Shown in pieces: positions 1 to 64,000 of a stretch of 64,000 nucleotides of DNA; within the stretch, counting starts at the first letter, position 1, and every line of letters begins with the position of its first letter. This DNA comes from a virus. The notes under the pieces are model-generated. The model saw nothing but the letters and a program-made list of their open reading frames with translations, did not search any database and was not told the origin of the DNA. The position numbers and the translations under genes were made by a program. The stretch covers positions 124,001 to 188,000 of IMG/VR virus record IMGVR_UViG_3300045747_000527; one strand, written 5' to 3'.

Positions 1-370
1 AGATGTAGGTATCCCCGAAGGTCTCCATGAGCTGGAACTTTTCCTGCCTAGAGTCCTTGATCGACTGGATGATGAAGTTTGAGCTGATGGGGGTAGAGGC
101 CATCACCCGGCGGCCGGCGCGAGAAGGGATTGCCTCCCCCGTGGGGGTGCCGTCATCCTCGCCACCGAGCGGAGAAATCGGGCCTCCAGCGTCCACCAGG
201 GGGATGATGGTTCCGTCCGCCGCGATGATTCGAAGGGTGGCGTAGGTATCATCCTTAATCTCAAAGCCTCGGAAGGGTCGGCGGACCAAGCCGCGGGGGC
301 TATAGGTCTTATCCGAACTGCTGAGGTTCGTTGCGAAGGAATCCGTCCGTGTTTCAATCACTACGCCCAT
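1..370 (-). CDS. Probable baseplate/tail structural protein, N-terminal part (cut by window edge)
   Basis: An open frame reads from an ATG at 370 to the window edge without a stop, giving at least 123 residues beginning MGVVIETRTDSF. It lies just downstream of the large virion-like gene on the same strand. The segment with SNFIIQSIKDSRQEKFQ followed by ETFGDTYI is of a kind I associate with virion or baseplate proteins of large phages, but I cannot name the family. No membrane segment or signal peptide is seen. Function is inferred from position and general resemblance. Confidence 0.6.
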   Translation of the reverse strand, partial: MGVVIETRTDSFATNLSSSDKTYSPRGLVRRPFRGFEIKDDTYATLRIIAADGTIIPLVDAGGPISPLGGEDDGTPTGEAIPSRAGRRVMASTPISSNFIIQSIKDSRQEKFQLMETFGDTYI

Positions 371-378
371 TGTTACTC

Positions 379-594
379 CTACGTAGCTACGTTAGTCCGG
401 ATCATAAGGTCTTTGACATTCCGGCTGACTCGAACGATGTCCAGGGTCTCAGATGCGCGCAAAGCAAGTAGCTTCGCCCTGCTGCGGTTCACTATCACGT
501 CGTCCGGGGAGATCTTATCTCGCACGATGAACGTGACCTGCCGGTTGTTCTGTAATGTGTAGCTGAGCGCGACTTCTATTCTGTTCGTTGCCAT
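379..594 (-). CDS. Small hypothetical protein (71 aa)
   Basis: Starts at MATNRIEVALSY; AGGTG lies about 7 bases upstream of this ATG, which decides it over an upstream GTG. The predicted product is a small basic, beta-rich protein. Its start lies about 10 bases beyond the stop of the 1018-aa virion-like gene, so the two are probably cotranscribed. Possibly a small virion or head-tail joining component; no family recognised. Confidence 0.65.
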   Translation of the reverse strand: MATNRIEVALSYTLQNNRQVTFIVRDKISPDDVIVNRSRAKLLALRASETLDIVRVSRNVKDLMIRTNVAT

Positions 595-603
595 TGGCCG
601 CAC

Positions 604-3600
604 CTATGCATGTGAGGAGTTCTCTGGAGGCTTTTCCGCGGGCGCGTACTGGAACTTGCCGCCTTGCTCGGACGAGTAATACGCCTCCTGCATACTGAGC
701 ATTCTTGTGAGGGTATCGTGGATGCCCTCCATAGACCCTCGCCCACCCAGTTGCTTGCCCAACTCGCTGTCCTTTAAGCCTTTCATCTTCGGAAGTCCAG
801 TGTCGCTGTTCATGCCCACGAGGGCTGCAAGCTTTTCAAGGGCCCTGGATACCCCTGCTGCAGCATCCTTATCCTTACCTCCCAAAGAACCCATCAACCC
901 CCGCACCGCGGAAGCTCTGTCCGAGTCTAAGCCAGACACGGTACGGTCAATCAGATCATCTCGGGCCTTGCCGCCCTTCCGCAGAATACCCATCTCCTCT
1001 TTACCGAACCCCCCAGCACCGAAGGCACCTAACACACGACCAATTTCTCCGATACCTTTCGCGCCACCCCAATTCTTAATTCCGCTAACTTGCGCAGCTT
1101 CGCCGGCCATGTCTATAGCTCCGCGAATACCCGCAAATTCCGCAGAGTCCGTAGGCAGCAGGCTCTTCAGTTTTTCCGCGGCACCCGCACCCCCTGCCTT
1201 AACCTGTTGGATCAGTTTCTCCATCGTCTCTTTACGGGCACCGGGGTCAAAGTCAGAGTGCAACAGTCTCTTCAGCAATCCTCCTAGTCCTAGACTACTT
1301 CCGCCTTTGCCGGGGGCCTTAATGGCGTCCGCCGTACCTAGAACGTAGTCCTCTCTGCCGCCAAGCTGCCCTGCCGCGCTCCCCATTCTCTTCTGCATAG
1401 TTTCGGCGAAAGCTACATCCCCTTGTTTGTCAATGTTCTGAGCGACGCCGCCCATGACAGATCGCAGTGTCTTTGCCGTTTCACCGCCCGCCTGGGACAT
1501 AGAAAGAAGCTCCTCAACAGCACCCTTTTGGCTGCGAGATAGCTTTCCTTTTCTGAGCAAGTCCATCATGCCATACGGACTCCCCGCGGCCAAAGTACGT
1601 GCTGCTTCCGCAAACCCCTCAACGCCCTGAAGCTCTTGCAAGTCTACGTTCTTGCCAGCTGATCTGGCGGTACTGAACGCACCCGTGCCCATCGCCCCTG
1701 ACAGAGGACTAACACCACCTCCAGCGCCGGACAACTTACTCGCAAAGCCGCGCATCTCTGCATCTAACTCAGCTCGACTTCGTGGCCCGCCCTCTGACAC
1801 GCGTCCACCCGACAAGATGCTCTTACGTAGAGCGCCGGCAGTACTAGACGTGATGCCCTCAACCTTTGACCCAGGAGTGGCACGTCCCCAAATGCGATCC
1901 ATCCCAGACGACCACGCGTCACTGATCGAACTCGCAGCCGCAGCACCGAACTCCACCAGCGCGGAGTTCTCCACATGATGGCCTATCTTGCGCATCAATC
2001 CACCAAAGGAGTGGTTGAGCATAGTATCTGCTTGACGGTTCTCGGCCTCCCGCTGGTTGAGTTCTCGCTCTGCGTTCTCTCGAATAATCCTGGGCTGGTT
2101 GCGGGCCAGATCTGCGAAGATATCCGCGGTCTTGGCATTCACTCCCATAAACCTTTGGATCATTCTGCGGGTGACGTACTTATCCATGTCACCAGTGCTG
2201 TTCAGCTTATCCCCCAACGCTCCACGTATGAAAGCCACCTGACCCATAGGGCCCTGTGCCAACATTTCACCACGCAAACTTTCCTCCCCCATTAGAAACT
2301 TCGCAGCGTTTCCATGCCCAGACACGTTCTTCTCCGCAGTACTCTGTATGCTGCCTACGCCCATACCTCCCGACATGAACGATGAGAGCTTCTCCTTATC
2401 GAAGCCCGTGAACCCTTTATTGGCCAGGGAAGCCAACATCCAACGTCCAGTACGGGAAGACGCAAAACGAGTAGCCCCAGCCTGAAGAGTTTGCGAGAAC
2501 GCTTGGATCGCTTCAGGACCCTGAAGACCCGTAGCTTCTTGCAGCGTTTGCTCGCTAATGGCACCGCTGCGCATTCCTCCGCCGACCAAGCTGAGCGTCC
2601 TCTGCATGCCAAGTGCTCCCGCGGCTCCAGACGCCCCCACGCTTCTAGCCATCGCCGCACCCTGGCCCATAGCCTCCTGAGTGGCCGCCACCGACATACC
2701 AGTCTGTGTGGCCGCCCCGCGGGTAAGCGTACTAGCGGCCATGACGTCAGACGGTGACCAGAACCCCATCTTCCGTGCTTCCGCCAAAAAAGGCATCGCG
2801 CCAGCCAAGGTGGTGTTCATGGTCTTGGCAACCACCTTCAGTGTCTTGGTGAGCTCTGCGAACTTTTTCTTGAACGTCTCTGCGTCCTGCACAGCTTTGA
2901 AAAGCCCGCCCTGAACCCCCTGCTCCATTATCGCAGTCAGCTCAGATGTGTTTGTGAGCACGCTGTCACCACTGCGCGCCACGTCCCGAATACCCTTAGC
3001 AATGTCCGCGCCCTCGCTACGGTTGAATCCGAACCCCGTGCGGGACATGGGGTTGGTGAACCGCATGTTCTTCTGCAAGAAGTCCTGTACATGACTCGTA
3101 TGCTGGGCCCCCTCCATCATTTGCCCCGCACCCCACCCAATCGCCTGGGTAGCCATGAACGCTGGAGCAGCAGCCATCAGCCCCGCCCCCAGCCCTCCGA
3201 GACCCGCGCGAGCCATGTTCCCGAAGCCGCCCGAGGCAATCCTCCCAGCGTTGCCCAGTATGCCCTCAGCCGTGCCCATGAGCCCGCTCCCAGACGCCAC
3301 GCCACTCATCAGCCCGGACCCACGGAAGAACCCGGACATCGCCGCGTACGTCGGGTCCATCATGCTGAACGCCTTGCCCGCCACCCCAGGTAAGAAGCTG
3401 CCAGCCAATGCCGCAACGGGCAGCGCAGACTGTGCGATAGACACCCCTGCCCCCAAAACCCGCGGCCCCAGATGCTGACCGTACACGTCATACATGGGCG
3501 GGGGCATGGTAAACGCCGCCGGGTCGTACATTGCGGGAGCACTGGCATAGGCTCCTCCACGTCCTTCAGGCCCTATAGAGCCTGCGAAATTGGTCACATT

Positions 3601-3660
3601 GCCGAACATCGCAGACTGCCCGGTCATCAGGCTGTTGACTTGGTGGCTGGAGAACGGCAT
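604..3660 (-). CDS. Large Gly/Ala/Met-rich virion protein, possible tape measure or internal protein
   Basis: A 1018-residue product, by far the largest in the window, rich in Gly, Ala, Ser and Met. The first ~180 residues carry Gly/Ala-rich stretches of hydrophobic character (for example SALPVAALAGSFLPGVAGKA), as in tape-measure or internal virion proteins; the middle is helical and rich in Gln, Lys and Glu. I chose the ATG at 3660 (MPFSSHQVNS); a TTG 48 bases upstream is also open and neither has a strong ribosome site. Neighbouring small structural-type genes support a virion role. No enzymatic motif seen. Alternative: a decoration or ejected protein. Confidence 0.6.
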   Translation of the reverse strand: MPFSSHQVNSLMTGQSAMFGNVTNFAGSIGPEGRGGAYASAPAMYDPAAFTMPPPMYDVYGQHLGPRVLGAGVSIAQSALPVAALAGSFLPGVAGKAFSMMDPTYAAMSGFFRGSGLMSGVASGSGLMGTAEGILGNAGRIASGGFGNMARAGLGGLGAGLMAAAPAFMATQAIGWGAGQMMEGAQHTSHVQDFLQKNMRFTNPMSRTGFGFNRSEGADIAKGIRDVARSGDSVLTNTSELTAIMEQGVQGGLFKAVQDAETFKKKFAELTKTLKVVAKTMNTTLAGAMPFLAEARKMGFWSPSDVMAASTLTRGAATQTGMSVAATQEAMGQGAAMARSVGASGAAGALGMQRTLSLVGGGMRSGAISEQTLQEATGLQGPEAIQAFSQTLQAGATRFASSRTGRWMLASLANKGFTGFDKEKLSSFMSGGMGVGSIQSTAEKNVSGHGNAAKFLMGEESLRGEMLAQGPMGQVAFIRGALGDKLNSTGDMDKYVTRRMIQRFMGVNAKTADIFADLARNQPRIIRENAERELNQREAENRQADTMLNHSFGGLMRKIGHHVENSALVEFGAAAASSISDAWSSGMDRIWGRATPGSKVEGITSSTAGALRKSILSGGRVSEGGPRSRAELDAEMRGFASKLSGAGGGVSPLSGAMGTGAFSTARSAGKNVDLQELQGVEGFAEAARTLAAGSPYGMMDLLRKGKLSRSQKGAVEELLSMSQAGGETAKTLRSVMGGVAQNIDKQGDVAFAETMQKRMGSAAGQLGGREDYVLGTADAIKAPGKGGSSLGLGGLLKRLLHSDFDPGARKETMEKLIQQVKAGGAGAAEKLKSLLPTDSAEFAGIRGAIDMAGEAAQVSGIKNWGGAKGIGEIGRVLGAFGAGGFGKEEMGILRKGGKARDDLIDRTVSGLDSDRASAVRGLMGSLGGKDKDAAAGVSRALEKLAALVGMNSDTGLPKMKGLKDSELGKQLGGRGSMEGIHDTLTRMLSMQEAYYSSEQGGKFQYAPAEKPPENSSHA

Positions 3661-3708
3661 CGCTGTACAGGTTATCACCGAACGGGTCAGTACCTCAATC
3701 AATGTCAA

Positions 3709-3743
3709 GGGCTAAAGAAAGAGTCCCCGAAGGGACTCTCTCA
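3709..3743 (-). terminator. Intrinsic terminator after the PhaR-like gene
   Basis: On the minus strand a hairpin AGAGTCCC-TTCG-GGGACTCT is followed by TTTCTTTAGCCC, the same conserved tail found at the plus-strand terminators. It sits directly after the stop of the gene at 3746-4009 and separates it from the virion genes. Confidence 0.85.
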
Positions 3744-3745
3744 AA

Positions 3746-4009
3746 CTAGTGCTGTGGTGGCATAGCCGGTTCAGTGGCCCCGCAGATGAGCCTCAGTAGA
3801 TCTTCTTGAGGAAAGACGACGCCTCGTTTCGCCTCCTCAAACATGATCTGAGCGAGCGTCTGCGTTGTGATGTCAGCCCCGCCGTCGTGGCCCACGACCT
3901 TGAAGCCCTGGCCGCTGCGAAGCACAGCGGCTAGTTCACGCAAGGTCACGTACCTCTTCGTGAAGGTATCGTAGAGCTTTCGATTCGAATAGCGTTTGAT
4001 GGTTCGCAT
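3746..4009 (-). CDS. PhaR-like PHB/PHA accumulation regulator DNA-binding domain protein
   Basis: The 87-residue product has the hallmark N-terminal pattern of PHB_acc_N (PhaR) domains: IKRYSNRKLYDT, then RYVTLRELA, FKVVGHDGGADIT and LAQIMFEEAKRG. In bacteria PhaR binds DNA and PHA granules to control polyhydroxyalkanoate storage. Here only the DNA-binding domain is present (residues ~3-65) plus a short tail, so a phage or host transcription regulator is the likely role. It is the last gene of a minus-strand unit with the 132-aa and 670-aa genes, closed by its own terminator. The domain call is confident; the target is unknown. Confidence 0.85.
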   Translation of the reverse strand: MRTIKRYSNRKLYDTFTKRYVTLRELAAVLRSGQGFKVVGHDGGADITTQTLAQIMFEEAKRGVVFPQEDLLRLICGATEPAMPPQH

Positions 4010-4018
4010 GTGATTCTC

Positions 4019-4417
4019 CTAGAGGGCGTCCATCTGCGCCTGGAGCTCCTCGATTGTGGCGCTCTTCAGTTTCTCGTCCTGCTTCTCGCTGATGAGGGCC
4101 ATGATCTTCTGCTTCTTCTCCCTGGTCTCCTTGGCCTTCCGTCTTGCCTCACTCTCAGCAAGTCTGATCTGGATGATGTGCTTGACGATTTCGAACATGG
4201 CGGGGGTAGTGGTGTCTGCGGATTCTTCCTTCGGCTTGACGAAAGATTCCTCGTCAACAGCTGCCTTCAACTGCTTGTTGAGACCCTTGGCAATGTCATC
4301 GAGACAAGCACGGTTACTTCTCTCGGTTGTCAACGGCAGGTCCCAAAGGTCCTCCACTGACAGCGTACCCTGGGCTGACTCGTACCGGAACCTCTCGCGT
4401 GTCGCTCTTTCGAACAT
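4019..4417 (-). CDS. Conserved coiled-coil phage protein (132 aa)
   Basis: Begins MFERATRERFRYE, with AAGGA before the ATG; a long upstream extension of the frame is discarded because it overlaps the preceding gene. The N-terminus has a LSVEDLWDLPL segment; the second half (about residues 75-132) is a charged helix rich in Glu, Lys and Arg ending in EELQAQMDAL. This architecture recurs in large phages but has no function known to me. It lies 9 bases upstream of the PhaR-like gene. Confidence 0.75.
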   Translation of the reverse strand: MFERATRERFRYESAQGTLSVEDLWDLPLTTERSNRACLDDIAKGLNKQLKAAVDEESFVKPKEESADTTTPAMFEIVKHIIQIRLAESEARRKAKETREKKQKIMALISEKQDEKLKSATIEELQAQMDAL

Positions 4418-4446
4418 GGTTTCCTTCTTTCTTTTGATTGGGCTGA

Positions 4447-6459
4447 CTAGAACATTACCTTGACCGTTCTGGTGAACGATCCCTTTACCTTGCAGAGTAG
4501 GTGACCCCTCTGCGTAGATGAGAAGCCGATGCCACTCAACTGACTCGCTGACTCCTTCGTCTTTGACTTCGATGCAACGATCTCCAGAACCTTGCGGTGC
4601 TGGTTCAGCTCGGGCAGGAGGAACTCGTTGTAGAACCCCCTGGCCGACCCTGCGTTCAAGCACTCCCTCAACATGAAGAAGTAGTGTTTGTTACCCGTGC
4701 CGTCCGTCTCTCCCCAATAGTTCGGGGACAGCATCACTGCCTCAACAGGAGTGAACTCCTGTGTCTTGATACCCCAGGCTTCTTTGGCTACCTGAGATGA
4801 TGAAAGCGCCGGGACGATCTTGAAGCCAGTCTCGTGTGAATACTGGATATCCGCGACGGCAACATTCTCCCCGCCCCTAACTGCCTTGGGGTATGAGAGA
4901 GTGTGCACCACTCCGTCAAATTCGATCTCTACCTCGAAGCCCACGTCCACTGTCTCTCGCTGACAGAACTGATGGACGCTAAGGCGGTAGACCCCCGGCT
5001 TCATTCGTTTTCGATCTAGATAGCAGATATTCTCCACCGGAGTTTTGCTTTGCCCGCCCCCGGCGTTCATGTCTACGTCCAAGGCCCCGGTGCCGGAGTT
5101 CTTAGCTCCAAAGTAAATCTCAAACCCTCCAGGTTCCTTCATGTGAAAATCGAGGTCATCGTAATTAGACCACGACAGAGAACACCTGAGGTCCCCGTCC
5201 ACCTTGCCACCCGCGGACTTGACCCGCTCCTTGATTGAATCCGCAAAGTCCCCCTGGTAAGACCAGCTGAAGTTGTTCTTCCACTTGAACAGCCGCTTAG
5301 CAGTAAGGTCGCAGGGCGCGATCAAACTGACGAAGCGATTGAGGTGTTCGTTCTCCACCATCACCTCTAGCGAGGTCGCCTTCGGCAAGACACTGGAGAT
5401 GAAGTCCTCAATACCGATCTCCTCGACCTTGTCGAGCTTCTTTGCCGACGCCGCCTTGGGCGTGATTGTGTCGAACACGTCAGCATCCAGCTGCTTCCTG
5501 GTCTCGCGGTCTGCGAAGAGGACGTCGTTGATGGTGATGTCGTCAAGAGTCGCAAACCGTCGTTCAAGCGCAGAGGTCAGGCCAAGCTCCTCTACCTTTG
5601 CCCGAGCGTTCTGAATCATGGCCTTGGTGACCAGGGCAGTCGGCCGTCTATAATTGATCGGTGCGACCTTGGTTTCGAATGCCTTGACCGCCTCGTCCAT
5701 CTCCTTCCCCTCAGACAAATCCACCAGTAGCGTTCCTATGACGGTGTTGCGGATACGGGACACGGATAGATGCGTACTGGCGGCGAGTGACCAGCAAAAG
5801 AGAGACTGCTTCTTGGCCGAGGTCAGCTTGTCAAAGTCCACCTTGAGCTTCCGGAACTTATCGAGCACAGGCTTGTGCTCCTCCCCGCGGTAGAGGCTGT
5901 TCTGGCCGATGAGTTCGAGAACAGTATCGACGGACTCCAGGCTGAGCTCCTGAAGAGAGCGGAGCATGACATCATAGGTTGCTCGCGCTTCACCGAGCCG
6001 GGTTCCGATGTCCCTCTTGGAAGCAACGATACCGTCAGGAAGTCTGAAGTAGAAGTGTTCCCACTCTTTGATCCCAGCGTCTCCCTCTTCGTAATTCCTA
6101 TCCGTGCCGACCACGGATTCCGCATGAAGGTAGACGTTGTCCACGTCACAGGACTTGACGAACTCTGACATCGCGTCCGCTACTGGCTGGTAGTTGCCCG
6201 CCACCTTCACGTCCCACACGCTAACCAACTTGTGATCTTTGACGTACACGAGTCCGCCGATGTTCCGGATGAAGTGCCGGCAGCAAGAACAGTCGTGCTC
6301 TGTGCGTTCACGGAACTTGGGATTGGCACCTTCGGGAAAAGAAGACAGGTACGTCTCCCACAGCTTGTCTCCTTCAACCCTAACCCGAAGAAGCGTACCT
6401 CCTGCCACCATCTTGGCGAACTGCCGTTGTACCGCGGTCTTGATAAGTGTGAAATCCAT
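4447..6459 (-). CDS. Large conserved hypothetical with C-terminal DUF2135/YfaP-like beta domain
   Basis: A 670-residue protein. Near residue 58 there is a CSCCRHF cluster with conserved surroundings, suggesting metal binding. The middle is helical. Around residues 430-560 the sequence LRCSLSWSNYDDLDFHMKEP, then GALDVDMNAGGG and MKPGVYRLSVHQF, resembles the YfaP/DUF2135 beta-sandwich found in surface-associated bacterial proteins. This is the first gene after a minus-strand GGTATAAG promoter (6542-6550) and starts a three-gene unit. Function unknown; the domain resemblance is by eye. Confidence 0.75.
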   Translation of the reverse strand: MDFTLIKTAVQRQFAKMVAGGTLLRVRVEGDKLWETYLSSFPEGANPKFRERTEHDCSCCRHFIRNIGGLVYVKDHKLVSVWDVKVAGNYQPVADAMSEFVKSCDVDNVYLHAESVVGTDRNYEEGDAGIKEWEHFYFRLPDGIVASKRDIGTRLGEARATYDVMLRSLQELSLESVDTVLELIGQNSLYRGEEHKPVLDKFRKLKVDFDKLTSAKKQSLFCWSLAASTHLSVSRIRNTVIGTLLVDLSEGKEMDEAVKAFETKVAPINYRRPTALVTKAMIQNARAKVEELGLTSALERRFATLDDITINDVLFADRETRKQLDADVFDTITPKAASAKKLDKVEEIGIEDFISSVLPKATSLEVMVENEHLNRFVSLIAPCDLTAKRLFKWKNNFSWSYQGDFADSIKERVKSAGGKVDGDLRCSLSWSNYDDLDFHMKEPGGFEIYFGAKNSGTGALDVDMNAGGGQSKTPVENICYLDRKRMKPGVYRLSVHQFCQRETVDVGFEVEIEFDGVVHTLSYPKAVRGGENVAVADIQYSHETGFKIVPALSSSQVAKEAWGIKTQEFTPVEAVMLSPNYWGETDGTGNKHYFFMLRECLNAGSARGFYNEFLLPELNQHRKVLEIVASKSKTKESASQLSGIGFSSTQRGHLLCKVKGSFTRTVKVMF

Positions 6460-6541
6460 CGTGACTCCTTTGTGGACTGATCATTGGGCATGGCTACGCC
6501 CCACCAGGGTCAATAGCCTACGGCTAAGCCCAGTCACAGTT

Positions 6542-6550
6542 CTTATACCG
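6542..6550 (-). promoter_or_regulatory. GGTATAAG-type promoter for the 670-aa gene
   Basis: Reads ACGGTATAAGAAC on the minus strand, 83 bases upstream of the ATG at 6459. It matches the recurrent phage promoter element of this window. Confidence 0.7.
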
Positions 6551-6600
6551 TGATCTGCGTGGGAATTACGCCAGAGGCCACACGACGATCTCATAGCTGA

Positions 6601-6635
6601 CGCACTTCGGCTACAGTGGTTGCAGCCGAAGTGCG
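6601..6635 (-). terminator. Perfect 12-bp hairpin downstream of the Cys-rich gene, possible terminator or RNA-processing site
   Basis: CGCACTTCGGCT pairs perfectly with AGCCGAAGTGCG around an 11-base loop. It lies between the stop at 6754 and the next promoter. There is no U-run, so it is not a standard terminator. Its core (GGCT, loop ...CAGTGGTTG..., AGCC) recurs at 31047-31067. Confidence 0.5.
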
Positions 6636-6753
6636 TTATGCTCTGAAAAACTTAGATCATACGTGGCATAAGTATAGTGACGTCCCCAGGACGCTGAGGA
6701 ACGAGGAAGCGCAGCCAGCAGAACGAAGGCCGCCAGCCGAAAGGCAAGGTGAG

Positions 6754-7128
6754 TCAGGTTCGCTGGGAGGAGCCGTGCGAATCCGTTTTTTTCTCGCCCA
6801 ATCCTGGAACAGCCGCTTTGGGGGCCGCGGGTACTGGTGGTGGTGGTGGTGCAACTGGGGGCTTTGTGAAGGCAGCCATGGCCGCATCCCGAGTTGCATT
6901 ACTCCTTCTCGGCGTCACCTTCTTCATATCCCTGGTGACGTCTTCCCAGTGCGTGGCCACCACTTCTCTGCACCCGGTACACAGGTCAGAGAAGGTCACG
7001 GTCTTACCCATGAACGTGCAAGAGAACACAGCCACGTCCTTGAGGTTCTCTTCCCCCGGCGTGGTACCTACGTGTTCGACTTTCTTACAGCGGTCACATC
7101 TCAACTCTACGACAACTTTGCGTCCCAT
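6754..7128 (-). CDS. Zinc-ribbon protein with Pro-rich tail
   Basis: Starts MGRKVVVELRCDRCKK (GAGG upstream). CDRC and a later LCTGCREV make a four-Cys zinc ribbon over residues ~10-60. The C-terminal third is disordered, with a PPVAPPPPPVP run. It overlaps no neighbour; the gene upstream ends 10 bases before its start. Such ribbons often bind nucleic acid or RNA polymerase, but no specific role can be assigned. Confidence 0.7.
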   Translation of the reverse strand: MGRKVVVELRCDRCKKVEHVGTTPGEENLKDVAVFSCTFMGKTVTFSDLCTGCREVVATHWEDVTRDMKKVTPRRSNATRDAAMAAFTKPPVAPPPPPVPAAPKAAVPGLGEKKTDSHGSSQRT

Positions 7129-7138
7129 TTTTCCGTCC

Positions 7139-7375
7139 TCAATCCTTGGTACTTGCAGCCGTCTGCGCATGTAGGATCTTCCATGCCAGGTATGTCTTCA
7201 GCAGGGTTCTCTCTACCGGCACCAGCCGATCCTGCTCCATGCCGACCATGTGCCTGCTGAACGCATCCACTTCAGCGTTCATTGCGGCCGCCAGCTCTGC
7301 GTTGTTGCATTCCTTGGCCGTCTGCCTGCCATCCGGCAAGGCCAGGTTGATTTCAATAGCTTGCTTGATTTGCAT
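7139..7375 (-). CDS. Small hypothetical protein (78 aa)
   Basis: A strong GGAGG precedes the ATG. The product is mostly helical and acidic, without Cys motifs or membrane segments. It is the first gene of a minus-strand pair with the Cys-rich gene downstream and is divergent from the ligase gene. No family recognised. Confidence 0.7.
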   Translation of the reverse strand: MQIKQAIEINLALPDGRQTAKECNNAELAAAMNAEVDAFSRHMVGMEQDRLVPVERTLLKTYLAWKILHAQTAASTKD

Positions 7376-7404
7376 GTGCCTCCGAGAAAGATTCTACATT
7401 ACGG

Positions 7405-7413
7405 GGGTATAAG
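7405..7413 (+). promoter_or_regulatory. GGGTATAAG promoter for the ligase gene
   Basis: GGGTATAAG lies 37 bases upstream of the ligase ATG. The 17 bases GGGTATAAGATCTGCAG are identical to the promoter at 58274, showing conservation beyond the core. Confidence 0.8.
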
Positions 7414-7449
7414 ATCTGCAGATATCTGCTAGCCAACAAGGAGATCTGC

Positions 7450-8784
7450 ATGAACGCAAGACACGAGCTACACCAAAAACGAGGCCTCAGCACAGAAAGA
7501 TTCTGGATCATAGAATGCCGTGATGACATCCTCACCACTGAGTGGGGGGCGGTAGAAGGCGGCGTCCGCAAGAGGCACGGCAGAACAGAAGACACCATCA
7601 AAGCGAAAGGCAAGCTGGGTACCGCAGCATTCGTGTCAGCCAATGAGAATGCTGTTTTCAACATGGAGCGGGAAATCCGCAAGAAGATGGAGGAGGGATA
7701 CGAAGACATCCTCAGCACCAGGAAGCAAGTCACCAATGGCGACCAGATCTCCCATGACGTCGCACTCTTCAAGAACCTGGCCTTCTGCAAGCCGGCCAAG
7801 AAGCCCAGCAAGACCGTGATGGGGAGACACGACATCATCGGAACCGTGAAGTTCAATGGCGAGACTGTGATCGCCCACAGGATGAGCAACGGCAAGGCCA
7901 AGATATACAGCCGCCGAATCATCGACATCACAGATTGGTTCCCCCAGCTGATCTCCTTCATGGAATCCCCAGCCGTGCCAACCAAGAGCATCCTGATGTT
8001 CGAAGGACACATGGGCCGCGGTGCCACCAGAAAAGACGCGCTCAAGGCCGCCTCCATCTTCCGCTCGAAAGCCCCACTAGCTCTGGAGAAACAGGAACAG
8101 AACGGCTGGATGTCGTTCTACTTGTTCCGCGCTCCATTCTGGGATGGTGAGCCCTACGAGCAGCGCTACACAAATCGAGACCAGATACTCTGGATGGAAG
8201 ACATACTGTCTCCGCTCCTACGGAAATTCTCCTGGAGAGACCAAAAGCTGCTGAAGCCCATACAGGTAGTGCGGAACCTAACCGTGGATTCCGCACTCGC
8301 TCACGCCCGCGCGAACAAGCTGGAAGGCTTGGTCGGCTATCTGCCCGAAGCGTGTATGGGAGATCAAGCATGGTCGTTCAACGGCAAACCCACCAGGCCA
8401 AACCACTTCTTCAAACTGAAGATCGACGAAGAAGATGACTTCGTCATCAAGTTCAACCCAGAGAAGGGCCACGGTACCTGGGGTACCGGGAAGAACCAGA
8501 AGCGTGTTGGTACGTTTGCCATGTATCAGTACGGGGCTGGAGGAACCTTGGTGTACTGCGGTGACGTAGGAACGGGATTCTCTGATGAAGATCGCGAGGA
8601 TGTCATAGCCTGGATGAAGTCAGCTGGGCAGACGTGGGAAGGCGTTGCTGAAGTCCGCTATGAGACGAGATTCCTCATCTCAGCTGGGGACAAGAGCAAC
8701 GCTATCCAACTTCCTCGAATCGTTCGGTTCCGCGAGGATAAGGGCGCCACAGAGTGTATCTGTGAGGCCCTCATCGAAGAGTAG
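7450..8784 (+). CDS. WGR-domain ATP-dependent polynucleotide ligase
   Basis: 444 residues. The N-terminus (about 17-85) is a WGR domain: FWIIECRDD, EWGAVEGG and a closing KKMEEGYE. The rest follows the nucleotidyltransferase ligase order: motif I KFNG with the presumed adenylated Lys at 134, motif IIIa FEGHM (Glu185), motif IV EGLVGY (Glu292) and motif V FFKLK (Lys322/324). It would seal nicks via a ligase-AMP intermediate. KFNG instead of KxDG is compatible with either DNA or RNA ligases. Single-gene plus-strand unit with its own promoter inside a minus-strand region; AGGAG precedes the ATG. DNA versus RNA substrate cannot be decided from sequence. Confidence 0.85.
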   Translation: MNARHELHQKRGLSTERFWIIECRDDILTTEWGAVEGGVRKRHGRTEDTIKAKGKLGTAAFVSANENAVFNMEREIRKKMEEGYEDILSTRKQVTNGDQISHDVALFKNLAFCKPAKKPSKTVMGRHDIIGTVKFNGETVIAHRMSNGKAKIYSRRIIDITDWFPQLISFMESPAVPTKSILMFEGHMGRGATRKDALKAASIFRSKAPLALEKQEQNGWMSFYLFRAPFWDGEPYEQRYTNRDQILWMEDILSPLLRKFSWRDQKLLKPIQVVRNLTVDSALAHARANKLEGLVGYLPEACMGDQAWSFNGKPTRPNHFFKLKIDEEDDFVIKFNPEKGHGTWGTGKNQKRVGTFAMYQYGAGGTLVYCGDVGTGFSDEDREDVIAWMKSAGQTWEGVAEVRYETRFLISAGDKSNAIQLPRIVRFREDKGATECICEALIEE

Positions 8785-8932
8785 TCTGAGTGAACTTCCG
8801 CCCGCACTGGCCACAGGTAAAACCAGTGCGGGCATCACCCACAGCGTACCCCGTCTTGCAGTGGGGACACCGAATCTTGCGGTAAGCGGCACCGTGCCCA
8901 GAACTTTTCACCACTACTTTTTCTTTCGCCAC
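8771..8932 (-). CDS. Small zinc-ribbon protein (53 aa)
   Basis: GTG start at 8932 preceded by GGAGG. The product contains RCPHCKTGYAVG and FTCGQCGRKF, a complete CxxC...CxxC ribbon. Its 3' end overlaps the convergent ligase gene by 14 bases, and its start overlaps the stop of the coiled-coil gene upstream. Unknown role. Confidence 0.75.
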   Translation of the reverse strand: MAKEKVVVKSSGHGAAYRKIRCPHCKTGYAVGDARTGFTCGQCGRKFTQTTLR

Positions 8933-8933
8933 A

Positions 8934-9707
8934 TCAGCCTCCAAATTCCGTAACCGTTTCAGCGTTTGCAGTCTCGATCACTGAAGGGTTCGGGTTCGGG
9001 CCCTTCGCCGCCTCTGCCTCTTTTTTCGCCTTTATGCGGGCGACCATGAACACCGCGTCCATGATGAGCTTGGCGTTGATCTGCTCCATCTTCTCTTTGC
9101 GCAGGTCTGTCTTCTCATCCGCCAGGAACTTCGCAGTGCTCCTCACCTTAGCGATTTCCCGTGTCAGATCAGAGAGGAAGCGGTTCACCGCCTGAGTTCT
9201 GGCGTCCGTGACTGGACCGAGCTCCGCGCGAAGCTCCAGCTCAAAAGCCGGCAGGTCAGGCTCCAAGGCGTCAACACGCTCAGACAGGGCGCTGACCTCA
9301 TCCTTGTACGCCTGCAGCTTCTCAGCCTCGACGTCATCTTCCGCGGCTCTGTAGTAGAAGCCCCAATCGATACCTTCGTTCAGTATCTGAACAGGAAATG
9401 CTGACTTCTGGAAATCAGTCTCGACCTCGTCAGTCTGAGGCTTTGGCCACAACTGGAGAGCGCCACAGAATAGAGCCTGGGCGACCTTGGAGATAGCGCG
9501 CTGATTGATCTCAGATGCATCGAGTCCGCGCTTCATCTCTTGGTGATTACGGAACAATGTTCCGACGCTATCCTGAACCGACGCCTCCAGCTTACTTAGG
9601 CGGTCGTTCAGTTCCGCCAGCGGGTTTGCTGACTTTCCTACCTTTTTTCCCAGGCGCTCCTGCCGTCTTTGATTCGCCTTCTCGCTTCTCTTCTGGTGTC
9701 GATTCAT
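8934..9707 (-). CDS. Coiled-coil hypothetical protein (257 aa)
   Basis: Basic N-terminus (MNRHQKRSEKANQRRQERLG), then long charged helices, with a strongly helical segment at about residues 120-230. No enzymatic motif. The first ~115 bases overlap the end of the upstream gene in another frame; if the true start is later the N-terminus is overcalled. Confidence 0.65.
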   Translation of the reverse strand: MNRHQKRSEKANQRRQERLGKKVGKSANPLAELNDRLSKLEASVQDSVGTLFRNHQEMKRGLDASEINQRAISKVAQALFCGALQLWPKPQTDEVETDFQKSAFPVQILNEGIDWGFYYRAAEDDVEAEKLQAYKDEVSALSERVDALEPDLPAFELELRAELGPVTDARTQAVNRFLSDLTREIAKVRSTAKFLADEKTDLRKEKMEQINAKLIMDAVFMVARIKAKKEAEAAKGPNPNPSVIETANAETVTEFGG

Positions 9708-9966
9708 TCTTGGCCACCTCTGTCGTTTCTAGGGTTGAGATCTCTTGTTGAAGTTGTTCGACGGTAGCTTCCATCTGAAACTGCGCGTCCATGATGATAT
9801 CTTGTGGCACCACTCCGATACCGCCCTTCGAAGAAATACCCAGCTTCGCTGGAGTGCTATCTCCGTCCAGAAACTTCGCCAGGTGCTCCTTGAGCTCTGT
9901 CCAAAGGGCAATCTCATGCAGCATGCGGTCGCGATCTGAAATCATATCCTGAAGAGTAGTGCCCAT
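9592..9966 (-). CDS. Hypothetical protein with helical core and Lys/Pro tail (124 aa)
   Basis: ATG preceded by GGAG. Residues 1-30 and 60-85 are predicted helices (EATVEQLQQEISTLE), followed by a disordered basic tail. It overlaps the next gene by 116 bases. Unknown family. Confidence 0.6.
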   Translation of the reverse strand: MGTTLQDMISDRDRMLHEIALWTELKEHLAKFLDGDSTPAKLGISSKGGIGVVPQDIIMDAQFQMEATVEQLQQEISTLETTEVAKNESTPEEKREGESKTAGAPGKKGRKVSKPAGGTERPPK

Positions 9967-10153
9967 GAAAAAACTCCGGTGTTGTCGGTATAAGGGTTTT
10001 GTTCTCGCTCGTGGATGAAAGAGAAGTCGCTGGTGGTGACAGGTGCCCGCCGCCGGAGATGAGGGTACAGAAGACCTTCAGAGAGAGGATAGCAGTCGGG
10101 GTCGAAAGTTGTGAATCAGCTGGACTGGACTGTTCTTTGGTCCTTCTACTCAT
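9914..10153 (-). CDS. Doubtful Ser/Thr-rich ORF (79 aa)
   Basis: Its ATG overlaps the TGA of the upstream gene (ATGA), the coupling pattern common in this window, and it fills an otherwise empty 180-base gap. The product is low-complexity, Ser/Thr/Pro-rich and runs 53 bases into the next gene. It may be spurious; the gap also holds a plus-strand promoter-like element at 9986. Confidence 0.3.
   Translation of the reverse strand: MSRRTKEQSSPADSQLSTPTAILSLKVFCTLISGGGHLSPPATSLSSTSENKTLIPTTPEFFHGHYSSGYDFRSRPHAA
9986..9994 (+). promoter_or_regulatory. Plus-strand CGGTATAAG element antisense to minus-strand genes
   Basis: CGGTATAAGGG matches the phage promoter core but points into a block of minus-strand genes with no plus-strand gene for many kilobases. 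It could drive an antisense RNA or be a chance match. Confidence 0.4.
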
Positions 10154-10833
10154 GAGTTGATAAATGCTTGGAATCTAGAGACGAGGTCCGCCCCAGCAGA
10201 AACGTCTTTGATCACGTTTTTTAGCGGGTACACGACCTTGTGCCGGACCCGGCGGGCCACGTCCACCAGCTCACTACCCGCATTTTTTTCGATCTCCAGA
10301 GCCGTCTGCTTCTGCAGGTTAGCATGATGGGAAAGCAGCACGATGTCCGCGTTAGCCTCCAGGTACATGTAGTTGTTGAAGATGCTCCGGGCCCAGTCCT
10401 TCGCTGTCAGCCTCAGGCCGCGCTCGCCCCACAGGTCTCTGGCAAGGTACACCCTCTCGCACTTAGGGCACAAGACCTTCGCTGGCGCTGTGGGGTCCGC
10501 GTTCTCGCTGATGTCCACGATGGTGTGCTCCGGCGGGTAGATGACTCCGTGGCAGCCACTATCCGCGCACAGGTACACCTTTGTGTCACCGCCACCGTGT
10601 AGCTTATCCCCACTGAGAAGGAAGTACATGATACCGAAGAATGGCTTCCAGGTGGACCGCTCCTCGTGGATGTGAATCTCCAGCTTGTACTTGGCCCGCG
10701 CATCCCTCTTGAAGAGCTCATCCAGAGCCTTCATGCGCTTCTCTACAGCATCACGTTCCTGGGCATTGAGCTCTGCCAGGTTCGTGCCGCCCAATTGATC
10801 TCTCAGAAAACTGACTTCCTTTACGTCAGACAT
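10150..10833 (-). CDS. Hypothetical protein with four-Cys metal site (227 aa)
   Basis: Residues ~88-130 hold CADSGCHG and a later LCPKCERV, a split zinc-binding pair. Flanking regions are helical. Start and stop overlap both neighbours by 1-4 bases, so it is translationally coupled. No family recognised. Confidence 0.7.
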   Translation of the reverse strand: MSDVKEVSFLRDQLGGTNLAELNAQERDAVEKRMKALDELFKRDARAKYKLEIHIHEERSTWKPFFGIMYFLLSGDKLHGGGDTKVYLCADSGCHGVIYPPEHTIVDISENADPTAPAKVLCPKCERVYLARDLWGERGLRLTAKDWARSIFNNYMYLEANADIVLLSHHANLQKQTALEIEKNAGSELVDVARRVRHKVVYPLKNVIKDVSAGADLVSRFQAFINS

Positions 10834-11270
10834 CAGCCTTTACCTCCTACTGGGTGAGCACCCTTCTGTGAAGGTCCTCCCCGTGCCAACCCTGGGGACT
10901 TGACGTTGAACGAACCCGTTGTCGGTCTCCACGCCCCGCGGAGAGGGAAACTATCAACTTCTACGTGTGCCGGGGCACGCAGCAGCTTACTGATCTCAGT
11001 TGCCGCGGCTGCGATGTCAGTGGCGTTGATGATGACGTTCCAGCCGTAGACCATCGCCCCGTCCTTGAGGAAGTACTGCTGGCAAATATGTTCGGTCCAC
11101 TCCTTCCGCCCTTGCAGAAGCCTCTCCACCACCTCGCACCACTCTTTCTTGTGCGTGACTCGGCAAAGAAGTCTGATCTGAGTCTTTCCCACCTCAGTCT
11201 TGACCACGTGTACGTAGCCCAGGCCCTCAAGGCTCTCGGTCAGCGTTTCCATGTACTTCTCAGGACTCAT
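10833..11270 (-). CDS. Hypothetical protein (145 aa)
   Basis: I chose MSPEKYMETL as start, with AGGA six bases upstream, over an ATG 12 bases earlier without a ribosome site. An alpha/beta core over residues 1-105 is followed by a Gly/Pro-rich tail. Its end overlaps the next start by one base. Unknown function. Confidence 0.65.
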   Translation of the reverse strand: MSPEKYMETLTESLEGLGYVHVVKTEVGKTQIRLLCRVTHKKEWCEVVERLLQGRKEWTEHICQQYFLKDGAMVYGWNVIINATDIAAAATEISKLLRAPAHVEVDSFPLRGAWRPTTGSFNVKSPGLARGGPSQKGAHPVGGKG

Positions 11271-11271
11271 G

Positions 11272-12030
11272 TCATTCCTCATCTATGTTGGGGACGATGC
11301 CCGTGTCCACCTTTTGTATGATCTCCCTTAGCTCCGCCATCACACGCTCAATATTGTGGATGACAAGCTCCAAGAGACCCAGTGAGGCGGTGGTACCTGA
11401 CCAAGTAACCAGCTTCATCAACCGGCCCTCATCCTCTACAGTGCGGACTCGGGCCCTAATGCCATTGTACGCCTTCTGGAAGACGCGGAGATCTTCTGTG
11501 TGCTCCGCCAGCTCCAGAACTACGAGCCTCCTTGAGACTCCTTCTTCACCGACAGAATGTGCTGTTCCCGCAGGTGGTTCAAGAGCTGCAACTCCCGCTC
11601 CACTCCCTTGGCTGCCTCCTCCCTCAATGAGGCGCAGAGTTTGGGGTCGGACAGAGCCGTCATGTTCTCCCTCAGCCACGTCAATGTACTCTGAAACGCG
11701 ATCAGGTTGATCCTGGTTTCTTCGATCTCCTGTTGAATGCTCCGTACCGACATCGTCTAGCCTCCGTATGACTGTGTGGGTCTTCCCGATCAAATATAAG
11801 TTGACCAGATGGATCGTTGAATCTCTGCCGTATCTCCGAAACCAAGTCGTCACCAGAGAGACTACCTTCTCTACAGCACCCTCCCGCGGGAAATTGGGGT
11901 TCGACAGGTGCAAGTACTCACCTATGGTTTCCCTGAGGCTATCCTCTGAGGGCATGAGGTTATCCGGCAGACGCCGTAGGCGCTCTACGAGCCCTGGGAT
12001 ACCCTCGACGCTGGTCTCTTGCTCACTCAT
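11272..12030 (-). CDS. Hypothetical ORF (252 aa) with implausible middle section
   Basis: Residues 1-90 (from MSEQETSVEGIPGLVERL) and 170-252 look like ordinary helical protein. The middle (about 93-170) is low-complexity and coincides with a well-formed 77-aa reading frame in another frame that has its own ribosome site. Either a long overlap is real, or the ORF fuses two genes whose boundary stop was lost. No family recognised for either end. Confidence 0.45.
   Translation of the reverse strand: MSEQETSVEGIPGLVERLRRLPDNLMPSEDSLRETIGEYLHLSNPNFPREGAVEKVVSLVTTWFRRYGRDSTIHLVNLYLIGKTHTVIRRLDDVGTEHSTGDRRNQDQPDRVSEYIDVAEGEHDGSVRPQTLRLIEGGGSQGSGAGVAALEPPAGTAHSVGEEGVSRRLVVLELAEHTEDLRVFQKAYNGIRARVRTVEDEGRLMKLVTWSGTTASLGLLELVIHNIERVMAELREIIQKVDTGIVPNIDEE
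11520..11753 (-). CDS. Nested coiled-coil ORF (77 aa)
   Basis: ATG at 11753 preceded by GGAGG at 7-base spacing. The product (MSVRSIQQEIEETRINLIAF onward) is a regular charged helix that looks much more protein-like than the overlapping frame. It ends TAG next to a second AAGGAGG. Likely a genuine gene. Confidence 0.6.
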   Translation of the reverse strand: MSVRSIQQEIEETRINLIAFQSTLTWLRENMTALSDPKLCASLREEAAKGVERELQLLNHLREQHILSVKKESQGGS

Positions 12031-12374
12031 GCCGCTGGCTTTCTCTTTTCCGCGGCAACTCGACGACGCTCAGTGAAGAACTTCCGGATGGTATCAACCG
12101 TGGTCTCGTAGCAGAACAGCACGCCGCCTGCCTTGACCGATGCGATCACTTGGTGGTCAACCCCGCCGTCGCTGGTGGGCACCTCAAACAACTGCAGCTC
12201 CACCAACTTCTTCAGCGGTGCCTTCTGTGCATTTCCGATCTTGTCTTCACTCATCTTGGCCTCCGTATCCGGGACCAGCTTGAGCTTCCTACACTCGTAG
12301 CAAGCCAGCTCGTCCCCAATCTTCTGTAGCCCTTTCGGGCACACGTGCTCTGAGCACCCTGGGCACCTAGGCAT
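12027..12374 (-). CDS. Zinc-finger protein (115 aa)
   Basis: Starts MPRCPGCSEHVCPKG with GGAG upstream; a second pair LACYECRK completes a CxxC...CxxC ribbon in the first 35 residues. The rest is alpha/beta and ends in a basic tail. Overlaps the upstream gene by 8 and the downstream gene by 4 bases. Unknown role. Confidence 0.7.
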   Translation of the reverse strand: MPRCPGCSEHVCPKGLQKIGDELACYECRKLKLVPDTEAKMSEDKIGNAQKAPLKKLVELQLFEVPTSDGGVDHQVIASVKAGGVLFCYETTVDTIRKFFTERRRVAAEKRKPAA

Positions 12375-12873
12375 TGTAGGACTCCACGTCGCACACGATG
12401 AAGCTGAGATCGTCTCCCTGATACCTAGGCTCAGCATGCAGAATCTTCAAAACGCGGCCGTCCTTCACGTACACGACACGGTCTGGGGTAGAGAACTGTG
12501 CTGCAGCCCCCCGGCCGTGCGGTCCAATGACTTTCACGATCATCTTTCCCAGTGAGGTAAAGCCCACGTAAGCCGAGGTCTCTACCTCCTGCTCTCCTCT
12601 AGTTCGCCACCGCTGGGTGGCCTTTATCCTGGTCTTGCTGAAGCAAGACTCCAGGTCGGGTTCCGTTTCTTTGATCTCTGGTAGCGCGTCCCTTTCCAGG
12701 AGCTCCGCTACTTTCTGCACCACAGCCACGAGCTCCTCCTGAGTCTGCGACCTGTTCATCGCGGCGTCTATCTCAGACAAGTCAGTGCTCTCGCCGCCCC
12801 AGATGCGGCAAAGGGCTACAACGGACTCCGGGATGATCCCACTCTCGATCAATAATCGTGTTGACTCTTTCAT
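12367..12873 (-). CDS. Hypothetical protein (168 aa)
   Basis: Helical N-terminal half (residues 1-75) and a beta-rich C-terminal half with SAYVGFTSLGKMIVKVIGPH. No catalytic motif seen. Translationally overlaps the zinc-finger gene. Unknown family. Confidence 0.7.
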   Translation of the reverse strand: MKESTRLLIESGIIPESVVALCRIWGGESTDLSEIDAAMNRSQTQEELVAVVQKVAELLERDALPEIKETEPDLESCFSKTRIKATQRWRTRGEQEVETSAYVGFTSLGKMIVKVIGPHGRGAAAQFSTPDRVVYVKDGRVLKILHAEPRYQGDDLSFIVCDVESYNA

Positions 12874-12882
12874 GACACTCTC

Positions 12883-13428
12883 CTAGCACGAGCCCTTCAG
12901 TAAGAGCTTCACTTCGTGAAACGCTGCCCACCTGTCCTCAGTGCCGCAGACTAGAAAAGCCCGTGCAGGCATCTGGATATCTCGAACTACGCGCATCCCG
13001 AGAAAAGACTCAGTGTTGCCCCCTTGACGTGGCCAGCCCAGCCATTTCCAGAAATCGGACGCGTCGCCCAGCAGTAAGTAAGCGGGCACCCTCTGCCGAC
13101 GCTCCAGGTACACCATCATCCAGGCCACGACAGCTATGGGCTCCACCCCGTCTAAGCCCTGTGACCTCGGATCGAACTCGCGCATGTCACTGCGGCGGAC
13201 AATCTCGTACGGGGACAGATCGCTAATGTCGGGGTCAGACCCTGGCTCGGTCTCCTCCTGAACGTCCAGCCGCTGGTAGACGATAGGCTTGTCCTTTTCC
13301 ACGTGAATGCTGTGGATTGACTTCTGGGCTAGAATGTCTCGGATAGCTCCCAGAATCTCATCCATGGAGACGGGCAGGGGCACCTGCTTGGTGACCAGTT
13401 TTTTACTGTCTTGTCCCAGGCCATCCAT
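12883..13428 (-). CDS. Hypothetical protein (181 aa)
   Basis: Mixed alpha/beta protein with an acidic linker at about 55-75 (EETEPGSDPDISDL). Aromatic-rich C-terminal domain containing DFWKWLGWPRQGG. It overlaps the ribbon-helix-helix gene by one base. No function assigned. Confidence 0.7.
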   Translation of the reverse strand: MDGLGQDSKKLVTKQVPLPVSMDEILGAIRDILAQKSIHSIHVEKDKPIVYQRLDVQEETEPGSDPDISDLSPYEIVRRSDMREFDPRSQGLDGVEPIAVVAWMMVYLERRQRVPAYLLLGDASDFWKWLGWPRQGGNTESFLGMRVVRDIQMPARAFLVCGTEDRWAAFHEVKLLLKGSC

Positions 13429-13613
13429 CAGAACTGCCCCACCAAATCTCCAGGCTGTTTCTTCTGCTCCGCCAAACGCAACTTCTGCAGCAACTCACAC
13501 ACGACATCCGTGAGGGTAGTCTCCTTACTCTGCGCATACCTCATGGCCCACTCCTTTAGATCTGCATCTATCTTGAGTTCAAGCCTGGCGCGTACAGTAA
13601 TCCCCGAGGACAT
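13428..13613 (-). CDS. Ribbon-helix-helix DNA-binding protein
   Basis: 61 residues: a beta strand ITVRARLELKID followed by two helices (DLKEWAMRYAQSKE and LTDVVCELLQKLR). This is the Arc/CopG/ParD-type RHH fold, which dimerises and binds DNA through the strands. It has no toxin partner next door, so an autonomous phage regulator is more likely than an antitoxin. Cotranscribed with the GroES-like unit. Confidence 0.75.
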   Translation of the reverse strand: MSSGITVRARLELKIDADLKEWAMRYAQSKETTLTDVVCELLQKLRLAEQKKQPGDLVGQF

Positions 13614-13615
13614 CG

Positions 13616-13870
13616 CTACTCCTGAACGTGCACTACGCCACTGAGGTACTGCCGTAGCCCCGGAAGACGGAATTTCTGGTCAAGCCACTCAAGGACGTAC
13701 ACGTGCATGGCATTCAGCGTTTCATCATCCGCGACAGCTTTACTGTACTTATTCGTCAGATCAAGCTCCAGCTGCTTCATCATTGGGATGTTCTGAGCGA
13801 TGAACATGGGCAGCCACATCCAACGGACTTCAGCCGTAGCCGTAGCACGGTCAAAAGACACGAGTCTCAC
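13616..13870 (-). CDS. Hypothetical protein (84 aa)
   Basis: Begins MRLVSFDRATATAEVRW; one hydrophobic helix near residues 18-30 (WLPMFIAQNIPMM) that is too polar for a clear membrane anchor. ATGA-type overlap with the GroES-like gene. Unknown function. Confidence 0.65.
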   Translation of the reverse strand: MRLVSFDRATATAEVRWMWLPMFIAQNIPMMKQLELDLTNKYSKAVADDETLNAMHVYVLEWLDQKFRLPGLRQYLSGVVHVQE

Positions 13871-14208
13871 TGACTGAACTCCGGCGGGTCTGACCGGTCG
13901 TACGCCAGCATGATGTCGGACAACTGAAGGATGGCATGTCCTTCGGGAATGAACTTCTGGATACCTTGGGCCGTGCCTGTCTTGTCCGCTAGGAACTTGA
14001 CGAACACCACACCCTCGCCGACTTTGATGTCGAACGGCATGCGGGTACGCTGATCTTCTTGCAGGTACTTTCCCAGCCCAACGTCCACTACCTCACCCGT
14101 TCGAAGCACGTGCTCGTGTGCGCCGTCGGGCTTAAAGAGCGTGCCCGACAGAGTCTTGTTGGACTCGGAGTCTAGGCGCACGAGTACAGTGTTGCCAAGC
14201 AGCTGCAT
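13867..14208 (-). CDS. GroES-like co-chaperonin (Cpn10)
   Basis: 113 residues following the Cpn10 order: GNTVLVRLDSES, a mobile-loop position (LSGTLFKPDGAHEH), TGEVVDVGLGKYL, MPFDIKVGEGVVF and a closing HAILQLSDIMLAYD. Cpn10 caps the GroEL chamber during folding; phage versions (T4 gp31 type) replace host GroES for capsid protein. The mobile-loop Ile-Val-Leu tripeptide is altered, so GroEL contact may differ. Overlaps both neighbours by 1-4 bases. The fold call is good; no phage GroEL is seen in the window. Confidence 0.8.
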   Translation of the reverse strand: MQLLGNTVLVRLDSESNKTLSGTLFKPDGAHEHVLRTGEVVDVGLGKYLQEDQRTRMPFDIKVGEGVVFVKFLADKTGTAQGIQKFIPEGHAILQLSDIMLAYDRSDPPEFSQ

Positions 14209-14531
14209 TAGATGCTTCCAGTAGGAACAGCTTCGCCCATGTCCGACGGGCCCGCCTCAACACCGCTGTTCTGGGACACAGGACTAGTTTTGTCGATCTC
14301 AGTGTCGATCAACTTGTTCAACCAACCCGCCAGTGGGCGCATCTGCATCTCGGCGCCATCTGGCAGCAACCTGTAGAACTGCTTGGTGCCCTTGGCCCGG
14401 AAAACAACGTGGTTTGCCTTTATGCCGGCCGCGTCTACGACGTCTACGGCGACGTAGAGTTCTGCGGGCAGCAACATACCCAGGGTCTTCGATTTGGTCT
14501 CTTCTCTCTTCGGCGACTGCGATACTGGCAT
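14208..14531 (-). CDS. Hypothetical protein (107 aa)
   Basis: Beta-rich central part (AELYVAVDVVDAAG, VVFRAKGTKQFYRL) between disordered ends. Start overlaps the stop region of the gene upstream by a few bases and its stop overlaps the GroES-like start by one. Unknown family. Confidence 0.65.
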   Translation of the reverse strand: MPVSQSPKREETKSKTLGMLLPAELYVAVDVVDAAGIKANHVVFRAKGTKQFYRLLPDGAEMQMRPLAGWLNKLIDTEIDKTSPVSQNSGVEAGPSDMGEAVPTGSI

Positions 14532-14534
14532 TGA

Positions 14535-14861
14535 TCATCCCTCTCTTCCAATCACTACTTCTGTTGGTGCGAACTGCTTCTTCAGCTCGCTCAAATCCTG
14601 GCGATACTTCTGCGTTGTCTCTTGATCTAACAGATACGCGGAGTTCACACTCTCCAGCAAGTCTGCTTCAGCCCTTTGTTTCTTGAACCCCGCCAGGCAC
14701 GCTGGGTGCCCCTGCAACAGCTGATGCAGATTCTCCAGCGCCGCCTCCAGGGGCACAGCTGACGTCTCCAGAAGGATTACCCGCTCTGGGTACGTCACCA
14801 CTGCTGAGTCGTAGAGAGTCGTCTTTGGTATTCGTTTGAAACTCAAGATGAGGCAGTCCAT
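14535..14861 (-). CDS. Hypothetical protein (108 aa)
   Basis: AAGGAGA precedes the ATG. Begins MDCLILSFKRIPKTTLYDS; helical throughout the second half. Its first 194 bases lie inside the tail of the upstream frame. No family recognised. Confidence 0.65.
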   Translation of the reverse strand: MDCLILSFKRIPKTTLYDSAVVTYPERVILLETSAVPLEAALENLHQLLQGHPACLAGFKKQRAEADLLESVNSAYLLDQETTQKYRQDLSELKKQFAPTEVVIGREG

Positions 14862-15279
14862 CCGTTCTCCTTGTGACCTTGTAGACGATTGGGCCTTCAG
14901 CTCCGCCGGCCAAGTGCAGTGTCATCCTGTTACTGAAGGTCAACTCTTTCAGAATTGATCGTCTAGGGTGAGCCGACTCCGTCACCACGTAATCCACTAT
15001 TGGAAAGGTGGCCAGCAGACCAGCTACCACTCCTGGGGACGCGTCTGTCTCCTCCGGCAGGCCGAGACCCGCTAACGCTGCGATGAATTCTTGCACCCGC
15101 AAAGTGCCCTGTACCCGCATTGGTGCCTCGATCAGAGACATACGACCACCACACCCGTCTGCAACGCACTTACGAACCAACTGCGGAAGTATGGTCAAGA
15201 GCTGCTGAAGCTCCGAGGGCGAACCGAGTACCTTGTACGTGCGGTCACACACCAAGCAGTTGTAATGTACGAAGTCCAT
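14668..15279 (-). CDS. Cys-containing hypothetical protein with low-complexity tail (203 aa)
   Basis: Residues 1-50 contain YNCLVCDRTY and KCVADGCGGRM, a plausible zinc site. From about residue 140 the sequence is Gly/Ser/Pro-rich and overlaps the next gene, which has its own ribosome site, so the natural end may be earlier and the tail a fortuitous extension. Unknown role. Confidence 0.6.
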   Translation of the reverse strand: MDFVHYNCLVCDRTYKVLGSPSELQQLLTILPQLVRKCVADGCGGRMSLIEAPMRVQGTLRVQEFIAALAGLGLPEETDASPGVVAGLLATFPIVDYVVTESAHPRRSILKELTFSNRMTLHLAGGAEGPIVYKVTRRTDGLPHLEFQTNTKDDSLRLSSGDVPRAGNPSGDVSCAPGGGAGESASAVAGAPSVPGGVQETKG

Positions 15280-15614
15280 CAGATCTGCTTTCCGTCCTCG
15301 TCGTCATCAGTCACGAAGCGAGGCACACGCGGCCCCGATGCAACGGAGCTGCCCCCGAAAGAAACCTCACCCGGATCGGACTCTGGCTCTACCTCTGGTT
15401 GCGGCATCGCACGTAATTCTGGCTTCATCTTAGGCGTGGGCATGGGCACGGCCCCATCCGAGAGTGCCATGATGGACAGTAACCTTTCGATCACTGATTC
15501 GGGCACCTCCACGCCGTACTCCCGCCCGGCATCGTCACGTACGCGCAATTCCTTGCGACTGGCGAGACCTTTCTCCAGCAGCACAAGCTCGCTGACTCCA
15601 ATGATCTGAATCAC
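15279..15614 (-). CDS. Hypothetical protein (111 aa)
   Basis: GTG start chosen because GTGA overlaps the stop of the upstream gene and a GGGGGAAAG lies just before it. The N-terminal half (VIQIIGVSELVLLEKGLASR) is alpha/beta; the C-terminal half is acidic and Pro-rich. Unknown function. Confidence 0.6.
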   Translation of the reverse strand: MIQIIGVSELVLLEKGLASRKELRVRDDAGREYGVEVPESVIERLLSIMALSDGAVPMPTPKMKPELRAMPQPEVEPESDPGEVSFGGSSVASGPRVPRFVTDDDEDGKQI

Positions 15615-15892
15615 AGCTTTCCCCCCATAGTAACAACCGGGGGTGCTGGTGCGGGGGCAGAAGTCATTGAGTTCGCTAGGCGCCCCACGGAGATACCAAT
15701 TGCCCGCATGGTGTTGAGCACAGTACACGGATTGATCGTGGATTCTGGCGTCAGACTTCTAGGGTCAAACGCTGGACAAGCCGCGTTGCACTCACGGGTC
15801 TCGTTGATCCAGCAGTACAGCTCACCTGCAGCGCCTGCCTCATGACCGTCTGGGCGCTCTATACTAGGACTGCCTGGAACCTGTGGTGCCAT
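15611..15892 (-). CDS. Cys-bearing hypothetical protein (93 aa)
   Basis: AAGGAG precedes the ATG. Central ELYCWINETRECNAACPAFD has three closely spaced Cys, possibly a metal or disulfide site. Pro/Ala-rich C-terminus. Coupled to its neighbours by overlaps. Confidence 0.6.
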   Translation of the reverse strand: MAPQVPGSPSIERPDGHEAGAAGELYCWINETRECNAACPAFDPRSLTPESTINPCTVLNTMRAIGISVGRLANSMTSAPAPAPPVVTMGGKL

Positions 15893-16241
15893 CTGAGATC
15901 TCCTTTTGAATCGCGTCTACCTCGCTCAGTACTGCGGTACTGGCCGCTGTAACCGCCGCGCGCACAAGGCGTCCGACAATCGCGCTGTCAGTGTCCCGCT
16001 GAATGAGCCCGGCTCTGAACATGGCCCGGCCGATTGGCAGAGATGCCTCTTGGGTCAGCTGAACCAGGAACTGCTGTGCTACCGCAACAGCTACATCCAT
16101 AGCCCCCTGGGCGATCTGAGTCACCATCAGTTCCCGCTCTTTGCCGGCCCAGCCACAGCCGTCACACTTACAGGTGTCGCCCAGAGGGTTGACCCTGCTG
16201 ACTTTTCCTGACCCGCACTGCGGGCATAGCTCAACCCTCAT
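15864..16241 (-). CDS. Zinc-ribbon protein (125 aa)
   Basis: Starts MRVELCPQCGSGK; a second pair CKCDGCGWAGKE completes a typical CxxC...CxxC ribbon at residues 6-36. The remainder is Ala-rich helix. GGAG upstream at a long 10-base spacing. Likely nucleic-acid-related, not provable. Confidence 0.7.
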   Translation of the reverse strand: MRVELCPQCGSGKVSRVNPLGDTCKCDGCGWAGKERELMVTQIAQGAMDVAVAVAQQFLVQLTQEASLPIGRAMFRAGLIQRDTDSAIVGRLVRAAVTAASTAVLSEVDAIQKEISDGTTGSRQS

Positions 16242-16620
16242 TGTGTCGTGCTCTCCTTCGTTTGCTACGCATTCCCTGCGCGGAAGTGAGTGGTGCCATG
16301 GGCCGAACCGTGACCGGACCTCGCGCAACCTCTTTACGGAGGTAATCCAACGCGGCTTGATCTTGGGACTGCATCTGCTCTCTCTGGTATGGGAACATGG
16401 CGTATCGGTATTCTGTCCAACTTGCTGTGAGTGCCTTGTCTGCGTCGGTGCGGTCTGGCTGTGCGGTGATGATAAGCGTATTCGCCAGAACCCGTGTTTC
16501 TTGAAACTTGATCTCCTGCTTCATTCGCCAGACCAGCAACATCAGCGACTCCATCGGAGTTCCTGGAGACGGTGGGCCGACCATTTTGTCGTAGGCGAGA
16601 TTCGCCCTAGCCCACCCCAA
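16231..16620 (-). CDS. Hypothetical helical protein (129 aa)
   Basis: Mostly helical with an Arg-rich C-terminus (SKRRRARHNEG) suggesting nucleic-acid contact. 10-base overlap with the zinc-ribbon gene. No family recognised. Confidence 0.65.
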   Translation of the reverse strand: MGWARANLAYDKMVGPPSPGTPMESLMLLVWRMKQEIKFQETRVLANTLIITAQPDRTDADKALTASWTEYRYAMFPYQREQMQSQDQAALDYLRKEVARGPVTVRPMAPLTSAQGMRSKRRRARHNEG

Positions 16621-16628
16621 CGGAGTCG

Positions 16629-17555
16629 CTAGAAGTTTTTTAGTGCTGCAGTCTGATCACTGAAAAGAGCCTGCACCCGCTTGTCAAACCAGAAGAACTG
16701 AAGCCCAATATCCGCGAGCAGTGACATCGGGTACCGCAGAAGAATCTTGAACTTCCGCAGGAACAATTCTTTGTCGAACTCCTTGTCCTTGTTCAGGTGC
16801 GTGGGCAGCTCCACGTCATTGATCGATACGAGCCCAAGAGTCACGCCCATGAGGCTGAACTTGTCCATCAGGTAGCGATCTGTGCCAGACTCGTCGCCCA
16901 TCAAGTGCTTCACGGCCAGGTCTTCCTCGCCGTTGACGGACCTCACTACGAGGGTCAGCTTGTCCGGGATAACCGGGATAGTCTGCCGAACCTCTCCATG
17001 CACCAGGATATCCGCGATATCCAACGGCACAAGTCGGGACTCGATTGCTTTCCGCCGGGTAGGATTGTTCAACACTGACCACTGGGTGTCGTCACCGAAC
17101 AAGGTCCGCAGTTCGTCGATATTTGAGTCCGACGATTTGGCTGGGTCTGGGGCACCGGCAGACGCCTCCATTGCCGCACGAGCTTGATTCTCTTCGGCCT
17201 CAGCCCGGAACTTCGTGATGGCACTCAGGCCTTCGACGGTCTCCTGTGATAGCTGAGGACGGTACGTACCTGGCTCCGCTGGAGCAACCGGAGGGGCGTG
17301 AGGGCGCACCGGGCGTGGTGCTGGCTGCATAGGTGCCAAGCTAGGGTCGTAGCTGGGGCTCAGTGGGGAAGTGGGGTCCCCCAGAATGCGTGCCTGCTGG
17401 GACATGCTGCCTCCGCCCTCCAAAGGTTCGGCGTCCAATGGGGGCACGCGCACAGGAGGGGCGCCTCCTACTGGCCTACCCTTCGCCTTGACTGACGCCA
17501 GAACCGCACTCGGAGGGGGAGTGAATTGTGTGGTTGATCGTTTATCCATTGTCAA
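16629..17555 (-). CDS. Hypothetical phage protein, possible virion or tail-assembly factor (308 aa)
   Basis: The first ~110 residues are Pro-rich and disordered. The folded part starts near residue 140 (IDELRTLFGDDTQW) and includes PVIPDKLTLVVRSVNGEED and LPTHLNKDKEFD, ending in a helical segment. The shape resembles tail-assembly-chaperone-like proteins of large phages, but this is only an impression. Coupled to the 93-aa gene upstream by a 4-base overlap. Confidence 0.55.
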   Translation of the reverse strand: MTMDKRSTTQFTPPPSAVLASVKAKGRPVGGAPPVRVPPLDAEPLEGGGSMSQQARILGDPTSPLSPSYDPSLAPMQPAPRPVRPHAPPVAPAEPGTYRPQLSQETVEGLSAITKFRAEAEENQARAAMEASAGAPDPAKSSDSNIDELRTLFGDDTQWSVLNNPTRRKAIESRLVPLDIADILVHGEVRQTIPVIPDKLTLVVRSVNGEEDLAVKHLMGDESGTDRYLMDKFSLMGVTLGLVSINDVELPTHLNKDKEFDKELFLRKFKILLRYPMSLLADIGLQFFWFDKRVQALFSDQTAALKNF

Positions 17556-17833
17556 AATACCTTTGGGAAGCGTGGAATTGGAGCCTTCGCGGAAGGCAAT
17601 CGGGCGTCGCCACGAACAAGAAAAGCGTCCAGAATCTCGTACATAGTGGTTCTGAACACGGCACGATCAATGGACACGTTCAACCCGCGGCTCAGCAGTT
17701 GGATGTGCAAGTCATCCAGTCGGTACTTGAGCCCACGTAGATTCCACAGCTCCTCTAGCTGCTCCTCTCCTAGGAACTGCTTAGGTTCCGGGAGGACTTG
17801 ATCTGCTTCTACTGGCTGTACTGGTTCTCGCAT
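17552..17833 (-). CDS. Hypothetical protein (93 aa)
   Basis: Helical protein (GEEQLEELWNLRGLKYRLDD) with Pro-rich ends. First gene after an intergenic stretch holding a perfect CGTACGTA / TACGTACG hairpin (17880-17900), which could be a regulatory site or weak terminator. Confidence 0.6.
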   Translation of the reverse strand: MREPVQPVEADQVLPEPKQFLGEEQLEELWNLRGLKYRLDDLHIQLLSRGLNVSIDRAVFRTTMYEILDAFLVRGDARLPSAKAPIPRFPKVF

Positions 17834-17879
17834 CTGTGTATGCCCTAGAGAAAAAGATCAAATCCCTTTCTCTAAATCG

Positions 17880-17900
17880 TACGTACAGCATACGTACGCT
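17880..17900. promoter_or_regulatory. Inverted repeat CGTACGTA-CAGCA-TACGTACG
   Basis: A perfect 8-bp inverted repeat in the 77-base gap between two minus-strand genes. Just downstream on the minus strand, AGAGAAA...TTTCTCTAG can form another hairpin resembling the terminator tail. Operator or terminator; undecided. Confidence 0.45.
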
Positions 17901-17910
17901 CAGACGCGAG

Positions 17911-18321
17911 TCAAGCAATTTTCTTTTCGCGGGTGTCCAGCTGCTGGGTAAACCGCTTGTAAATACCTGGAATCGCTGCCGTCCAAGTTGCCTCGGGGAC
18001 GGGCTGATTCAGCCGCGCCAGCAGTACGGCGCTGGTGGACGTCTTGCCTTTCAGTGCTTCGCTGCGGCCGTGTATATACCGAAGGGGTCCAATCAAGGTA
18101 CCGCCGCTTCCCTCGGGCAAAAGGAGGTCTGCTTCGTCAAGCCACGTTTTGAGGGGCACACCAGTTAGGTGCCTAAACACGATCTTAGGGGCTAGCCTGA
18201 TCTGACTGAAATAGTACAGCGTCAGCACTACATCAGGCAGCCCCACCACATCGCTCATCGTCATTTCCGCGGTTAAGTCACCTGCGGCAACTGCCTCATC
18301 GTTGCAGACGATGGTAATCAT
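17911..18321 (-). CDS. Hypothetical protein (136 aa)
   Basis: ATG at 18321 overlaps the upstream stop as TAATG, so I reject the longer upstream frame. Begins MITIVCNDEAVAAGDL; mixed alpha/beta with a basic C-terminus. Unknown. Confidence 0.65.
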   Translation of the reverse strand: MITIVCNDEAVAAGDLTAEMTMSDVVGLPDVVLTLYYFSQIRLAPKIVFRHLTGVPLKTWLDEADLLLPEGSGGTLIGPLRYIHGRSEALKGKTSTSAVLLARLNQPVPEATWTAAIPGIYKRFTQQLDTREKKIA

Positions 18322-18554
18322 TACGACGGTACCTGCGTCCAGCCGGTCGGAGGAGTCGGAGCGATCTGTGGCATCTCGATGACCACCATGGTGTTCGTCC
18401 GGCGGCACCTACCACAGAACCCGTAATCTCCGCCTCCTGGGAACTGTTGCAGAATATCGCCCACCTCGTACGCCCGCCATTCCGCGCAGTCCTGAAAGCC
18501 GCAGTGGTTACACTTAATCTTTACGGGTTTGTTGTTCTTTGGCACCGTTCGCAT
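18321..18554 (-). CDS. Zinc-ribbon protein (77 aa)
   Basis: IKCNHCGFQDC and YGFCGRCRRTN form a CxxC...CxxC ribbon. Overlaps both neighbours. Small, probably a nucleic-acid-binding or regulatory protein; not assignable. Confidence 0.7.
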   Translation of the reverse strand: MRTVPKNNKPVKIKCNHCGFQDCAEWRAYEVGDILQQFPGGGDYGFCGRCRRTNTMVVIEMPQIAPTPPTGWTQVPS

Positions 18555-18825
18555 GAAGTACTCCTACCATATTCATCGCAGCCTGCAGCTCACCCATGGG
18601 CATGCCGTCTTTAGGTAACGTAGGAAGGTGCGCCTGCTTCTTAACGAGCGAGACTCGCAGAGACTCCCGGTACAGGTCCAGCACAGCGCTGACCAATCGG
18701 GCTGCCTTGTCGTACGCGTTCGTTACGATCTTGTGGCAATCCGCGCAGCAAATCACCTTTTGAAAGGCAAAGATGTCTCCCTGGGACATCAGAGCCTTAC
18801 CGCAGTTCGTACAGGTCAGCTTCAT
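18514..18825 (-). CDS. Zinc-ribbon protein (103 aa)
   Basis: Start MKLTCTNCGKAL chosen because GGAGG lies five bases upstream. Second Cys pair ICCADCHK. The remaining ~65 residues are helical. Coupled to rnhB upstream by a 4-base overlap. Confidence 0.7.
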   Translation of the reverse strand: MKLTCTNCGKALMSQGDIFAFQKVICCADCHKIVTNAYDKAARLVSAVLDLYRESLRVSLVKKQAHLPTLPKDGMPMGELQAAMNMVGVLHANGAKEQQTRKD

Positions 18826-19472
18826 AGGTTCCTCCATCTTAGCTCAAAACCGCGGTGTGCTGCCAAGGTCTCTACGTATTTCCGTCGGTGTACTCCTGGA
18901 ACCGCACCATGCTCCTCGATAGCCACTGAGTGAGCCTCTGTCCCATACCCGTGGTGCCCCTTGGGTCCGCCGAACCCGTACTCTGGGTACTTGCTATGCA
19001 GAAGTTCCATGTGCTCAAGCTGCTCGCACTTCGCCATCACCGATGCTGCAGACACAGCTGGCACCTTGCTGTCAGCCTTTACGATATACTCAGCGGTGAA
19101 CGGACGTCCTAGCCACTCACGCATATCTGCCAGTGCTGAGATTTTTCTGTTCCCGTCCACCACTACCCTGTCCACCATCTGTCTCCGCAATCCCAGGCAC
19201 GCTACGCGCATCATGCCCTCCTGCCACACCTGACCCACTCCATATTGATCTATCTCCTCTACGGAGAAATATGCGGTAGCCCAAAAAGTAGCAGACGCCA
19301 TTACCGAGACGGCTGCAGCGTACTTCTGTTCATCAGTCAACTTCTTAGAGTCTCGGACGCCATCGAGCCGAACACCTTCGGGCAAAATCGCGATACCAAA
19401 CAGAGCAGGCCCAGCCAGTGGACCCATCCCTGCTTCGTCTAGACCAGCCACCAATTTGATCTTTTCAGTCAT
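18822..19472 (-). CDS. rnhB: Ribonuclease HII
   Basis: 216 residues. Motifs of RNase HII in order: GLDEAGMGPLAG (catalytic Asp12, Glu13), RDSKKLT, VVDGNRK with the third acid, KADSKVPAVSAASVMAK, and PKGHHGYGTEAH...PGVHRR. It cleaves RNA in RNA/DNA hybrids and misincorporated ribonucleotides, here probably removing replication primers. Start MTEKIKLVAGLDE has AGAGG upstream; an upstream extension lacks support. First gene of a long minus-strand unit, divergent from the 160-aa gene. Confidence 0.92.
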   Translation of the reverse strand: MTEKIKLVAGLDEAGMGPLAGPALFGIAILPEGVRLDGVRDSKKLTDEQKYAAAVSVMASATFWATAYFSVEEIDQYGVGQVWQEGMMRVACLGLRRQMVDRVVVDGNRKISALADMREWLGRPFTAEYIVKADSKVPAVSAASVMAKCEQLEHMELLHSKYPEYGFGGPKGHHGYGTEAHSVAIEEHGAVPGVHRRKYVETLAAHRGFELRWRNL

Positions 19473-19492
19473 GCAAAATCCTCTCAATTGCA

Positions 19493-19501
19493 GGGTATAA
19501 G
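19493..19501 (+). promoter_or_regulatory. GGGTATAAG promoter
   Basis: GGGTATAAG 57 bases upstream of the 160-aa gene; TCAATT sits a few bases upstream of the core. Confidence 0.75.
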
Positions 19502-19557
19502 TCTTTTGATCAGGTCCACTACATTTCACTCAGGGACCAAAACAAACAAGGAGCACC

Positions 19558-20040
19558 ATGCCGCCCAAAATCAGCGCACACACAGGAATCGTCGTAGGGT
19601 ACACCACACGCATTTTCTCGGCAGAGAACATGGCAGTGAACCCTCTTGAAACGCGCGTACTGAAGGCACACGTAGGAGGCTACGTCCAGGTTTGGCTGAA
19701 CGGAAGCCTTGCGTTCGCCAAGTGCCACCCAAAGATCGCTCACGTGGCCCTGCCAGATCAGCGCAGGCCTACGCTGGACGAGGTGATGCACGTCATGCGC
19801 GCGATACAGAATGAGTACCCAGAGGGCTCCCGAGTCGAGCTGTCCAGGCAAAGCAGCAGGGCAAGAGACGGCCGCTACGAAGTCAGGGGTGTGATGGAGG
19901 TTAACCACACGCCCCAGGCAACTGAGGCTCAGACGCAGACACAGCAAACCGCCGTATCTACGTCTGAGCTATCGGACGGAAGTCCCTGGGCTGGGGAAGA
20001 CCACGAAGCCGTTGCTTCAGCAGAGCAGCACATCGACTAG
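19558..20040 (+). CDS. Hypothetical protein (160 aa), single-gene unit
   Basis: AAGGAG before the ATG. A beta-rich domain (HTGIVVGYTTRIFS, VGGYVQVWLNGSLAFAK) over residues 8-110 followed by a Thr/Gln-rich disordered tail. Bounded by its own promoter and terminator between two minus-strand units. No family recognised. Confidence 0.7.
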   Translation: MPPKISAHTGIVVGYTTRIFSAENMAVNPLETRVLKAHVGGYVQVWLNGSLAFAKCHPKIAHVALPDQRRPTLDEVMHVMRAIQNEYPEGSRVELSRQSSRARDGRYEVRGVMEVNHTPQATEAQTQTQQTAVSTSELSDGSPWAGEDHEAVASAEQHID

Positions 20041-20046
20041 GTTAAG

Positions 20047-20079
20047 AAAGGGCGGCGCACACCGCCCTTTCTTTCGCCT
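20047..20079 (+). terminator. Intrinsic terminator
   Basis: AAGGGCGG-CGCACA-CCGCCCTT followed by TCTTTCGCC, a variant of the conserved tail. Confidence 0.85.
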
Positions 20080-20848
20080 ATCTAGCCGCTAGGGTTACCG
20101 GAGGTCCGGTGAATACCACGCTGCTGCCTCGGCAGGCCATGCTCTTACATGCCCAGATCTTAGACACCAGGTCTCTGTGCCGAGGTCCCACTGGCGTACT
20201 GATAGTCACTCGCTTCTGCCCGGCGAGTTGAATGAAACGCAGGTTCTCCAGTTCAGTGGACTGCACACCCTGGGCATCTGCCAGCGCCTTCCACAACACC
20301 GCCACCCTTTGCGGGTAAGACCGGGGGATACCTGTGCGGAGCACCTTACCTCCCCAATTATAGTGAGCAAACCACGGGTGGTCTCTGTGCTGACAAGGGT
20401 AGCTCCGCACAGTACTGAGCTTCCGCACGGCTAGCTGAACGTTGGTCTCCGGCTTCAGCAGATCTTGGTATGTGAGCCTACCTCGGTAATTCACACACGA
20501 CCTACCATCCTTGTCCACGATACAGCGCAGCCCCATAAGACCCCCGTCCCAGGCAGCCAGTGTTCCGTTCTTGTACGTGAGTCGCTGTGCGGACTCGTTC
20601 ATGTCGGACTCGTTGATCATCAAAGACAAGATCAAGTTCCTGGAGATTCCAGTTTCTCGTTCCGCAGAGATGATGGCATTTCCTACGCGCGCGCACATCG
20701 CCTCATTCCATTTTGGGGTCTTCCACCGGATGGACTCTTTTAGCTCACACAGACTTTGAACAAAGCACTGATCTACCTTGTTCTCGGGCAGTGTGGCATT
20801 GGGCCTCGGCACTAAAGACAGTACCAAAGCGAGTAGTAAGCTGCTCAT
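20078..20848 (-). CDS. Secreted lytic transglycosylase-like muramidase
   Basis: 256 residues, start MSSLLLALVLSLVPRPNA with AAGGAG upstream; the first ~18 residues form a signal peptide or anchor. Residues ~60-190 resemble the SLT/goose-lysozyme fold: AERETGISRNLILSLMINES with a likely catalytic Glu in NES, and repeated Tyr/Gly-rich segments including WFAHYNWGG. It would cleave peptidoglycan for lysis or entry. Located next to the thymidylate kinase gene; no holin is evident beside it. Confidence 0.75.
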   Translation of the reverse strand: MSSLLLALVLSLVPRPNATLPENKVDQCFVQSLCELKESIRWKTPKWNEAMCARVGNAIISAERETGISRNLILSLMINESDMNESAQRLTYKNGTLAAWDGGLMGLRCIVDKDGRSCVNYRGRLTYQDLLKPETNVQLAVRKLSTVRSYPCQHRDHPWFAHYNWGGKVLRTGIPRSYPQRVAVLWKALADAQGVQSTELENLRFIQLAGQKRVTISTPVGPRHRDLVSKIWACKSMACRGSSVVFTGPPVTLAAR

Positions 20849-20861
20849 CTTGCGCTCCTTG

Positions 20862-21668
20862 TTAGCGTTTCTGTTTGACTCTTTCCTCGATCTGATTCCG
20901 CAGGTTCTCTGCGACATGGGGGTCCAGCTCGTCCAAGGAGCGTTCAAAGATTGGCGCTTCTCGGCGGACCGGCACGTGCTGAAGTAGTCGTACCCAGCAC
21001 AGCATCTGTTCTGTGATCTTCGTTGCCTCTTGTTCTCCGTTAATGACAATCCACAATGGCTTCGTGTAGAAAATACCACGACCATCCGCTGGAAAGCTGT
21101 GATTTTGTTCCAGCCACCAGAGATCTAAGTACCGCTGCCGAACTCGGGCCAGCTTTGGCTTATCCCGCTCATACCGATCTCTCGCCTCCGGACGCCGGCG
21201 CGTTGCCTCCTCTACAGAGACATCAATGAAGAAGTAGACGTCAGCCGCGGGCAAAGAAGAGCTGACGTTCTTCAATATGTCCTCATTGAAGCCGTCCTCC
21301 GCCCCGTAGCAAACATTAGACGGCCAGTACCTGTCCAGAATCACGATCATCTCCAGCTCATGAAGACGTCGAATTTCGGCAGCTCCTTCGTATTGGTCGA
21401 GAGTAAACAGGCCGCGCAGGGCAGTCGTGTCGTCCCGCAGGCAGTACGCATACTCGGATACCGAGCCACCATCCACGTCTGGGACCCGGCTGTACATGAC
21501 CGACTCCTTCTTCAAACAGCGCAGAATGATGTCTCCAAAAGGACCGTCGTACCTTGGGAAAGACATAACCACCGACTCCCCGGTCTCCGGAGTATTCAGT
21601 GCCTCGGCTAGTTTCAAACTCTGGGTCTTCTTGCCCGCGGCATCGGGGCCCTCGATTACAATGATCAT
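20862..21668 (-). CDS. tmk: Thymidylate kinase
   Basis: P-loop EGPDAAGKKTQ (residues 6-16), substrate motif SFPRYDGPFG, the DRYWPSNVCYG segment of TMP kinases, and a RRRPEARDRYERD lid. It phosphorylates dTMP to dTDP, supplying dTTP for phage DNA synthesis. At 268 residues it is longer than the usual ~210; the extra length is a C-terminal extension of unknown role. Adjacent to the coiled-coil gene by two bases. Confidence 0.88.
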   Translation of the reverse strand: MIIVIEGPDAAGKKTQSLKLAEALNTPETGESVVMSFPRYDGPFGDIILRCLKKESVMYSRVPDVDGGSVSEYAYCLRDDTTALRGLFTLDQYEGAAEIRRLHELEMIVILDRYWPSNVCYGAEDGFNEDILKNVSSSLPAADVYFFIDVSVEEATRRRPEARDRYERDKPKLARVRQRYLDLWWLEQNHSFPADGRGIFYTKPLWIVINGEQEATKITEQMLCWVRLLQHVPVRREAPIFERSLDELDPHVAENLRNQIEERVKQKR

Positions 21669-21670
21669 AT

Positions 21671-22147
21671 CTATCCCTCCGGTAATATCCAGCTGCTCAC
21701 GTCGGTGTTGAACATTTTGACGGCCCTCTGCAGTTCCGCCAATTCCGCTTTCTCCAGGTAAGACACGTACCGTTGGTGGTTTGCAGTTACCCTTTCTACG
21801 AAAATGGCGTGTTCCTTCTCTAGCGCAGCCATTCTAGCGGCATTATCGTTTTCGATCCGCTCAAGCTCCTTATCTGTCACCTCCCCCACGGCAATGATGT
21901 CGAAGTCTAGCCGCGTTCGTAACTCACGGATACGCGCCTCGATACTCCGGCTCATGGTTTCGATATTGCCTGTTTTGGCCGTTACTGCCGCGTCTCTGCG
22001 TTCGTTCATAACCGCTGCTGCTTTGCGAGACTGCGCGTCTCTGCGGAGCAGCGCCAAATCTAGCGACGCCCTGGTTAGGGCGTCCACTTTGCCAACCAGT
22101 GTGGTAAGGAGATCTTCACGTTGTTGCATCGGGCTCTTCTCCGTCAT
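21671..22147 (-). CDS. Coiled-coil hypothetical protein (158 aa)
   Basis: Start MTEKSPMQQREDLL, with AGGAGG nine bases upstream. Long charged helix over most of its length (ARIRELRTRLDFDII, NAARMAALEKEHAIF). No enzymatic motif. Overlaps the end of the TSCPD gene by 32 bases. Confidence 0.65.
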   Translation of the reverse strand: MTEKSPMQQREDLLTTLVGKVDALTRASLDLALLRRDAQSRKAAAVMNERRDAAVTAKTGNIETMSRSIEARIRELRTRLDFDIIAVGEVTDKELERIENDNAARMAALEKEHAIFVERVTANHQRYVSYLEKAELAELQRAVKMFNTDVSSWILPEG

Positions 22148-22691
22148 GTGCTTCTTCCTCCTGCTTTGGCAGGTAGTGTGCCCTAATCCACTTGGCAACG
22201 TAATCGATTACGCTGGTAGGCCGACGAATAGTAGATGGTCCCACCACTCCGATCTTACCGAATCTGGTGTTCTCCAGTTTGTTCACTATATGCTCTAGCG
22301 GAACGCCGTACTGCAGCGCCAACGAGAGCACGATAGAGAAAGCGTCGATCATTCCAGACGTGAAAGATCCCTGTTTCTCCACACTGAGAAAGACCTCTCC
22401 CAGTCTGCCGTCGTCGAAGTTCCCCGGCCGGATATGCAACTGAAGCTGCTCGTCCTCGCACAGCAGCGCCACCTCAGTAGAGATTCCTTTGCGGTTAATG
22501 GGCAACCTGAACCGAAGGGCATCCACGGGACCTGGATGAAAACCTTGGTTCTGGCAAGCCCTCAGCGCACTCTCCAATTCCGCCCGCGTATCGGCATACT
22601 GCTTAGCCAGCTCGGCGAACTTGCGCACGCTGGGGTTATCCAGCGCGGCAACAATACCCGGAAACATCTTTTTGATCTGCTCATTGATCAT
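22116..22691 (-). CDS. TSCPD-domain protein (ribonucleotide reductase C-terminal-like)
   Basis: 191 residues, start MINEQIKKMF with GAGGAG upstream. The segment LGEVFLSVEKQGSFTSGM, then DAFSIVLSLALQYGVPLEHI and TSVIDYVAKWI, matches the TSCPD domain at the end of B12-dependent ribonucleotide reductases. It stands alone here, without the catalytic subunit. It may bind or regulate a reductase; the window shows no other RNR gene. Confidence 0.75.
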   Translation of the reverse strand: MINEQIKKMFPGIVAALDNPSVRKFAELAKQYADTRAELESALRACQNQGFHPGPVDALRFRLPINRKGISTEVALLCEDEQLQLHIRPGNFDDGRLGEVFLSVEKQGSFTSGMIDAFSIVLSLALQYGVPLEHIVNKLENTRFGKIGVVGPSTIRRPTSVIDYVAKWIRAHYLPKQEEEAHDGEEPDATT

Positions 22692-22702
22692 TTCTATCTC
22701 CT

Positions 22703-22746
22703 CACAAAACAAAAGGGTCCCCAGCTGGTTAGGCTAGGGACCCTCT
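22703..22746 (-). terminator. Bidirectional-looking terminator after the winged-helix gene
   Basis: AGGGTCCC and GGGACCCT pair around a 15-base loop, with T-rich flanks on both sides (TTTTGTTTTG on the minus strand). It lies between the stop at 22761 and the start at 22691. Confidence 0.75.
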
Positions 22747-22760
22747 TTTAGTTACTACGA

Positions 22761-23375
22761 CTAAGCGTCCGCGACAGCGGCGTCTTCCTCGGCGGTGTCC
22801 ACCGGCATCGAATCGGAGACGCTCTTCTCCTCAGGATCATCCGGGAAATCCGGGTCGGTCTTCCTGACCTTCTTTGCCGAGTTCACCGGCTTCGCGGTCT
22901 TGGCCGGCTTCGCAGCCTTGCCTGCGCCCTTCTTGGCCGCCTTCTTGGGTGCTGCGGTCTTGGCCGCCTTCTCAGGCTTGGCCGCCTTCTTAGCCGCTGC
23001 CTTGCTGGGCGCCTTTGCCTCGCGCTGCATATCAGGGGCGGTCTCGTACTTGTCGAGACCCTTGGCGAACGCAGCACCAGTGGGGGTCAGCCGGTACTCA
23101 CCGCGCTCGCAGATCTCCACGAGACCCATCTGCCGTGGCTTACGCACGGAGTTACGAGCAATGCGGTCTGCTGTGATCTTGGAGCCGTCCTTGAACTTCG
23201 CTTTGGCGATGTCCTTCATGCTGAGCGCCGTGCGCTTGGGCAGGTCAGCTGCCAACGCCGCGATCACCTTGAGGTGATCTCTCCGCAGGGCAGACGGCTT
23301 TCGCTCACGTGCCTCCCTCTTCTTTGCGGTCTTCTCGGGGGCGCTGGTCTTCTTCGCTTTTGTCTTCTCGGCCAT
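22761..23375 (-). CDS. Winged-helix protein with histone H1-like Lys/Ala/Pro tail
   Basis: 204 residues. A basic N-terminus is followed by a winged-helix-like segment (about 28-105: LKVIAALAADLPKRTALSMK ... GEYRLTPTGAAFAKGL). Residues ~115-170 are repeated Ala/Lys motifs (KKAAKPEKAAKTAAPKKAAK) like bacterial H1-type proteins, then an acidic end. It probably binds DNA. It is divergent from the 153-aa gene across a region with a 17-bp perfect palindrome, so autoregulation is plausible. Confidence 0.75.
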   Translation of the reverse strand: MAEKTKAKKTSAPEKTAKKREARERKPSALRRDHLKVIAALAADLPKRTALSMKDIAKAKFKDGSKITADRIARNSVRKPRQMGLVEICERGEYRLTPTGAAFAKGLDKYETAPDMQREAKAPSKAAAKKAAKPEKAAKTAAPKKAAKKGAGKAAKPAKTAKPVNSAKKVRKTDPDFPDDPEEKSVSDSMPVDTAEEDAAVADA

Positions 23376-23426
23376 TGGTATCCTCCAGGGTTCTTTGATC
23401 TAACCGATCTGCCGTAGATTGCGCGA

Positions 23427-23443
23427 TGACAGATTATCTGTCA
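23427..23443. promoter_or_regulatory. 17-bp palindromic operator TGACAGAT-T-ATCTGTCA
   Basis: Perfect inverted repeat between divergent genes. On the minus strand it overlaps a TTGACA hexamer with CAATCT 17 bases later, so a bound dimer would block that sigma-70-like promoter. Confidence 0.65.
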
Positions 23444-23493
23444 AGGGCTTTCTGGATAATTGTATCCGCTAGGTATCGGCTAGAGACATTTCT

Positions 23494-23502
23494 CTCATAC
23501 CC
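23494..23502 (-). promoter_or_regulatory. Variant promoter GGGTATGAG (minus)
   Basis: GGGGTATGAGAGA on the minus strand, facing the winged-helix gene. The same A-to-G variant is found on the plus strand 28 bases away. Confidence 0.45.
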
Positions 23503-23529
23503 CGGAGATCGTAAATTTTTCACTTTACT

Positions 23530-23538
23530 GGGTATGAG
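23530..23538 (+). promoter_or_regulatory. Variant promoter GGGTATGAG (plus)
   Basis: GGGTATGAGAAG 28 bases upstream of the 153-aa gene, preceded by AAATTTTTCA, which also precedes the promoter at 45238. Confidence 0.5.
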
Positions 23539-23566
23539 AAGCCTGACCATTATCTAAGGAGTCCCA

Positions 23567-24028
23567 ATGATCCAGTGCGCTATCACCCTCTTAGATCTGC
23601 CACCACCAGGAGCCTGGCGATACGACCAATTCGCTGACTGGCTTCACCCGCTGAACGGTCCCCTACCAGACCTGTACTGCGCCGCAGATAGCCCGACAGA
23701 TCACTACGTAGTGGCCCTGTGGCTCTGCTACGACAGAAAGAGTAAAGTCAGCCACTGCATCACAGTACTGGAGTGTCCAGAAAAGCCCACAGGCCGTGGA
23801 TCAATTCTCTGGTCCGCCAGATGGGCGTGCACGTCCAACAAATCTCTCCTCAACCCCAAAACCCAACAACTGGTCTCCCGCTCCCTGTACTCTTACGAGT
23901 CCCCAGAACGATTCTTGGCTGACTTCATTCCAGCCGTGATATTGGATGCCGAGACTTACCCACTGGGTAGCCCGGTGTCGGGCAGAAGTTTGATCATTCG
24001 GAATGGCCAATTCACCAAAAGTACGTAG
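23567..24028 (+). CDS. Hypothetical protein (153 aa)
   Basis: TAAGGAG upstream of the ATG. Mixed alpha/beta, Trp-rich N-terminus (PPPGAWRYDQFADWLHP). No motif recognised. First gene of a unit with the ParB-like gene, 8 bases apart. Confidence 0.65.
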   Translation: MIQCAITLLDLPPPGAWRYDQFADWLHPLNGPLPDLYCAADSPTDHYVVALWLCYDRKSKVSHCITVLECPEKPTGRGSILWSARWACTSNKSLLNPKTQQLVSRSLYSYESPERFLADFIPAVILDAETYPLGSPVSGRSLIIRNGQFTKST

Positions 24029-24036
24029 GAGGTTCC

Positions 24037-25002
24037 ATGGTAATCAAGCGCGAAACAAAAGAAATCCCCCTCAGCAAGATCACTATCTCTCCGCTGCACT
24101 TCGAACGAGAGCACACGGCGGAACAGGTAGCAAAGATGGTCGAGAGTATCCAAGACGCGGGCGGTGTCATCAACATGCCCACCGTGCGGAAGAGCGGCAA
24201 GGTGTATGAGCTACTCGCAGGTAAACGCCGCCTCACCGCCATGAAGATTCTCCACTTCAGGCAGGCGCGCTTCGACGTGGTCACCTGTGACGACAACACT
24301 GCCGAGATGCTGTCCATCAAGGAGAACCTGGACGGAACTGACCCTCTGTCTCCCACGGATAAGATACGAGCAGTAGAGAGGGCCATGGTCATCGCACGAG
24401 ATCGCATTACCGCCCGCCCTGACCGACCTGACCCCGCCCGCCTCAAGAACAAGAAAACAAAGGTCAGGTCTGACCCAGACCCCGAAGATCATGATGACGA
24501 GGAAACGGACAGCGGCGTAACTGAGATGCAGGTACGAGAGGCGGCTGCCAAAGACCTGGGCGTCAGCCCCACCACCGTGAACCAAACCCTCAAATTGAAA
24601 AACCTGGTCCCCGCGGCCCTACGTGCCTACGAGAAGAAGAGGATCTCTAAGCAACAAGCAGTCATGCTCTCCGGCCTGTCCCCGTCAGAGCAGCACAAGA
24701 AGCTTCCCAAAATACTACGGGAATCTCAGAGAGAAACCTCTAACCGAGAATCACTGGAGAAGCTGAGCAAAGATCCTGACTACAAAGTCTCCATGCGGGA
24801 GGTGGGCAAGCTCGGCAACCACTGTGACGCTGCTCGGTTGATAGCAGAGGCACTGGACAAGACAATGTCTGCTGAAGTGGCGGCAGACATTGAGGAAGAG
24901 TTCATGTCGTCGCTGGATCAAACTATCGTGGTACTGGAGCGCCTACGACAGAACATCAAGACCATGGCGGACTGGGCAGGGAGTGCGAAGGACGACAAGT
25001 AA
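24037..25002 (+). CDS. ParB-like protein
   Basis: 321 residues. N-terminal ParB/Srx-type domain: KEIPLSKITISPLHFER, an ELLAGKRRLTAMKIL motif (residues ~59-73) and IKENLDG. A central acidic linker is followed by an HTH (LGVSPTTVNQTLKLKNL, about 186-202) and KRISKQQAVMLSGL. ParB proteins bind centromere sites and hydrolyse CTP. No ParA is adjacent, so it may be a transcription or DNA-organisation factor rather than a partition system. Confidence 0.82.
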   Translation: MVIKRETKEIPLSKITISPLHFEREHTAEQVAKMVESIQDAGGVINMPTVRKSGKVYELLAGKRRLTAMKILHFRQARFDVVTCDDNTAEMLSIKENLDGTDPLSPTDKIRAVERAMVIARDRITARPDRPDPARLKNKKTKVRSDPDPEDHDDEETDSGVTEMQVREAAAKDLGVSPTTVNQTLKLKNLVPAALRAYEKKRISKQQAVMLSGLSPSEQHKKLPKILRESQRETSNRESLEKLSKDPDYKVSMREVGKLGNHCDAARLIAEALDKTMSAEVAADIEEEFMSSLDQTIVVLERLRQNIKTMADWAGSAKDDK

Positions 25003-25239
25003 CTGCTGAGGAACAACCGGCGGGGGACCATCTAACGGGGTCCCCCGCAGCACCCCTTCCCGGAACAGTATGCCTGTTTTGTCCAGACTCTTTAGATAGA
25101 ACCACACCACATTCTCGGTGTACTCCACTCCATAGATCTGAACCAGCCCGCTCATCATCTGCACCATCTGCAGAGAGTCGAGCTGGAAACCAACACACCA
25201 GTATTTCTTTCGCCCTTTGCGAACTACCGGCGATGCCAT
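24943..25239 (-). CDS. Hypothetical protein (98 aa)
   Basis: GGAG before the ATG. Residues 1-60 (GRKKYWCVGFQLDSLQMVQM, YTENVVWFYLKSL) look folded; the end overlaps the convergent ParB-like gene by 60 bases. Its start overlaps the HAD gene by 16 bases. Unknown function. Confidence 0.6.
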   Translation of the reverse strand: MASPVVRKGRKKYWCVGFQLDSLQMVQMMSGLVQIYGVEYTENVVWFYLKSLDKTGILFREGVLRGTPLDGPPPVVPQQLLVVLRTPCPVRHGLDVLS

Positions 25240-25580
25240 GGCTTGAACTCCAATACCTTTTTGGCAATGCCACGAGCGGTGCCTTCGAACGTGAGTGCCC
25301 GGTCGTCCAGGTACACGTCAGCGTAGATTTTCCGGCTTTGCTTCGGCGGCCCCCAAGGATTCTCGTTGATGTGGTCGAATGGAATACCGTACTCCTTCAA
25401 CTTGCTGGAAACTTCAGCGTCATTGTCCCGGACGGTCCAGATGACAATCTTCCAGCCGCACTGACGGAGAGCTTCGAGCTCTTCCCGCATGCCGTCGATC
25501 GGCTTGCCGATGTTAGGGTACTCGTCGTTGAGGACTGTGCCGTCTAGGTCCACAGCCACAACCTGGGGTCTGGTGCTCAT
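25224..25580 (-). CDS. HAD-family phosphatase
   Basis: 118 residues: motif I VAVDLDGTVL (Asp11 nucleophile, Asp13), motif II region WKIVIWTVRDN, and motif IV YADVYLDDRALTF. A minimal cap suggests small-molecule or nucleotide substrates. Single-domain HADs of this size occur in phages. Substrate unknown. Confidence 0.8.
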   Translation of the reverse strand: MSTRPQVVAVDLDGTVLNDEYPNIGKPIDGMREELEALRQCGWKIVIWTVRDNDAEVSSKLKEYGIPFDHINENPWGPPKQSRKIYADVYLDDRALTFEGTARGIAKKVLEFKPWHRR

Positions 25581-25601
25581 GCCTGCAGCGTACCGCAGAT
25601 A

Positions 25602-25632
25602 CGGGCAAAAGAAAAGTCGGGTTGCCCCTGAC
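25602..25632 (-). terminator. Intrinsic terminator of the structured ncRNA
   Basis: On the minus strand GTCAGGG-GCAA-CCCGAC followed by TTTTCTTTTGCCC, the conserved tail. No protein gene ends just upstream of it, which points to the ncRNA. Confidence 0.8.
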
Positions 25633-25775
25633 TCATAGCAACGATCTCAGAGCCGAGGCCGCCTTGGTAAAGCGAAGTGACAGTTCGCGCGGCAAGGTTG
25701 ACGAGACCTCAGGGCATGACAGACCCAATTGCGCAGCATCGCGTACCAAGGCAGCCTCGGCTCTGAGATCTAAAT
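25605..25775 (-). ncRNA. Structured ncRNA closed by a 27-bp stem
   Basis: Arms 25643-25669 and 25744-25770 pair over 27 positions; the only non-Watson-Crick position is U-G on the minus strand but C-A on the plus strand, so the RNA is minus-sense. A 74-nt internal domain contains further complementary runs. A terminator with the phage tail follows. No reading frame fits. Not recognised as 6S, tmRNA or RNase P RNA. Confidence 0.7.
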
Positions 25776-25824
25776 GGAAGCGGGAACAGGTGTTGCACCC
25801 TGCATCAGCATGTGGTTATGCCGC

Positions 25825-26121
25825 CTACACTATCAAGTGCCACGCATTCGCGTAGTCAATGGCCTTCCCGACTGCACGACCTCTACTCCCAACCCCCTCT
25901 GGGTAGACCGTGATCCCGCCACTAAACGAATCCGCAAAAACAGAAGGCATGATGTAGAAAGCGCTGGTATTAGGTATCCAAGCTACAAGAAAATCGTACG
26001 TATTGGGGTCGTGCTTTGAGTGCAGAGAAACAGTTCTATTTGTCTGCGATCTGCGAATGTCCACCAGATACCCTATTCCTTGGCCACTCTTCCACGCCCG
26101 CCTAACTTGAAGCCGCACCAA
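25825..26121 (-). CDS. PD-(D/E)XK-like homing endonuclease (98 aa)
   Basis: The pattern LVDIRRSQTNRTVSLHS followed by YDFLVAWIPNTSAFYIMPS resembles group-I-intron-associated PD-(D/E)XK endonucleases. Start lies 30 bases downstream of the tRNA-Arg 3' end. The N-terminal part of the usual domain is short, so the gene may be truncated. Homing endonucleases of this family typically sit near tRNA genes. Confidence 0.6.
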   Translation of the reverse strand: MVRLQVRRAWKSGQGIGYLVDIRRSQTNRTVSLHSKHDPNTYDFLVAWIPNTSAFYIMPSVFADSFSGGITVYPEGVGSRGRAVGKAIDYANAWHLIV

Positions 26122-26150
26122 CCGGCCCTTAATGCCTACCCTTCCCGCAG

Positions 26151-26224
26151 CGCGCTTGGAGGGAATTGAACCCCCGACATCTAGCTTAGAAGGCTAGCGC
26201 TCTTTCCAACTGAGCTACAAGCGC
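26151..26224 (-). tRNA. tRNA-Arg(UCU)
   Basis: Acceptor GCGCTTG/CAAGCGC, D-arm GCTCAGTTGG, anticodon arm CTAGC-CTTCTAA-GCTAG, T-loop TTCAATT. CCA is not encoded. First tRNA of the array as read from the left. Confidence 0.95.
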
Positions 26225-26464
26225 ATTCCCTGCATTCGGACTAAAAGCCCAGGCTGCAGGTCGGCCCTCAGGTGTCTCTTCCCTGGAGTCAGCATCTATC
26301 TCAAGGTAGGCCGCTTTCGGAAGCTTTCGGAAACTCTCGGCTCCCCTGCGCTGTATCGATGAGATTCGCACTACCCTGATGCTCAGGTAGCCGGCGTTGT
26401 CTGGCCAGATAGACTCAGCCGGATATTCAAGAACTGATTTGTACCATACCTCGGGGATGGAGTT
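26225..26464 (-). pseudogene. In-frame continuation of the 488-aa gene beyond its TAG
   Basis: After the TAG at 26465-26467 the same frame stays open for about 80 codons of protein-like sequence (for example SVLEYPAESIWPDNAGYLSI and LPKAAYLEIDADSREETPEG) and then runs into tRNA-Arg. Either the gene was once longer and was cut by a nonsense mutation and tRNA insertion, or the stop is read through. Confidence 0.5.
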
Positions 26465-27931
26465 CTACTCGTAAGTTTTGGCCAAGTTATCCAGCTGCTC
26501 CTCCGTCCCACCAAGGAAGTGAAACGCCCTATACACGGTACCTGCCTCGATGAGCCTTCGGTGTATTGGATCGAGGGATTCTTCTCCGGCTCTCCGACAA
26601 ACCGTTGCCAGCACATTCCCCGTTCTTTCGTGTATTTGGAGTGCACTGGCTGTCCAGCTCGGGTACCACCCCTCCAGGTACGCCAGGTGTTCTAGAGCCG
26701 CATAGCGCTTGGCTAGGCGTACACGCTCAAGCGTACGGTCTATCTCCCCAACAGGTTTGGCTACGGACTCTCCCTGCCACACACTTGTGAATCTCTGAGT
26801 TGGCGGAGGCAGAGGTTTCGCTATTGTAGGCTGGAGCATGTAGTCACACTGCCAGTAGCAGGCGTACTTCCCCATGGCAGAAACAAGGAGGTCTGAGGCG
26901 ATGCGGAATCTCTGTTGCTCTTTGCTCAGCAGAGATTCTCGTCCCGCGAAGGTAATCTTTACCAGGCGCCCCTTGCGGTCTGTCTTACTTGGTACGTACT
27001 GGGGCGTACTAGCCTCTGTTGTGACGTCAACCTGGTCATGTGGGTGTGGCTGTGGTTTCAGCCACCAGTTTGGGAAGAGGCCGCTGTCAGGAATCCCTGT
27101 TCCCGCGATCATAGCTTGCGCCTCCGTCTGTATCTTCGCCGGGAAAAGTACCTTGGCCGGAACCCCCAGAGCCCCAGTGGCTCGCTTCTGCGCTTCAAGC
27201 ACATCCAGCATAAACTCTTTCCCTAGCGACACGTCAAGCTTTACCTGGTCCTCTTCTACCGCAGAGCGCGCCCACACAGGGTAGGGGCGTGGGACGTTTG
27301 AAATGGTGGGCGCCAGAGCAGAGAATCGACCCGACTGCGCCCCAATGCCGTACAGTACGGCGAGTTCTAGAGTCTTCGATGGCCGCGGCATTCTCTGAAT
27401 AGCAGGGGTACTGGAGACGAGTCTTCCTGTGGCGCTCTTCATTACCCGCCCAGCATTCCACTCTTCTATCACTCGTATCGCCGCCTCGACGCGACTTGTG
27501 GTTTTGATGCCTTCGACTACGCGAATGTCCCCCGTTTCATTCCTCTGCAGGCAGTAAAGGGGGCACAAGTACGCAGCTGCCCTGAGGTACTTTACCTGTC
27601 TCGGCTTTAGGGAAATGTCGCACGCAAAGTCATACGATCTTACGCCATCCTGGCGGTCTCGCTGAACAGCTAAAAAGGCTCTGCCCATTCCTTCGCTGAA
27701 GCAAGGCACTGCGAGTACGGCTCTACACGTTTCGCAAAACCGTGTAGTCATGTCTAAGACCTTTTGGAGACTGTCTGCCCCGATACTGCCCAGGACGTAA
27801 TCGTAATCAGCCGTCGCCGTGAACGAGCGGTCTATCAAGGCGATCAAGAACCCCCGAGTAAATGGGTCCAACTCTCTCATCCGCCGCGGGGCATACTTCG
27901 GCACTCTGGACGTAGATTCCGTTGTTGTCAT
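26465..27931 (-). CDS. Large hypothetical protein (488 aa)
   Basis: Start MTTTESTSRVPKY, with GGAG six bases upstream. Mostly helical; an early CETCRAVLAVPCF has three Cys. No catalytic motif recognised. The C-terminus ends at a TAG followed by a long open, protein-like extension, so the family's natural length may be about 570. Position between regulatory genes and the tRNA array gives no clue. Confidence 0.65.
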   Translation of the reverse strand: MTTTESTSRVPKYAPRRMRELDPFTRGFLIALIDRSFTATADYDYVLGSIGADSLQKVLDMTTRFCETCRAVLAVPCFSEGMGRAFLAVQRDRQDGVRSYDFACDISLKPRQVKYLRAAAYLCPLYCLQRNETGDIRVVEGIKTTSRVEAAIRVIEEWNAGRVMKSATGRLVSSTPAIQRMPRPSKTLELAVLYGIGAQSGRFSALAPTISNVPRPYPVWARSAVEEDQVKLDVSLGKEFMLDVLEAQKRATGALGVPAKVLFPAKIQTEAQAMIAGTGIPDSGLFPNWWLKPQPHPHDQVDVTTEASTPQYVPSKTDRKGRLVKITFAGRESLLSKEQQRFRIASDLLVSAMGKYACYWQCDYMLQPTIAKPLPPPTQRFTSVWQGESVAKPVGEIDRTLERVRLAKRYAALEHLAYLEGWYPSWTASALQIHERTGNVLATVCRRAGEESLDPIHRRLIEAGTVYRAFHFLGGTEEQLDNLAKTYE

Positions 27932-27943
27932 GCACATCTCCTT

Positions 27944-28126
27944 CTATGAATCTTGTTCTCTCCCGCCGATCAATTCGACGAGAACCTCTCCGCACTGAGT
28001 ACACTCGACAGTCACGCTGCCGGGCTCGCCGTTCAGACCCTCGTAGGCCGCTATCTCCAGCCGGTCGAGGTGTCCGTGTTTCCGTAACGCTTCTTGTTCT
28101 TCTAGTGACAGGGTCGCTATGGCCAC
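27944..28126 (-). CDS. Small Cys-pair protein (60 aa)
   Basis: GTG start with AAGGAGG five bases upstream. Helical N-terminus (SLEEQEALRKHGHLDRLE) and a single CTQCGEVLVEL pair. It is the first gene after a promoter (28189) and a leader hairpin. Confidence 0.7.
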   Translation of the reverse strand: MAIATLSLEEQEALRKHGHLDRLEIAAYEGLNGEPGSVTVECTQCGEVLVELIGGREQDS

Positions 28127-28142
28127 GAGGACCTCCTTGAAA

Positions 28143-28172
28143 ATGAAGAAGGCCGCCCGCTAAGATTAGCAG
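28143..28172 (-). terminator. Leader hairpin (possible attenuator)
   Basis: GGCCGTCTGCTAA pairs with TTAGCGGGCGGCC (two G-U) and is followed by TTCTTCATTTTC on the minus strand. It lies between the promoter at 28189 and the start at 28126, so it could attenuate that transcript. Confidence 0.6.
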
Positions 28173-28188
28173 ACGGCCCGTTACCTTT

Positions 28189-28198
28189 CTTATACCTC
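28189..28198 (-). promoter_or_regulatory. GAGGTATAAG promoter
   Basis: Minus-strand match to the phage promoter core, just beyond the HNH gene stop, driving the 60-aa and 488-aa genes. Confidence 0.7.
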
Positions 28199-28219
28199 TT
28201 TCAGCAGCTGTATTGCTGA

Positions 28220-28738
28220 TCAAGTATCCAGTGGCCTACGCCAGTAGTTCTGCCACTCCTTGGGAGCGTGCCGGTCTAGTGGCACACAAATTTGAGGAAG
28301 CCAGTACGGCCTCTTTGGAACCGAGAGCAACTTCATGCCTGCCTGAGCAGGCGTTCGGTTTGCCTTGGCTCTGTTGCAGTCCACACATGCGGTCACGATG
28401 TTCTCCCACGTAGTCTTCCCACCCTGGGCACGAGGGAGTACGTGGTCGTATGAAAGCAGTTCTGTTGGGCCCCGCTGGCCGCAGTACTGGCACTGAAAGC
28501 CGTCCCTGGCGTACACGCCAATACGGGAGAACTTGATCTTATATTTGCTGCGGCTGAAACCACGAACTAGCTTCACTACTGACGGCATTGGCCATTCCCG
28601 GTCAACACCACGGATGGTCTTGTCCTGACTGTGCTCGATCACAATCGTCTTGCCGAGGAACAAATCGGTGATGGCCTTCTGCCAGCTCTCCACTCGGAGT
28701 GGCTGCATACCTACGTCTAGAACAAGTACCGCGGACAT
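28220..28738 (-). CDS. HNH endonuclease
   Basis: 172 residues. The HNH core FQCQYCGQRG ... SYDHVLPRAQGGKTTWENIV ... CVDCNRAK gives two CxxC zinc pairs and the DHV..N..N catalytic signature (about residues 82-130). The N-terminal ~70 residues follow the bacterial HNH type that begins with VLVLDVGMQPL. Could be a homing nuclease or a free-standing phage nuclease. Confidence 0.88.
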   Translation of the reverse strand: MSAVLVLDVGMQPLRVESWQKAITDLFLGKTIVIEHSQDKTIRGVDREWPMPSVVKLVRGFSRSKYKIKFSRIGVYARDGFQCQYCGQRGPTELLSYDHVLPRAQGGKTTWENIVTACVDCNRAKANRTPAQAGMKLLSVPKRPYWLPQICVPLDRHAPKEWQNYWRRPLDT

Positions 28739-28764
28739 CGAAGACTCCTTTCTTTGGTTTCAGG

Positions 28765-29010
28765 TCACTTACCCAGGACCCACTGGTATCTCTTCAGATT
28801 CTCCCTAGCTTTGTCAACGTCTTCTATGGTCACCGAGGTCCCCATAGATTCGATCACAAAGCCCTCGACCCATTTGCCGCCGAGTTCTACATCCACCGCC
28901 TTACCCACCTTCGCCTTCTCGCTCGGCAAATACGCAACGTGCTTCAGCACGGAGCCGTCCTCTTGCTTGGAGGACATCGAGCACTGTCTGTACTGCTTGC
29001 TTTTATCCAT
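28765..29010 (-). CDS. Small hypothetical protein (81 aa), start abuts a tRNA
   Basis: The ATG at 29010 is the base after the 3' end of tRNA-Leu(CAA), and no Shine-Dalgarno is present, so tRNA processing would leave a leaderless message. The product has a beta-rich middle (VGKAVDVELGGKWVEGFVIE). A later Met (28977) is an alternative start. Confidence 0.6.
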   Translation of the reverse strand: MDKSKQYRQCSMSSKQEDGSVLKHVAYLPSEKAKVGKAVDVELGGKWVEGFVIESMGTSVTIEDVDKARENLKRYQWVLGK

Positions 29011-29093
29011 GTGCCGCCAGAGGGAATCGGACCCCCACGCACTAGGCGCCTGATCTTGAGTCAGGTGTGTCTACCAGTTTCACCATGGCGGCA
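29011..29093 (-). tRNA. tRNA-Leu(CAA)
   Basis: Class II tRNA: acceptor TGCCGCC/GGCGGCA, anticodon arm CCTGA-CTCAAGA-TCAGG, long variable arm, T-loop TCCGATT. Confidence 0.92.
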
Positions 29094-29098
29094 TGTTG

Positions 29099-29173
29099 CG
29101 CGCGAGAAGAGATTCGAACTCTTATCCTCCAGGATCATTACTCCATGGCGCTCAACCGTTGAGCTACTCGCAC
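29099..29173 (-). tRNA. Atypical tRNA with enlarged anticodon arm, possible Ile(AAU)
   Basis: Acceptor GTGCGAG/CTCGCGC, D-arm and T-arm (AAGAG-TTCGAAT-CTCTT) are normal. The anticodon region is three bases too long: CCA-T-GGA GTAATGA TCC-TGG, a six-pair stem with one bulged T. With loop GTAATGA the anticodon would be AAU, rare in bacteria and phages. Confidence 0.65.
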
Positions 29174-29177
29174 ATTG

Positions 29178-29243
29178 TGGGGTAGGAAGGAATTGAACCT
29201 CCATTCACCTTGCGGCGCGTCCTAGACGTTAGACGACCACCCC
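29178..29243 (-). tRNA. 66-nt tRNA lacking a normal anticodon arm
   Basis: Acceptor GGGGTGG/CTACCCC, a Glu/Trp-like D-arm (TCGTCTAACG...AGGAC) and T-arm GGAGG-TTCAATT-CCTTC are intact. Between D- and T-arms only 16 bases remain; they form CGCC-GCAA-GGTG, a four-pair stem with a GCAA tetraloop, leaving no seven-base loop. Confidence 0.6.
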
Positions 29244-29257
29244 ATATTTCGTTCCTC

Positions 29258-29617
29258 TTACCTGAGCAGTGGCAGCTCTGACACCGCCTTTCTGACCGGC
29301 GTCCGGTCGGTAACAAGGGAACAGCCTACAGCCATCATCTGGCCTCCCCAGGGCTCGTCTGGCTCGTGTATAGGCGTGTGGCCTACTCCGGCCGCCTGGA
29401 GCCTCTCTGCGGCTCTCCTGAGCGCTGGCTCACCATCCACAGCCAGGACCACAACATGGGCCTCTGGAGGATGCTTTCCGTAGCTTCCCGCGGCATGGGC
29501 TACCTGGGCGGCCAACACGCCTATGGGCAGGTCTCGCCGCACAACGATGTATTGGGTCACCGGCCGGGTGCTAATGGGATGAGCGCATAGCCACACAGTA
29601 AACAAGACCCGGAGCAT
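29258..29617 (-). CDS. Peptidyl-tRNA hydrolase, PTH2 family
   Basis: Pattern of PTH2: TQYIVVRRDLPIGVLAAQVAHAA (active-site region, around residues 21-43), VVVLAVDGEPALRRAAERL, then MMAVGCSLVTDRTPVRK. It releases tRNA from stalled peptidyl-tRNA. Sitting inside a tRNA array, it likely protects the phage tRNA pool. The annotated ATG has no strong ribosome site; the conserved region starts near residue 19, so the first residues may not belong. Confidence 0.78.
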   Translation of the reverse strand: MLRVLFTVWLCAHPISTRPVTQYIVVRRDLPIGVLAAQVAHAAGSYGKHPPEAHVVVLAVDGEPALRRAAERLQAAGVGHTPIHEPDEPWGGQMMAVGCSLVTDRTPVRKAVSELPLLR

Positions 29618-29630
29618 GTCAAGGCCGAAA

Positions 29631-29728
29631 TGTCTCGTTCAACTTTGTCTCCCGATTTGAACGAAGCCCTATCCCTTTACGGGGGCCTCGAACTTCGTTC
29701 AAATCAGGGGGCAAAGTTGAACGAGACA
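29631..29728. repeat. Near-perfect long inverted repeat (about 36 bp stem, 26-nt loop)
   Basis: 29631-29666 pairs with 29693-29728: a perfect 17-bp block, a five-pair GC block with G-U, one mismatch, and a perfect 13-bp block. It sits in the gap between the PTH2 gene and the metalloprotease-like gene. No U-run follows on either strand, so it is not a plain terminator. Confidence 0.9.
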
Positions 29729-29752
29729 ACTCCCCTATTTTAGTTCACTTGA

Positions 29753-30382
29753 CTAGCAGTACCCCGTAGCAACCATGATCGTGTGGTGGTTCGCTCCGCC
29801 TGGGCCGGGGTCTATCCCGAGGACGGTCAGGCAGAGGTGGGACACCTCGTGCCTAACGAGAGCCAGGAATTCGTAGGCCGTCTTCACTCGATCTCTGTCA
29901 AGCACCACGCTGATACCCTGCTTGAACTGGGTCCCCATGACCTTGCCGAGAAATGGAACTTCAAACGGTTTGGACGAGACGTAGATAGTGGCTCCACTGA
30001 AGGCCGCCGTCAGACGCAGGTACTGGGCATCGCTCGTGTTCTGGTACTTGTTCCAGTAGTCACACGCCGCTGAGATCGTCCGCTCTATGTCGATATTGTT
30101 AGCGACTGGCTCTAGGCCAGCCTCGTAGATAACTGCCGTTCCCTGCGCCGTCTGGTATGCCGAGTTCCAGGCCGCCGTGTACCGATACCGCAGGATGTAC
30201 TGGTAGACGGCAATGGCAAGAATCACGAAGCTGACGAAGATGGTGATCCCAATCTTAGCCGTAAAGCCAGCACCGCGTTCGCCAAAGAACCCAGCAAGTA
30301 ACGAGAGTACCCCCGCCAAAGCCACCATAAGGACCCAGGGCCACGAGTCCTGAAACGTGAACAACTTTTTCTGAATCTTCAT
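29753..30382 (-). CDS. Membrane-anchored HExxH metalloprotease-like protein
   Basis: 209 residues. Two predicted membrane helices at about 16-33 (LMVALAGVLSLLAGFF) and 43-62 (IGITIFVSFVILAIAVYQYI), then a soluble domain ending with VRHEVSHLCLTVLG, a HEVSH zinc-protease signature near residue 178. It could act on the inner membrane or periplasmic side. GGAGG upstream of the ATG. Confidence 0.65.
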   Translation of the reverse strand: MKIQKKLFTFQDSWPWVLMVALAGVLSLLAGFFGERGAGFTAKIGITIFVSFVILAIAVYQYILRYRYTAAWNSAYQTAQGTAVIYEAGLEPVANNIDIERTISAACDYWNKYQNTSDAQYLRLTAAFSGATIYVSSKPFEVPFLGKVMGTQFKQGISVVLDRDRVKTAYEFLALVRHEVSHLCLTVLGIDPGPGGANHHTIMVATGYC

Positions 30383-30393
30383 GATCTAGCCTC

Positions 30394-30498
30394 CTAGTTG
30401 CAGAGCCGCAGTAATCGGCGTACCCAGCGGATGATACCACCGGAAGCGTGCCTGCGGTTCCTGGCCTTCTCCCGCTTCTTCCAGCGGTTGCCATTCAT
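30394..30498 (-). CDS. Tiny basic ORF (34 aa)
   Basis: Its ATG overlaps the TGA of the Cys-rich gene (ATGA) and it ends 12 bases before the next start. Product MNGNRWKKREKARNRRHASG onward is strongly basic. Plausible by coupling, unknown function. Confidence 0.45.
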   Translation of the reverse strand: MNGNRWKKREKARNRRHASGGIIRWVRRLLRLCN

Positions 30499-30662
30499 TG
30501 CCTCTCTTTGTGCCTGTAGTAGCAGTGGAGGCAAGGACCGGCATCTGCCGGCCAGTCCCTGCACTCACACCCGCATCCGTACGGGCACTCGATGTCGAAC
30601 ACATCTGGTATTGGATCTCGCGCAATAATTAGATCATCCACGTCGAAGTCTTGTGCTGCCAT
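30495..30662 (-). CDS. Cys-rich small protein (55 aa)
   Basis: Start MAAQDFDVDDLIIARD with GGAGGA upstream. CPYGCGCECRD and GPCLHCYYRH give at least six Cys, probably a zinc or disulfide site. Lies just after the tRNA-Leu(UAG) 3' end. Confidence 0.65.
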   Translation of the reverse strand: MAAQDFDVDDLIIARDPIPDVFDIECPYGCGCECRDWPADAGPCLHCYYRHKERQ

Positions 30663-30691
30663 CTGTTCCTCCTCTAGAAAGACTCGAATAG

Positions 30692-30770
30692 TACGCCCGG
30701 AGAGACTCGAACTCCCACGCCGAAGCACCTGTTCCTAAGACAGGCGTGTCTGCCATTCCACCACGGACGC
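30692..30770 (-). tRNA. tRNA-Leu(UAG)
   Basis: Class II; anticodon arm CCTGT-CTTAGGA-ACAGG, variable arm TGCTTCGGCGTG, T-loop TTCGAGT. Confidence 0.92.
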
Positions 30771-30774
30771 GTAG

Positions 30775-30848
30775 TACCTGAGATCGGATTCGGACCGACA
30801 CTGTCTACCTCCTCGGGGTAGTGCCTCTTCCAGTTGGGCTACTCAGGC
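30775..30848 (-). tRNA. Atypical class I tRNA, anticodon GAG (Leu-like)
   Basis: Cloverleaf complete: acceptor GCCTGAG/CTCAGGT, anticodon arm CTACC-CCGAGGA-GGTAG. The anticodon reads Leu CUC/CUU, but the variable loop is only five bases (ACAGT) and position 33 is C, not U. True charging identity is uncertain. Confidence 0.65.
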
Positions 30849-30852
30849 ATGG

Positions 30853-30933
30853 TGGGAGTGCCGGGATTCGAACCCGGACGTCTTGCGACGACTGATTTTA
30901 AGTCAGCCCGGTCTACCATTCCACCACACTCCC
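30853..30933 (-). tRNA. tRNA-Leu(UAA)
   Basis: Class II; acceptor GGGAGTG/CACTCCC, anticodon arm CTGA-CTTAAAA-TCAG, variable arm CGTCGCAAGACG, T-loop TTCGAAT. Confidence 0.93.
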
Positions 30934-30937
30934 ATTG

Positions 30938-31028
30938 TCCCGGCGAGAGGACTCGAACCCCCAACCTCGCGCTTATCTGGCGCTAAACGGTTCATAAGGC
31001 CGCCGCTCTACCATTGAGCTACACCGGG
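30938..31028 (-). tRNA. 91-nt tRNA with two anticodon-like hairpins (Ile-like)
   Basis: Acceptor CCCGGTG/CGCCGGG, normal D- and T-arms. Two hairpins stand between them: GCGG around CCTTATGAA, and GCGC-CAGATAA-GCGC. The second closely matches the anticodon arm of tRNA-Ile(GAU) at 39501. Removing 19 bases gives exactly 72 nt. Either Ile(UAU) with a giant variable arm or Ile(GAU) with an insertion. Confidence 0.65.
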
Positions 31029-31046
31029 ATAGATCTTGACGCGTAT

Positions 31047-31067
31047 CGGCTGCAGTGGTTGTAGCCG
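31047..31067 (-). repeat. Recurrence of the CAGTGGTTG hairpin
   Basis: CGGCT-GCAGTGGTTGT-AGCCG between two tRNAs shares stem and loop with the hairpin at 6601-6635. Confidence 0.6.
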
Positions 31068-31086
31068 TAACGTGCCATGATCTCTG

Positions 31087-31157
31087 CGGCTCCAAGGAGA
31101 ATTGAACTCCTGTATATTGATCGACAATCAATTGTCCTACCATTGAACGACGGAGCC
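31087..31157 (-). tRNA. tRNA-Asp(GUC)
   Basis: Acceptor GGCTCCG/TGGAGCC, anticodon arm ATTGA-TTGTCGA-TCAAT, T-loop TTCAATT. Confidence 0.93.
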
Positions 31158-31162
31158 AGTGG

Positions 31163-31233
31163 TTGGGGGTAAGGGACTTGGACCCCTCTCTTCGGCGTGT
31201 AAGGCCGAGGCACAACCTCTATACCAACCCCCA
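31163..31233 (-). tRNA. tRNA-Val(UAC)
   Basis: Acceptor TGGGGGT/ACCCCCA, anticodon arm TCGGC-CTTACAC-GCCGA, T-loop TCCAAGT. Confidence 0.92.
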
Positions 31234-31240
31234 GTTTGAT

Positions 31241-31501
31241 CTAAACCTGAACCTCATTCTGCAACACATACTCTGGCTCGAACACAGTCTTACAACAGTC
31301 ACCGGAGTCGTAGCAATCCGCCTCTACCACCTTCACCTCCTGGATACCCAGTTTCTCTTTAAGCCCAGGCCTGAGTGTTTCCGCGGCTTCCAGAGCTTCG
31401 TGTACCAAGTCGTAGTGGTACCTCCCTTGATTCGCCGGACCGACAAGAAACCACGATGTCTGGCGGGGCGCTCGCATAACAAGAACAAGTCGTTTCTTCA
31501 T
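31241..31501 (-). CDS. Small hypothetical protein (86 aa)
   Basis: GGAG before the ATG. Begins MKKRLVLVMRAPRQTSWFL; C-terminal DCYDSGDCC has three Cys. Directly precedes the tRNA-Val gene on the minus strand, so they may be cotranscribed. Unknown. Confidence 0.65.
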   Translation of the reverse strand: MKKRLVLVMRAPRQTSWFLVGPANQGRYHYDLVHEALEAAETLRPGLKEKLGIQEVKVVEADCYDSGDCCKTVFEPEYVLQNEVQV

Positions 31502-31533
31502 GAGGACTCCTTCGGGGAAATAACTGACTGATC

Positions 31534-31543
31534 GCGGTATAAG
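31534..31543 (+). promoter_or_regulatory. GCGGTATAAG promoter
   Basis: Core match 18 bases upstream of the 173-aa gene start; GAAATAA lies about 16 bases upstream of it. Confidence 0.75.
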
Positions 31544-31560
31544 TATGTAGAGGTGAACCC

Positions 31561-32082
31561 ATGCCCACGTCCGAAAAACCTATCCAGGATGGCCAAGGAG
31601 TCTGGTACCGCTCCAGAAAAGCCATGTACGTCACGCTGATCTATAGAGTGATGATCGCACTCGATATGGCGGCCAAGGATGTACAAGAGACCGACATGTA
31701 CCAGTACATCAAGAACGCTCCATGGTTCGTCCAGTCAAAAGTACACGGAACCTTCGGCAGGATCAAATTCTACTGCAAAGGATGGAGCAAGGCCGAATTC
31801 AAGAACTACCTAAAAGAGGCACTGGTGGCTGCCCCTGCGCCTGACCAGGCCAGCACGCCCAAGCCCGGTAAACCAGCCAGCCCTGCACACAAAATGGTGG
31901 AGAAACGGGTACCTGAACTGCCTACAGGAAGAGAGGAGAAGCTAGTAGCTTTCAAGAAACTCGGCACGGCCATCATGGAAGAATTTGATCTCACTCAACT
32001 TGCCATCATGACACTAGCCGACGGCAGGCGGATGATGCATTGGATAGTACAAGACCCAGCAAAGTCCAAGAAAAGGCGGTAA
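31561..32082 (+). CDS. Hypothetical protein (173 aa)
   Basis: Single-gene plus-strand unit within the tRNA array, with promoter and terminator. Two helical domains (residues 1-85 and 115-165) joined by a Pro/Lys-rich linker. The N-terminal part, with SKVHGTFGRIKFYCKGWSK, is basic and may bind nucleic acid. No family recognised. Confidence 0.65.
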   Translation: MPTSEKPIQDGQGVWYRSRKAMYVTLIYRVMIALDMAAKDVQETDMYQYIKNAPWFVQSKVHGTFGRIKFYCKGWSKAEFKNYLKEALVAAPAPDQASTPKPGKPASPAHKMVEKRVPELPTGREEKLVAFKKLGTAIMEEFDLTQLAIMTLADGRRMMHWIVQDPAKSKKRR

Positions 32083-32098
32083 CGCTGGTAACCCGAGA

Positions 32099-32128
32099 GA
32101 AGTCCCACTGGGGGCTTTTCTTTAGCGC
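32099..32128 (+). terminator. Intrinsic terminator
   Basis: AGTCCC-ACT-GGGGGCT followed by TTTCTTTAGCGC, again the conserved tail. Confidence 0.75.
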
Positions 32129-32131
32129 TAG

Positions 32132-32202
32132 TACCGGCGGTGGGGATTGAACCCACTCCATCCGCTTATGAGGCGAACGTCCCAACCACTCAGGTCGCCG
32201 GC
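32132..32202 (-). tRNA. tRNA-Met(CAU) or tRNA-Ile2
   Basis: Acceptor GCCGGCG/CGCCGGT, anticodon arm TTCGC-CTCATAA-GCGGA. CAU may be elongator Met, or Ile2 if C34 is lysidinylated; sequence alone does not decide. Confidence 0.85.
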
Positions 32203-32360
32203 GTTTCCTTCTTGGCACAAACTGGACAGAGATCTCTTTTGTCCACATATCTCCAGCCCCGCAGACGGAGTTCTCTACGAAACCGCCGCGCCTTCTGTGA
32301 TGACTGTTCCCAGTTCCCGCAGTCATCGCACCAGACGGTCGTCTCTTTCGTTATGCTCAT
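32190..32360 (-). CDS. Small zinc-finger protein (56 aa)
   Basis: ATG at 32360 with GGAG upstream. WCDDCGNWEQ and DLCPVCAKKE form a CxxC...CxxC pair. The 3' end, including the stop, lies inside the tRNA-Met gene, so message and tRNA compete for the same transcript. Confidence 0.7.
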   Translation of the reverse strand: MSITKETTVWCDDCGNWEQSSQKARRFRRELRLRGWRYVDKRDLCPVCAKKETPAT

Positions 32361-32374
32361 GTGATCTCCTTTGG

Positions 32375-32447
32375 TGCCCGCTGAGAGAATCGAACTCCCA
32401 CACTCCTGATCCGTAGTCAGGCGCTCTATCCGTTAAGCCAAGCGGGC
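32375..32447 (-). tRNA. tRNA-Arg(ACG)
   Basis: Acceptor GCCCGCT/AGCGGGC, anticodon arm CCTGA-CTACGGA-TCAGG, T-loop TTCGATT. A34 would need TadA deamination to inosine. Confidence 0.93.
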
Positions 32448-32448
32448 A

Positions 32449-32520
32449 TACCCTCGAACGGTTACGATCCGTCTTCTCCGAGTTGAAAGCCCGGCGAACT
32501 AACCAGTGTTCTACGAGGGC
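32449..32520 (-). tRNA. tRNA-Glu(UUC) with aberrant T-loop
   Basis: Acceptor GCCCTCG/CGAGGGT, D-stem GAAC/GTTC, anticodon arm CCGGG-CTTTCAA-CTCGG. T-loop reads ATCGTAA instead of TTCRANY. Confidence 0.8.
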
Positions 32521-32524
32521 GTGG

Positions 32525-32596
32525 TGACGGTACGGAGAATCGAACTCCGATTATCTGATCGAGAGTCAGGAGGCCTAGCCATTAGCCGATACCGCC
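32525..32596 (-). tRNA. tRNA-Glu(CUC)
   Basis: Acceptor GGCGGTA/TACCGTC, anticodon loop CTCTCGA, T-loop TTCGATT. Confidence 0.9.
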
Positions 32597-32600
32597 ATAG

Positions 32601-32673
32601 CGCCTTCATCCAGATTCGAACTGGAATCCCAGGTTCCGGAGACCTGTGCTCTGTCCACTTAAGCTATGAGGGC
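32601..32673 (-). tRNA. tRNA-Arg(CCG)
   Basis: Acceptor GCCCTCA/TGAAGGC (one mismatch), anticodon arm CAGGT-CTCCGGA-ACCTG, T-loop TTCGAAT. Confidence 0.9.
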
Positions 32674-32689
32674 GTGATACAACTTCTAC

Positions 32690-33238
32690 ATGACCGACGA
32701 ACTCTACCTGACACACCGGAGCCGACTCCGGGACCTGTTACGGCGCAATGCACTCATCCACAGAGAGGTGACGCTACCCTCTGGGAAGAAAAGCCTCTAT
32801 CTCAACTGCAAGCGTACGGTGCTAAGCGCTGAGGGGCATTTCCTGGTGGGGTGGACGTTTCTGCACCTGCTGGACCTCGAAGCCCCAGACGTGAGCGCAG
32901 TAGGCGGTATGGCTCTGGGTGCGTGTCCTCTCGTTTCCGCGGTTGCCACGACAAGCTATTTCAGTGGGAGCCGGCTGAACGCCTTCATCATCAGGAAGGA
33001 GGCGAAAGAGCCGCGGCAGTACATCGAGGGCCCAGAGAACATGTCTGGGGGCGTGGCCATCTTGGAGGACGTAGTGAACTCTGGCAGCACCACTCTCATC
33101 GCCATCAAGCGGGCTCGGGACTTCGGTTTAGCCGTGCGGTTTGTGCTGGCTCTTGTGGACCGCGAACATGGGGGCATGGAGACCATCCAGAAAGAGGTGC
33201 CGGCCGTGGCCATGTTCAAGTTTTCCGATCTGATGTAA
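32690..33238 (+). CDS. pyrE: Orotate phosphoribosyltransferase
   Basis: 182 residues. SGKKSLYLNCKR, a later IIRKEAKEPRQYIEG loop, and the PRPP-binding GVAILEDVVNSGSTTL (residues 121-136) fit OPRT. It joins orotate to PRPP to give OMP in pyrimidine synthesis. It is alone on the plus strand inside minus-strand tRNA genes, with neither a GGTATAAG promoter nor a clear ribosome site upstream of the ATG, suggesting recent insertion or an unusual start. Confidence 0.85.
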   Translation: MTDELYLTHRSRLRDLLRRNALIHREVTLPSGKKSLYLNCKRTVLSAEGHFLVGWTFLHLLDLEAPDVSAVGGMALGACPLVSAVATTSYFSGSRLNAFIIRKEAKEPRQYIEGPENMSGGVAILEDVVNSGSTTLIAIKRARDFGLAVRFVLALVDREHGGMETIQKEVPAVAMFKFSDLM

Positions 33239-33240
33239 GA

Positions 33241-33331
33241 CTGGTAAGCGGCAGACTTTCACTGCCTCGGAAGGTAGTCTAGCGGGGGTCGAATCCGCCT
33301 GAGTTTTTGGCGACCAACGTCCTGTACTCAG
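33241..33331 (+). other. Plus-strand tRNA-like structure
   Basis: GGCAG-ACTTTCA-CTGCC resembles an anticodon arm and GCGG...GTCGAAT...CCGC a T-arm, in plus orientation. No matching 5' acceptor precedes it, but CTGAGT after the T-arm can pair with ACTCAG at 33326. It may be a degenerate or permuted tRNA. Confidence 0.35.
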
Positions 33332-33376
33332 TTTGCGTCTCTACTCTTCTAGGGTCTCTTCCCTACTTACCATAAG

Positions 33377-33448
33377 CTCCGGGAGCAGGGATCAAACCTG
33401 CGACTTCCGATTTAACAGATCGGCCGCTTGTCACTCGCGTATCCCGGA
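33377..33448 (-). tRNA. tRNA-Asn(GUU)
   Basis: Acceptor TCCGGGA/TCCCGGA, anticodon arm CCGAT-CTGTTAA-ATCGG, T-loop TTTGATC. Confidence 0.93.
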
Positions 33449-33451
33449 ATA

Positions 33452-33850
33452 CTAACTATTACGTCGCCTATCGGCCTGCTGATCAATAACCTGGCAAGAA
33501 CGTGAGCAGAATACTTTGCCAGATTCTGAATTTCTAACCCTGTGCCTGTACCTACTGCCCAATACCCTAAACTCCTTGCGGCACCGGGAACACGGCACAG
33601 AGATCAAAGCTGCTTCATGTCGCTTATCTGAGTGATGCTTATCGTGCTCCTTCCTGGTGAGCTTCTCTAAATTCCGGTATCTATTGTTTCTTTTGTGTTC
33701 ATCCTTATGATGGATCAATTCTCCAGGACCTGGAACCTCTTCAGTATGTCGCCACCACACTAGATGGTGCTCGTAGCAGTACCTACCTCTGTACCGCTTC
33801 CCCGGATAATCAGGAGGAGCGATCACTAATTCGTATGGACCGTTCTTCAT
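33452..33850 (-). CDS. HNH homing endonuclease
   Basis: 132 residues; start MKNGPYELVI with AAAGG upstream. The core RYCYEHHLVWW ... LIHHKDEHKRNNRYRNLEKL ... RKEHDKHH is the HNH_3-type motif. C-terminal CSRCRKEF and FCSRSCQ form a zinc finger for DNA binding. Located four bases after the tRNA-Asn gene boundary, as expected for tRNA-associated homing elements. Confidence 0.85.
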   Translation of the reverse strand: MKNGPYELVIAPPDYPGKRYRGRYCYEHHLVWWRHTEEVPGPGELIHHKDEHKRNNRYRNLEKLTRKEHDKHHSDKRHEAALISVPCSRCRKEFRVLGSRYRHRVRNSESGKVFCSRSCQVIDQQADRRRNS

Positions 33851-33896
33851 GACTACCTTTCGAATGTACGACCGAATTGTACTACCCTGGAATGAT

Positions 33897-34475
33897 CTAA
33901 CTATGCTTCTCAACCAGCGCCCGCATGAGCGCCAAAGCTCTCTTCCTGAGCTGACTGACTCTCCCCTCAGAAATCTTCAGCCGTTTCCCTATCGCCGCCA
34001 GAGTCATCTCCTCCACGAAATACATGTGAATCACCTGGCGGTGTCTGTCTGAAAGGCCAGCTACCAATGCCCGCGCGAGTTCACAATCGCACTTGTCCAA
34101 CAAATCTCTCTGGGGATCTGACGGAGAGGGCAGGTGGGCAGCTTCAGTAAGAGAAACAGCCTGAGTTGCTGCCCACGGCACCTTCTCTAGTTTGCCGCCG
34201 AGAGCCAGCTTCCTCCCACTACGGCCTATGCTGTCTTGCTTCCGCAGAGTATCCAGCATTGCCCCGCACACCCGTCTCTGTGCAAACATCCAGAAGTCAT
34301 CCTCCTGAAGGCGGCGGGTATCGAACCTACGGTAGCAGTACCACAGGGCCAGATTCCCTGCAGCTGCCAGCTCATCGACCTGCTGTATACCGCCGCGGCC
34401 ACCAGATAGGCGCGCAGCCAGACACCTGATCTTATGGGTGTTCTTCTTGAGAATTTCTTCGAACGGGAGAGTCAT
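33897..34475 (-). CDS. Sigma-70 family RNA polymerase sigma factor (FliA/sigma-28-like)
   Basis: 192 residues. Region 2: VDELAAAGNLALWYCYRRFD (about 33-52), which contacts the core enzyme and -10 DNA. Region 4: LSDRHRQVIHMYFVEEMTLA followed by IGKRLKISEGRVSQLRKRA (about 143-183), the -35-reading HTH. Short length and lack of region 1 fit FliA-like or phage sigma factors. It is a good candidate for recognising the GGTATAAG promoters found throughout the window. Lies between an HNH gene and the Thr tRNAs. Confidence 0.85.
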   Translation of the reverse strand: MTLPFEEILKKNTHKIRCLAARLSGGRGGIQQVDELAAAGNLALWYCYRRFDTRRLQEDDFWMFAQRRVCGAMLDTLRKQDSIGRSGRKLALGGKLEKVPWAATQAVSLTEAAHLPSPSDPQRDLLDKCDCELARALVAGLSDRHRQVIHMYFVEEMTLAAIGKRLKISEGRVSQLRKRALALMRALVEKHS

Positions 34476-34520
34476 GTACTCCCGTCAGACTATCCTACTT
34501 CCCCTCCCACACACGAATGG

Positions 34521-34592
34521 AGCCGGCGAAAGGAATCGGACCTTCAACCTTCGGTTTACAAAACCGCTGCGCTACCGTTGCGCCACGCCGGC
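34521..34592 (-). tRNA. tRNA-Thr(UGU)
   Basis: Acceptor GCCGGCG/CGCCGGC, anticodon loop TTTGTAA, T-loop TCCGATT. Confidence 0.92.
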
Positions 34593-34605
34593 AAATAGCC
34601 GGAGT

Positions 34606-34683
34606 CCTGTGTGCCAGCCTTGAACCTGGCATCCTCGGCTTTCGGCCGCCGACTTACCCAGCGGGTACTCTTCTTTGCCCAGG
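34606..34683 (-). other. Degenerate tRNA-like structure
   Basis: Hairpins TACCC-GCT-GGGTA, TCGGC...GCCGA and TGCCAG-GTTCAAGG-CTGGCA follow one another like D-, anticodon- and T-arms, closed by an imperfect CCTGGGC/ACACAGG stem. Loops are abnormal. Confidence 0.4.
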
Positions 34684-34735
34684 TTCCTATAGCTCTGGGT
34701 TGTCCAAGTACCTTTAGTCGAACACAGAACTCCTG

Positions 34736-34807
34736 AGCCCCCGTCCGCACTCGAAGCGGATTCTCGGATTTACGAAACCCGCGCATCACCATAGATGCTT
34801 CGGGGGC
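34736..34807 (-). tRNA. tRNA-Thr(CGU)
   Basis: Acceptor GCCCCCG/CGGGGGC, anticodon arm CGGGT-TTCGTAA-ATCCG, T-arm TCCGC-TTCGAGT-GCGGA. Confidence 0.92.
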
Positions 34808-34812
34808 AAGAG

Positions 34813-34885
34813 AGCCGATGACCAGAATCGAACTAGCTGCCTCGTCCTTACCAAGGACGCACACATCCTTATGTGCTTCATCGGC
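34813..34885 (-). tRNA. tRNA-Thr(GGU)
   Basis: Acceptor GCCGATG/CATCGGC, anticodon arm CGTCC-TTGGTAA-GGACG, T-loop TTCGATT. Confidence 0.92.
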
Positions 34886-34892
34886 ACGTGGT

Positions 34893-34958
34893 GATCTCTT
34901 GCTGTGACCAGAACGGCTGGGTAGCCGGAGACTTCCGTCACGTAGTACACAAGAGACC
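34893..34958 (-). other. tRNA-sized structured RNA without tRNA motifs
   Basis: A nine-pair closing stem GGTCTCTTG/CAAGAGATC encloses GTGAC...GTCAC and CGGCT-ACCC-AGCCG. It lies between tRNA-Gly and tRNA-Thr but has no T-loop or anticodon loop. Confidence 0.45.
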
Positions 34959-34967
34959 GTCCATTGG

Positions 34968-35039
34968 AGCATCATGCGGGTACCGCCCCCGCCTAAAGCT
35001 GCTTGGAAGGCAGCTGCCTGGCTTCTAGGCTAATGATGC
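34968..35039 (-). tRNA. tRNA-Gly(UCC) with aberrant T-loop
   Basis: Acceptor GCATCAT/ATGATGC, anticodon arm GCTGC-CTTCCAA-GCAGC. T-arm GCGGG-GGCGGTA-CCCGC lacks the TTCRA loop sequence. The 5' end overlaps the HNH gene stop by 10 bases. Confidence 0.8.
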
Positions 35040-35446
35040 CTACGCAATCTCCAGTGCAATTTTCTGTGGCAATTTGCACACAGTACTCTGCACTTCTTGA
35101 TCTCGTCTTTTAGCTTCTTCATAGACCACCCGTTGGTGATCATGATGGAGACAGCCAACTCCTTTTGTTTTGGATCTTTATGATGAAATTCTAAAGCGGC
35201 TACGTGACGCTCGCTACACGAACGAACAGAACACTTCAGCTTCTTAGTGTCCACAAACGCCCGCACTTGATCCTTATACTCCCTAGCGTTCTGTATATAT
35301 CTAGCCTTGTGCGCCTCATAGTGCGCCTTGTGGTACACCGCCTGACATTTTCTACACTGCCAGTTCAGCCCGTCAGGCTTGGACCTATTCACGGCAAACT
35401 CTTTCAGCGGCTTCTTTTTACCACAACGGGCACACACCTTAGTCAT
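35030..35446 (-). CDS. HNH endonuclease
   Basis: 138 residues; start MTKVCARCGKKK. N-terminal zinc finger (CARC...CRKC, residues 4-28), then KCSVRSCSERHVAALEFHHK with the HNH His pair and VLCANCHRKLHW. This free-standing HNH layout is frequent beside phage tRNAs. An upstream extension of the frame lacks a ribosome site. Confidence 0.85.
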   Translation of the reverse strand: MTKVCARCGKKKPLKEFAVNRSKPDGLNWQCRKCQAVYHKAHYEAHKARYIQNAREYKDQVRAFVDTKKLKCSVRSCSERHVAALEFHHKDPKQKELAVSIMITNGWSMKKLKDEIKKCRVLCANCHRKLHWRLRRHH

Positions 35447-35498
35447 ACGCACAGTGTACAGCCTTCCAACCAAAAAGACGACTTGAAAGGCTGATAAG

Positions 35499-35569
35499 AG
35501 CGAGTGATGGGAATCGGACCCACGTATCCAGCTTGGGAAGCTAGCGTTCTGCCGTTGAACTACACCCGC
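35499..35569 (-). tRNA. tRNA-Gly(CCC)
   Basis: Acceptor GCGGGTG/CACTCGC, anticodon arm CTAGC-TTCCCAA-GCTGG, T-loop TCCGATT. Confidence 0.92.
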
Positions 35570-35694
35570 AAACCTGGGACCTGTGGCTGCAGCGCACTAT
35601 CCCAGGAAAACCCTAACTATAGTCAGGAGCCGAGTTTCAATGAGGGTGCCCCCTCATCTCAGGCCAGCTCCCGGACATCAATAGAGTTTTTGAT
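35570..35694 (-). other. Structured spacer with three hairpins
   Basis: CCTGGGA/TCCCAGG encloses a GCTGCAGC palindrome, followed by an ACTATAGT palindrome and ATGAGGG-GGCA-CCCTCAT. No coding frame fits. Possibly RNA-processing signals or a degenerate tRNA. Confidence 0.4.
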
Positions 35695-35835
35695 CTATCC
35701 GAAGAACAGCCACCACGCCAACAGCGTGATCACTGCCCAAGTAACTACTCCTCTGACCGACCCAGCTCTGGTTGGTGCAGGGAACAGCTCGTACAGGAAA
35801 GACTGTTCGTGTTCCGGAACTTCTATCCATCTCAT
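35695..35835 (-). CDS. Small membrane protein (46 aa)
   Basis: AAAGGAG five bases before the ATG. A soluble N-terminus (MRWIEVPEHEQSFLYELF) is followed by one clear C-terminal membrane helix VVTWAVITLLAWWLFFG. Could be a lysis-related or host-membrane protein; no homologue recognised. Confidence 0.65.
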   Translation of the reverse strand: MRWIEVPEHEQSFLYELFPAPTRAGSVRGVVTWAVITLLAWWLFFG

Positions 35836-35849
35836 GAGGACTCCTTTCG

Positions 35850-35923
35850 TGCACCCGGCCCGATTCGAACGGGCGGCCTGATCTTTAGGAAAGATCTGCT
35901 CTATCCACCTGAGCTACGAGCGC
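35850..35923 (-). tRNA. tRNA-Arg(CCU)
   Basis: Acceptor GCGCTCG/CGGGTGC, anticodon arm GATCT-TTCCTAA-AGATC, T-arm GCCCG-TTCGAAT-CGGGC. Confidence 0.93.
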
Positions 35924-35930
35924 TCTATCC

Positions 35931-36329
35931 TCAATCCACAGAGCGGAGTTGAATACCCAGATGTCGCACATTTACCAGCCACTCCAGGTACTCTATGTGG
36001 CTATCCAGTCGGAAAATTGATTCTGGGTACTCCTCAAAGCACTCCTTGTAGTCCTCAAGATCACGTATGATGTCTTCGATCTTAGCCTCATGGCTCGGCG
36101 GCCTCAACTTACCCTTTAGCCACAATTTCTGGTACAGCACTTCAGCAGGCTCATCAGAAAACTCGTTGTTCATGCCCTCAATGTGATCCGCTAGTGTGGC
36201 CAGTAGGGCGTTTACCTCATCGAAACTGATTTTGCCCGCCACCAAAGCTTTGTACACAGGAGTAATGACCTCGCCCTTGTAGTACGCCACTGTCTTCGCT
36301 GCTTGCTTTTTGATCTTCTTTTTTCTCAT
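35931..36329 (-). CDS. Hypothetical protein (132 aa)
   Basis: Lys-rich N-terminus (MRKKKIKKQAAK), then an acidic helical body with EPAEVLYQKLWLKGKLRPP and LEDYKECFEEYPES. No metal or catalytic motif. Upstream of tRNA-Arg(CCU) in the same transcript. Confidence 0.65.
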   Translation of the reverse strand: MRKKKIKKQAAKTVAYYKGEVITPVYKALVAGKISFDEVNALLATLADHIEGMNNEFSDEPAEVLYQKLWLKGKLRPPSHEAKIEDIIRDLEDYKECFEEYPESIFRLDSHIEYLEWLVNVRHLGIQLRSVD

Positions 36330-36348
36330 CTTGGCCTTTCTATGGAGA

Positions 36349-36549
36349 TCACGCGACCTCCTTTGGGTATTCTCCTGTGGTGTACCAGATGAACTCTCGC
36401 TCTATGAGGTACCACCATTTTCCGCCGAGCTTGAAAGAGGCACAGGTAGAGCACTCTGTGTTATCCCGATTTCGTAGCCGGTGCGGACACCCAGCCTGTG
36501 CTGGATGGGCCGGCGTCTGCTGGTACTTGGTCATGTCGTATTTTCCCAT
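36349..36549 (-). CDS. Small His/Cys protein (66 aa)
   Basis: AAAGGAG before the ATG at 36549 (MGKYDMTKYQQTPAHP). GCPHRLR and TECSTCASFKLGG supply three Cys and a His for a zinc site, then an aromatic C-terminus. The longer upstream frame is rejected because it runs through two tRNA genes. Confidence 0.65.
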   Translation of the reverse strand: MGKYDMTKYQQTPAHPAQAGCPHRLRNRDNTECSTCASFKLGGKWWYLIEREFIWYTTGEYPKEVA

Positions 36550-36561
36550 GAGACTCCTTTG

Positions 36562-36634
36562 AGCGCCTAGCGGAGATCGAATCCGCTGCCTGAACCTTGG
36601 CAAGGTCCCGTGCAACCACTTACACCTTAGGCGC
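36562..36634 (-). tRNA. tRNA-Gly(GCC)
   Basis: Acceptor GCGCCTA/TAGGCGC, anticodon arm GGACC-TTGCCAA-GGTTC, T-loop TTCGATC. Confidence 0.92.
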
Positions 36635-36639
36635 ATTTG

Positions 36640-36711
36640 AGGTTCCGATCCGATTTGAACGGATGATGTAGAGGTTGCAGCTCTATGCCTTACCGACTTG
36701 GCTACGGAACC
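36640..36711 (-). tRNA. tRNA-Cys(GCA)
   Basis: Acceptor GGTTCCG/CGGAACC, anticodon arm TAGAG-CTGCAAC-CTCTA, T-loop TTCAAAT. Confidence 0.92.
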
Positions 36712-36794
36712 AGATCCGGTGACCACACTATTTGCCGCCGTGTACTTTGGCGTCCTCTTTGAGCCTAAACCCAAAGGGGAGCTGGTCATCGGTG

Positions 36795-36882
36795 AGGAAA
36801 GGGGGAGAGTCGAACTCCCAGCAGTTGTTAGCTGCGTCTGTTTAGCAAACAGGTGCGAAAAACCGATATTCGCGTCCTTTCC
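36795..36882 (-). tRNA. tRNA-Ser(GCU)
   Basis: Class II; acceptor GGAAAGG/CCTTTCC, anticodon loop TTGCTAA, long variable arm, T-loop TTCGACT. Confidence 0.92.
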
Positions 36883-36885
36883 AGA

Positions 36886-36963
36886 TCCCCGTCTTTAATC
36901 TCCGATGGTTCTGACAAGGCATAGACCACCACAGAGAACCTGGTTAGTTGCCAGGCGAGGGGA
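36886..36963 (-). other. Degenerate tRNA-like structure
   Basis: TCCCC/GGGGA closes a segment with CCTGG-CAACTAA-CCAGG (an anticodon-arm-like hairpin with loop CAACTAA but no U33) and GTTCT...AGAAC. No T-loop. It lies between two Ser tRNAs. Confidence 0.35.
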
Positions 36964-36968
36964 ATTTG

Positions 36969-37052
36969 CGGAAGACGGAAGTCTCGATCTCCAGACCCGA
37001 AGGTCCCATCTACTTTCGAAGTAGCGCCGGGTTCCCACCCAGTTCATCTTCC
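36969..37052 (-). tRNA. tRNA-Ser(CGA) with aberrant T-loop
   Basis: Class II; acceptor GGAAGAT/GTCTTCC, anticodon arm CTAC-TTCGAAA-GTAG, variable arm GGACC-TTCG-GGTCT. T-loop reads ATCGAGA, with A in place of T54. Confidence 0.8.
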
Positions 37053-37070
37053 AGAAAAATTTGTAGATTA

Positions 37071-37080
37071 GAGGTATAAG
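37071..37080 (+). promoter_or_regulatory. GAGGTATAAG promoter
   Basis: 35 bases upstream of the DGQHR-domain gene; AAAAATTT lies about 14 bases further upstream. Confidence 0.75.
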
Positions 37081-37115
37081 ATCATCGGTTCTCGAAGTAA
37101 GCCCAAGGAGGAACA

Positions 37116-38087
37116 ATGATCACACTGGAAAACGTATTCGACAATTTCGGCATGCAACTAGCCCCAAATTTCCGCAGAGGCAACATTACAACGGCCACCA
37201 TACTGGTGAGCGCGGACGCGCTAAGGAACACCTGGGAGACGCCAGAGTTCCAGCGTGCACTGAAGATCAATAAGTACGCCAAAGCAGTAGTCAAAGACAT
37301 AGCCACGTCTGGAGTCATACCGGGTGTGATCTTGCTCGGCCTAGTGGACGGACACCTCTTTCTCTATGACGGACAACACAGAATATGGGCCGCGTTACAG
37401 ACCGAGTACAGCGAATTCGTGTCTACCGTTATAGTCAGAAAATTCGAGGACATGGCTGCGATGGGCATAGCCGCCATGCAGGCAAATCTCCACATCTCTA
37501 TCCGCAAGCCGGACGATAACCTCAAGACCATGGAAGGCACGTACCCGGTACTACGAAGACTCCGAGAGCAGTGTCCTTTCATAGGATACGCAGGCAGGTC
37601 AGGCAACATTGTCCTCTCTATCGCGACTGCCGTCCACTGTTGGATCACCAGTAAGTCGGACTGCCCGAGCTCCAGTGGTGGAAACGTCCGAGGTACGATA
37701 GCGGCCATGACGCTAGAAGAGGCAGACGAACTTGGCCACTTTCTCAAAATTCTCTACGATGCCTGGGGGACTGACCGCCAGTACAGCAGCATCTGGTCTC
37801 GTCTAAATGTAACAATAGTCATGTGGCTGTGGCGTGAAGCAGTACTGGGGACCCCGGCCAGTAGAGTCACACGACTCTCGGAAACTCAGTTTGCAGCAGG
37901 AATCGCGGCTCTCACAGCAGATGAAAAATACATGAACTGGCTGCCTGGACGACTCCTGCGAGAACATGATCGCGGCCCATGCTACAACAGGATCAAGAAA
38001 ACGGTAACAGAACGCATTCGTTCAATCTCGGAAGAGAGAATAACGCTGCCATCACCGAACTTCGCCACCAAGCAAACAATTGCCTGA
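37116..38087 (+). CDS. DGQHR/ParB-like domain protein
   Basis: 323 residues. FLYDGQHRIWAALQ (about 88-101) is the DGQHR signature of ParB-superfamily proteins such as DndB-like regulators; preceding GVIPGVILLGLVDGH forms the matching strand. The C-terminal ~180 residues are helical. ParB-type folds bind nucleotides or DNA; the role here is unknown. Own promoter and terminator; AAGGAGG before the ATG. Confidence 0.75.
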   Translation: MITLENVFDNFGMQLAPNFRRGNITTATILVSADALRNTWETPEFQRALKINKYAKAVVKDIATSGVIPGVILLGLVDGHLFLYDGQHRIWAALQTEYSEFVSTVIVRKFEDMAAMGIAAMQANLHISIRKPDDNLKTMEGTYPVLRRLREQCPFIGYAGRSGNIVLSIATAVHCWITSKSDCPSSSGGNVRGTIAAMTLEEADELGHFLKILYDAWGTDRQYSSIWSRLNVTIVMWLWREAVLGTPASRVTRLSETQFAAGIAALTADEKYMNWLPGRLLREHDRGPCYNRIKKTVTERIRSISEERITLPSPNFATKQTIA

Positions 38088-38089
38088 TC

Positions 38090-38124
38090 TAAGAGCCGCC
38101 GTAGGGCGGCTCTTTCTTTAGCCC
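38090..38124 (+). terminator. Intrinsic terminator
   Basis: AGAGCCGCC-GTA-GGGCGGCTCT followed by TTCTTTAGCCC. Confidence 0.88.
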
Positions 38125-38129
38125 TACAG

Positions 38130-38216
38130 CGGAGTCGGCAGGACTCGAACCTGCACAGCCGTTGCCGGCTGGCCAGCTTTCCAAGCTGGTGGGCTAGCCA
38201 ATTACCCCACGACTCC
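38130..38216 (-). tRNA. tRNA-Ser(GGA)
   Basis: Class II; acceptor GGAGTCG/CGACTCC, anticodon arm CCAGC-TTGGAAA-GCTGG, variable arm around GCCGGCAACGGC, T-loop TTCGAGT. Confidence 0.93.
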
Positions 38217-38239
38217 AAGGTGGCCGAGCCACCGACGTA

Positions 38240-38770
38240 CTACTCCAACACAATACCGAGGCCCATCTCCTTCTTCATGTGGACCAGCGCCTCTGCGTTC
38301 CCCATCGCATCATCCACTGGATTATGGGTGTGCTTGGTCTGCCGCAGGAACTTGAAATTCTTGAAGGTATCTTTGATCATCCCCTTGTACAGCGACCCGA
38401 GGTTCGTGGAGCTGTGCCCGAAAGGACTGTGCCCCAGGAAGTGGTAGCAGTACCAGGTGACGAACATGTAGTCGTAGCCGTTGTTGTCCGAGATGAACAT
38501 CGGCCGCTTGCCCACGTTGTGCTTCATGACCCACGCGTCGAATTCCCGCATTACCGTCGCGGCATCGTCGAAGGTCTCCGTTTGGCCGCGGGTCAGACCA
38601 GTGACCTTTAGGGCCGCCGGTTGCCAGTTCGCGGAGATAGGAGCCAGGCATCCGTAGAAGGTAATCGGCGTAGACAGAGGCTCTCGTACAAGGACAGCGC
38701 CAAGCTGAATCATGGAGTAGTCCCCTGGGCTGGGACCATCAGTCTCCACATCAATCATGAAGTAGCTCAT
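38240..38770 (-). CDS. DEDD-type 3'-5' exonuclease (RNase T/DnaQ-like)
   Basis: 176 residues. Exo I motif MIDVETDG (Asp7, Glu9), Exo II region MFISDNNGYDYMFVTWY with the second Asp, and Exo III HNPVDDAMGNAEAL with His and Asp. These acids bind two metals for 3' trimming of DNA or RNA. In a tRNA array, an RNase T-like tRNA 3'-end or turnover function is attractive, but a DNA proofreading role cannot be excluded. Confidence 0.8.
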   Translation of the reverse strand: MSYFMIDVETDGPSPGDYSMIQLGAVLVREPLSTPITFYGCLAPISANWQPAALKVTGLTRGQTETFDDAATVMREFDAWVMKHNVGKRPMFISDNNGYDYMFVTWYCYHFLGHSPFGHSSTNLGSLYKGMIKDTFKNFKFLRQTKHTHNPVDDAMGNAEALVHMKKEMGLGIVLE

Positions 38771-38982
38771 GTCTGGCTACGCTCCCAAAGGCTTTTCTCC
38801 AGCTCCGCCAGAACTCGCTTGTCTTCCTCCGTGCGAACCTCATCGGCTAACTTGCCAACTAGCTTCTTCTCCGCGGTGGTCTGGAACTTCTCATAGCTGC
38901 GATCTAGCCGTTCCCAGAAACTCTTACACTTTCTGCGACTCGGCTTCTTCCAACTCGGACGAACTCGTGCTTTACGTGACAT
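38767..38982 (-). CDS. Small basic hypothetical protein (71 aa)
   Basis: Strongly basic N-terminus (MSRKARVRPSWKKPSRRKCK) followed by a charged helix. Four-base overlap with the exonuclease gene implies coupled translation and perhaps a partner role. Confidence 0.65.
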   Translation of the reverse strand: MSRKARVRPSWKKPSRRKCKSFWERLDRSYEKFQTTAEKKLVGKLADEVRTEEDKRVLAELEKSLWERSQT

Positions 38983-39082
38983 TTGATCTCCTTATGAGGA
39001 CAAGGTTCAAAAAGAGGGACCGGCAGACTGGACACGTGCGATTGTGGCCTCACCGGCAATTTGGTGTTCTGCGGGCCCCTAG

Positions 39083-39155
39083 TGGACTGCGCGGGAATCG
39101 AACCCGCGACCTCCTGATTGCGAACCAGGCGCTCTCCCTACTGAGCTAGCAGCCC
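39083..39155 (-). tRNA. tRNA-Ala(CGC)
   Basis: Acceptor GGGCTGC/GCAGTCC, anticodon arm CCTGG-TTCGCAA-TCAGG, T-loop TTCGATT. Confidence 0.93.
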
Positions 39156-39161
39156 GGTACC

Positions 39162-39332
39162 CTAAGACAACGGATTCTTGGTGCTCGGGGAGATCTTATC
39201 TCCGATGTTGCCGTGGGCCTTGCACCAGTCCTTCAGTTCCTGCACTTTGACCCCAAGAGCCCGCGCGGCCCCTGTCCACGTCCACATACCGGCGAGGACT
39301 TCCTTCACTTCTTTCTCTTTCAGTTCGATCAT
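39162..39332 (-). CDS. Small HTH-like protein (56 aa)
   Basis: GGAGG 7 bases before the ATG. LAGMWTWTGAARALGVKVQE followed by LKDWCKAHG has a Fis-like helix-turn-helix pattern. Lies between two tRNA-Ala genes. Probably a DNA-binding protein. Confidence 0.6.
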   Translation of the reverse strand: MIELKEKEVKEVLAGMWTWTGAARALGVKVQELKDWCKAHGNIGDKISPSTKNPLS

Positions 39333-39345
39333 TGGTAACCTCCAG

Positions 39346-39417
39346 TGGAGCTACGGGGAGTCGAACCCCGATCTCTAGCTTGCAAAGCTAGCGTCTTCCC
39401 GTTGGACAGATAGCCCC
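39346..39417 (-). tRNA. tRNA-Ala(UGC)
   Basis: Acceptor GGGGCTA/TAGCTCC, anticodon arm CTAGC-TTTGCAA-GCTAG, T-loop TTCGACT. Confidence 0.93.
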
Positions 39418-39424
39418 AAAATTG

Positions 39425-39498
39425 GGTGGCCGGTGCGATTTGAACGCACGATAACTGATTCACAATCAGCCGCCTTAACCAGACTTGGCTACGGCCAC
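39425..39498 (-). tRNA. tRNA-His(GUG)
   Basis: Acceptor GTGGCCG/CGGCCAC, anticodon loop TTGTGAA, T-loop TTCAAAT. Confidence 0.92.
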
Positions 39499-39500
39499 AG

Positions 39501-39574
39501 TTGCGGCAGTGAGAGTCGAACTCACGATCTCGCGCTTATCGAGCGCTTGCTCTGACCAACTGAGCTATGCCGCA
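39501..39574 (-). tRNA. tRNA-Ile(GAU)
   Basis: Acceptor TGCGGCA/TGCCGCA, anticodon arm GCGC-TCGATAA-GCGC (C33 rather than U33), T-loop TTCGACT. Confidence 0.88.
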
Positions 39575-39580
39575 AGAATC

Positions 39581-39736
39581 GGAACAGAGGCAGCTGACAT
39601 TGATCAAGTGCCAGACGCCACACCTTTGATTCTCCGCCACCTAGCTCCACCACAGAGCCGTTGTCCCCCGGAAGTTACTCGGGGCTGCACAGGTGTCGTA
39701 GTTCTACGGGACTCTCGTCCTTGCTGCCTCTGTTCC
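39581..39736 (-). ncRNA. Structured ncRNA in the tRNA array, about 156 nt
   Basis: Closed by a perfect 14-bp stem GGAACAGAGGCAGC / GCTGCCTCTGTTCC. Inside on the minus strand, GTCCC...GGGAC encloses CCCCG-AGTAACTTC-CGGGG. It follows the larger structured element and precedes tRNA-Ile in the same transcript. Not recognised as a known RNA. Confidence 0.65.
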
Positions 39737-39743
39737 AAAAATT

Positions 39744-40034
39744 AGATCGTACGGTGTGCTACTACGCCAAATGGGACCCCAGCCATGGCCAAGGTACTTA
39801 CCCAAGTCTCACTCGTTCGCGCATCTCAGTGTGCCCGTCGTCGCCACCGCTGGATTCTGTGTGAGCTTCTCACCAACAGCAGTTCATCCGGCGACTCTAA
39901 GTCCAGCCGATCTAGCTGGCCACACACTTCCGGATTACTTTACAGGTCTGGCACTCCGGCCCCAGATACCCGACACGTGACGCCTTTGCCCAACTCTTAG
40001 GATGGCTGCCTCTAAGCCAACTACCGTACGATCT
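39744..40034 (-). ncRNA. Structured ncRNA in the tRNA array, about 290 nt
   Basis: Closed by a perfect 12-bp stem AGATCGTACGGT / ACCGTACGATCT, starting two bases after the tRNA-Trp 3' end. Internal hairpins include CTTAG...CTAAG, CCAGC-TAGATC-GGCTGG and GTGAG-AAG-CTCAC. No credible reading frame. Large ornate RNAs such as GOLLD and ROOL also sit beside phage tRNAs, but this one is smaller and not obviously related. Confidence 0.65.
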
Positions 40035-40035
40035 G

Positions 40036-40106
40036 CGGGGCGTGGAGGAATCGAACCCCCATAGCGAGTGTTGGAATCTCGCGTCCTACCATTAGACGAA
40101 CACCCC
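40036..40106 (-). tRNA. tRNA-Trp(CCA)
   Basis: Acceptor GGGGTGT/ACGCCCC, anticodon loop TTCCAAC, D-arm GTCTAATGGTAGGAC, T-loop TTCGATT. Confidence 0.9.
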
Positions 40107-40156
40107 AGAGGGTAGGCCAAAACGGTGATCAACCCGCTTCAGCATGAACCTAGATA

Positions 40157-40330
40157 TCATTGCCCATGCCAATCAAGACCTACCTTTGAGGAAGACGGAG
40201 TACTCGAAACCCAAGCCCGAAGGCTCCTACCGAGTTCAAACCGGTGGCGGTTCCCTGACCGCTTCATCTTCCATTCTCCCAGCTTTTTGGCACCGCACTG
40301 GGAGGGAGGTATCACCCTCGCGGCCCTCAT
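40157..40330 (-). CDS. Doubtful small basic ORF (57 aa)
   Basis: Follows the 72-aa gene by 24 bases. The same DNA holds a T-arm-like hairpin with an acceptor-like GGCTCCT (40222-40245) and a CTCCCAG/CTGGGAG stem, so it may be a structured or degenerate tRNA region instead of a gene. Confidence 0.3.
   Translation of the reverse strand: MRAARVIPPSQCGAKKLGEWKMKRSGNRHRFELGRSLRAWVSSTPSSSKVGLDWHGQ
40222..40263 (-). other. T-arm and anticodon-like hairpin of a degenerate tRNA
   Basis: ACCGG-TTTGAAC-TCGGT followed by AGGAGCC looks exactly like a T-arm plus 3' acceptor; upstream GCGGT...ACCGC could be the anticodon stem. No matching 5' acceptor was found. Confidence 0.4.
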
Positions 40331-40353
40331 GCCTTCGTTTCCGAAGGGTGCCC

Positions 40354-40572
40354 TTAACTTATTGAAGAGGGGCCCTTGTGCTTGAGCTCAGCCGACGCCC
40401 GCTCAATCTGTTCCCTCTCTTCCGCGGACAAAGAGTTCAGGTCCACCGGTTCGCCTTTAAGCTCACCAGAAACAATCTTCTCCAGGGCCCCCAATATCTC
40501 TGCTTGCTCCGCAGGACTCATGGCCTGGAGGGTAAGCTTCACCTGCGCTGACAGTTCGATCTTTTTTCTCAT
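40354..40572 (-). CDS. Small helical protein (72 aa)
   Basis: Start MRKKIELSAQVKLTL with AAGGAG upstream; the long upstream frame runs through four tRNAs and is rejected. Acidic/basic amphipathic helix (SPAEQAEILGALEKIVSGEL). Unknown. Confidence 0.65.
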   Translation of the reverse strand: MRKKIELSAQVKLTLQAMSPAEQAEILGALEKIVSGELKGEPVDLNSLSAEEREQIERASAELKHKGPSSIS

Positions 40573-40586
40573 GAGGACTCCTTCTG

Positions 40587-40660
40587 TCGGAGTGGAGGGA
40601 TTTGAACCCCCGACCTTATGCTCCCAAAGCATTTGCGCTACCAGGCTGCGCCACACTCCG
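40587..40660 (-). tRNA. tRNA-Pro(UGG)
   Basis: Acceptor CGGAGTG/CACTCCG, anticodon loop TTTGGGA, T-loop TTCAAAT. Confidence 0.93.
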
Positions 40661-40666
40661 ATGTTG

Positions 40667-40740
40667 ATCCGGTGGGAGGAATCGAACCTCCAACATTCTG
40701 ATCCAAAGTCAGACGCAGCTACCAATTGTGCTACACCGGA
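40667..40740 (-). tRNA. tRNA-Gln(UUG)
   Basis: Acceptor TCCGGTG/CACCGGA, anticodon arm TCTGA-CTTTGGA-TCAGA, T-loop TTCGATT. Confidence 0.93.
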
Positions 40741-40744
40741 GCAG

Positions 40745-40817
40745 TTCGGGAAGCAGGACTTGAACCTACAGCATCCAGCTCCAGAGGCTAGCGCTCTACC
40801 AGTTGAGCTATTCCCGA
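40745..40817 (-). tRNA. tRNA-Gln(CUG)
   Basis: Acceptor TCGGGAA/TTCCCGA, anticodon arm CTAGC-CTCTGGA-GCTGG, T-loop TTCAAGT. Confidence 0.93.
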
Positions 40818-40830
40818 GCAATCAAATTGG

Positions 40831-40904
40831 GGGACTCAGAGGGATTCGAACCCCCATCTCCGCGTTTTCACCGCGGCGTATTACCCCATTCATACGACTC
40901 GTCC
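40831..40904 (-). tRNA. tRNA-Phe(GAA) with mismatched acceptor
   Basis: D-stem GTAT/ATAC, anticodon arm CCGCG-GTGAAAA-CGCGG, T-loop TTCGAAT. Acceptor GGACGAG/TGAGTCC has two mismatches, so function is doubtful; a better tRNA-Phe lies at 41383. Confidence 0.7.
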
Positions 40905-40910
40905 AAAATT

Positions 40911-41006
40911 GGGGCTGTCTCTCCAGCCTGTCACGTCTTGAGCCACAGTCCCCTGACGTTGGGTCGCCTACAGGGGCTCATCCCGTCCCGGTTAACTAGC
41001 CAGCCC
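40911..41006 (-). other. Structured tRNA-like spacer
   Basis: GGGCTG/CAGCCC closes about 95 nt containing CCCCTG/CAGGGG and GAGC...GCTC pairs. No T-loop or anticodon loop identified. Confidence 0.35.
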
Positions 41007-41027
41007 ACTTTCCATTCCAGGAGTAGA

Positions 41028-41246
41028 TCATCGATGCGTGCCCCACAACCGATATTGTTGGAGTGGCCTACCACGCAACGGGCGGCGATCTATGAGTTTT
41101 TCGGATGCCGCTTTTGCGCATCCGCGACATATTGGAGGAATCATCGTCTTAGGGTCAAAGCTACCTATCGGACCCGGCCACACCACGATTCCCGAGCACT
41201 GCGGACAATTACCGGCAAGCTCAATGATCAGTTCCTTTTCGGCCAT
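41028..41246 (-). CDS. Zinc-ribbon protein (72 aa)
   Basis: AAGGAGG before the ATG (MAEKELIIELAG). CPQCSGIVVWPGP and ICRGCAK complete a zinc ribbon. Downstream of the permuted tRNA in the same transcript. Unknown role. Confidence 0.7.
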   Translation of the reverse strand: MAEKELIIELAGNCPQCSGIVVWPGPIGSFDPKTMIPPICRGCAKAASEKLIDRRPLRGRPLQQYRLWGTHR

Positions 41247-41289
41247 GAGGACCTCCTTCAAATTGTGCTGGCGTCCTAGCCCCTAAGTT

Positions 41290-41382
41290 CCGCGGTACCA
41301 CAGACCAGAGGAGCTTTTGCCATTAGACGAAAACGGCATAGATTGCGCCGTCTCCTAGAATCGAACTAGGTTCTCCAGCGTG
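41290..41382 (-). tRNA. Candidate circularly permuted tRNA
   Basis: On the minus strand the T-arm CCTAG-TTCGATT-CTAGG and 3' acceptor AGACGGC come first, a nine-base linker follows, then the 5' acceptor GCCGTTT, TC, and a D-arm beginning GTCTAATGG. The acceptors pair over all seven positions. CTCC after the D-arm can pair with GGAG before the T-arm as the anticodon stem, putting the ends in the anticodon loop. Isotype not determined. Confidence 0.55.
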
Positions 41383-41455
41383 CGCCCCAGAACGGGATCG
41401 AACCGTTGGCCTCTTGCTCTTCATACAAGCGCTCTACCAACTGAGCTACCGGGGC
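41383..41455 (-). tRNA. tRNA-Phe(GAA)
   Basis: Acceptor GCCCCGG/CTGGGGC, anticodon arm CTTGT-ATGAAGA-GCAAG, T-arm AACGG-TTCGATC-CCGTT. Its 3' end directly abuts the permuted tRNA. Confidence 0.9.
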
Positions 41456-41459
41456 ATAA

Positions 41460-41481
41460 ACGGAGGTATGGCTACCTCCGC
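41460..41481 (-). other. Perfect 8-bp hairpin between tRNA-Phe and tRNA-Lys
   Basis: CGGAGGTA and TACCTCCG pair around a four-base loop. No U-run follows; a processing signal or roadblock is possible. Confidence 0.5.
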
Positions 41482-41503
41482 AGCAAAATGAACTATGAAC
41501 TTT

Positions 41504-42013
41504 TCAGATACCCAGGGGTGCTACCCTCTGCTGTGGATTGCTGGAGAATCGAACTCCATTCTTCCGGGTAAGAGCCGGGAGCTTCACCGTTAAAGCTTGC
41601 AATCCTTGTGATCTTTTACGATTTCTTTTCCACGCCTTACAGTACGCGTTATGCGCCTTTTTGCAATCGGGACATTTCGGAGGACCGCAGTACCTGTACG
41701 CTGACAGTGTTCCGTGCGTACCAAAAGCTGATGTGTATCCAAGTTCCACTAGGGTTTTCTTCTGATGGCACCTCAAGCAAAGCAGCTGGCATTTATCTAT
41801 CTCCTCAAGCAACTTGTGCTCAGCTACGCCGGCCAACCGTCTTGTGATCACGAAGTCTTTGCCCTTCCCCCTTCTCTTCTTGTGGTCAAACTGTAGGCGC
41901 TTTTTTGAGCCGCACTCAACACACTTTCCTCCAAGCCTCTTGATCGCTAATGCTTTTCTGCGCTTGTACCGGGCAGCCATATACTTGCGCATGTACTCAT
42001 TGTCACCTGGCAT
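41504..42013 (-). CDS. HNH endonuclease whose 3' end runs through tRNA-Lys(CUU)
   Basis: Core VECGSKKRLQFDHKKRRGKG with CQLLCLRCHQKK is an HNH motif (residues ~36-90); a second CPDCKKAHNAYCKAWKRN finger follows. From about residue 135 the frame is the tRNA-Lys gene itself, so the C-terminus is either an artefact of lost stop or a genuine overlap. Located among tRNA genes like the other HNH elements. Confidence 0.8.
   Translation of the reverse strand: MPGDNEYMRKYMAARYKRRKALAIKRLGGKCVECGSKKRLQFDHKKRRGKGKDFVITRRLAGVAEHKLLEEIDKCQLLCLRCHQKKTLVELGYTSAFGTHGTLSAYRYCGPPKCPDCKKAHNAYCKAWKRNRKRSQGLQALTVKLPALTRKNGVRFSSNPQQRVAPLGI
41534..41605 (-). tRNA. tRNA-Lys(CUU)
   Basis: Acceptor GGATTGC/GCAATCC, anticodon loop CTCTTAC, T-arm TGGAG-TTCGATT-CTCCA. 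Lies inside the HNH reading frame. Confidence 0.9.
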
Positions 42014-42029
42014 CGTACAAGGTTAAGGT

Positions 42030-42086
42030 AACGCTGCTCTGTCGTCAACTACTTTGCTCTGAACCTGCTGAGCTACCAGACCATAT
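42030..42086 (-). other. 5' half of a tRNA (orphan)
   Basis: GGTCTGG-TA-GCTCAGCAGGTTCAGAGC is a perfect acceptor/D-arm start. What follows (AAGTAGTTGACGACAG) makes no good anticodon arm and no T-arm or CCAGACC follows; the HNH gene begins instead. Possibly split by the HNH element. Confidence 0.5.
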
Positions 42087-42101
42087 TCTGTTTTCAAGCT
42101 G

Positions 42102-42175
42102 TACACCCTGCCGGGATCGAACCGGCGACGTCTCGATTAAAAGTCGAGGGCTGCTACCAACTGAGCTAAGGGTGT
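42102..42175 (-). tRNA. tRNA-Lys(UUU)
   Basis: Acceptor ACACCCT/AGGGTGT, anticodon arm CTCGA-CTTTTAA-TCGAG, T-arm GCCGG-TTCGATC-CCGGC. Confidence 0.94.
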
Positions 42176-42179
42176 GTTG

Positions 42180-42260
42180 AGGATGAGGTGGGAATCGAAC
42201 CCACCGTGCCAGAGGCAAGGCGTTTACAGCGCCCATGTCCGACCTTGGAGCGTCTCATCC
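42180..42260 (-). tRNA. tRNA-Tyr(GUA)
   Basis: Class II; acceptor GGATGAG/CTCATCC, anticodon arm GGCG-CTGTAAA-CGCC, variable arm TGCCTCTGGCA, T-loop TTCGATT. Last tRNA of the array. Confidence 0.92.
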
Positions 42261-42312
42261 ATGATTCGGATGAGCGTTTATAGTGATCGTCTTGTCCCAT
42301 TCTCTTTCTCCT

Positions 42313-42353
42313 TGAAACAAGAAAAGCCGCACTCCTTTTCGGGGAGGCGGCCT
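42313..42353 (-). terminator. Hairpin terminator upstream of tRNA-Tyr
   Basis: GCCGCCTCC and GGAGTGCGGC pair (one bulge) and TTTTCTTG follows on the minus strand. It may partly isolate the tRNA transcript from the protein genes upstream. Confidence 0.6.
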
Positions 42354-42378
42354 TCTTGTAGCTCTCTTTGGACCTGGG

Positions 42379-42501
42379 CTACAAAGCCGCCTCCGCATAC
42401 TTGTCTGGGTTGGTCCCGCGGAGGCACGCAAACACACCTGTAGGCCACAATGCCGATTTCTCGGCTTGTGAACTAGACGTATGCTGCTTCCTATTGATCA
42501 T
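42379..42501 (-). CDS. Small ORF (40 aa)
   Basis: MINRKQHTSSSQAEKSALWP onward, ending TAG just before the terminator. No clear ribosome site; possible coupling to the gene ending at 42520. Unknown. Confidence 0.4.
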   Translation of the reverse strand: MINRKQHTSSSQAEKSALWPTGVFACLRGTNPDKYAEAAL

Positions 42502-42519
42502 GGCCAGTTCAAGATGCTC

Positions 42520-42936
42520 TCAGCCTTTCGGCTTGTCAACATCTTTTTCGGCCAGGGTGGCGGGCCCTAGCATAAAGGGGTGGCAGGACACTCGGGTTGA
42601 ACAGCGTGGACAGTACCCTCGAAGCTTTACCTGTCCTTTAGTGACCCCTGGCTGGCCATTCGCCAACCCCGAGAGGTAGCCTTCCTGCATGCACTCGAAC
42701 AGACTTCCGTACAGAACTCTCAGGTAGGCACGAACATCGTTTGGGTTTGAGAACTTCTCGGCCACGAATAGCGGGTCCAGGGTATCTGTGATCTCTACTG
42801 CGAGATTGTAGTCGTACACATCCCTCCCCATGATCTTGACTTTCAGATTGCCGCGCTCGTCTAGTCCCAAGACTATCCTTCCGGCCTGTAACCCTAAGCC
42901 ACGAATCTGCCTGAGCAGGTCTAGTTCCTCCTTCAT
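42520..42936 (-). CDS. Hypothetical protein with C-terminal Cys motif (138 aa)
   Basis: GGAGG before the ATG, whose ATGA overlaps the upstream stop. N-terminal alpha/beta part (IVLGLDERGNLKVKIMGRDV) and a CPRCSTRVSCH motif near the end. No family recognised. Confidence 0.65.
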   Translation of the reverse strand: MKEELDLLRQIRGLGLQAGRIVLGLDERGNLKVKIMGRDVYDYNLAVEITDTLDPLFVAEKFSNPNDVRAYLRVLYGSLFECMQEGYLSGLANGQPGVTKGQVKLRGYCPRCSTRVSCHPFMLGPATLAEKDVDKPKG

Positions 42937-43156
42937 GACAGCAACCTCCGTAACTCACCCTGCAGCTCACCTTGGTCAAGCTGAGGCACCCACACCTCTT
43001 TGTTCACCCCCCATTCTGTGCCCCCGACCAGGGCAACCCAGCCATTACTCTCGTGTCTCTTGTGCGGAAAAGGCATGCTACTCGGCATCCCGCAAACAGG
43101 GCAGATAACATTGGGGTTGGGTTGAAGTGATAATCTGTTCCGTCCGTTTTAAGCAT
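42933..43156 (-). CDS. Zinc-ribbon protein requiring a -1 frameshift
   Basis: ATG at 43156 follows the upstream TAG directly. The frame reads MLKTDGTDYHFNPTP, then after a C-run (AACCCAACCCC) a different frame continues NVICPVCGMPSSMPFPHKRH to a TGA overlapping the next ATG. The second frame has no start codon of its own. A -1 shift or an indel at the C-run joins them. Confidence 0.5.
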
Positions 43157-43402
43157 CTATCCCTCCCCGCCGTAGAGGAAAATTTCAGCAAGAGCCTCGG
43201 CCCTGGGCACCTTCCAGTTCACAATCTTCCCGGTGTCTACGTCGATGTCCAGCATAATGTAATCGCCGTAGTGCTCACCGGGGAAGAAGGCAGGAACGTA
43301 ACCTGAGTATTCTTTCCCAACTAGTTTGCCGTCCACGACCAAGACCAAATTCGCGCCAGACAAGTCGCTGCATTTCGCACAGATCTTTATGATTGTCGCC
43401 AT
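43157..43402 (-). CDS. Small Cys-pair protein (81 aa)
   Basis: Start MATIIKICAKCSDLSG with GGAGG upstream. Beta-rich body (NLVLVVDGKLVGKEYSGYVP). Coupled to the frameshifted zinc-ribbon gene. Unknown. Confidence 0.7.
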   Translation of the reverse strand: MATIIKICAKCSDLSGANLVLVVDGKLVGKEYSGYVPAFFPGEHYGDYIMLDIDVDTGKIVNWKVPRAEALAEIFLYGGEG

Positions 43403-43412
43403 GTTGTCCTCC

Positions 43413-43447
43413 AAAAAGAAAGGGCCACCCAGATGGGTGGCCCTTGA
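43413..43447 (-). terminator. Intrinsic terminator after the protease gene
   Basis: GGGCCACCC-ATCT-GGGTGGCCC followed by TTTCTTTTTGG on the minus strand. Confidence 0.88.
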
Positions 43448-43466
43448 GTAGGTAGTTCGTAGTAAG

Positions 43467-44240
43467 CTAGCTCTGGATCGTCCAGAAGTCGTCTGAAAGT
43501 GAGCGGTTCGAGACGTAGTCGTACGGCATAGTGAAGTACCCAGACATACCCCAATCGGAACCCCAGCTGTTCCGCACCAACAGACGCTGAGTAGCGTCGC
43601 TGTACCCGACTGCACACACAGCATGTCCGCCGAGATAGCCTTCTCCCGCGGAGGGCATCGGAACCACGCCGGTCTTGGCCACGGCACTTGATTCAAAGCT
43701 ATCATAGACTGCGAAGCCAAAGACAAATGGAAAGCCGCTGGCAAGACAGGTCTTCATGTCCGTGAGAGTATCTAGGCGGTGGTATGATTTGATCTTATGG
43801 TCCAGGCCGTCTCGATACGCCGCGGCGGACGGCTTGACCGCGAAGCGAGCGATATTGTACGGCCACATGCTCTCAACACACACGCCTTGTTTAGCCAGTG
43901 TCTTGATGCCATCGCGAAGCACAGCCCCCGAATCCGTCCGAACGGTGCCTTCCAAGAGGCGCTCGTTGTAGTAAATGAACAGGCGGCTGACGTCCACCGT
44001 CACGCGCCTCTTGACGTTCTCTAGGTACTCCAGATTACCCGCCAAGGCATTGGCGGTACAAGAGCCCAGACTGCCCTGGTTCTCTACCTTGGACATTTTG
44101 ATCCGCAGGTCTGTTGACTTCGGTAGAGTCCTCAACAAAACCCGCGCTGCGGGCTTGAAGGTCGAGGCAAACGAAAAATCCCGGAAATCCGGAACGTCAG
44201 GAATCCAGCGATAGGAGCGTTTACGAATTGAACTGGCCAT
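43467..44240 (-). CDS. Papain-like (C1A) cysteine protease
   Basis: 257 residues. Active site VENQGSLGSCTANALAG with the oxyanion Gln and catalytic Cys61, GGHAVCAVGYSD with the catalytic His, and VRNSWGSDWGMSGYF with the Asn. No signal peptide; a short N-terminal stretch precedes the mature-like domain. Phage C1A proteases may process virion proteins or attack host proteins. Own terminator; first position of transcription is upstream with the zinc-ribbon genes. Confidence 0.88.
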   Translation of the reverse strand: MASSIRKRSYRWIPDVPDFRDFSFASTFKPAARVLLRTLPKSTDLRIKMSKVENQGSLGSCTANALAGNLEYLENVKRRVTVDVSRLFIYYNERLLEGTVRTDSGAVLRDGIKTLAKQGVCVESMWPYNIARFAVKPSAAAYRDGLDHKIKSYHRLDTLTDMKTCLASGFPFVFGFAVYDSFESSAVAKTGVVPMPSAGEGYLGGHAVCAVGYSDATQRLLVRNSWGSDWGMSGYFTMPYDYVSNRSLSDDFWTIQS

Positions 44241-44268
44241 TGGTCACCTCTCCACAGAGTGTACCGTG

Positions 44269-44652
44269 CTACTCATCCCTCCGGCAAGTACAGGGGCCTC
44301 TCCCTTCCCGGTCCTCGCCACACTGGAGGCAGATACCTGTGCCGTCCAGTATGATCATCCGTTCTTCTGCGGTGTAGGTTAGCAGGGCTATCCTAGTGGT
44401 TTGGGCGTTACTCTGCAGGATATCTTTGATCGCCAGCGCCTTGTCCAGCTTCCCACAAATCTCCTCCAGTGTGGGTGTCGGAGAGCCGCCACAAGTTTCG
44501 CACAAAGGCAGTCCTCCCAGTGCTGCATTGATCGGAAAGTCCTCCGGGATACAATACTCTGCCTCTCCCGGAAAGGTCTTCTCGCAGTAGCGGCAGGTAA
44601 ACTCGGGCAGCTTATACATACAGGTCTCTTCCTTTGCTTTCTTCTTAGCCAT
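44269..44652 (-). CDS. Multi-zinc-ribbon protein (127 aa)
   Basis: Three Cys clusters: FTCRYCEKTF, LPLCETCGGS and GICLQCGEDRE followed by PCTCRRDE. The middle is helical. Likely structural zinc sites; role unknown. 28 bases before the protease gene. Confidence 0.7.
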   Translation of the reverse strand: MAKKKAKEETCMYKLPEFTCRYCEKTFPGEAEYCIPEDFPINAALGGLPLCETCGGSPTPTLEEICGKLDKALAIKDILQSNAQTTRIALLTYTAEERMIILDGTGICLQCGEDREGRGPCTCRRDE

Positions 44653-44663
44653 CGTGTCCTCCG

Positions 44664-44867
44664 TTATCCGTGATCGTCGATATCTCCAAACCTCTCATCC
44701 TCTTGCGCGTACCCATCCGTCCACGCGTGCCAGCAATCAGAACAAACAGTCTCACGCGTCTTTGGGGCGTAGCCTATGCCATCCCCCTTCTTAACCTTGT
44801 GTGAGCAGGTTGCCACGTGATCTCTGTGAGCAACTGCTCGGACGAACATGTGAAATTCAGCCCTCAT
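44664..44867 (-). CDS. Small Cys/His protein (67 aa)
   Basis: ATCSHKVKKGDGIGY and VCSDCWHAWTDGY supply three Cys and His, probably one zinc. Four-base overlap with the gene upstream. Confidence 0.65.
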   Translation of the reverse strand: MRAEFHMFVRAVAHRDHVATCSHKVKKGDGIGYAPKTRETVCSDCWHAWTDGYAQEDERFGDIDDHG

Positions 44868-45139
44868 AGCTTCTCCCTTGATGTCGTAGCCTCAGCACAA
44901 AAGCTGTGCATCCACCTGCGGCCCCTGAGTCTGAAATACCTGAAAAGAGCGCGAGCACAAGGCTCGCAGCAACGAACAATCTTACGTCTACTCTGGATGG
45001 ACATATAGATCATCCTGGGACGGTAGAACCCGAAAAAGAACTCTCGGGCACAGGGGCCACAGTAAACCACGTCTTTTCGGAACACGTGACCCGTGGCCTC
45101 GTGATACGGACCGCCACATTGAAAGCATCTAGGTTCCAC
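44864..45139 (-). CDS. Double zinc-ribbon protein (91 aa)
   Basis: CFQCGGPYHE with YCGPCAREF, and RCCEPCARAL, give two zinc pairs; Arg-rich C-terminus suggests nucleic-acid binding. First gene after the minus-strand promoter at 45186. Confidence 0.7.
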   Translation of the reverse strand: MEPRCFQCGGPYHEATGHVFRKDVVYCGPCAREFFFGFYRPRMIYMSIQSRRKIVRCCEPCARALFRYFRLRGRRWMHSFCAEATTSREKL

Positions 45140-45185
45140 AGATCACCTCTTCTTTATTCCTAGGGCGTACAACCCAGGCGAAGCC

Positions 45186-45194
45186 CTTATACCA
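45186..45194 (-). promoter_or_regulatory. TGGTATAAG promoter
   Basis: Minus-strand core match 47 bases upstream of the 91-aa gene; probably drives the zinc-ribbon/protease unit. Confidence 0.65.
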
Positions 45195-45209
45195 GCAGAA
45201 GATCAAATT

Positions 45210-45223
45210 TTTCAGTACTGAAA
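45210..45223. promoter_or_regulatory. Palindrome TTTCAGTACTGAAA between divergent promoters
   Basis: A perfect 14-bp inverted repeat located between the minus promoter (45186) and the plus promoter (45238). Confidence 0.55.
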
Positions 45224-45237
45224 GTACTCTCCGGATA

Positions 45238-45247
45238 GCGGTATAAG
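45238..45247 (+). promoter_or_regulatory. GCGGTATAAG promoter
   Basis: 37 bases upstream of the MazG-like gene. Confidence 0.78.
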
Positions 45248-45283
45248 AGCCCAGAAGAGCTCACTACCTCAAGGAGAACCAAC

Positions 45284-45961
45284 ATGATTGATTTTGCGCA
45301 GCTAGCCAAGGAATCCCATGCAACCGCCGTCAGCAAGGGCTGGTACGAGAAAGATGCCCAAGGGCAGATCATCCCCCGCGACGTAGCGGAAGTCTGCTCT
45401 CTCTTTCACTCCGAAATCTCTGAAGCAGTGGAAGAGCTGCGAAAACCCAACCCCGCTAGCAGGAAAGGTATCTACTTCAGCAACAACTCCGTCTTTTCCT
45501 CCGACAATTCCTTCATCCCAGATGACCCCGACGTGCACACGGATATGATGCGCCTGACTTCCGGCGGCCTGGCGAAGCCTGAAGGCGTGGCAGTAGAACT
45601 TGCTGACCTGATCATCCGACTGGCTGATAGTGCCGAGTCCTGGGGTGTGGCCACCATGGTACGAAATGAGAACTGGCACTCACACGCCGTGCTCCTAGAA
45701 CTCGCACGGCTAAAGAGAGGCCAGCACAGCGCAATAGGTGAGCTAGTCCGCGTTCACCAGGCGGTCTCGTTACTCTGGTCGTTCATCGAGAACAAAGCAC
45801 ACACGACGTACGGCGTAATCATCGGAGACGCGATCAGGTCTATCCTTTTGGGGGTACAGGCGCTCTGCGTCCACTACGATTGGAATCTGGAGAGAGCCAT
45901 CAAGATCAAAATGACGTACAACGATACGCGGCCCTTTAGGCACGGCGGAAAATTAGCGTAA
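45284..45961 (+). CDS. MazG-like NTP pyrophosphohydrolase
   Basis: 225 residues. Two acidic helices of the all-alpha NTP-PPase fold: FHSEISEAVEELRK (residues ~41-54) and GVAVELADLIIRLAD (~99-113), matching the E-x2-E...E-x2-D metal motif. MazG-type enzymes hydrolyse (d)NTPs to monophosphates and are common in phages, where they may alter nucleotide or alarmone pools. AAGGAG before the ATG. Confidence 0.8.
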   Translation: MIDFAQLAKESHATAVSKGWYEKDAQGQIIPRDVAEVCSLFHSEISEAVEELRKPNPASRKGIYFSNNSVFSSDNSFIPDDPDVHTDMMRLTSGGLAKPEGVAVELADLIIRLADSAESWGVATMVRNENWHSHAVLLELARLKRGQHSAIGELVRVHQAVSLLWSFIENKAHTTYGVIIGDAIRSILLGVQALCVHYDWNLERAIKIKMTYNDTRPFRHGGKLA

Positions 45962-45983
45962 CAACTGGCCCTGGAGTCATGAG

Positions 45984-46904
45984 ATGCCGACACCAAATAG
46001 ACGAACAGCAAAAAGCGAAGCACAGGTAGCCGATCTCGTTGCGGTACTGGCCGACATCCTCGAAGCATGGGGTGACGAGAACGAGTACACCGAAGACAGG
46101 AAAACGCTGGCCAAGCAGCTAGCATCCAAGGTACAAGAGCTGCTGTGCCCCGCCCCCAGCGCGGACCCGGCCAGCGTTAGCGTTCCCGATTTGAACGCCC
46201 TTGTTGGAACGTGGCGAGTCGAGTGGTCACGATGCGGACTCGACGACAAGCCCCAATGTGTTGACCTTGCAGAGCGGGCTTACCGCGCCGCCATCGCCCA
46301 CTGTGGGCAGCGAGAAGCAGAGCTGAAAGCCAGAATCGTGGCATGTGACGCCCACAGCGGGGAGTTGATTGCAGAGCAGCGCCAGAGGGCGGAACGCGCG
46401 GAGGCTGATAATCTGGAGCGTCAAGACTGCGCAGCCAGAGAGTTGGGCCGCGTGCAAGCGCACCTGTCTAATCGATCAGATGTCATAGAATCCCAAGCGG
46501 CCGAGATTGCGCGGCTCAAGGCGATAGCCACAGAGCACGCCCGCATCACCACCGAAGTATACGGGAAGGAATTCAAGGTACTGTGCGTGGCTGTGGAACT
46601 TGCGGGTGGGCGAACGAGTAACAGCGAACACGTACTTGAAGCTGCTGCGCGAATGCTGCAAGCCAAGGTAGCCAGCCAACCCGCGCCCGAGGGACTGCCG
46701 AAGGTGGGCGAGACAGTAGAGGCGAAACGAGGGCGCGCGTCGGCGTTCGAGCGACGCACGGTCGAGACGCTTTCCAAGCCGTCTCTAAGTGACGCTAAGT
46801 TTTGGACATCGGACGGGTGTGGTCCGTACGATTTGAGCGAAGAGGGCGAATGGTGGCGCCGAGTCGCGCAGCCACAGGGCGTTAGCAAGGAGACGACGAC
46901 ATGA
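45984..46904 (+). CDS. Coiled-coil hypothetical protein (306 aa)
   Basis: Glu/Ala/Arg-rich helices (AEQRQRAERAEADNLERQ region, residues ~130-180), then a C-terminal segment FWTSDGCGPYDLSEEGEWW. Amino-acid use differs from neighbours (more Ala, Glu, Arg) and resembles proteins of proteobacterial temperate phages, so lateral transfer is possible. No function. Confidence 0.65.
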   Translation: MPTPNRRTAKSEAQVADLVAVLADILEAWGDENEYTEDRKTLAKQLASKVQELLCPAPSADPASVSVPDLNALVGTWRVEWSRCGLDDKPQCVDLAERAYRAAIAHCGQREAELKARIVACDAHSGELIAEQRQRAERAEADNLERQDCAARELGRVQAHLSNRSDVIESQAAEIARLKAIATEHARITTEVYGKEFKVLCVAVELAGGRTSNSEHVLEAAARMLQAKVASQPAPEGLPKVGETVEAKRGRASAFERRTVETLSKPSLSDAKFWTSDGCGPYDLSEEGEWWRRVAQPQGVSKETTT

Positions 46905-47182
46905 ACATGAACATGAACATGGACGATGCTTACATGCGTGGTGTGGCCTTTGAAAAGGCAAATTCGGACAGCGTGAGGGAGGAAAATCGAAAGTTGAACG
47001 TTGAGAGGGAAGAAGCGGATCGCGTGATCGCATCGCAGGAGGAGCAGATTGATAGGCTGAAAGAGCAAGTGGCAGCACACAGCAAGCAATTACAAAAAAT
47101 GATAGCCGCAGACCTGGACGATTCTGGGCGCTTTGGGCCACGTGATCCTGCCGATCCGAAATGTGGGACGTGGTCCCCATGA
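46901..47182 (+). CDS. Coiled-coil protein with repeated start (93 aa)
   Basis: Starts within ATGAACATGAACATGAAC, a 6-base repeat giving four in-frame ATGs. One continuous charged helix follows (REEADRVIASQEEQIDRLKE). Four-base overlap with the gene before. The repeat may be a slippage site that varies start strength. Confidence 0.65.
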   Translation: MNMNMNMDDAYMRGVAFEKANSDSVREENRKLNVEREEADRVIASQEEQIDRLKEQVAAHSKQLQKMIAADLDDSGRFGPRDPADPKCGTWSP

Positions 47183-47367
47183 GAATGCTGCAAATCACGC
47201 CCGATATGCTGGCCACCGCGAAGGATGCCAAGGACGGCGCGTTCTTCTCCACGTTCGTTCGACAGTTGGCCAAGGCCATCGTCGCCCAGTCAGAACCAGG
47301 CGAGCGGCCAGCCCGTCCCCAAGATAGGCAGCCGCATCCAGATGGAGTGCGCCAACCCCATCATTAA
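47179..47367 (+). CDS. Hypothetical protein, probably frameshifted (62 aa)
   Basis: ATGA-coupled start; MRMLQITPDMLATAKDAKDG onward is protein-like to about residue 38, then becomes Pro/Arg-rich, while another frame becomes protein-like from about 47295. The join suggests an old indel. Confidence 0.5.
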   Translation: MRMLQITPDMLATAKDAKDGAFFSTFVRQLAKAIVAQSEPGERPARPQDRQPHPDGVRQPHH

Positions 47368-47950
47368 AGAGAAGTACCGTCAGCCAATGACCGGGACGGT
47401 CCTGCACATCTTCCCGGCCCGCGAGGAAATACCAGAGCCCCTGATGCGAGAATACTACAAGCCCAAGCCTGGGTCCAAGTACGATCTGAACCCCGATATT
47501 CTCTGCCGGGCTGGGCGGCACGCACGAATCGTGCTCGAATTAGATCAAGACAAGCGGCGTATCATCTACCCCCCACATGGTGTACTACTGGTACACAGAA
47601 ATCTGAGAGGCTCCATGGAAACAGACCCAGAAATACGTGCGCTGGAGACAGTAGCCGACGCACTCAAAGAACTGCCTCTGCCCGCTCGAAGAAGAATTCT
47701 AGGATGGGCGTGGGCCAGGCAAGTATCAGATGAGGAGGCTGAGATCGTAAAAGCGCGTCAGCCAGCTCCACAGACACAGTGTGGAGCCTGGCAAAATCAC
47801 TACGACTACTGCCTCAAACAAACAGGCCACAAAGATGATCACCATGACGGCGACACACGCTGGGCCCGCGGCATTGGTCTAGACAGCTCGGTTCGTCCGC
47901 CCTTACCGGACCCGCTACACATACCAATGGCACAGGGAACGCCAAAATGA
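47342..47950 (+). CDS. Hypothetical protein, possibly two fused ORFs (202 aa)
   Basis: Residues 1-85 (MECANPIIKEKYRQPMTGTV...) continue the upstream gene in a new frame. At 47612 a METDPEIRALETVADALKEL start with GAGAGG upstream looks like the true start of a separate 112-residue gene; there is no stop between them. Its C-terminus has CGAWQNHYDYCLKQTGHKDD. Unknown function. Confidence 0.5.
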   Translation: MECANPIIKEKYRQPMTGTVLHIFPAREEIPEPLMREYYKPKPGSKYDLNPDILCRAGRHARIVLELDQDKRRIIYPPHGVLLVHRNLRGSMETDPEIRALETVADALKELPLPARRRILGWAWARQVSDEEAEIVKARQPAPQTQCGAWQNHYDYCLKQTGHKDDHHDGDTRWARGIGLDSSVRPPLPDPLHIPMAQGTPK

Positions 47951-48417
47951 GATACGCTGACAACACAACAGTCCCAGTAGCCAAGAGCCGAGCTGAGATA
48001 GAACAGTTAGTGCTCAAGTACGCCGGCCGTGACACCAACTTCTCCTTCGGACAGATGAAAGGACAAGCTGCCATCCTGTTCGACGCCTTCAATCGAAGAG
48101 TGAAATTCACCCTCCCTCTCCCCACCGCGGAAGAGGGACTAGAGAAAGCAGGACGTAAAAGGTCCCGCCAAACCCCGAGCCTCAGTCAAGTAGAAGCCTG
48201 GCGGGACAAAGAAGAACGGCGGCGCTGGAGAGCCCTACTCCTCAGCATCAAAGCCAAACTCGAATCCGTGAACTCCGGCATCTGTACCTTCGAAGAAGAG
48301 TTTCTTTCTCACATCTGCCCCGGAGGTGGAGATCAAACTATCTACGAAAGAATGATGGCAGGCCCCGAGCACAAACTGTTGGCGCCTCTACCCGAAGAGA
48401 AAACCAGACCGAAGTAG
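47947..48417 (+). CDS. Conserved hypothetical phage protein (156 aa)
   Basis: MRYADNTTVPVAKSRAEIEQ and the DAFNRRVKFTLPLPT strand followed by a helical KEERRRWRALLLSIKAKLES segment are typical of a phage hypothetical family I have seen in many genomes but cannot name. Four-base overlap with the gene before. Confidence 0.72.
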   Translation: MRYADNTTVPVAKSRAEIEQLVLKYAGRDTNFSFGQMKGQAAILFDAFNRRVKFTLPLPTAEEGLEKAGRKRSRQTPSLSQVEAWRDKEERRRWRALLLSIKAKLESVNSGICTFEEEFLSHICPGGGDQTIYERMMAGPEHKLLAPLPEEKTRPK

Positions 48418-48425
48418 GGTATAAG
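48417..48425 (+). promoter_or_regulatory. GGGTATAAG promoter for a non-coding transcript
   Basis: Overlaps the stop codon of the 156-aa gene and points into a gene-free stretch ending in a phage terminator tail. Confidence 0.7.
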
Positions 48426-48429
48426 ATCA

Positions 48430-48552
48430 ATGGTTAGGAAGTTAAGCCTTCCCGGTCCTCCTACTGGTGGGCAGACACTTTGGTGCTGGCGGTTCGGCAG
48501 CAGGGTGGGGAAAGACGAGTTGGAGAAATCCAATTCGATCTTTCTTTTGCCC
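48430..48552 (+). ncRNA. Candidate phage small RNA, about 120 nt
   Basis: Bounded by a GGGTATAAG promoter and a terminator (GTTGGA-GAAA-TCCAAT then TTTCTTTTGCCC). No reading frame with a start and ribosome site on the plus strand. GCTG...CAGC and other pairs suggest folding. Confidence 0.6.
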
Positions 48553-48581
48553 ATAGGCTAAAGAGGGGCCGAAGCCCCTTG
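48553..48581 (-). terminator. Minus-strand terminator with UUCG-type loop
   Basis: AGGGGC-TTCG-GCCCCT followed by CTTTAGCC on the minus strand, after the 174-aa gene. It meets the plus-strand ncRNA terminator head-on. Confidence 0.85.
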
Positions 48582-48605
48582 AACAGACAGCCGCGGTTAG
48601 CGGGT

Positions 48606-49130
48606 CTACTCTTCCTCTCCTTCTGGGTGAAATAGGCTCGTGGCCAGGTCTGTCTGCGAAAACACAGAGTGGTGCTTGCCCCCAGTGTCCGCACAATGGG
48701 CACATGCTGTAGTGGGACACAGCGACTCGTGCGGATACAGAAGGTACTGAGTAGAGCTGGCGTCACTGGAGAGAGCCTGCGTACTTGGCAGGTCTGAGGT
48801 GGGCCAGTCTATCTTTGCCCTGTGGAGTTCTCGTCCATCAAGGTCGATCTCTGTCGTCAGGCTTGCCACATTCGTTTCGTGGTTTAGCGACAACGTGATG
48901 CGAGTAAACGGCCTTCTGAAAAGTATCTCTACTGGGTCCGTCGCTGGCTCGTTCACAAGCAAGGCTAGGACGAGGGACTCGATACCCGGCGTCTCTACGA
49001 AGGGAGCAGGCAGCAGCGGGGTGATGTGAGCTGTGCACACAGCGAGCAGGCATATCTCTCTGTCTGACGGGTCACGCCCCAATTCCCTGCCGAGCTCTTC
49101 CACGGATTCTTCTACGGTTTGTTCGTGCAT
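48606..49130 (-). CDS. Hypothetical protein (174 aa)
   Basis: N-terminal helix with ELGRELGRDPSDREICLLAV, a beta-rich middle, and a C-terminal TTACAHCADTGGKHH with a Cys/His pair. Overlaps the upstream gene by 19 bases. Unknown. Confidence 0.65.
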   Translation of the reverse strand: MHEQTVEESVEELGRELGRDPSDREICLLAVCTAHITPLLPAPFVETPGIESLVLALLVNEPATDPVEILFRRPFTRITLSLNHETNVASLTTEIDLDGRELHRAKIDWPTSDLPSTQALSSDASSTQYLLYPHESLCPTTACAHCADTGGKHHSVFSQTDLATSLFHPEGEEE

Positions 49131-49525
49131 GTTGTTTCTCTCACTGGTTGATCTAATCGTAAAACGAAGAACTCCTTAACGGGCTCTTCTGGTTTGATGG
49201 GACCGTACATGCGCCACAGGTAGAACCTTCGGTCGTCCAGTGACCGCTTCATCATCTCCTCGACCATGGGGTATCTCCGGATACGGATAGAGGTGAAGTA
49301 CGCTTCGGACCCTCGCCACTGGACGACGAAAGAATCGGGGTCAACCGTGTGGTCTCTTGTGTGAAACTCAAAGAGCAGAACCCCGCTGTCCTCATCCGGG
49401 TAAACGGTGACAACGTGTGCTGTCTGGACACCCTTATACGCAGCGGTGAACCTAGTCAGAAAGGCAATCTGGCCGTTGCTACGGAACACTACATCGCAGG
49501 CCCCGTTGGTTGGTAGTCTCTTCAT
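49112..49525 (-). CDS. Hypothetical protein (137 aa)
   Basis: Start MKRLPTNGACDVVF, AAGGAG upstream. Beta-rich throughout (AHVVTVYPDEDSGVLLFEFH). First gene of a pair, driven by the promoter at 49562. Confidence 0.68.
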   Translation of the reverse strand: MKRLPTNGACDVVFRSNGQIAFLTRFTAAYKGVQTAHVVTVYPDEDSGVLLFEFHTRDHTVDPDSFVVQWRGSEAYFTSIRIRRYPMVEEMMKRSLDDRRFYLWRMYGPIKPEEPVKEFFVLRLDQPVRETTCTNKP

Positions 49526-49561
49526 CGGTTCTCCTTCTGGCAGTTGATTTAGATCAGGGTA

Positions 49562-49570
49562 CTTATACCC
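49562..49570 (-). promoter_or_regulatory. GGGTATAAG promoter (minus)
   Basis: 36 bases upstream of the 137-aa gene, divergent from the promoter at 49611. Confidence 0.78.
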
Positions 49571-49610
49571 TCTCTGAGTCTCTGTTTGCCTGAAAGGCAT
49601 GTCTTTGATC

Positions 49611-49619
49611 GGGTATAAG
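49611..49619 (+). promoter_or_regulatory. GGGTATAAG promoter (plus)
   Basis: 24 bases upstream of the 52-aa gene; divergent pair with 49562. Confidence 0.8.
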
Positions 49620-49642
49620 GAAACCAGAAAGGAAGTGATTTG

Positions 49643-49801
49643 ATGCCCAAGAAAGCTCCGAGGTACGAGTATCTGAAACCATCAGGCAAGCTGCTCTGCA
49701 GGAAAATACTGGACGAGGTAGTCTGTGCGATCACAGGCACCTATGCCACAGGCCAGGTTTTCCGAACATGGGTGAGGGAGTTGGGAGAACCTGGGCTATG
49801 A
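49643..49801 (+). CDS. Small hypothetical protein (52 aa)
   Basis: MPKKAPRYEYLKPSGKLLCR onward; AAGGAAG upstream. Basic N-terminus, helical end. ATGA coupling to the ParB-like gene. Confidence 0.65.
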   Translation: MPKKAPRYEYLKPSGKLLCRKILDEVVCAITGTYATGQVFRTWVRELGEPGL

Positions 49802-50253
49802 TCTTATCGGCACTGGCAGCAAGCAACCCAGAGTTTCCACACAGGACTCTGCTTGCGATGGCTAAAGCTATCGGTCCCGTTGACTGGAGTGAGGTCCGTC
49901 TCCTTGACCAGAATAGCCCCGGCTTTCGAAGGCACTACAAGTATCAGATGTACTGTAACGGCTTGTTTAGATCGGCACTGCACACCCAAGAGCTGGGGAG
50001 AGTCAGACTCGTACCCATAAGAAGGGCGCACCCCAGGGACATCCTGGTCGCGCCTTGGAACATACCGGCCATCATGCGCAGTATCGTACAGCGTAAGGTG
50101 TTCCGTCCAATCATCCTGAACAGAAGCTACCAAGTCGTAGACGGCCATCACAGACTGACTGCATGTAAGGCGCTGGGGCTGACTGAGATACCAGCGTTTG
50201 TCATGGTCAAGCAAGGTAGCCGACTTCGGCTCAAAGAAGTGAGGGACCTATGA
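49798..50253 (+). CDS. ParB/Srx-like domain protein (151 aa)
   Basis: Start MILSALAASNPEFPH chosen from the ATGA overlap. RVRLVPIRRAHPRDILVAPW and VVDGHHRLTACKALGLTEIP (about residues 108-127) are the conserved ParB/Srx nucleotide-binding motifs (G-H-H-R). Lacks the HTH and C-terminal dimer domain of chromosomal ParB, like many small phage ParB-fold enzymes or regulators. Confidence 0.78.
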   Translation: MILSALAASNPEFPHRTLLAMAKAIGPVDWSEVRLLDQNSPGFRRHYKYQMYCNGLFRSALHTQELGRVRLVPIRRAHPRDILVAPWNIPAIMRSIVQRKVFRPIILNRSYQVVDGHHRLTACKALGLTEIPAFVMVKQGSRLRLKEVRDL

Positions 50254-50495
50254 TCACCGCAATAGAAGCCACACAGATTAGCGAAGGAACACTCGGCTCA
50301 ACTCGCGCCATGGCCACCAGAGACCGCATTGACCTTGCCATCCGAGGTGCCGCCTACGCCAGACAGAACATGACGTCACTCAGTGTACCTGCTGAAGTTG
50401 CCGCGGAAATGGAGGAGTCCTTGAAGGTGGCAGGTTATGCCGTGCGCTGGGCGTCGAAAGGAACGCCGTACTGTATCCTCCACATCACGTGGTGA
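50250..50495 (+). CDS. Hypothetical protein (81 aa)
   Basis: ATGA overlap with the ParB-like gene. Helical (VPAEVAAEMEESLKVAGYAV) with a short beta end. Last gene before a terminator. Unknown. Confidence 0.65.
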   Translation: MITAIEATQISEGTLGSTRAMATRDRIDLAIRGAAYARQNMTSLSVPAEVAAEMEESLKVAGYAVRWASKGTPYCILHITW

Positions 50496-50496
50496 C

Positions 50497-50536
50497 TGAA
50501 AACGGAGGCGCCCACAGGCCTCCGTTTTCTTTTGCC
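50497..50536 (+). terminator. Intrinsic terminator
   Basis: GAAAACGGAGGC...GCCTCCGTTTTC followed by TTTTGCCC. Confidence 0.9.
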
Positions 50537-50571
50537 CTCATTTGATCTCTTGGCAATACGCCCTCAGATCT

Positions 50572-50580
50572 GGGTATAAG
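50572..50580 (+). promoter_or_regulatory. GGGTATAAG promoter
   Basis: 19 bases upstream of the 81-aa gene; CAATAC lies about 19 bases before the core. Confidence 0.8.
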
Positions 50581-50598
50581 ACACATGAGGAGGAAACC

Positions 50599-50844
50599 AT
50601 GCCAACACAGACAGAAGCTGCCTTACCGTGGGCAATACCCGGCAAGTTCTTGGAGATGGAAGGTCCGTCCAAAGAGCTGGATGTTCCAGCGGCTATCGCT
50701 CTAGCGAAACGGTATGATTGGAAAACCGTGCTGGTCCGACACCAGGGCGGCATGACCACCATCATCCTGGAGCACAAGGATGGAAAATGCGGAGGTCAGA
50801 TGCTGCAGGACGCCCACTTGATCGTCCACCAGGGCAATGCATGA
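50599..50844 (+). CDS. Hypothetical protein (81 aa)
   Basis: Start MPTQTEAALPWAIPGK with GAGGAGG upstream. Alpha/beta (ALAKRYDWKTVLVRHQGGMT). Single-gene unit with its own promoter and terminator. Unknown. Confidence 0.68.
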   Translation: MPTQTEAALPWAIPGKFLEMEGPSKELDVPAAIALAKRYDWKTVLVRHQGGMTTIILEHKDGKCGGQMLQDAHLIVHQGNA

Positions 50845-50847
50845 CGG

Positions 50848-50884
50848 AGAGGGCTGGCCGCAGGGCTGGCCTTTTCTTTTGCCC
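50848..50884 (+). terminator. Intrinsic terminator
   Basis: AGGGCTGGCC-GC-AGGGCTGGCCTT, best pairing GGCC..GGCC, followed by TTCTTTTGCCC. The stem is weaker than others but the tail is canonical. Confidence 0.7.
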
Positions 50885-50892
50885 ATGTAGCG

Positions 50893-50922
50893 CTAGAGAA
50901 GAAGGCACCATGCCCTCTTCCC
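50893..50922 (-). terminator. Minus-strand terminator
   Basis: AGGGCA-TGG-TGCCTT followed by CTTCTCTAGCG on the minus strand, after the 130-aa gene. Confidence 0.7.
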
Positions 50923-50934
50923 TTTATATCTTCC

Positions 50935-51327
50935 CTACAGTTCGATCAGAAGGACGCCGCCGTGAGCCGTCATATCGGCAACCATCTTCTCGCTCAGATT
51001 GTCGTGTGCGACTTCGGAGGGATACCCCAGTAGCTGGGTATAGGTCAGTACCCTCCTCTGCTTCTTGCTCTCAGACTCGCGTAGGGTTACGTGCCGTTCT
51101 ATTTGTTTGTTGCGAGCAGGATTGGTTTTGTACACAATCTTGATGCTCCCGTCAGGCAGGCGCAGCTCTCCGGTCAACAGGTGCTGACTCAGCCACCGTG
51201 CTGCTTTTCTGTGCTCCCCTATGGGCATGTCGCCGTAATCGACCAGGCGGAACACCTCCACTAGATCGGACAACACCGAAGCAATTCTGTCCTGCTCACC
51301 TACGAATAGGTCGCTGAATTTAGCCAT
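50935..51327 (-). CDS. Hypothetical protein (130 aa)
   Basis: MAKFSDLFVGEQDRIASVLS, mainly helical with a beta hairpin around LRLPDGSIKIVYKTNPARNK. Follows the 307-aa gene by 14 bases. Unknown. Confidence 0.66.
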   Translation of the reverse strand: MAKFSDLFVGEQDRIASVLSDLVEVFRLVDYGDMPIGEHRKAARWLSQHLLTGELRLPDGSIKIVYKTNPARNKQIERHVTLRESESKKQRRVLTYTQLLGYPSEVAHDNLSEKMVADMTAHGGVLLIEL

Positions 51328-51340
51328 GTGGTCTTCCTTT

Positions 51341-52264
51341 CTATTCGGTCTTGAGGATGTGGGCTCTAAGAGCCATTGGTGCGGTTTCTGGTCCGCGGAT
51401 GTAGGGTTCGATCCAGATGGGTTTTCTGAGGCTGCGTTTAGGTCCGTAGGGTTGATTCTTTCTGTGGCCGCAGACTACAAGCTGGAGTTCTAGTTTCTTG
51501 CCAGAACCAGAAGTTCCGAGCTGGTATTGGCGGACATGCTGGGTCAAATCGACAGTAACGGGCTCTAAGATCTGATAGACAGTGGGCGCTACCCCAGTCC
51601 GCTCGTTCTTGGTCTTGTTCTTCGAAACCCCCACCCGCTGGAGATTCTTGGGCGTCTGCATGGCACAAAGAGCGGAGGCTATAAGCCGGCCTGCTAGCTT
51701 GACCGCCAGTACGTTCGGCGGGTCCGGTTGGTTCTCTGCAAAGCCTGCAACGTCGTCTGGAATGCTCAGGGGAACTGCGGTGCTGCGGAGAACATTAGCT
51801 GTGCTTCTGTTGGCTACTACGATCATCCAGTCGCCTGTGCTCTCACCCTTCGTCCCTGCCTCCTCCGCTATCGTCGGGAAATACCCGACTTTGATGAAGC
51901 TTACCGGCTGGTACTCCTTCTCTGAATACATGAAGAGGAGGTCTCCACAGGTGCGCGGCAACTCAAGAATGAATGCCTCCCACGGCGCCTTCAGCTTGTC
52001 CGCTACATCCCGCGGAACACTGGTGGTCATCGCTGCTGCAGCCCACTTCGGAGATACCTTCAGAACTGGAAACCCACTCTCTAACCAGGCCTGCCCCCAG
52101 TACGCGTCGATTACCTTGCCGTCCTCAGTTATCTGTGACCCCAGAGCATCCAGTATCTCGTTCCTCGTCGCTCCTCTTCTCCTGGCCTTCTCTATCAGTA
52201 GGGCCCTTTGTTGCTCCCACTCTATCGTTGTGGGTAGCCACTCGTCCGTGACTAGATCTTCCAT
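51341..52264 (-). CDS. Hypothetical protein (307 aa)
   Basis: Start MEDLVTDEWLPTTIEW with GGAGG upstream. N-terminal helices, a beta-rich middle, and a C-terminal VVCGHRKNQPYGPKRSLRKP followed by IWIEPYI, a motif seen in a phage/mobile-element hypothetical family. First gene after the promoter at 52284. No known function. Confidence 0.68.
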   Translation of the reverse strand: MEDLVTDEWLPTTIEWEQQRALLIEKARRRGATRNEILDALGSQITEDGKVIDAYWGQAWLESGFPVLKVSPKWAAAAMTTSVPRDVADKLKAPWEAFILELPRTCGDLLFMYSEKEYQPVSFIKVGYFPTIAEEAGTKGESTGDWMIVVANRSTANVLRSTAVPLSIPDDVAGFAENQPDPPNVLAVKLAGRLIASALCAMQTPKNLQRVGVSKNKTKNERTGVAPTVYQILEPVTVDLTQHVRQYQLGTSGSGKKLELQLVVCGHRKNQPYGPKRSLRKPIWIEPYIRGPETAPMALRAHILKTE

Positions 52265-52283
52265 TAACTTGTCCTCCACCAGC

Positions 52284-52292
52284 CTTATACCC
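52284..52292 (-). promoter_or_regulatory. GGGTATAAG promoter (minus)
   Basis: 20 bases upstream of the 307-aa gene start; borders the gene-poor region. Confidence 0.8.
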
Positions 52293-52737
52293 GCTTCAGA
52301 CCCAGTATTTTTTCTGCCCGTCCGGCGGACCTTCGAGGCTCCCTTTGATCAGAGGAGCTACCGTTGGGTACCCTACCCCCACCCCTACCCCTAGTTCCTC
52401 TTTTCTAGCAAGATCTATGGTGGGGAAAGCTTGATACGCACGACCCTGGGTAGGTCACTTGATCAGAAAGGGACCCCCTACCCTACCCCCAATACGCAGC
52501 ACCCTGGGTCGCTCATTCGGCAGTTTCTGTAGGGATATAGCTTACTGAGCACACGAGACTGGAGATGGGCCTGCTACCTGTTCCGCAGATTAGCATTTGG
52601 CTGCTTAGAACCTGCTAGGGCCACATGGGCTCATTTGGTCTTAGAGAACGCTAGGTACACAAAAGCCCTCATCATCTCGTGGAAGCTAATGGTCCGCGGA
52701 AATGAGAGGGCTTAGGGTTGAGGGTCTATGGTCGCGG
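52293..52737. other. Gene-poor stretch with C-rich repeats
   Basis: Two blocks of CCCTACCCC-type repeats (52366-52393 and 52471-52490) and ACCCTGGGT occurrences. AAGCCCTC/GAGGGCTT (about 52661-52713) form a hairpin followed by TTGTG on the minus strand, a possible terminator of the 38-aa gene. No protein gene seen. Confidence 0.6.
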
Positions 52738-52854
52738 TCATGCGAGGAACGTCCAGTGGCTTCCAGTGAAGCGGTACCAGGCCTCGTATTCCGCAAAGTA
52801 GGCTACAGCGCCCTTACGGACGTTGCTACCAGGGTCGTGGATTGACGTGGGCAT
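52738..52854 (-). CDS. Small ORF (38 aa)
   Basis: AAAGGAG before the ATG; MPTSIHDPGSNVRKGAVAYF then an aromatic end (YRFTGSHWTFLA). An isolated gene inside the repeat region; role unknown. Confidence 0.55.
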   Translation of the reverse strand: MPTSIHDPGSNVRKGAVAYFAEYEAWYRFTGSHWTFLA

Positions 52855-53410
52855 GTGGTTCTCCTTTCTTGTCTATGTTTGATCAGGTTGTGTTGTGGTG
52901 GGGTGAATGGTGATGATGCGCTACCCAGGGTACCGGAATGCCGGGATATCGGGGTGCCGGGGTACCGGAATGCCGGGGTGTCGGGGTACTAAGAAGGGTG
53001 TCGGGGTACTAAGAAGGGTGCGGGGGTACTAAGAGGGGATACCTACTAGGTCATGAGAAAGCTAGGTCATGAAAGGGCTATCTCACTGGTTAAGCGCAAC
53101 GCATAAACAGATAATGACACAGGCTAGATCTTGCTGCAACACCAATCAGATAACGACCCTGCAACCTCTTGATATCACTAGGGAATAAACGATCTATATA
53201 TAATTCCAGATCATATCGTTCCCTCCTTAGGGTTTGCTAGGGCCTAAACTCGCGATCTGAAGGCAGGCAGCATACATGCTGCGCCTCTAGAGGGGTATAG
53301 CTGGAGGACAGAGGACTAAGCAGCGGTTCCCTCTGTTTTCCGCCGGACGTATTTTGGGGAGAGTACGGGTGGGCCACTAGGTGAGCTGCTTCGAAAGTAC
53401 CGTGGAGATG
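52855..53410. other. Candidate replication origin or control region
   Basis: Contains tandem 20-bp repeats TCGGGGTACTAAGAAGGGTG at 52981, 53001 and a variant at 53021, two copies of TACCGGAATGCCGGG, two TAGGTCATGA copies, an AT-rich patch (53192-53212, CTATATATAATT) flanked by GGGAA...TTCCC, and a GCAGCAT-AC-ATGCTGC-type hairpin. No genes. Iteron-like repeats beside AT-rich DNA fit an origin. Confidence 0.55.
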
Positions 53411-53411
53411 T

Positions 53412-53420
53412 GGGTATAAG
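53412..53420 (+). promoter_or_regulatory. GGGTATAAG promoter
   Basis: 55 bases upstream of the 122-aa gene; right edge of the repeat region. Confidence 0.8.
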
Positions 53421-53474
53421 GGTAGTACAGACCGAAAGCCTACTCTGCTACCAACCTCTATCCAAAGGACCGCT

Positions 53475-53843
53475 ATGAGCAAAAACACGATCTGGGTACG
53501 CCTCCAACTTGGCAATGACTGGGGCAGGTACTACCTCGCTTTGCAGCCGCTTGGGCGTCATGGAACCTGCAGCATTTCCCGAGGAATCAAAGTTGTCGAA
53601 GGGGAGCCTATTTCGATCCGTTTCCCTGATGGCACTATTGAAGACACCACCATCACCCTTGACCGCCACACCGAGATGGTCTCCGAGCAAGGACAGTCTT
53701 CTCACCCTGTCCACAGCAGTGTCCCTGCCGCCGTCTACGACAACCGAGGCATCAGGGCCGTCATCGAACTCGACCAAATAGACGTCCCCCTGGATTGGGT
53801 CAAGGCTCACGAGCCCTCCGACATTCCAGAGGCTAACCGCTAG
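53475..53843 (+). CDS. Hypothetical beta-rich protein (122 aa)
   Basis: MSKNTIWVRLQLGNDWGRYY, then repeated strands (GIKVVEGEPISIRFPDGTIE). AAAGGA upstream. First gene of a three-gene unit next to the presumed origin. Unknown. Confidence 0.68.
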   Translation: MSKNTIWVRLQLGNDWGRYYLALQPLGRHGTCSISRGIKVVEGEPISIRFPDGTIEDTTITLDRHTEMVSEQGQSSHPVHSSVPAAVYDNRGIRAVIELDQIDVPLDWVKAHEPSDIPEANR

Positions 53844-53879
53844 AGCTACGGTGCACATCTCATTGAAGGAGGAATTCTA

Positions 53880-54662
53880 ATGCCTGACAACCTAACGATG
53901 CTCAACGACCGGTACAACACTGGGAAGCTACTCCTTGCCATCAAGCCCCTGACGGGTCTTCCCATCACCCGCGGAATTCTTGATGCCTTCGTACGGCTAC
54001 GCAAGATAGAGATGAAGGCGGTTGATATTGAGAGGACCCTACTCAAGTACGAGTACATCCTTCAAATCCCAGCGCCAGGTGGGTGTAAAGCCAACACACG
54101 GTACTACCGCACCACGCGCAAGTACGCCCGCATGGTCGGGTGGATGGTCCGCTACGGCCGGGTCTTTCAGGTACTTGCCTATTCAGGGCCGCACCCAGGG
54201 TATGGCGAATCAGATCTGAGAAAGATGAGAACCTACAACTTCTTCAGCCCGCTGCCGGCAAAGCAGAAGTGGGATTCCCTGGAGGCCCCTAACAAGGAAA
54301 GGAAACTGCTGCTGAACGGCTTTCCCTACAACAGCCTGGCCCTGCGCGAACTCTGTCCTCCAGACCCGGTAGCTATGGCCCGCGACGCACGAGAGATACC
54401 AGTACAGGACAGGGATTGGGTCACGGTAGGCGAGGCTATCCACATGTCGTGGAGAGCTGGTGTCACACGTTCCGATGGGGTTTGGGCCGCGCGGGAGATA
54501 CGCTACTTGATCTGGGGACGTAAGATTCCGCGCACCAAAAGCCACGGCAAGCATGGGTACTGCATGATTCTGAAATCAGATCTGGAGGCCTTCATAGGCC
54601 AAGTAAGAGCAGCTCCTGGGACTATCTACGGCCTAGTGATCAAAGAGAGGACCAACACATGA
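53880..54662 (+). CDS. Hypothetical protein (260 aa), possible DNA-binding
   Basis: GGAGG before the ATG. Basic helical N-terminus; a C-terminal segment WVTVGEAIHMSWRAGVTRSD followed by YLIWGRKIPRTKSHGKHGYC resembles a MerR/excisionase-like DNA-binding layout. Position beside the repeats makes a replication or repeat-binding role possible but unproven. Confidence 0.6.
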   Translation: MPDNLTMLNDRYNTGKLLLAIKPLTGLPITRGILDAFVRLRKIEMKAVDIERTLLKYEYILQIPAPGGCKANTRYYRTTRKYARMVGWMVRYGRVFQVLAYSGPHPGYGESDLRKMRTYNFFSPLPAKQKWDSLEAPNKERKLLLNGFPYNSLALRELCPPDPVAMARDAREIPVQDRDWVTVGEAIHMSWRAGVTRSDGVWAAREIRYLIWGRKIPRTKSHGKHGYCMILKSDLEAFIGQVRAAPGTIYGLVIKERTNT

Positions 54663-55204
54663 CCAAGACACCCGAGCAATTCAAGCGATTCGTTCTGACC
54701 CTCAAAGAGCTAGGGGCCTGTCCTGAGGCACGCAGATGGGTACAGCGACAGAAGAACATGGAGAACGTACTGACGTGTGAGGCATACGACTGGGCCATCT
54801 GGCTTGTCGCTGCTCTCATGCCCGCGACGGCCAGTAGAATACTGCACAAGGTGCTGCTCATCTCTTTGAAGACTGTGGAGCGCCGTCGATTCGACAAGGA
54901 GGAGTGGCAGAAACTATCTTTCCGACGTTTAGTGGCCGTAGTTCACGGAAAACAGCCGGTCTGGGGGAAGTTGGGTGGACCTTACTTTGCCAGCCGCTTT
55001 TTGGACGGCCTAAGCACCGCCAGCTTCCGCGCCACCTACGCCCATCTCACGATCAAACACGTTCTGATAGACCTCAGCCACACCAGCCACACGAAAGTGC
55101 ACAACACGGTAACTTCCATGGTACTGACCTCAGGGAGGACTGCCCTCAAACGCTACCTAAAGAAGGCAGCCCTCCATTCCCGCGGCAAACAGAAAGAGGC
55201 CTGA
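54659..55204 (+). CDS. Hypothetical protein (181 aa)
   Basis: ATGA overlap with the gene before. Helical, basic, with WAIWLVAALMPATASRIL near residue 50 as a hydrophobic helix. C-terminus Lys-rich. No family recognised. Confidence 0.66.
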   Translation: MTKTPEQFKRFVLTLKELGACPEARRWVQRQKNMENVLTCEAYDWAIWLVAALMPATASRILHKVLLISLKTVERRRFDKEEWQKLSFRRLVAVVHGKQPVWGKLGGPYFASRFLDGLSTASFRATYAHLTIKHVLIDLSHTSHTKVHNTVTSMVLTSGRTALKRYLKKAALHSRGKQKEA

Positions 55205-55211
55205 CAGGCTC

Positions 55212-55385
55212 CTACCGGACTTGGCCGAGAGGGCACCCAGCGACTGAACCGCTTTCCACCGGGTCATCATCGGTCAAGTCCGCCGCATCCTCATCGTCAT
55301 CGTATTCGAAATCACCGAAGGTCTGTCTCACGGGCTGCGGTGTTTTGCATGCGCTGTAGTAACGCAATCGTTCATCATCAGTCAT
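55212..55385 (-). CDS. Small acidic protein (57 aa)
   Basis: GGAG from the upstream stop context serves the ATG. MTDDERLRYYSACKTPQPVR then a very acidic DFEYDDDEDAADLTDDD run. Such acidic proteins may mimic DNA, but nothing proves this here. Confidence 0.65.
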   Translation of the reverse strand: MTDDERLRYYSACKTPQPVRQTFGDFEYDDDEDAADLTDDDPVESGSVAGCPLGQVR

Positions 55386-55387
55386 GG

Positions 55388-55682
55388 CTACTCCGAGAAC
55401 AGCATTCGGTGAAGCCTGGGTGTGCCCTCAAACTGACGGTGCAGGATACTGGCAACGGTACGAGAAGTTGTGAGGGAGTTGGGTATCGTAAACCGGGCTA
55501 CGTGATCGTAGGTGTCAGCAACAAGGTCTCCTAGGGTCTGGTGTGCAACACTGGGTTCTCTAGCTATCTTGGCCTGCTTCATACCCACACCCACAGCATC
55601 AGCCATGCCATCAACCCGCGCGCAATGATTACAGAAACTTCTCGCAATTGATGGGGTGAACCAGCGGGGCAAAGTCAATCAC
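55388..55682 (-). CDS. Cys-rich protein apparently frameshifted near its start
   Basis: A GTG-started frame reads VIDFAPLVHPINCEKF and then hits a stop; a +1 shift at TTT-C continues CNHCARVDGMADAVGVGMKQ to the TAG at 55388. Joined, the product has a CEKFCNHC zinc motif. Unknown function; may be an inactivating indel or recoding. Confidence 0.5.
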
Positions 55683-55729
55683 TCTGAGTGAACGAACCCA
55701 CCAAAACGACGCTAACAAACAGAAGGGCA

Positions 55730-56116
55730 ATGACTCACATGCTTGATACCACACACTGTCAGGAGTACTTCGCGACCGTACTGGCGCACAGCAAGCAGTT
55801 AGGTACTGCAGCTGAGGCACAACTCCAGAAGATGCTTGGGTACCTAAACCTCTACGCCTGCAAAACGGGAACAGCTGAGGACGGCTCACCCATTCTCGAC
55901 CCCGAGACAACCAAGTGCATTCTGCACAAGGACTTCGCTGCGTACTCATTCGTGTTTACGATGGAGCGAAGAGTCAGCACAGAGACCTGCGGACCTGTGT
56001 ACAACTACTGGTTCGACGGTGGTTTGATCTTTCATTCACCAAATGTCCCTGACCCGTTATCAGTTGTTCTGACCACGGGTGACGAGCCCGAAGAGTACTG
56101 GATGATTCACACCTAG
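55730..56116 (+). CDS. Hypothetical protein (128 aa)
   Basis: Start placed at MTHMLDTTHCQEYF (AAGG just upstream); a GTG at 55688 would extend it by 14 residues. Alpha/beta with a VSTETCGPVYNYWFDGGLIF segment. Unknown. Confidence 0.6.
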   Translation: MTHMLDTTHCQEYFATVLAHSKQLGTAAEAQLQKMLGYLNLYACKTGTAEDGSPILDPETTKCILHKDFAAYSFVFTMERRVSTETCGPVYNYWFDGGLIFHSPNVPDPLSVVLTTGDEPEEYWMIHT

Positions 56117-56128
56117 CAAGGAGGACCA

Positions 56129-56731
56129 ATGATCACTGAATTCCCAATGAGTCAGGACTTACAAGCATGGTTCGTGGCCAACAAACCAGCAGAGAACCTC
56201 ATCTACGGCAAGGGCCTGGCGACACAGGTCATGTTCGTCCGCGACGAACTACAACAACTTGTGGGACAGGACCTAAAGTTCACAGCATTTCAGAAGATGT
56301 ACATTGCACGGGTTATCTCCACGCACACGAGCAAATCGGTGAAGCTGCCTGTGTACCTGCTCCAGCGGCCCGACCTGGGGCTGCATCTCATCCTGCGGGA
56401 CAACTATCACGACTGGAAACTCTCTGTGATCAGTGACAATCCCATCTCCGAAGACTTCTCTGGGCTGTTCCACACAACCCCACCCATAGAGCCCGAGTAC
56501 ACCGGCAACGAATTAGCTCCGTGCTACTTCGATGGGTTCCCAGAAGGAACGACCTTCGGGTACTACGAGTCAGGAGACAAGAGGCAGTGGTCAGCTATGC
56601 TCGGAAGCGACTACGCGGTGTACATGACGGTATTCTTGATCATGCGAGCCCTAGGAGTAGTCAAGCCCAAGGTCTGGCACACCCGTAAGAGCCATGCCGA
56701 GGAACTCGCAAGGGACAGAACAGAAAGGTAA
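56129..56731 (+). CDS. Hypothetical protein (200 aa)
   Basis: AAGGAGG before the ATG. Mixed alpha/beta with aromatic-rich C-terminal half (PCYFDGFPEGTTFGYYESGD) and a basic end. 12 bases after the previous gene. Unknown. Confidence 0.68.
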   Translation: MITEFPMSQDLQAWFVANKPAENLIYGKGLATQVMFVRDELQQLVGQDLKFTAFQKMYIARVISTHTSKSVKLPVYLLQRPDLGLHLILRDNYHDWKLSVISDNPISEDFSGLFHTTPPIEPEYTGNELAPCYFDGFPEGTTFGYYESGDKRQWSAMLGSDYAVYMTVFLIMRALGVVKPKVWHTRKSHAEELARDRTER

Positions 56732-56740
56732 CGACGCACG

Positions 56741-56896
56741 ATGACCCAGTTGGACTTCTCCGCGTATCTAGCTAGGAGGTATCAGGGGTACAGAGCCTAC
56801 TCAGTGTGGAACGCATGGACACACTGGGTTGCTTGGCTGTGTCCCTTCATACAGTACGGGCCTAAACGAAAGGTATCACGCAGGAGGAGCGAATGA
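56741..56896 (+). CDS. Small Trp/Arg-rich protein (51 aa)
   Basis: MTQLDFSAYLARRYQGYRAY, then WNAWTHWVAWLCPF, a possible membrane-associating helix, and a basic C-terminus. Ends ATGA into the next gene. Confidence 0.55.
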   Translation: MTQLDFSAYLARRYQGYRAYSVWNAWTHWVAWLCPFIQYGPKRKVSRRRSE

Positions 56897-57045
56897 CCGA
56901 ACAACTCACCTTCATCCACTTTGTCCGCCGGCAACTGCTGGACACCCCCGATAGTGCCTACGCCAAGTGGGTCAGCTTTCGCAGTGCCCTACGTTCCTGG
57001 CGGCGAGTGCTTGGAGAATACGAACCACCGATAGCGTACGGATGA
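56893..57045 (+). CDS. Small basic protein (50 aa)
   Basis: ATGA-coupled; GGAGGAG upstream. MTEQLTFIHFVRRQLLDTPD followed by a basic helix. Unknown. Confidence 0.6.
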   Translation: MTEQLTFIHFVRRQLLDTPDSAYAKWVSFRSALRSWRRVLGEYEPPIAYG

Positions 57046-57063
57046 TCAAACCACGGAGGACCA

Positions 57064-57327
57064 ATGAAACTCGATAAAGTGAGCACCGAAGAGCTTGAAC
57101 GAGAGCTGGCCAAGAGGAAAGAGGCTCAGGTAATGGAAGCGCCCACGCCGCTAGCCAACCCAGACTTCTCGGCCATGACTGCAATGATCGTAGAAGGCAC
57201 AAACGGAACAGCAAAGACTGGACGCGAAGATTCTGACTTTCAGATCTACGTGTACGAGGCGGCCATGACGGCTGTCTATGGTGAGGACTTCTTTGACTGG
57301 CTGAACGAGAGGCTGATGGGAGAGTGA
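57064..57327 (+). CDS. Hypothetical protein (87 aa)
   Basis: GGAGG before the ATG. Charged helix (STEELERELAKRKEAQVMEA) and an acidic C-terminus (YGEDFFDWLNERLMGE). Unknown. Confidence 0.66.
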   Translation: MKLDKVSTEELERELAKRKEAQVMEAPTPLANPDFSAMTAMIVEGTNGTAKTGREDSDFQIYVYEAAMTAVYGEDFFDWLNERLMGE

Positions 57328-57331
57328 TCTA

Positions 57332-57754
57332 ATGGGAGTAAGTAGCGATGCAATACTATTCTACGGCTTCTCAGCCGAGGATGAGGGAACCTGGGAAGAA
57401 CTGGAGGACACGGATTGGGAAGAAGAGTTTGCAAGGAGGAAAGGAATCAACCCACCAGCAGTGGCCTACAGTGACGCAACTCAAGCAGAGTGGCGAGAGT
57501 ACTGGGACAAGTCTCGTAAGGCGCGAGCTGATGAGCCTTGCGAGATAGACCGTCACTGCTCGGATGGACATCCCATTCCTTACGTGTGCATCAGGGGGAC
57601 ACACGTGACAGCCAACCGGGGGAGCCCTCAAGCGGTGACTCCAGAGTTCCTGACCGTAGACCCTCGGTGGAATGATCAACTGAAGTCTTTCTGTGACTTG
57701 ATGGGAATCCCTTGGGAAGAGCCCAAGTGGTACATCGCCTCATGGATGGGGTAA
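57332..57754 (+). CDS. Hypothetical acidic protein (140 aa)
   Basis: Very acidic N-terminus (EDEGTWEELEDTDWEEEF), then alpha/beta with CEIDRHCSDGHPIPYVCIRG, a Cys/His cluster that may bind metal. Unknown. Confidence 0.66.
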   Translation: MGVSSDAILFYGFSAEDEGTWEELEDTDWEEEFARRKGINPPAVAYSDATQAEWREYWDKSRKARADEPCEIDRHCSDGHPIPYVCIRGTHVTANRGSPQAVTPEFLTVDPRWNDQLKSFCDLMGIPWEEPKWYIASWMG

Positions 57755-57763
57755 GGAGAGTCA

Positions 57764-58219
57764 ATGGGTTACAAAGTAAGAGACTTGGTAGTCGCTGCCA
57801 AGCAGATCACAGAAGAGAACTTCAACCACAAGGCTATGTGGGTGCACGCAGAGAAGGGTGACCTGGGACAGATCATCCACATCCTTCGTCCGGATGAGGA
57901 TGCCGCCATTCCCACTGTTCGCTTTCGCAAGAGTGGCACAGCCGCCATCGTGGCCTCGGATGAGATAGAGGCGTTCACGGAGAGAAACCCGGTAGAGGTG
58001 ATAGACCAGATACTGGGGCAGGTGCCCAAAGCCCTGACTGCTCTACGAGGTAAACTAGAGAAGATCAAAGACAACTCCTGCTATCGCCCGCCGGAGTTTC
58101 AGACACCCACATGGGAAGAGCTGAAGCAGCTACTCAACTTGATGCTCCCTATCCCGCCACAGACAGAGTGGGAAAAGCAGATCTATCGAATCGTAGTGAT
58201 GAAAGAGCCCCCGGTTTGA
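57764..58219 (+). CDS. Hypothetical protein with SH3-like N-terminus (151 aa)
   Basis: Residues 1-60 (YKVRDLVVAAKQITEEN, KAMWVHAEKGDLGQIIHILR) look like a small beta barrel; the rest is helical. AAGGAG upstream. Last gene of the unit before a terminator. Confidence 0.66.
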   Translation: MGYKVRDLVVAAKQITEENFNHKAMWVHAEKGDLGQIIHILRPDEDAAIPTVRFRKSGTAAIVASDEIEAFTERNPVEVIDQILGQVPKALTALRGKLEKIKDNSCYRPPEFQTPTWEELKQLLNLMLPIPPQTEWEKQIYRIVVMKEPPV

Positions 58220-58220
58220 T

Positions 58221-58253
58221 CGGGAGGGAAAGCGGCCGCGCTTTCTCTAGCCC
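58221..58253 (+). terminator. Intrinsic terminator
   Basis: AAAGCG-GCCG-CGCTTT followed by CTCTAGCCC. Confidence 0.8.
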
Positions 58254-58273
58254 TGCAATTCTCAGCCAACCGC

Positions 58274-58282
58274 GGGTATAAG
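58274..58282 (+). promoter_or_regulatory. GGGTATAAG promoter
   Basis: 23 bases upstream of the 61-aa gene; CAATT about 17 bases before the core; extended identity with the promoter at 7405. Confidence 0.82.
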
Positions 58283-58304
58283 ATCTGCAGAAAGGATCTG
58301 TCTA

Positions 58305-58490
58305 ATGGTCATCCGAGGACTCAACTACCTAATACAAGCCGCCGAACACCCTACCTATGAACAACTGAAGGCACGCCTTATAGAAGACCTGCGCTTGATG
58401 GGCTACGGCTCGGTCAAGGTAGAACCCATCGACCTTAAGGACATCTCGGTCGGACTCACGTGGTCTGAGGCGAAAGGATCTAACCAATGA
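58305..58490 (+). CDS. Small hypothetical protein (61 aa)
   Basis: AAAGGA upstream. MVIRGLNYLIQAAEHPTYEQ, helical then beta. ATGA-type overlap with the next gene. Unknown. Confidence 0.65.
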   Translation: MVIRGLNYLIQAAEHPTYEQLKARLIEDLRLMGYGSVKVEPIDLKDISVGLTWSEAKGSNQ

Positions 58491-58498
58491 GGAGACCA

Positions 58499-58888
58499 AT
58501 GACCATCCGCAGTCCGTGTATCATCACCGCCAGGCTCTTACCAGGCGTCAAGACAACCGATGCCCTCATATCCATCGAGTACAACGGGTGGTCCTCTGAC
58601 GCCCGCCGTAAGTACACAGTGTACGTAGACACGTCCGGGTTCGAAGAAAAGGTGAGTGACCTTAGCTCAGGGGTAGGTGGTGGCACCCTCCAAGAAGGGC
58701 TGAGGTCGTTCCTATCATTTGCCGCGGCTTGTGGGGAGAGCATCAACCACCAGAGGCGGACTGGCCAACCAGGGGAGAACTGTGACCTCTTCGATCCACC
58801 GTTGGATGAGTGGTGCGCAGACAATGAAGAAGAGCTGAGCATGCTCGGCGTTGAGTTAGAAGAGACACCCAATTTGATCGAGGAGTAA
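58499..58888 (+). CDS. Hypothetical protein (129 aa)
   Basis: Start MTIRSPCIITARLLPG chosen because GAGGAG lies just upstream; an ATG 12 bases earlier is possible. Beta-rich with acidic C-terminus (DEWCADNEEELSMLGVELEE). Unknown. Confidence 0.65.
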   Translation: MTIRSPCIITARLLPGVKTTDALISIEYNGWSSDARRKYTVYVDTSGFEEKVSDLSSGVGGGTLQEGLRSFLSFAAACGESINHQRRTGQPGENCDLFDPPLDEWCADNEEELSMLGVELEETPNLIEE

Positions 58889-58890
58889 CT

Positions 58891-59391
58891 GTGGAAACTG
58901 TAAAATACAAGCTGTACTACGAATATGATCTACTTTGCTGGTCTATGAGTAGGCTCCGCTACCTGGCCACACTATACGGGATCTCAACAACACGTTACAG
59001 CGACCAGATGCGGCTGGTCGCACGTGTTCTGCGGGAGCAGGCGAAAACGGGCGGGAGGATACCTTATCGTGCGCGCCTCTCTGAGGATGACTGTGCCGAG
59101 CAACTCGTACCAGTGCCCACGTCGCCCCTCCCCACCCTACAAGCACTCAAGGGATTCTCCCTTGGGCACAATGGACTCATCAGCCCAGGTGCAGGACGAA
59201 TGGGCACGTGGCTACATAGAATAGTTGTGATGAGAGCTGCGACTAAAGATGTGGCAACACTCGTAGCAAAGATCGGCAAGCTTCAAGCCAAGCTTGACGC
59301 AAAGAAAGGACAACATGGGAAGAGCACCAAGCGCAGAGACACAACTGAAAACACAGCGCAGGCAGTACAACGAACTCAAAAGAGCCGCTAA
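58891..59391 (+). CDS. Hypothetical basic protein (166 aa)
   Basis: GTG start with GAGGAG upstream. Helical N-terminus with a RLRYLATLYGISTTRYSDQM segment that could be an HTH, and a Lys-rich end. Last 77 bases overlap the next gene. Unknown. Confidence 0.62.
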   Translation: METVKYKLYYEYDLLCWSMSRLRYLATLYGISTTRYSDQMRLVARVLREQAKTGGRIPYRARLSEDDCAEQLVPVPTSPLPTLQALKGFSLGHNGLISPGAGRMGTWLHRIVVMRAATKDVATLVAKIGKLQAKLDAKKGQHGKSTKRRDTTENTAQAVQRTQKSR

Positions 59392-59536
59392 CGATCTAGG
59401 CGCGCGGGCAACATCAGCAATCCGACAGGCAGCCCACTACGAGATGGTCATACGGGCAGGCCAGCCAGTACATGGCACTACGGCGGCAGGTGGTTCGATC
59501 CCACAACGCAGTCCAAAAGGAGATAAGTCAGGGTAG
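59315..59536 (+). CDS. Small helical protein (73 aa)
   Basis: Start MGRAPSAETQLKTQ with AAGGA upstream. Helix-rich (YNELKRAANDLGARATSAIR), then a Gly/Pro-rich tail. Unknown. Confidence 0.6.
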   Translation: MGRAPSAETQLKTQRRQYNELKRAANDLGARATSAIRQAAHYEMVIRAGQPVHGTTAAGGSIPQRSPKGDKSG

Positions 59537-59575
59537 AGCTGAGGGCGGTAACACCACTCCTCAGTTTCTCTAGCC
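59537..59575 (+). terminator. Intrinsic terminator
   Basis: GCTGAGG...CCTCAG-type stem followed by TTTCTCTAGCCC. Confidence 0.78.
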
Positions 59576-59600
59576 CTTGTGCAAATAGCGGTGCGGATAT

Positions 59601-59609
59601 GGGTATAAG
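59601..59609 (+). promoter_or_regulatory. GGGTATAAG promoter
   Basis: 20 bases upstream of the 65-aa gene; CAAAT about 18 bases before the core. Confidence 0.82.
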
Positions 59610-59628
59610 TATTGTAGGAGGAAGATCA

Positions 59629-59826
59629 ATGCCCAACACCGCCACTCGACTCGTGGATATCAAGAGCCTCAACCTTGATGCGCTGGATATCCGCCACCTC
59701 AAACCACAACCTGTGCAGCAACAGGTGTGCAATCGCTGCCGACAACCCTTGCCATATACCCACGCAGACCACATCATGCTCGCCCTCGGCTTTCGCCGGG
59801 TGTGCGAAGCCTGCACTAAAAGGTAG
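59629..59826 (+). CDS. Zinc-finger protein (65 aa)
   Basis: Start MPNTATRLVDIKSL, AGGAGG upstream. VCNRCRQPLPYTHADH and VCEACTKR form a zinc ribbon at the C-terminus. Unknown. Confidence 0.7.
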   Translation: MPNTATRLVDIKSLNLDALDIRHLKPQPVQQQVCNRCRQPLPYTHADHIMLALGFRRVCEACTKR

Positions 59827-59868
59827 ACTGCGGAACCCCACCACACCAAACTGAGAGGAGACTAGACC

Positions 59869-60093
59869 ATGTTCACACTTGTCGTTGCAATGCTACTGAA
59901 CCACCCGGCCACTGCCACGGTCGCCTTCAAGGCCACCGTCTCCTTGGAGACAGTGCGCGCCGAGAAAGTTGAGCGGCACAATAGGGCTGAAGAGCTAGGG
60001 CACTGGCTCAACAAGTTGGACGGGGAACGCCAAGCGGCACTAGCTCGCTACTCCCCATTCGCCGACGCTGACTCCGCAAATCCGTTCGAGTAG
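59869..60093 (+). CDS. Small protein with hydrophobic N-terminus (74 aa)
   Basis: MFTLVVAMLLNHPATATVAF could be a signal or anchor segment, then a charged helix (EKVERHNRAEELGHWLNKLD). GAGGAG upstream. Unknown. Confidence 0.62.
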   Translation: MFTLVVAMLLNHPATATVAFKATVSLETVRAEKVERHNRAEELGHWLNKLDGERQAALARYSPFADADSANPFE

Positions 60094-60098
60094 CCGCC

Positions 60099-60275
60099 AT
60101 GACTGGCTATTCAGAGAAGCCGCACACCCAAAGTGAGCACGTCAATGAGGCACACGTGCTCACAGAAGCGGGAGTCTACTGCGTGTGTCGGCTAGGCACG
60201 TGTACGAAAGCACAATATGAAAAGTGCCAAAAGCTACGTCTCCAACGGGACAAGGGAGCGAAGCATGAGATCTGA
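60099..60275 (+). CDS. Small Cys-containing protein (58 aa)
   Basis: MTGYSEKPHTQSEHVNEAHV, then YCVCRLGTCTKAQYEKCQK with four Cys. Follows the previous stop by five bases; its end overlaps the next start. Unknown. Confidence 0.6.
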   Translation: MTGYSEKPHTQSEHVNEAHVLTEAGVYCVCRLGTCTKAQYEKCQKLRLQRDKGAKHEI

Positions 60276-60459
60276 CAGAATATGGCGTATGTGGCGAGGG
60301 CACAAAGTCTGGATAGTCAGACAAGACTCAGGTGCCTTCGGCACAACGCCAGACTTCACCAGAGCCAGCGAGTTTGATCCCGAGGAGTCCGCCGCCCTAG
60401 TACGGCTCCTCAATGCCCAGAGCCACGAAGAGCGTGGCCCTTGGGCCGCAGAGTATTAG
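60265..60459 (+). CDS. Small hypothetical protein (64 aa)
   Basis: Start MRSDRIWRMWRGHKVW with GGGAG upstream. Beta then helix. Last gene of this unit. Unknown. Confidence 0.65.
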   Translation: MRSDRIWRMWRGHKVWIVRQDSGAFGTTPDFTRASEFDPEESAALVRLLNAQSHEERGPWAAEY

Positions 60460-60460
60460 A

Positions 60461-60495
60461 GACGAGCTGCCTGTAGGCAGCTTTTCTCTAGCCCT
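60461..60495 (+). terminator. Intrinsic terminator
   Basis: GAGCTGCCT-GT-AGGCAGCTTT followed by TCTCTAGCCC. Confidence 0.85.
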
Positions 60496-60520
60496 GCGTG
60501 CGTAATTCCAGGGGGCATGT

Positions 60521-60529
60521 GGGTATAAG
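60521..60529 (+). promoter_or_regulatory. GGGTATAAG promoter
   Basis: 17 bases upstream of the 139-aa gene; TAATT about 15 bases before the core. Confidence 0.82.
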
Positions 60530-60545
60530 AAGATTAGGAGGAACC

Positions 60546-60965
60546 ATGCTCACAGACGATCAAATAAAACACCTGTTTAACCCTGGCGCTTTAGCTATGA
60601 CAACTGACGCGCTCGAAGCAGTCTCGGTCGCACTAGGCGAGGAAGTGGTTGACGAGTTCTCCTGTTTCTTCAGAAAGCTTGGGTACCACGTGACCTGGGA
60701 CTATGACAGGAAGGGTAAGTACTATGAGATCTATACCCAGGATGAGCCCGACCATCCTGGGCGCTTGATCTGCCAGTGCCCTTTTGGCATTCCGCTCTCA
60801 GTGGTTCTCCAAGACCTGCCCTGGTGGGCCGAGGACAAAAAGGGGGACAGCGGGGTGGACTACGTTGTCAACGGCAAATTAGCTGACGTAGCTGCTATCT
60901 GGGAACAGGTCAAAATTCATCAGGCCAATGAGAAAGAAAATGATCAAGCTGCTGCTCTGCCTTAG
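60546..60965 (+). CDS. Hypothetical protein (139 aa)
   Basis: Start MLTDDQIKHLFNPGAL with GGAGG upstream. Alpha/beta, with GYHVTWDYDRKGKYYEIYTQ and an acidic C-terminus. Overlaps the lipoprotein gene by 38 bases. Unknown. Confidence 0.66.
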   Translation: MLTDDQIKHLFNPGALAMTTDALEAVSVALGEEVVDEFSCFFRKLGYHVTWDYDRKGKYYEIYTQDEPDHPGRLICQCPFGIPLSVVLQDLPWWAEDKKGDSGVDYVVNGKLADVAAIWEQVKIHQANEKENDQAAALP

Positions 60966-61323
60966 TCTGCTGACTGCCTGCAAAGACGAAGGCATCCGTC
61001 AGCTGATCTACCCTGGCTCTCAAGTAGACGCTGCAAGCTCGTCTGAGCTACAGACGGTGCTCGACAGACTCAACGTGTGTTCGAGGCTATACGCGGACAC
61101 GACTGCCGATTACCTAAGGCACATGAGAGCAGATCACCTGGAAAAGGAGAATCCGCCTGAAGATGGGCACACCTACCCAGCGTGGCCATTCGAGCGGCCG
61201 GATGGGTGGGTAAAGGTCGAGTACGTCTGCCCCACTGGAAAGTACACCTCAAAGTGCAGGACCACTGAGTGGTTCCACGAACATCCATCAGCCATTCTTC
61301 CGAATGGCAAACTAGCGAAGTGA
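60928..61323 (+). CDS. Putative phage lipoprotein (131 aa)
   Basis: MRKKMIKLLLCLSLLTACKD is a type II signal peptide with lipobox LTAC. The mature part is charged and has two more Cys (VCSRLY, CPTGKYTSKC). It would sit on the inner or outer membrane. Possible roles: outer-membrane spanin or superinfection exclusion; no partner i-spanin seen. A second Met at residue 5 is an alternative start. Confidence 0.7.
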   Translation: MRKKMIKLLLCLSLLTACKDEGIRQLIYPGSQVDAASSSELQTVLDRLNVCSRLYADTTADYLRHMRADHLEKENPPEDGHTYPAWPFERPDGWVKVEYVCPTGKYTSKCRTTEWFHEHPSAILPNGKLAK

Positions 61324-61331
61324 GGAACACC

Positions 61332-61778
61332 ATGCCTTTGATCATTGCAAGAACCCTACTCGCGGAGCGCCTAGTAGAGACTCCGATCTTTGAGTGTTCT
61401 GTGTGTCACAGACAAGACCAGTGCATGACCCTTATTGTTCAGCATTACGTTGACGTGCACATGGCAACGAAAGAAATCCCCGTGGATATCCACTGCTCGC
61501 TGAGGTCTAGGGACCTTTCTGTGCGGTGGTTCGCCACCAAGGAGGAGGCAGAGCTGTGGATGGCTAAAGCCGCAGAGAGCAAGTGGCGCGACTACCCGAT
61601 CAAAGTCAACTGGGAAGGGGAAGGGTGGTACTACATAGAGAAGTACGTAGATGGGAGGGGCGACAATGCTGTGCTCGTCGCCTCTATTCGCTACCGCGCA
61701 CATACGCTCGCCGAGGAGATCAAAGATAAATCAGGAGAGCTCAAGACCCTGAACGCCCTGGGGAGGTTCATCGGATGA
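61332..61778 (+). CDS. Hypothetical protein with Cys pair (148 aa)
   Basis: Start MPLIIARTLLAERLVET, GAGGA upstream. FECSVCHRQDQC and a later HYVDVHM give Cys/His. Then alpha/beta with aromatic WEGEGWYYIEKYV. Unknown. Confidence 0.66.
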   Translation: MPLIIARTLLAERLVETPIFECSVCHRQDQCMTLIVQHYVDVHMATKEIPVDIHCSLRSRDLSVRWFATKEEAELWMAKAAESKWRDYPIKVNWEGEGWYYIEKYVDGRGDNAVLVASIRYRAHTLAEEIKDKSGELKTLNALGRFIG

Positions 61779-62101
61779 GAGCGAAAGACATCAGGGCTAT
61801 GAACATGGCTCTCACGAAGGTAGACCTGCACTACCTCAACATAGAAGCGGCTGATCGGAATGAGGAGCCTATTCTAGTAGAGATAGCCAAGGCGATGACA
61901 CTGGCCCTGCTGCACAAGGAAATCGAAGCACGCGTAGTCTGCGACACCGTAGCAGATTACGCTAAGGCGGTGCTCCTATTCTCAACAGGCAGATTGGGCA
62001 AGGACCACGGGGGCAAATGGGCCAAGGACACACTTGAGCTGCCAAACGGCAGCGCCGTAGTAGTCATACTCAGGGTGAACAGCCAACGCACCCTGTGGTA
62101 G
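61775..62101 (+). CDS. Hypothetical protein (108 aa)
   Basis: ATGA overlap with the gene before. Helical (LVEIAKAMTLALLHKEIEAR). Last gene before a terminator. Unknown. Confidence 0.66.
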   Translation: MRAKDIRAMNMALTKVDLHYLNIEAADRNEEPILVEIAKAMTLALLHKEIEARVVCDTVADYAKAVLLFSTGRLGKDHGGKWAKDTLELPNGSAVVVILRVNSQRTLW

Positions 62102-62102
62102 G

Positions 62103-62141
62103 GGAGACCCCCAGCTCACAAGCTGGGGCCTTCTTTTGCCT
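62103..62141 (+). terminator. Intrinsic terminator
   Basis: CCCCAGCTCACAAGCTGGGG hairpin followed by CCTTCTTTTGCC. Confidence 0.85.
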
Positions 62142-62160
62142 GCAAATTAGATCACTCCCT

Positions 62161-62169
62161 GGGTATAAG
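62161..62169 (+). promoter_or_regulatory. GGGTATAAG promoter
   Basis: 19 bases upstream of the 83-aa gene; CAAATT about 17 bases before the core. Confidence 0.82.
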
Positions 62170-62187
62170 TACCCCAGGAGACTTCTA

Positions 62188-62439
62188 ATGCACATACGCA
62201 AACGGCCTAGCAAATGCGGCCACCGATTTGCCTGTTCCTACGGGCACGTAGACCACAAGCGGAAGCTATGCACGGTGTGGTGGTGCCCAGAGTGCGGCGC
62301 TCTCTGCGTCCGCCACAAGCACAAACCTGGACGACCATCACGCAAAGAGTACGAGTGGGTCCCTACAGGACCGTGGCCCCTAATCCCGAGAGGAATCAAA
62401 CACGATGATACAAGATCGACCCCCAACCAAGTGTCCTAA
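62188..62439 (+). CDS. Cys/His-rich protein (83 aa)
   Basis: Start MHIRKRPSKCGHRFAC with AGGAG upstream. CGHRFACSYGHVDHKRKLC and WWCPECGALCVRHKHK give a dense zinc-binding region in the first 55 residues. Unknown. Confidence 0.68.
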   Translation: MHIRKRPSKCGHRFACSYGHVDHKRKLCTVWWCPECGALCVRHKHKPGRPSRKEYEWVPTGPWPLIPRGIKHDDTRSTPNQVS

Positions 62440-62635
62440 ATGCGGATGCACCGCCTTCGTTAGTCCGGTGTATTGCAAGGGGCACACAGGGCCGACCCCC
62501 TGCCTCCACGATACCAGAGTCGTAACGGAGCACCTCACCTATACGTGCGCTACGTGTCTCTACGAAGTTGCGGTGAAATGCCTGGACGCACCCAAGGAGT
62601 CGCCGGCTGTTCAGCCAACCAAACGCAAGAAGTAG
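62405..62635 (+). CDS. Zinc-ribbon protein (76 aa)
   Basis: CPKCGCTAFVSPVYCKGH and YTCATCLYEV form a ribbon. 35-base overlap with the previous gene. Unknown. Confidence 0.68.
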   Translation: MIQDRPPTKCPKCGCTAFVSPVYCKGHTGPTPCLHDTRVVTEHLTYTCATCLYEVAVKCLDAPKESPAVQPTKRKK

Positions 62636-62649
62636 GTAATCCACGAGAA

Positions 62650-62682
62650 AGGAGGGCGTAACAGCCCTCCTTTCTTTTTCAG
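62650..62682 (+). terminator. Intrinsic terminator
   Basis: AAAGGAGGGC-GTAACA-GCCCTCCTTTC followed by TTTTTC. The next gene starts 11 bases later without a visible promoter, so some readthrough is likely. Confidence 0.82.
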
Positions 62683-62692
62683 GGAGGATTCA

Positions 62693-63052
62693 ATGCCAAG
62701 GCCTAAACCAAACACACCCTATGTAGCGCCGAAGTTCTACGGCATGTCCATCCCCAGAACGGAATACGAGGGAGGCACCTGGCTGGATAGAGAAGAGCTG
62801 GCCTACAACACCCACACAGGCTCGGTCACCAAATCCAACCGCCGCGCACGTGCAATATGCTTCGACGGCAAGCTACGCACGTTCAGGGTCGGCATCCCTG
62901 ACACGTTCTTCAGCATCCCAGCGGCGGGCGAGATCAACAGTCAGTACATGCGCGGGTGGGTAGAGATCAAAGATAACAAGGTAGTGTTCCACCGACAAAG
63001 CAAATACAAAGGAGTGGCTAATGAAAACGATTCGGGCACACCACATTCCTAG
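62693..63052 (+). CDS. Hypothetical protein (119 aa)
   Basis: GGGAGG upstream. Beta-rich (KLRTFRVGIPDTFFSIPAAG), basic. Overlaps the next gene by 32 bases. Unknown. Confidence 0.66.
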   Translation: MPRPKPNTPYVAPKFYGMSIPRTEYEGGTWLDREELAYNTHTGSVTKSNRRARAICFDGKLRTFRVGIPDTFFSIPAAGEINSQYMRGWVEIKDNKVVFHRQSKYKGVANENDSGTPHS

Positions 63053-63317
63053 AGACTCACTGTTCCTCATAAAGACGCACAAAGGGGCTCAGGTTCTTTC
63101 CGTGGGCGTTACTGAGATGCATCGAGAGCCCTGTGTTTGGTTGCTCGTAGATCTGGACGCACCACCAATCGCTCGGGCATTTGCGAGAAAAGAAACAGGC
63201 GACACCTGGGACGATGAAGAGGGGGTGGAGACAACGTTCGTTGGAACGTACCAAGATCGATTCTACATATTCCATGTGTTTGATCTTGGAGAAAGAGGAC
63301 TCGAATGGCTAAAGTAA
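63021..63317 (+). CDS. Hypothetical protein (98 aa)
   Basis: AAGGAG upstream. MKTIRAHHIPRDSLFLIKTH, beta-rich with an acidic patch (DTWDDEEGVETTF). Overlaps the next gene by 13 bases. Unknown. Confidence 0.66.
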   Translation: MKTIRAHHIPRDSLFLIKTHKGAQVLSVGVTEMHREPCVWLLVDLDAPPIARAFARKETGDTWDDEEGVETTFVGTYQDRFYIFHVFDLGERGLEWLK

Positions 63318-63577
63318 TGATCCAACTAGAGATAACCGCTCATGGGTATCACACGGTTGAGGTGGAAGAAGAACTGGTCAAGCATCTATTGGACGCAGAC
63401 GGCGAGGAGTTCGACCCCGACGCAGTAGATGACCTGCCCATGGCCATCAACCGTTTCAGTGCTACAGAAGCCTACGCCGCCATAGACGCCGCGGTGGACT
63501 TCGGAGCCGTCATCAGAGAGATGGACTATGAGGTGTCCGAGATGGACCTGATAACCAAGGAGCCTAGCGACGTATGA
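63305..63577 (+). CDS. Hypothetical acidic protein (90 aa)
   Basis: AAAGAGGA upstream. MAKVMIQLEITAHGYHTVEV, acidic alpha/beta (DADGEEFDPDAVDDLPMAIN). Unknown. Confidence 0.66.
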   Translation: MAKVMIQLEITAHGYHTVEVEEELVKHLLDADGEEFDPDAVDDLPMAINRFSATEAYAAIDAAVDFGAVIREMDYEVSEMDLITKEPSDV

Positions 63578-63620
63578 ACTGTGGAGAAGTAAGACGAACC
63601 ACTCGCCCAGAAGGGGACTC

Positions 63621-64000
63621 ATGAAAAAGAAATGGCCCAAAGCCAAGCAGTCAACGGTTGCTGAGATCAAAGCGGCAGAGGCAGCCAAGAAACCTGAAAA
63701 GCTGTTCACAGTAGGGTCCGGTAAAGCTGCCGACTGGGCTGAGCAAGTAAAGAACCAGTACCGGGACATGGTGGTGCTGGTACACCCGGACGCAAACCCG
63801 GATATAGCTGAGGCCGGAGACGTGATGGGGGCTTTGAACGTCCTGCATGACTTGGCCCAAAAGAAGATCGCGGAGAACATGTGGGGTAAGTCCTCCATCA
63901 CCATTACCTTCGACAAGGGCCGCACGATCACAGACGTGGAACCCTTCAGTAAGGGGGACATCGGTGACATATACAAGGGCATCCTTGATGGCAAGACTGT
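63621..64000 (+). CDS. J-domain-like HPD protein, N-terminal part (cut by window edge)
   Basis: At least 126 residues, AAGGGG upstream. VKNQYRDMVVLVHPDANPD (residues ~45-63) carries the HPD tripeptide in a J-domain-like helix-loop-helix, followed by ALNVLHDLAQKKI. Then a beta-rich segment ending GDIGDIYKGILDGKTV, which resembles the Gly-rich loop of protein-kinase-like folds. The rest lies beyond the window, so a J-domain/kinase-like fusion is only suggested. Confidence 0.6.
   Translation, partial: MKKKWPKAKQSTVAEIKAAEAAKKPEKLFTVGSGKAADWAEQVKNQYRDMVVLVHPDANPDIAEAGDVMGALNVLHDLAQKKIAENMWGKSSITITFDKGRTITDVEPFSKGDIGDIYKGILDGKT

What the first reader, a model, noticed from the sequence alone, without database searches (positions are those of the whole stretch)
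30938..31028. 91-nt tRNA with two anticodon-like hairpins
Between D- and T-arms lie a hairpin with loop containing UAU (Ile AUA) and a second with loop CAGATAA, nearly identical to the anticodon arm of tRNA-Ile(GAU) at 39501. Removing 19 bases gives an exact 72-nt tRNA. It could be an insertion event, a recombinant of two Ile tRNAs, or a tRNA with a very long variable arm.
Basis: seen in the sequence. Interest (0 to 1): 0.75.

Follow-up and report, generated by a model that had tools for sequence, protein, structure and literature searches.

The report
Two-anticodon-arm isoleucine tRNA of phages
This phage gene encodes an isoleucine tRNA with two anticodon-like arms. It belongs to a widespread, apparently undescribed family in phages and plasmids, in which one arm (UAU) probably reads the codon and the other (GAU) probably tells the host enzyme which amino acid to attach.

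Summary
In detail: minus strand 31028..30938 is a 91-nt tRNA with two hairpins between D- and T-arms, H1 (loop CUUAUGA, anticodon UAU) and H2 (loop CAGAUAA, centred on GAU). It is not a private insertion or a recent recombinant. It belongs to a large family of 87-96-nt tRNA-Ile(UAU) genes in phages (Vibrio, Acinetobacter, Aeromonas and Synechococcus isolates, many IMG/VR contigs), Xanthomonas and Alteromonas plasmids and bacterial genomes. In a sample chosen without looking at H2, 63 of 70 distinct genes have GAU at positions 34-36 of a 7-nt H2 loop; Leu/Ser/Tyr variable loops almost never contain GAU. H2's stem covaries, its T-arm linker is 4-5 nt (class I spacing), and it is enriched in C29-G41, an isoleucyl-tRNA synthetase (IleRS) determinant, whereas H1 is not. 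In samples chosen by H2 alone, H1 is essentially always UAU. Best explanation (inferred): H1 decodes AUA, while H2 mimics the tRNA-Ile(GAU) anticodon arm so that host IleRS charges a tRNA whose UAU anticodon it would reject, bypassing lysidine (TilS). No description was found in the open library. Against: H2 keeps A33, not U33, and often lacks A37. Charging has not been tested.

The parts
30938..31028 (-). two-hairpin tRNA-Ile(UAU), 91 nt, CCA not encoded
31022..31028 (-). acceptor stem 5' strand CCCGGTG, pairs with 30939-30945 (7 bp)
   Evidence: sequence; family helix 1, 99.5% paired
31005..31019 (-). D-arm GCTC-AATGGTA-GAGC
   Evidence: sequence; ARAGORN
30987..31003 (-). H1, decoding anticodon arm GCGGC-CTTATGA-ACCGT (U33, UAU, G37)
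   Evidence: ARAGORN; H1 stem covaries in family
30994..30996 (-). anticodon UAU of H1 (reads AUA)
   Evidence: ARAGORN anticodon position 33
30968..30984 (-). H2, second anticodon-like arm AGCGC-CAGATAA-GCGCG
   Evidence: identical 18-nt segment in L005; covariation
30975..30977 (-). GAU at positions 34-36 of the H2 loop
   Evidence: conserved in 63 of 70 distinct genes of an H2-unbiased sample
30963..30967 (-). class I-like 5-nt variable loop AGGTT between H2 and T-stem
   Evidence: sequence; 4-5 nt in 55 of 55 clusters
30946..30962 (-). T-arm GGGGG-TTCGAGT-CCTCT
   Evidence: sequence; ARAGORN
39500..39574 (-). tRNA-Ile(GAU) of the same phage, used for comparison; anticodon loop TCGATAA (C33)

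Best explanation
It is a tRNA-Ile for AUA codons with a division of labour between two anticodon-like arms. H1 carries a canonical decoding loop (U33, UAU, usually A37) and pairs with AUA on the ribosome. H2 carries the signals that isoleucyl-tRNA synthetase (IleRS) reads on tRNA-Ile(GAU): GAU in the 34-36 frame of a 7-nt loop, often C29-G41 and A38. H2 is joined to the T-arm by a class I-length variable loop, so it could take the anticodon-arm position when bound to IleRS, while H1 takes it on the ribosome. A mobile element could thus have an unmodified UAU tRNA charged by a host IleRS that normally needs G34 or lysidine-34, with no need for TilS. SHOWN: gene, structure, conservation, covariation, H1-UAU/H2-GAU coupling, C29-G41 enrichment in H2, no TilS or IleRS match in the 191-kb phage record. 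INFERRED: charging through H2, alternative stacking of the arms, AUA decoding.
For: (1) V-loop-blind sample: 63 of 70 distinct genes have GAU at H2 positions 34-36; in the same loci GAT occurs in the variable loops of 3/160 Leu, 0/159 Ser and 1/50 Tyr. (2) H1-blind samples: with H2=CAGATTA, 108 of 111 tRNA calls are long Ile(UAU) and the other 3 are unrelated matches; with H2=CAGATAA, 97 of 106 are Ile(tat) plus one misparsed UAU gene, the rest being class I or chance matches. (3) C29-G41, a listed IleRS determinant (PMC9976931): H2 41/55 clusters, phage class I Ile(GAU) 26/49, H1 14/55, class I Ile(UAU) 16/62, other class I 125/1131; H2 vs H1 Fisher p=4e-7. (4) H2 stem covaries: 96.8% of cells paired, covariation 0.853 vs 0.171 shuffled. 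(5) H2-to-T-stem linker 4-5 nt in 55/55 clusters vs mostly 1 nt in Leu/Ser. (6) A73 in 50 of 54. (7) E. [quoted passage not shown] see also PMC4014445). (8) No TilS or IleRS in the phage record; 6 of 7 bacterial carriers have TilS.
Against: No charging, decoding or probing data. H2 has A33 in 51/55 clusters, which IleRS mimicry does not predict, and A37 in only about half, although t6A37 is a strong IleRS determinant (PMC11938285). C4-G69 is not conserved and is G-C in this tRNA. Class I tRNA-Ile(UAU) without H2 is also common in phage contigs (111 of 120), so H2 is not needed in every host. Six of the 70 H2-blind genes lack GAU, and one more (L309) has GAU on a weak stem. Carriers are related by descent; 82% clustering only partly corrects for that. 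That H2 could occupy the anticodon position is a topological argument, not a 3D model.
Confidence: 0.58

Rival explanations
1. A class II tRNA-Ile(UAU) whose long variable arm, in the usual class II position, is recognised as a whole by a synthetase (or repels MetRS), with AGAU as a loop recognition motif rather than an anticodon mimic.
For: Overall topology and length are class II-like; A33 is conserved together with GAU, suggesting that AGAU may be the motif.
Against: 7-nt loop with GAU in the 34-36 frame, a 4-5 nt linker before the T-stem and C29-G41 enrichment are anticodon-arm features, not class II arm features.
Confidence: 0.2
2. H2 is a decoy or shield against host tRNA-targeting defence: an Ile(GAU)-like loop without U33 that binds an anticodon nuclease or toxin without being cleaved, or protects H1.
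For: Carriers are phages and plasmids; H2 lacks U33; some phage tRNA-Ile(GAU) also lack U33 (A33 or C33 in 10 of 49 clusters).
Against: Does not explain the exclusive pairing of H2-GAU with UAU tRNAs, or C29-G41.
Confidence: 0.12
3. Insertion or recombination relic, or tRNA pseudogene, without function for the second hairpin.
For: In the window H2 matches the phage's own Ile(GAU) arm at 15 of 17 positions; G37 next to U36 in H1 is unusual.
Against: Identical H2 in a diverged phage; covariation and GAU conservation across more than 50 clusters; G37 also occurs in two other two-hairpin genes.
Confidence: 0.04
4. H1 is an intron-like insert spliced out to give a class I tRNA-Ile(GAU).
For: Leaving out 19 nt gives a 72-nt class I outline.
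Against: H1 keeps a canonical YUUAURN loop and a covarying stem in the family; the product would lack U33. A splicing system was not searched for.
Confidence: 0.03

Closest known systems
tRNA-Ile3(UAU) of Mycoplasma mobile, lactobacilli, bifidobacteria (PMC8450103, PMC4013482)
   Same: UAU anticodon without lysidine, reads AUA, A73.
   Different: Per the literature read here, M. mobile relies on an adapted IleRS (PMC4014445, PMC4810244); no second hairpin is mentioned. Here the tRNA carries an additional GAU arm and most bacterial carriers keep TilS.
Class II tRNAs (Leu, Ser, Tyr, SeC)
   Same: Extra stem-loop between anticodon arm and T-arm.
   Different: 7-nt GAU loop, 4-5 nt linker to the T-stem, anticodon-arm-like stem; ordinary class II arms in the same loci have mostly 3-6-nt loops and about 1-nt linkers.
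Bacterial tRNA-Ile(GAU)
   Same: H2 shares GAU, the 7-nt loop, the C29-G41 preference and frequent A38.
   Different: H2 has A33 instead of U33 and is the second of two arms.
tRNA-Ile2(CAU/LAU) plus TilS
   Same: AUA decoding, Ile identity.
   Different: Uses lysidine-34 to switch identity; the two-hairpin tRNA has no C34 and would not need TilS.

Membership tests
tRNA (RF00005) | fits the curated tRNA covariance model above cut-off | tested here: met
   53.2 bits vs 29
tRNA (RF00005) | functional core: A14, 15-48 Levitt pair, T-loop TTCRA, G18-G19 | tested here: met
   A15-T48 in this tRNA; A-T or G-C in 34 of the 41 family clusters with A14
tRNA-Ile(UAU) | UAU anticodon in a canonical 7-nt loop with U33 | tested here: met
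   CTTATGA; note G37, rare in the family
tRNA-Ile(UAU) | charged with isoleucine | not testable with these tools
   needs an aminoacylation assay
Class II tRNA (Leu/Ser/Tyr type) | stem-loop in the variable region | tested here: met
   H2
Class II tRNA (Leu/Ser/Tyr type) | about 1-2 nt between the variable stem and the T-stem | tested here: not met
   4-5 nt in 55/55 clusters vs mostly 1 in Leu/Ser
allo-tRNA (8/4 or 9/3 acceptor branch) | acceptor/T-stem 8/4 or 9/3 | tested here: not met
   7/5 in this tRNA
IleRS substrate of tRNA-Ile(GAU) type | GAU in positions 34-36 of an anticodon-type loop | tested here: met
   in H2, not H1
IleRS substrate of tRNA-Ile(GAU) type | C29-G41 | tested here: met
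   H2 of this tRNA has C29-G41; 41/55 clusters
IleRS substrate of tRNA-Ile(GAU) type | C4-G69 | tested here: not met
   G4-C69 here; C-G in 22/54 of the family
IleRS substrate of tRNA-Ile(GAU) type | U12-A23 | tested here: met
   U12-A23 here; U-A in 27/54 of the family
IleRS substrate of tRNA-Ile(GAU) type | A37 (t6A) next to GAU | tested here: inconclusive
   A37 in this H2 but in only 27/55 clusters; modification not testable

The most novel reading that the evidence does not exclude
A naturally two-headed tRNA: one arm is the anticodon for the ribosome, a second arm is the anticodon for the synthetase, and the same RNA switches which arm occupies the anticodon position. This would separate codon reading from amino-acid identity within one molecule.
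Probability: 0.5. Interest if true: 0.95.

Novelty: new variant of a known kind. Interest (0 to 1): 0.82.

Why it matters
Nearly all bacteria read AUA with a lysidine-modified tRNA; an unmodified UAU tRNA is thought to need an adapted synthetase. A tRNA that carries a second, synthetase-facing anticodon would be a different solution, would show that the anticodon read by the enzyme and the one read by the ribosome can be separate, and would offer a design idea for engineered tRNAs. It is directly testable, because carriers include cultured phages of Vibrio, Aeromonas, Acinetobacter and Synechococcus. Standard software reports these genes simply as tRNA-Ile(tat), which may be why they went unnoticed.

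Tried and rejected
Pairing between the H2 loop AUAA and the anticodon loop UUAU: rejected, because CAGATTA loops lack it. General link to the 3'-5' exoribonuclease found beside the plasmid copies: rejected, only in Xanthomonadaceae. H2 as a copy of the same phage's Ile(GAU) arm: true by similarity in the window only. Recurrent H2 with other anticodons: none found in two H1-blind samples. E. coli genomes: no match. Minimum-energy folds give the five-helix form for some members but not all, so covariation was relied on instead. Relatedness of the window phage to GenBank phages by nucleotide: no match. In-silico deletion of hairpins was not done. M. mobile UAU paper PMC3575796 not held. Literature searches gave no description of the family; only open-access papers are held.

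Full report
WHAT IS THERE. The gene lies on the minus strand, 31028..30938, in a cluster of 36 ARAGORN-called tRNA genes of a 191-kb virus record. Read 5'-3': acceptor CCCGGTG, TA, D-arm GCTC-AATGGTA-GAGC, G26, H1 GCGGC-CTTATGA-ACCGT, TT, H2 AGCGC-CAGATAA-GCGCG, AGGTT, T-arm GGGGG-TTCGAGT-CCTCT, acceptor CGCCGGG, A73. Rfam's tRNA model scores it 53.2 bits (cut-off 29). The record has no TilS or IleRS match. AUA makes up 18% of Ile codons in the longest window ORFs.

RELATIVES. A motif search for the H2 core found a 210-kb phage contig (L005) whose tRNA-Ile(UAU) has a diverged body but the identical 18 nt AGCGCCAGATAAGCGCGA. Wider patterns and ARAGORN gave 53 loci. Named carriers are Vibrio phages Thalassa, Luma, V6Aob and henriette 12B8, Acinetobacter phage qsb1, Aeromonas phage 1233, Synechococcus phages S-SRM01 and S-SKS1, plasmids of Xanthomonas (pXCV19, p66_OSU778; pCuR with a longer version) and Alteromonas (pAMCP48-600), and bacterial genomes including Pseudoxanthomonas and Stenotrophomonas. 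Six of seven bacterial carriers have TilS; the seventh is a 1.3-Mb assembly.

UNBIASED TESTS. Because the first search demanded CAGATAA, I searched with the H1 and T-arm motifs only. All 126 tRNAs called at such sites, counting those in loci fetched earlier, are long Ile(UAU). Among the 70 distinct ones that are new, 63 have GAU at positions 34-36 of a 7-nt H2 loop with at least 3 of 5 stem pairs; six others lack such a GAU hairpin and one (L309) has GAU on a weak stem. In the same loci GAT occurs in the variable loops of 3 of 160 Leu, 0 of 159 Ser and 1 of 50 Tyr tRNAs, whose loops are mostly 3-6 nt. Searches with H2 and T-arm only, blind to H1, gave Ile(UAU) in 108 of 111 cases for CAGATTA, and for CAGATAA 97 of 106 plus one misparsed UAU gene. 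The exceptions were chance matches or class I tRNAs, three of them tRNA-Ile(GAU) with A33. So H1-UAU and H2-GAU go together.

STRUCTURE. H2 pairs covary (39 sequences, 96.8% paired, covariation 0.853 against 0.171 in shuffles, all slid controls low). In a 30-sequence alignment all five helices covary (95.3% paired). The H2-to-T-stem linker is 4 or 5 nt in 55 of 55 clusters, the class I variable-loop length, whereas Leu and Ser arms mostly have 1 nt. The 15-48 pair covaries as A-U or G-C in 34 of 41 clusters with A14. H1 keeps U33 in every cluster and A37 in 54 of 55; the window's G37 is seen in two other members.

WHY IleRS. The identity literature lists C29-G41, C4-G69 and a pair at 12-23 as stem determinants of tRNA-Ile (PMC9976931). 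C29-G41 is in H2 in 41 of 55 clusters, in phage class I Ile(GAU) in 26 of 49, in H1 in 14 of 55, in class I Ile(UAU) in 16 of 62 and in other class I tRNAs in 125 of 1131. Thus the arm with GAU, not the decoding arm, has the IleRS stem signal. E. [quoted passage not shown] A second arm with GAU would answer that need. That the arms exchange places in the anticodon position is my inference from the linkers and loop frame.

WHAT DOES NOT FIT. H2 has A33 in 51 of 55 clusters and A37 in 27 of 55, while t6A37 is a strong IleRS determinant (PMC11938285). A33 might keep H2 out of decoding, but that is a guess. C4-G69 is absent here and U12-A23 holds in half of the family. Class I UAU tRNAs without H2 are also common in phage contigs; their hosts and charging are unknown.

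VERDICT. The mechanism (H1 for the ribosome, H2 for IleRS) is the best-supported reading, confidence 0.58. I found no earlier description, within the limits of an open-access library.

Noticed in passing
window 39500-39574 (-); L332, L349, L408: Phage class I tRNA-Ile(GAU) with C33 or A33 instead of the nearly universal U33 (10 of 49 clusters).
   Followed up: partly
window 29098-29173 (-): tRNA-Ile(AAT) with loop GTAATGA: A34 and G37 are both unusual for a bacterial-type Ile tRNA.
   Followed up: no
window 30774-30848 (-): tRNA-Leu(GAG) with C33 and a short class I-type variable loop.
   Followed up: no
L442:5001-5640, L443:8001-8640, L444:5369-6103, L153, L157: In Xanthomonadaceae plasmids and genomes the two-hairpin tRNA stands alone beside a 3'-5' exoribonuclease gene; in pXCV19 and p66 it sits about 30 nt upstream of that gene.
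   Followed up: partly
L444:6001-6103: pCuR version is 103 nt with a longer, 6-bp H2 stem; ARAGORN calls part of it tRNA-Ile(gat).
   Followed up: no
L459, L323, L366, L207, L082 and others: Phage tRNAs with Asn, Thr, Cys, Gly or Met anticodons but long variable arms; some look like Ser-type bodies with another anticodon.
   Followed up: no
L015 (ARAGORN tRNA-??? taac, 97 nt): tRNA with a hairpin of about 20 nt apparently inserted in the anticodon loop, possibly intron-like.
   Followed up: no
window 36562-36634, 36792-36882, 32132-32195 (-): tRNA-like genes missed by ARAGORN but found by covariance models: by eye Gly(GCC), Ser(GCT) and a CAT-anticodon tRNA.
   Followed up: partly
L222, L271, L278, L302, L304, L315: Long tRNA-Ile(UAU) genes whose second hairpin lacks GAU; possibly other solutions or ordinary class II arms.
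   Followed up: no
window 38240-38770 (-): 3'-5' exoribonuclease-like gene inside the tRNA cluster.
   Followed up: partly
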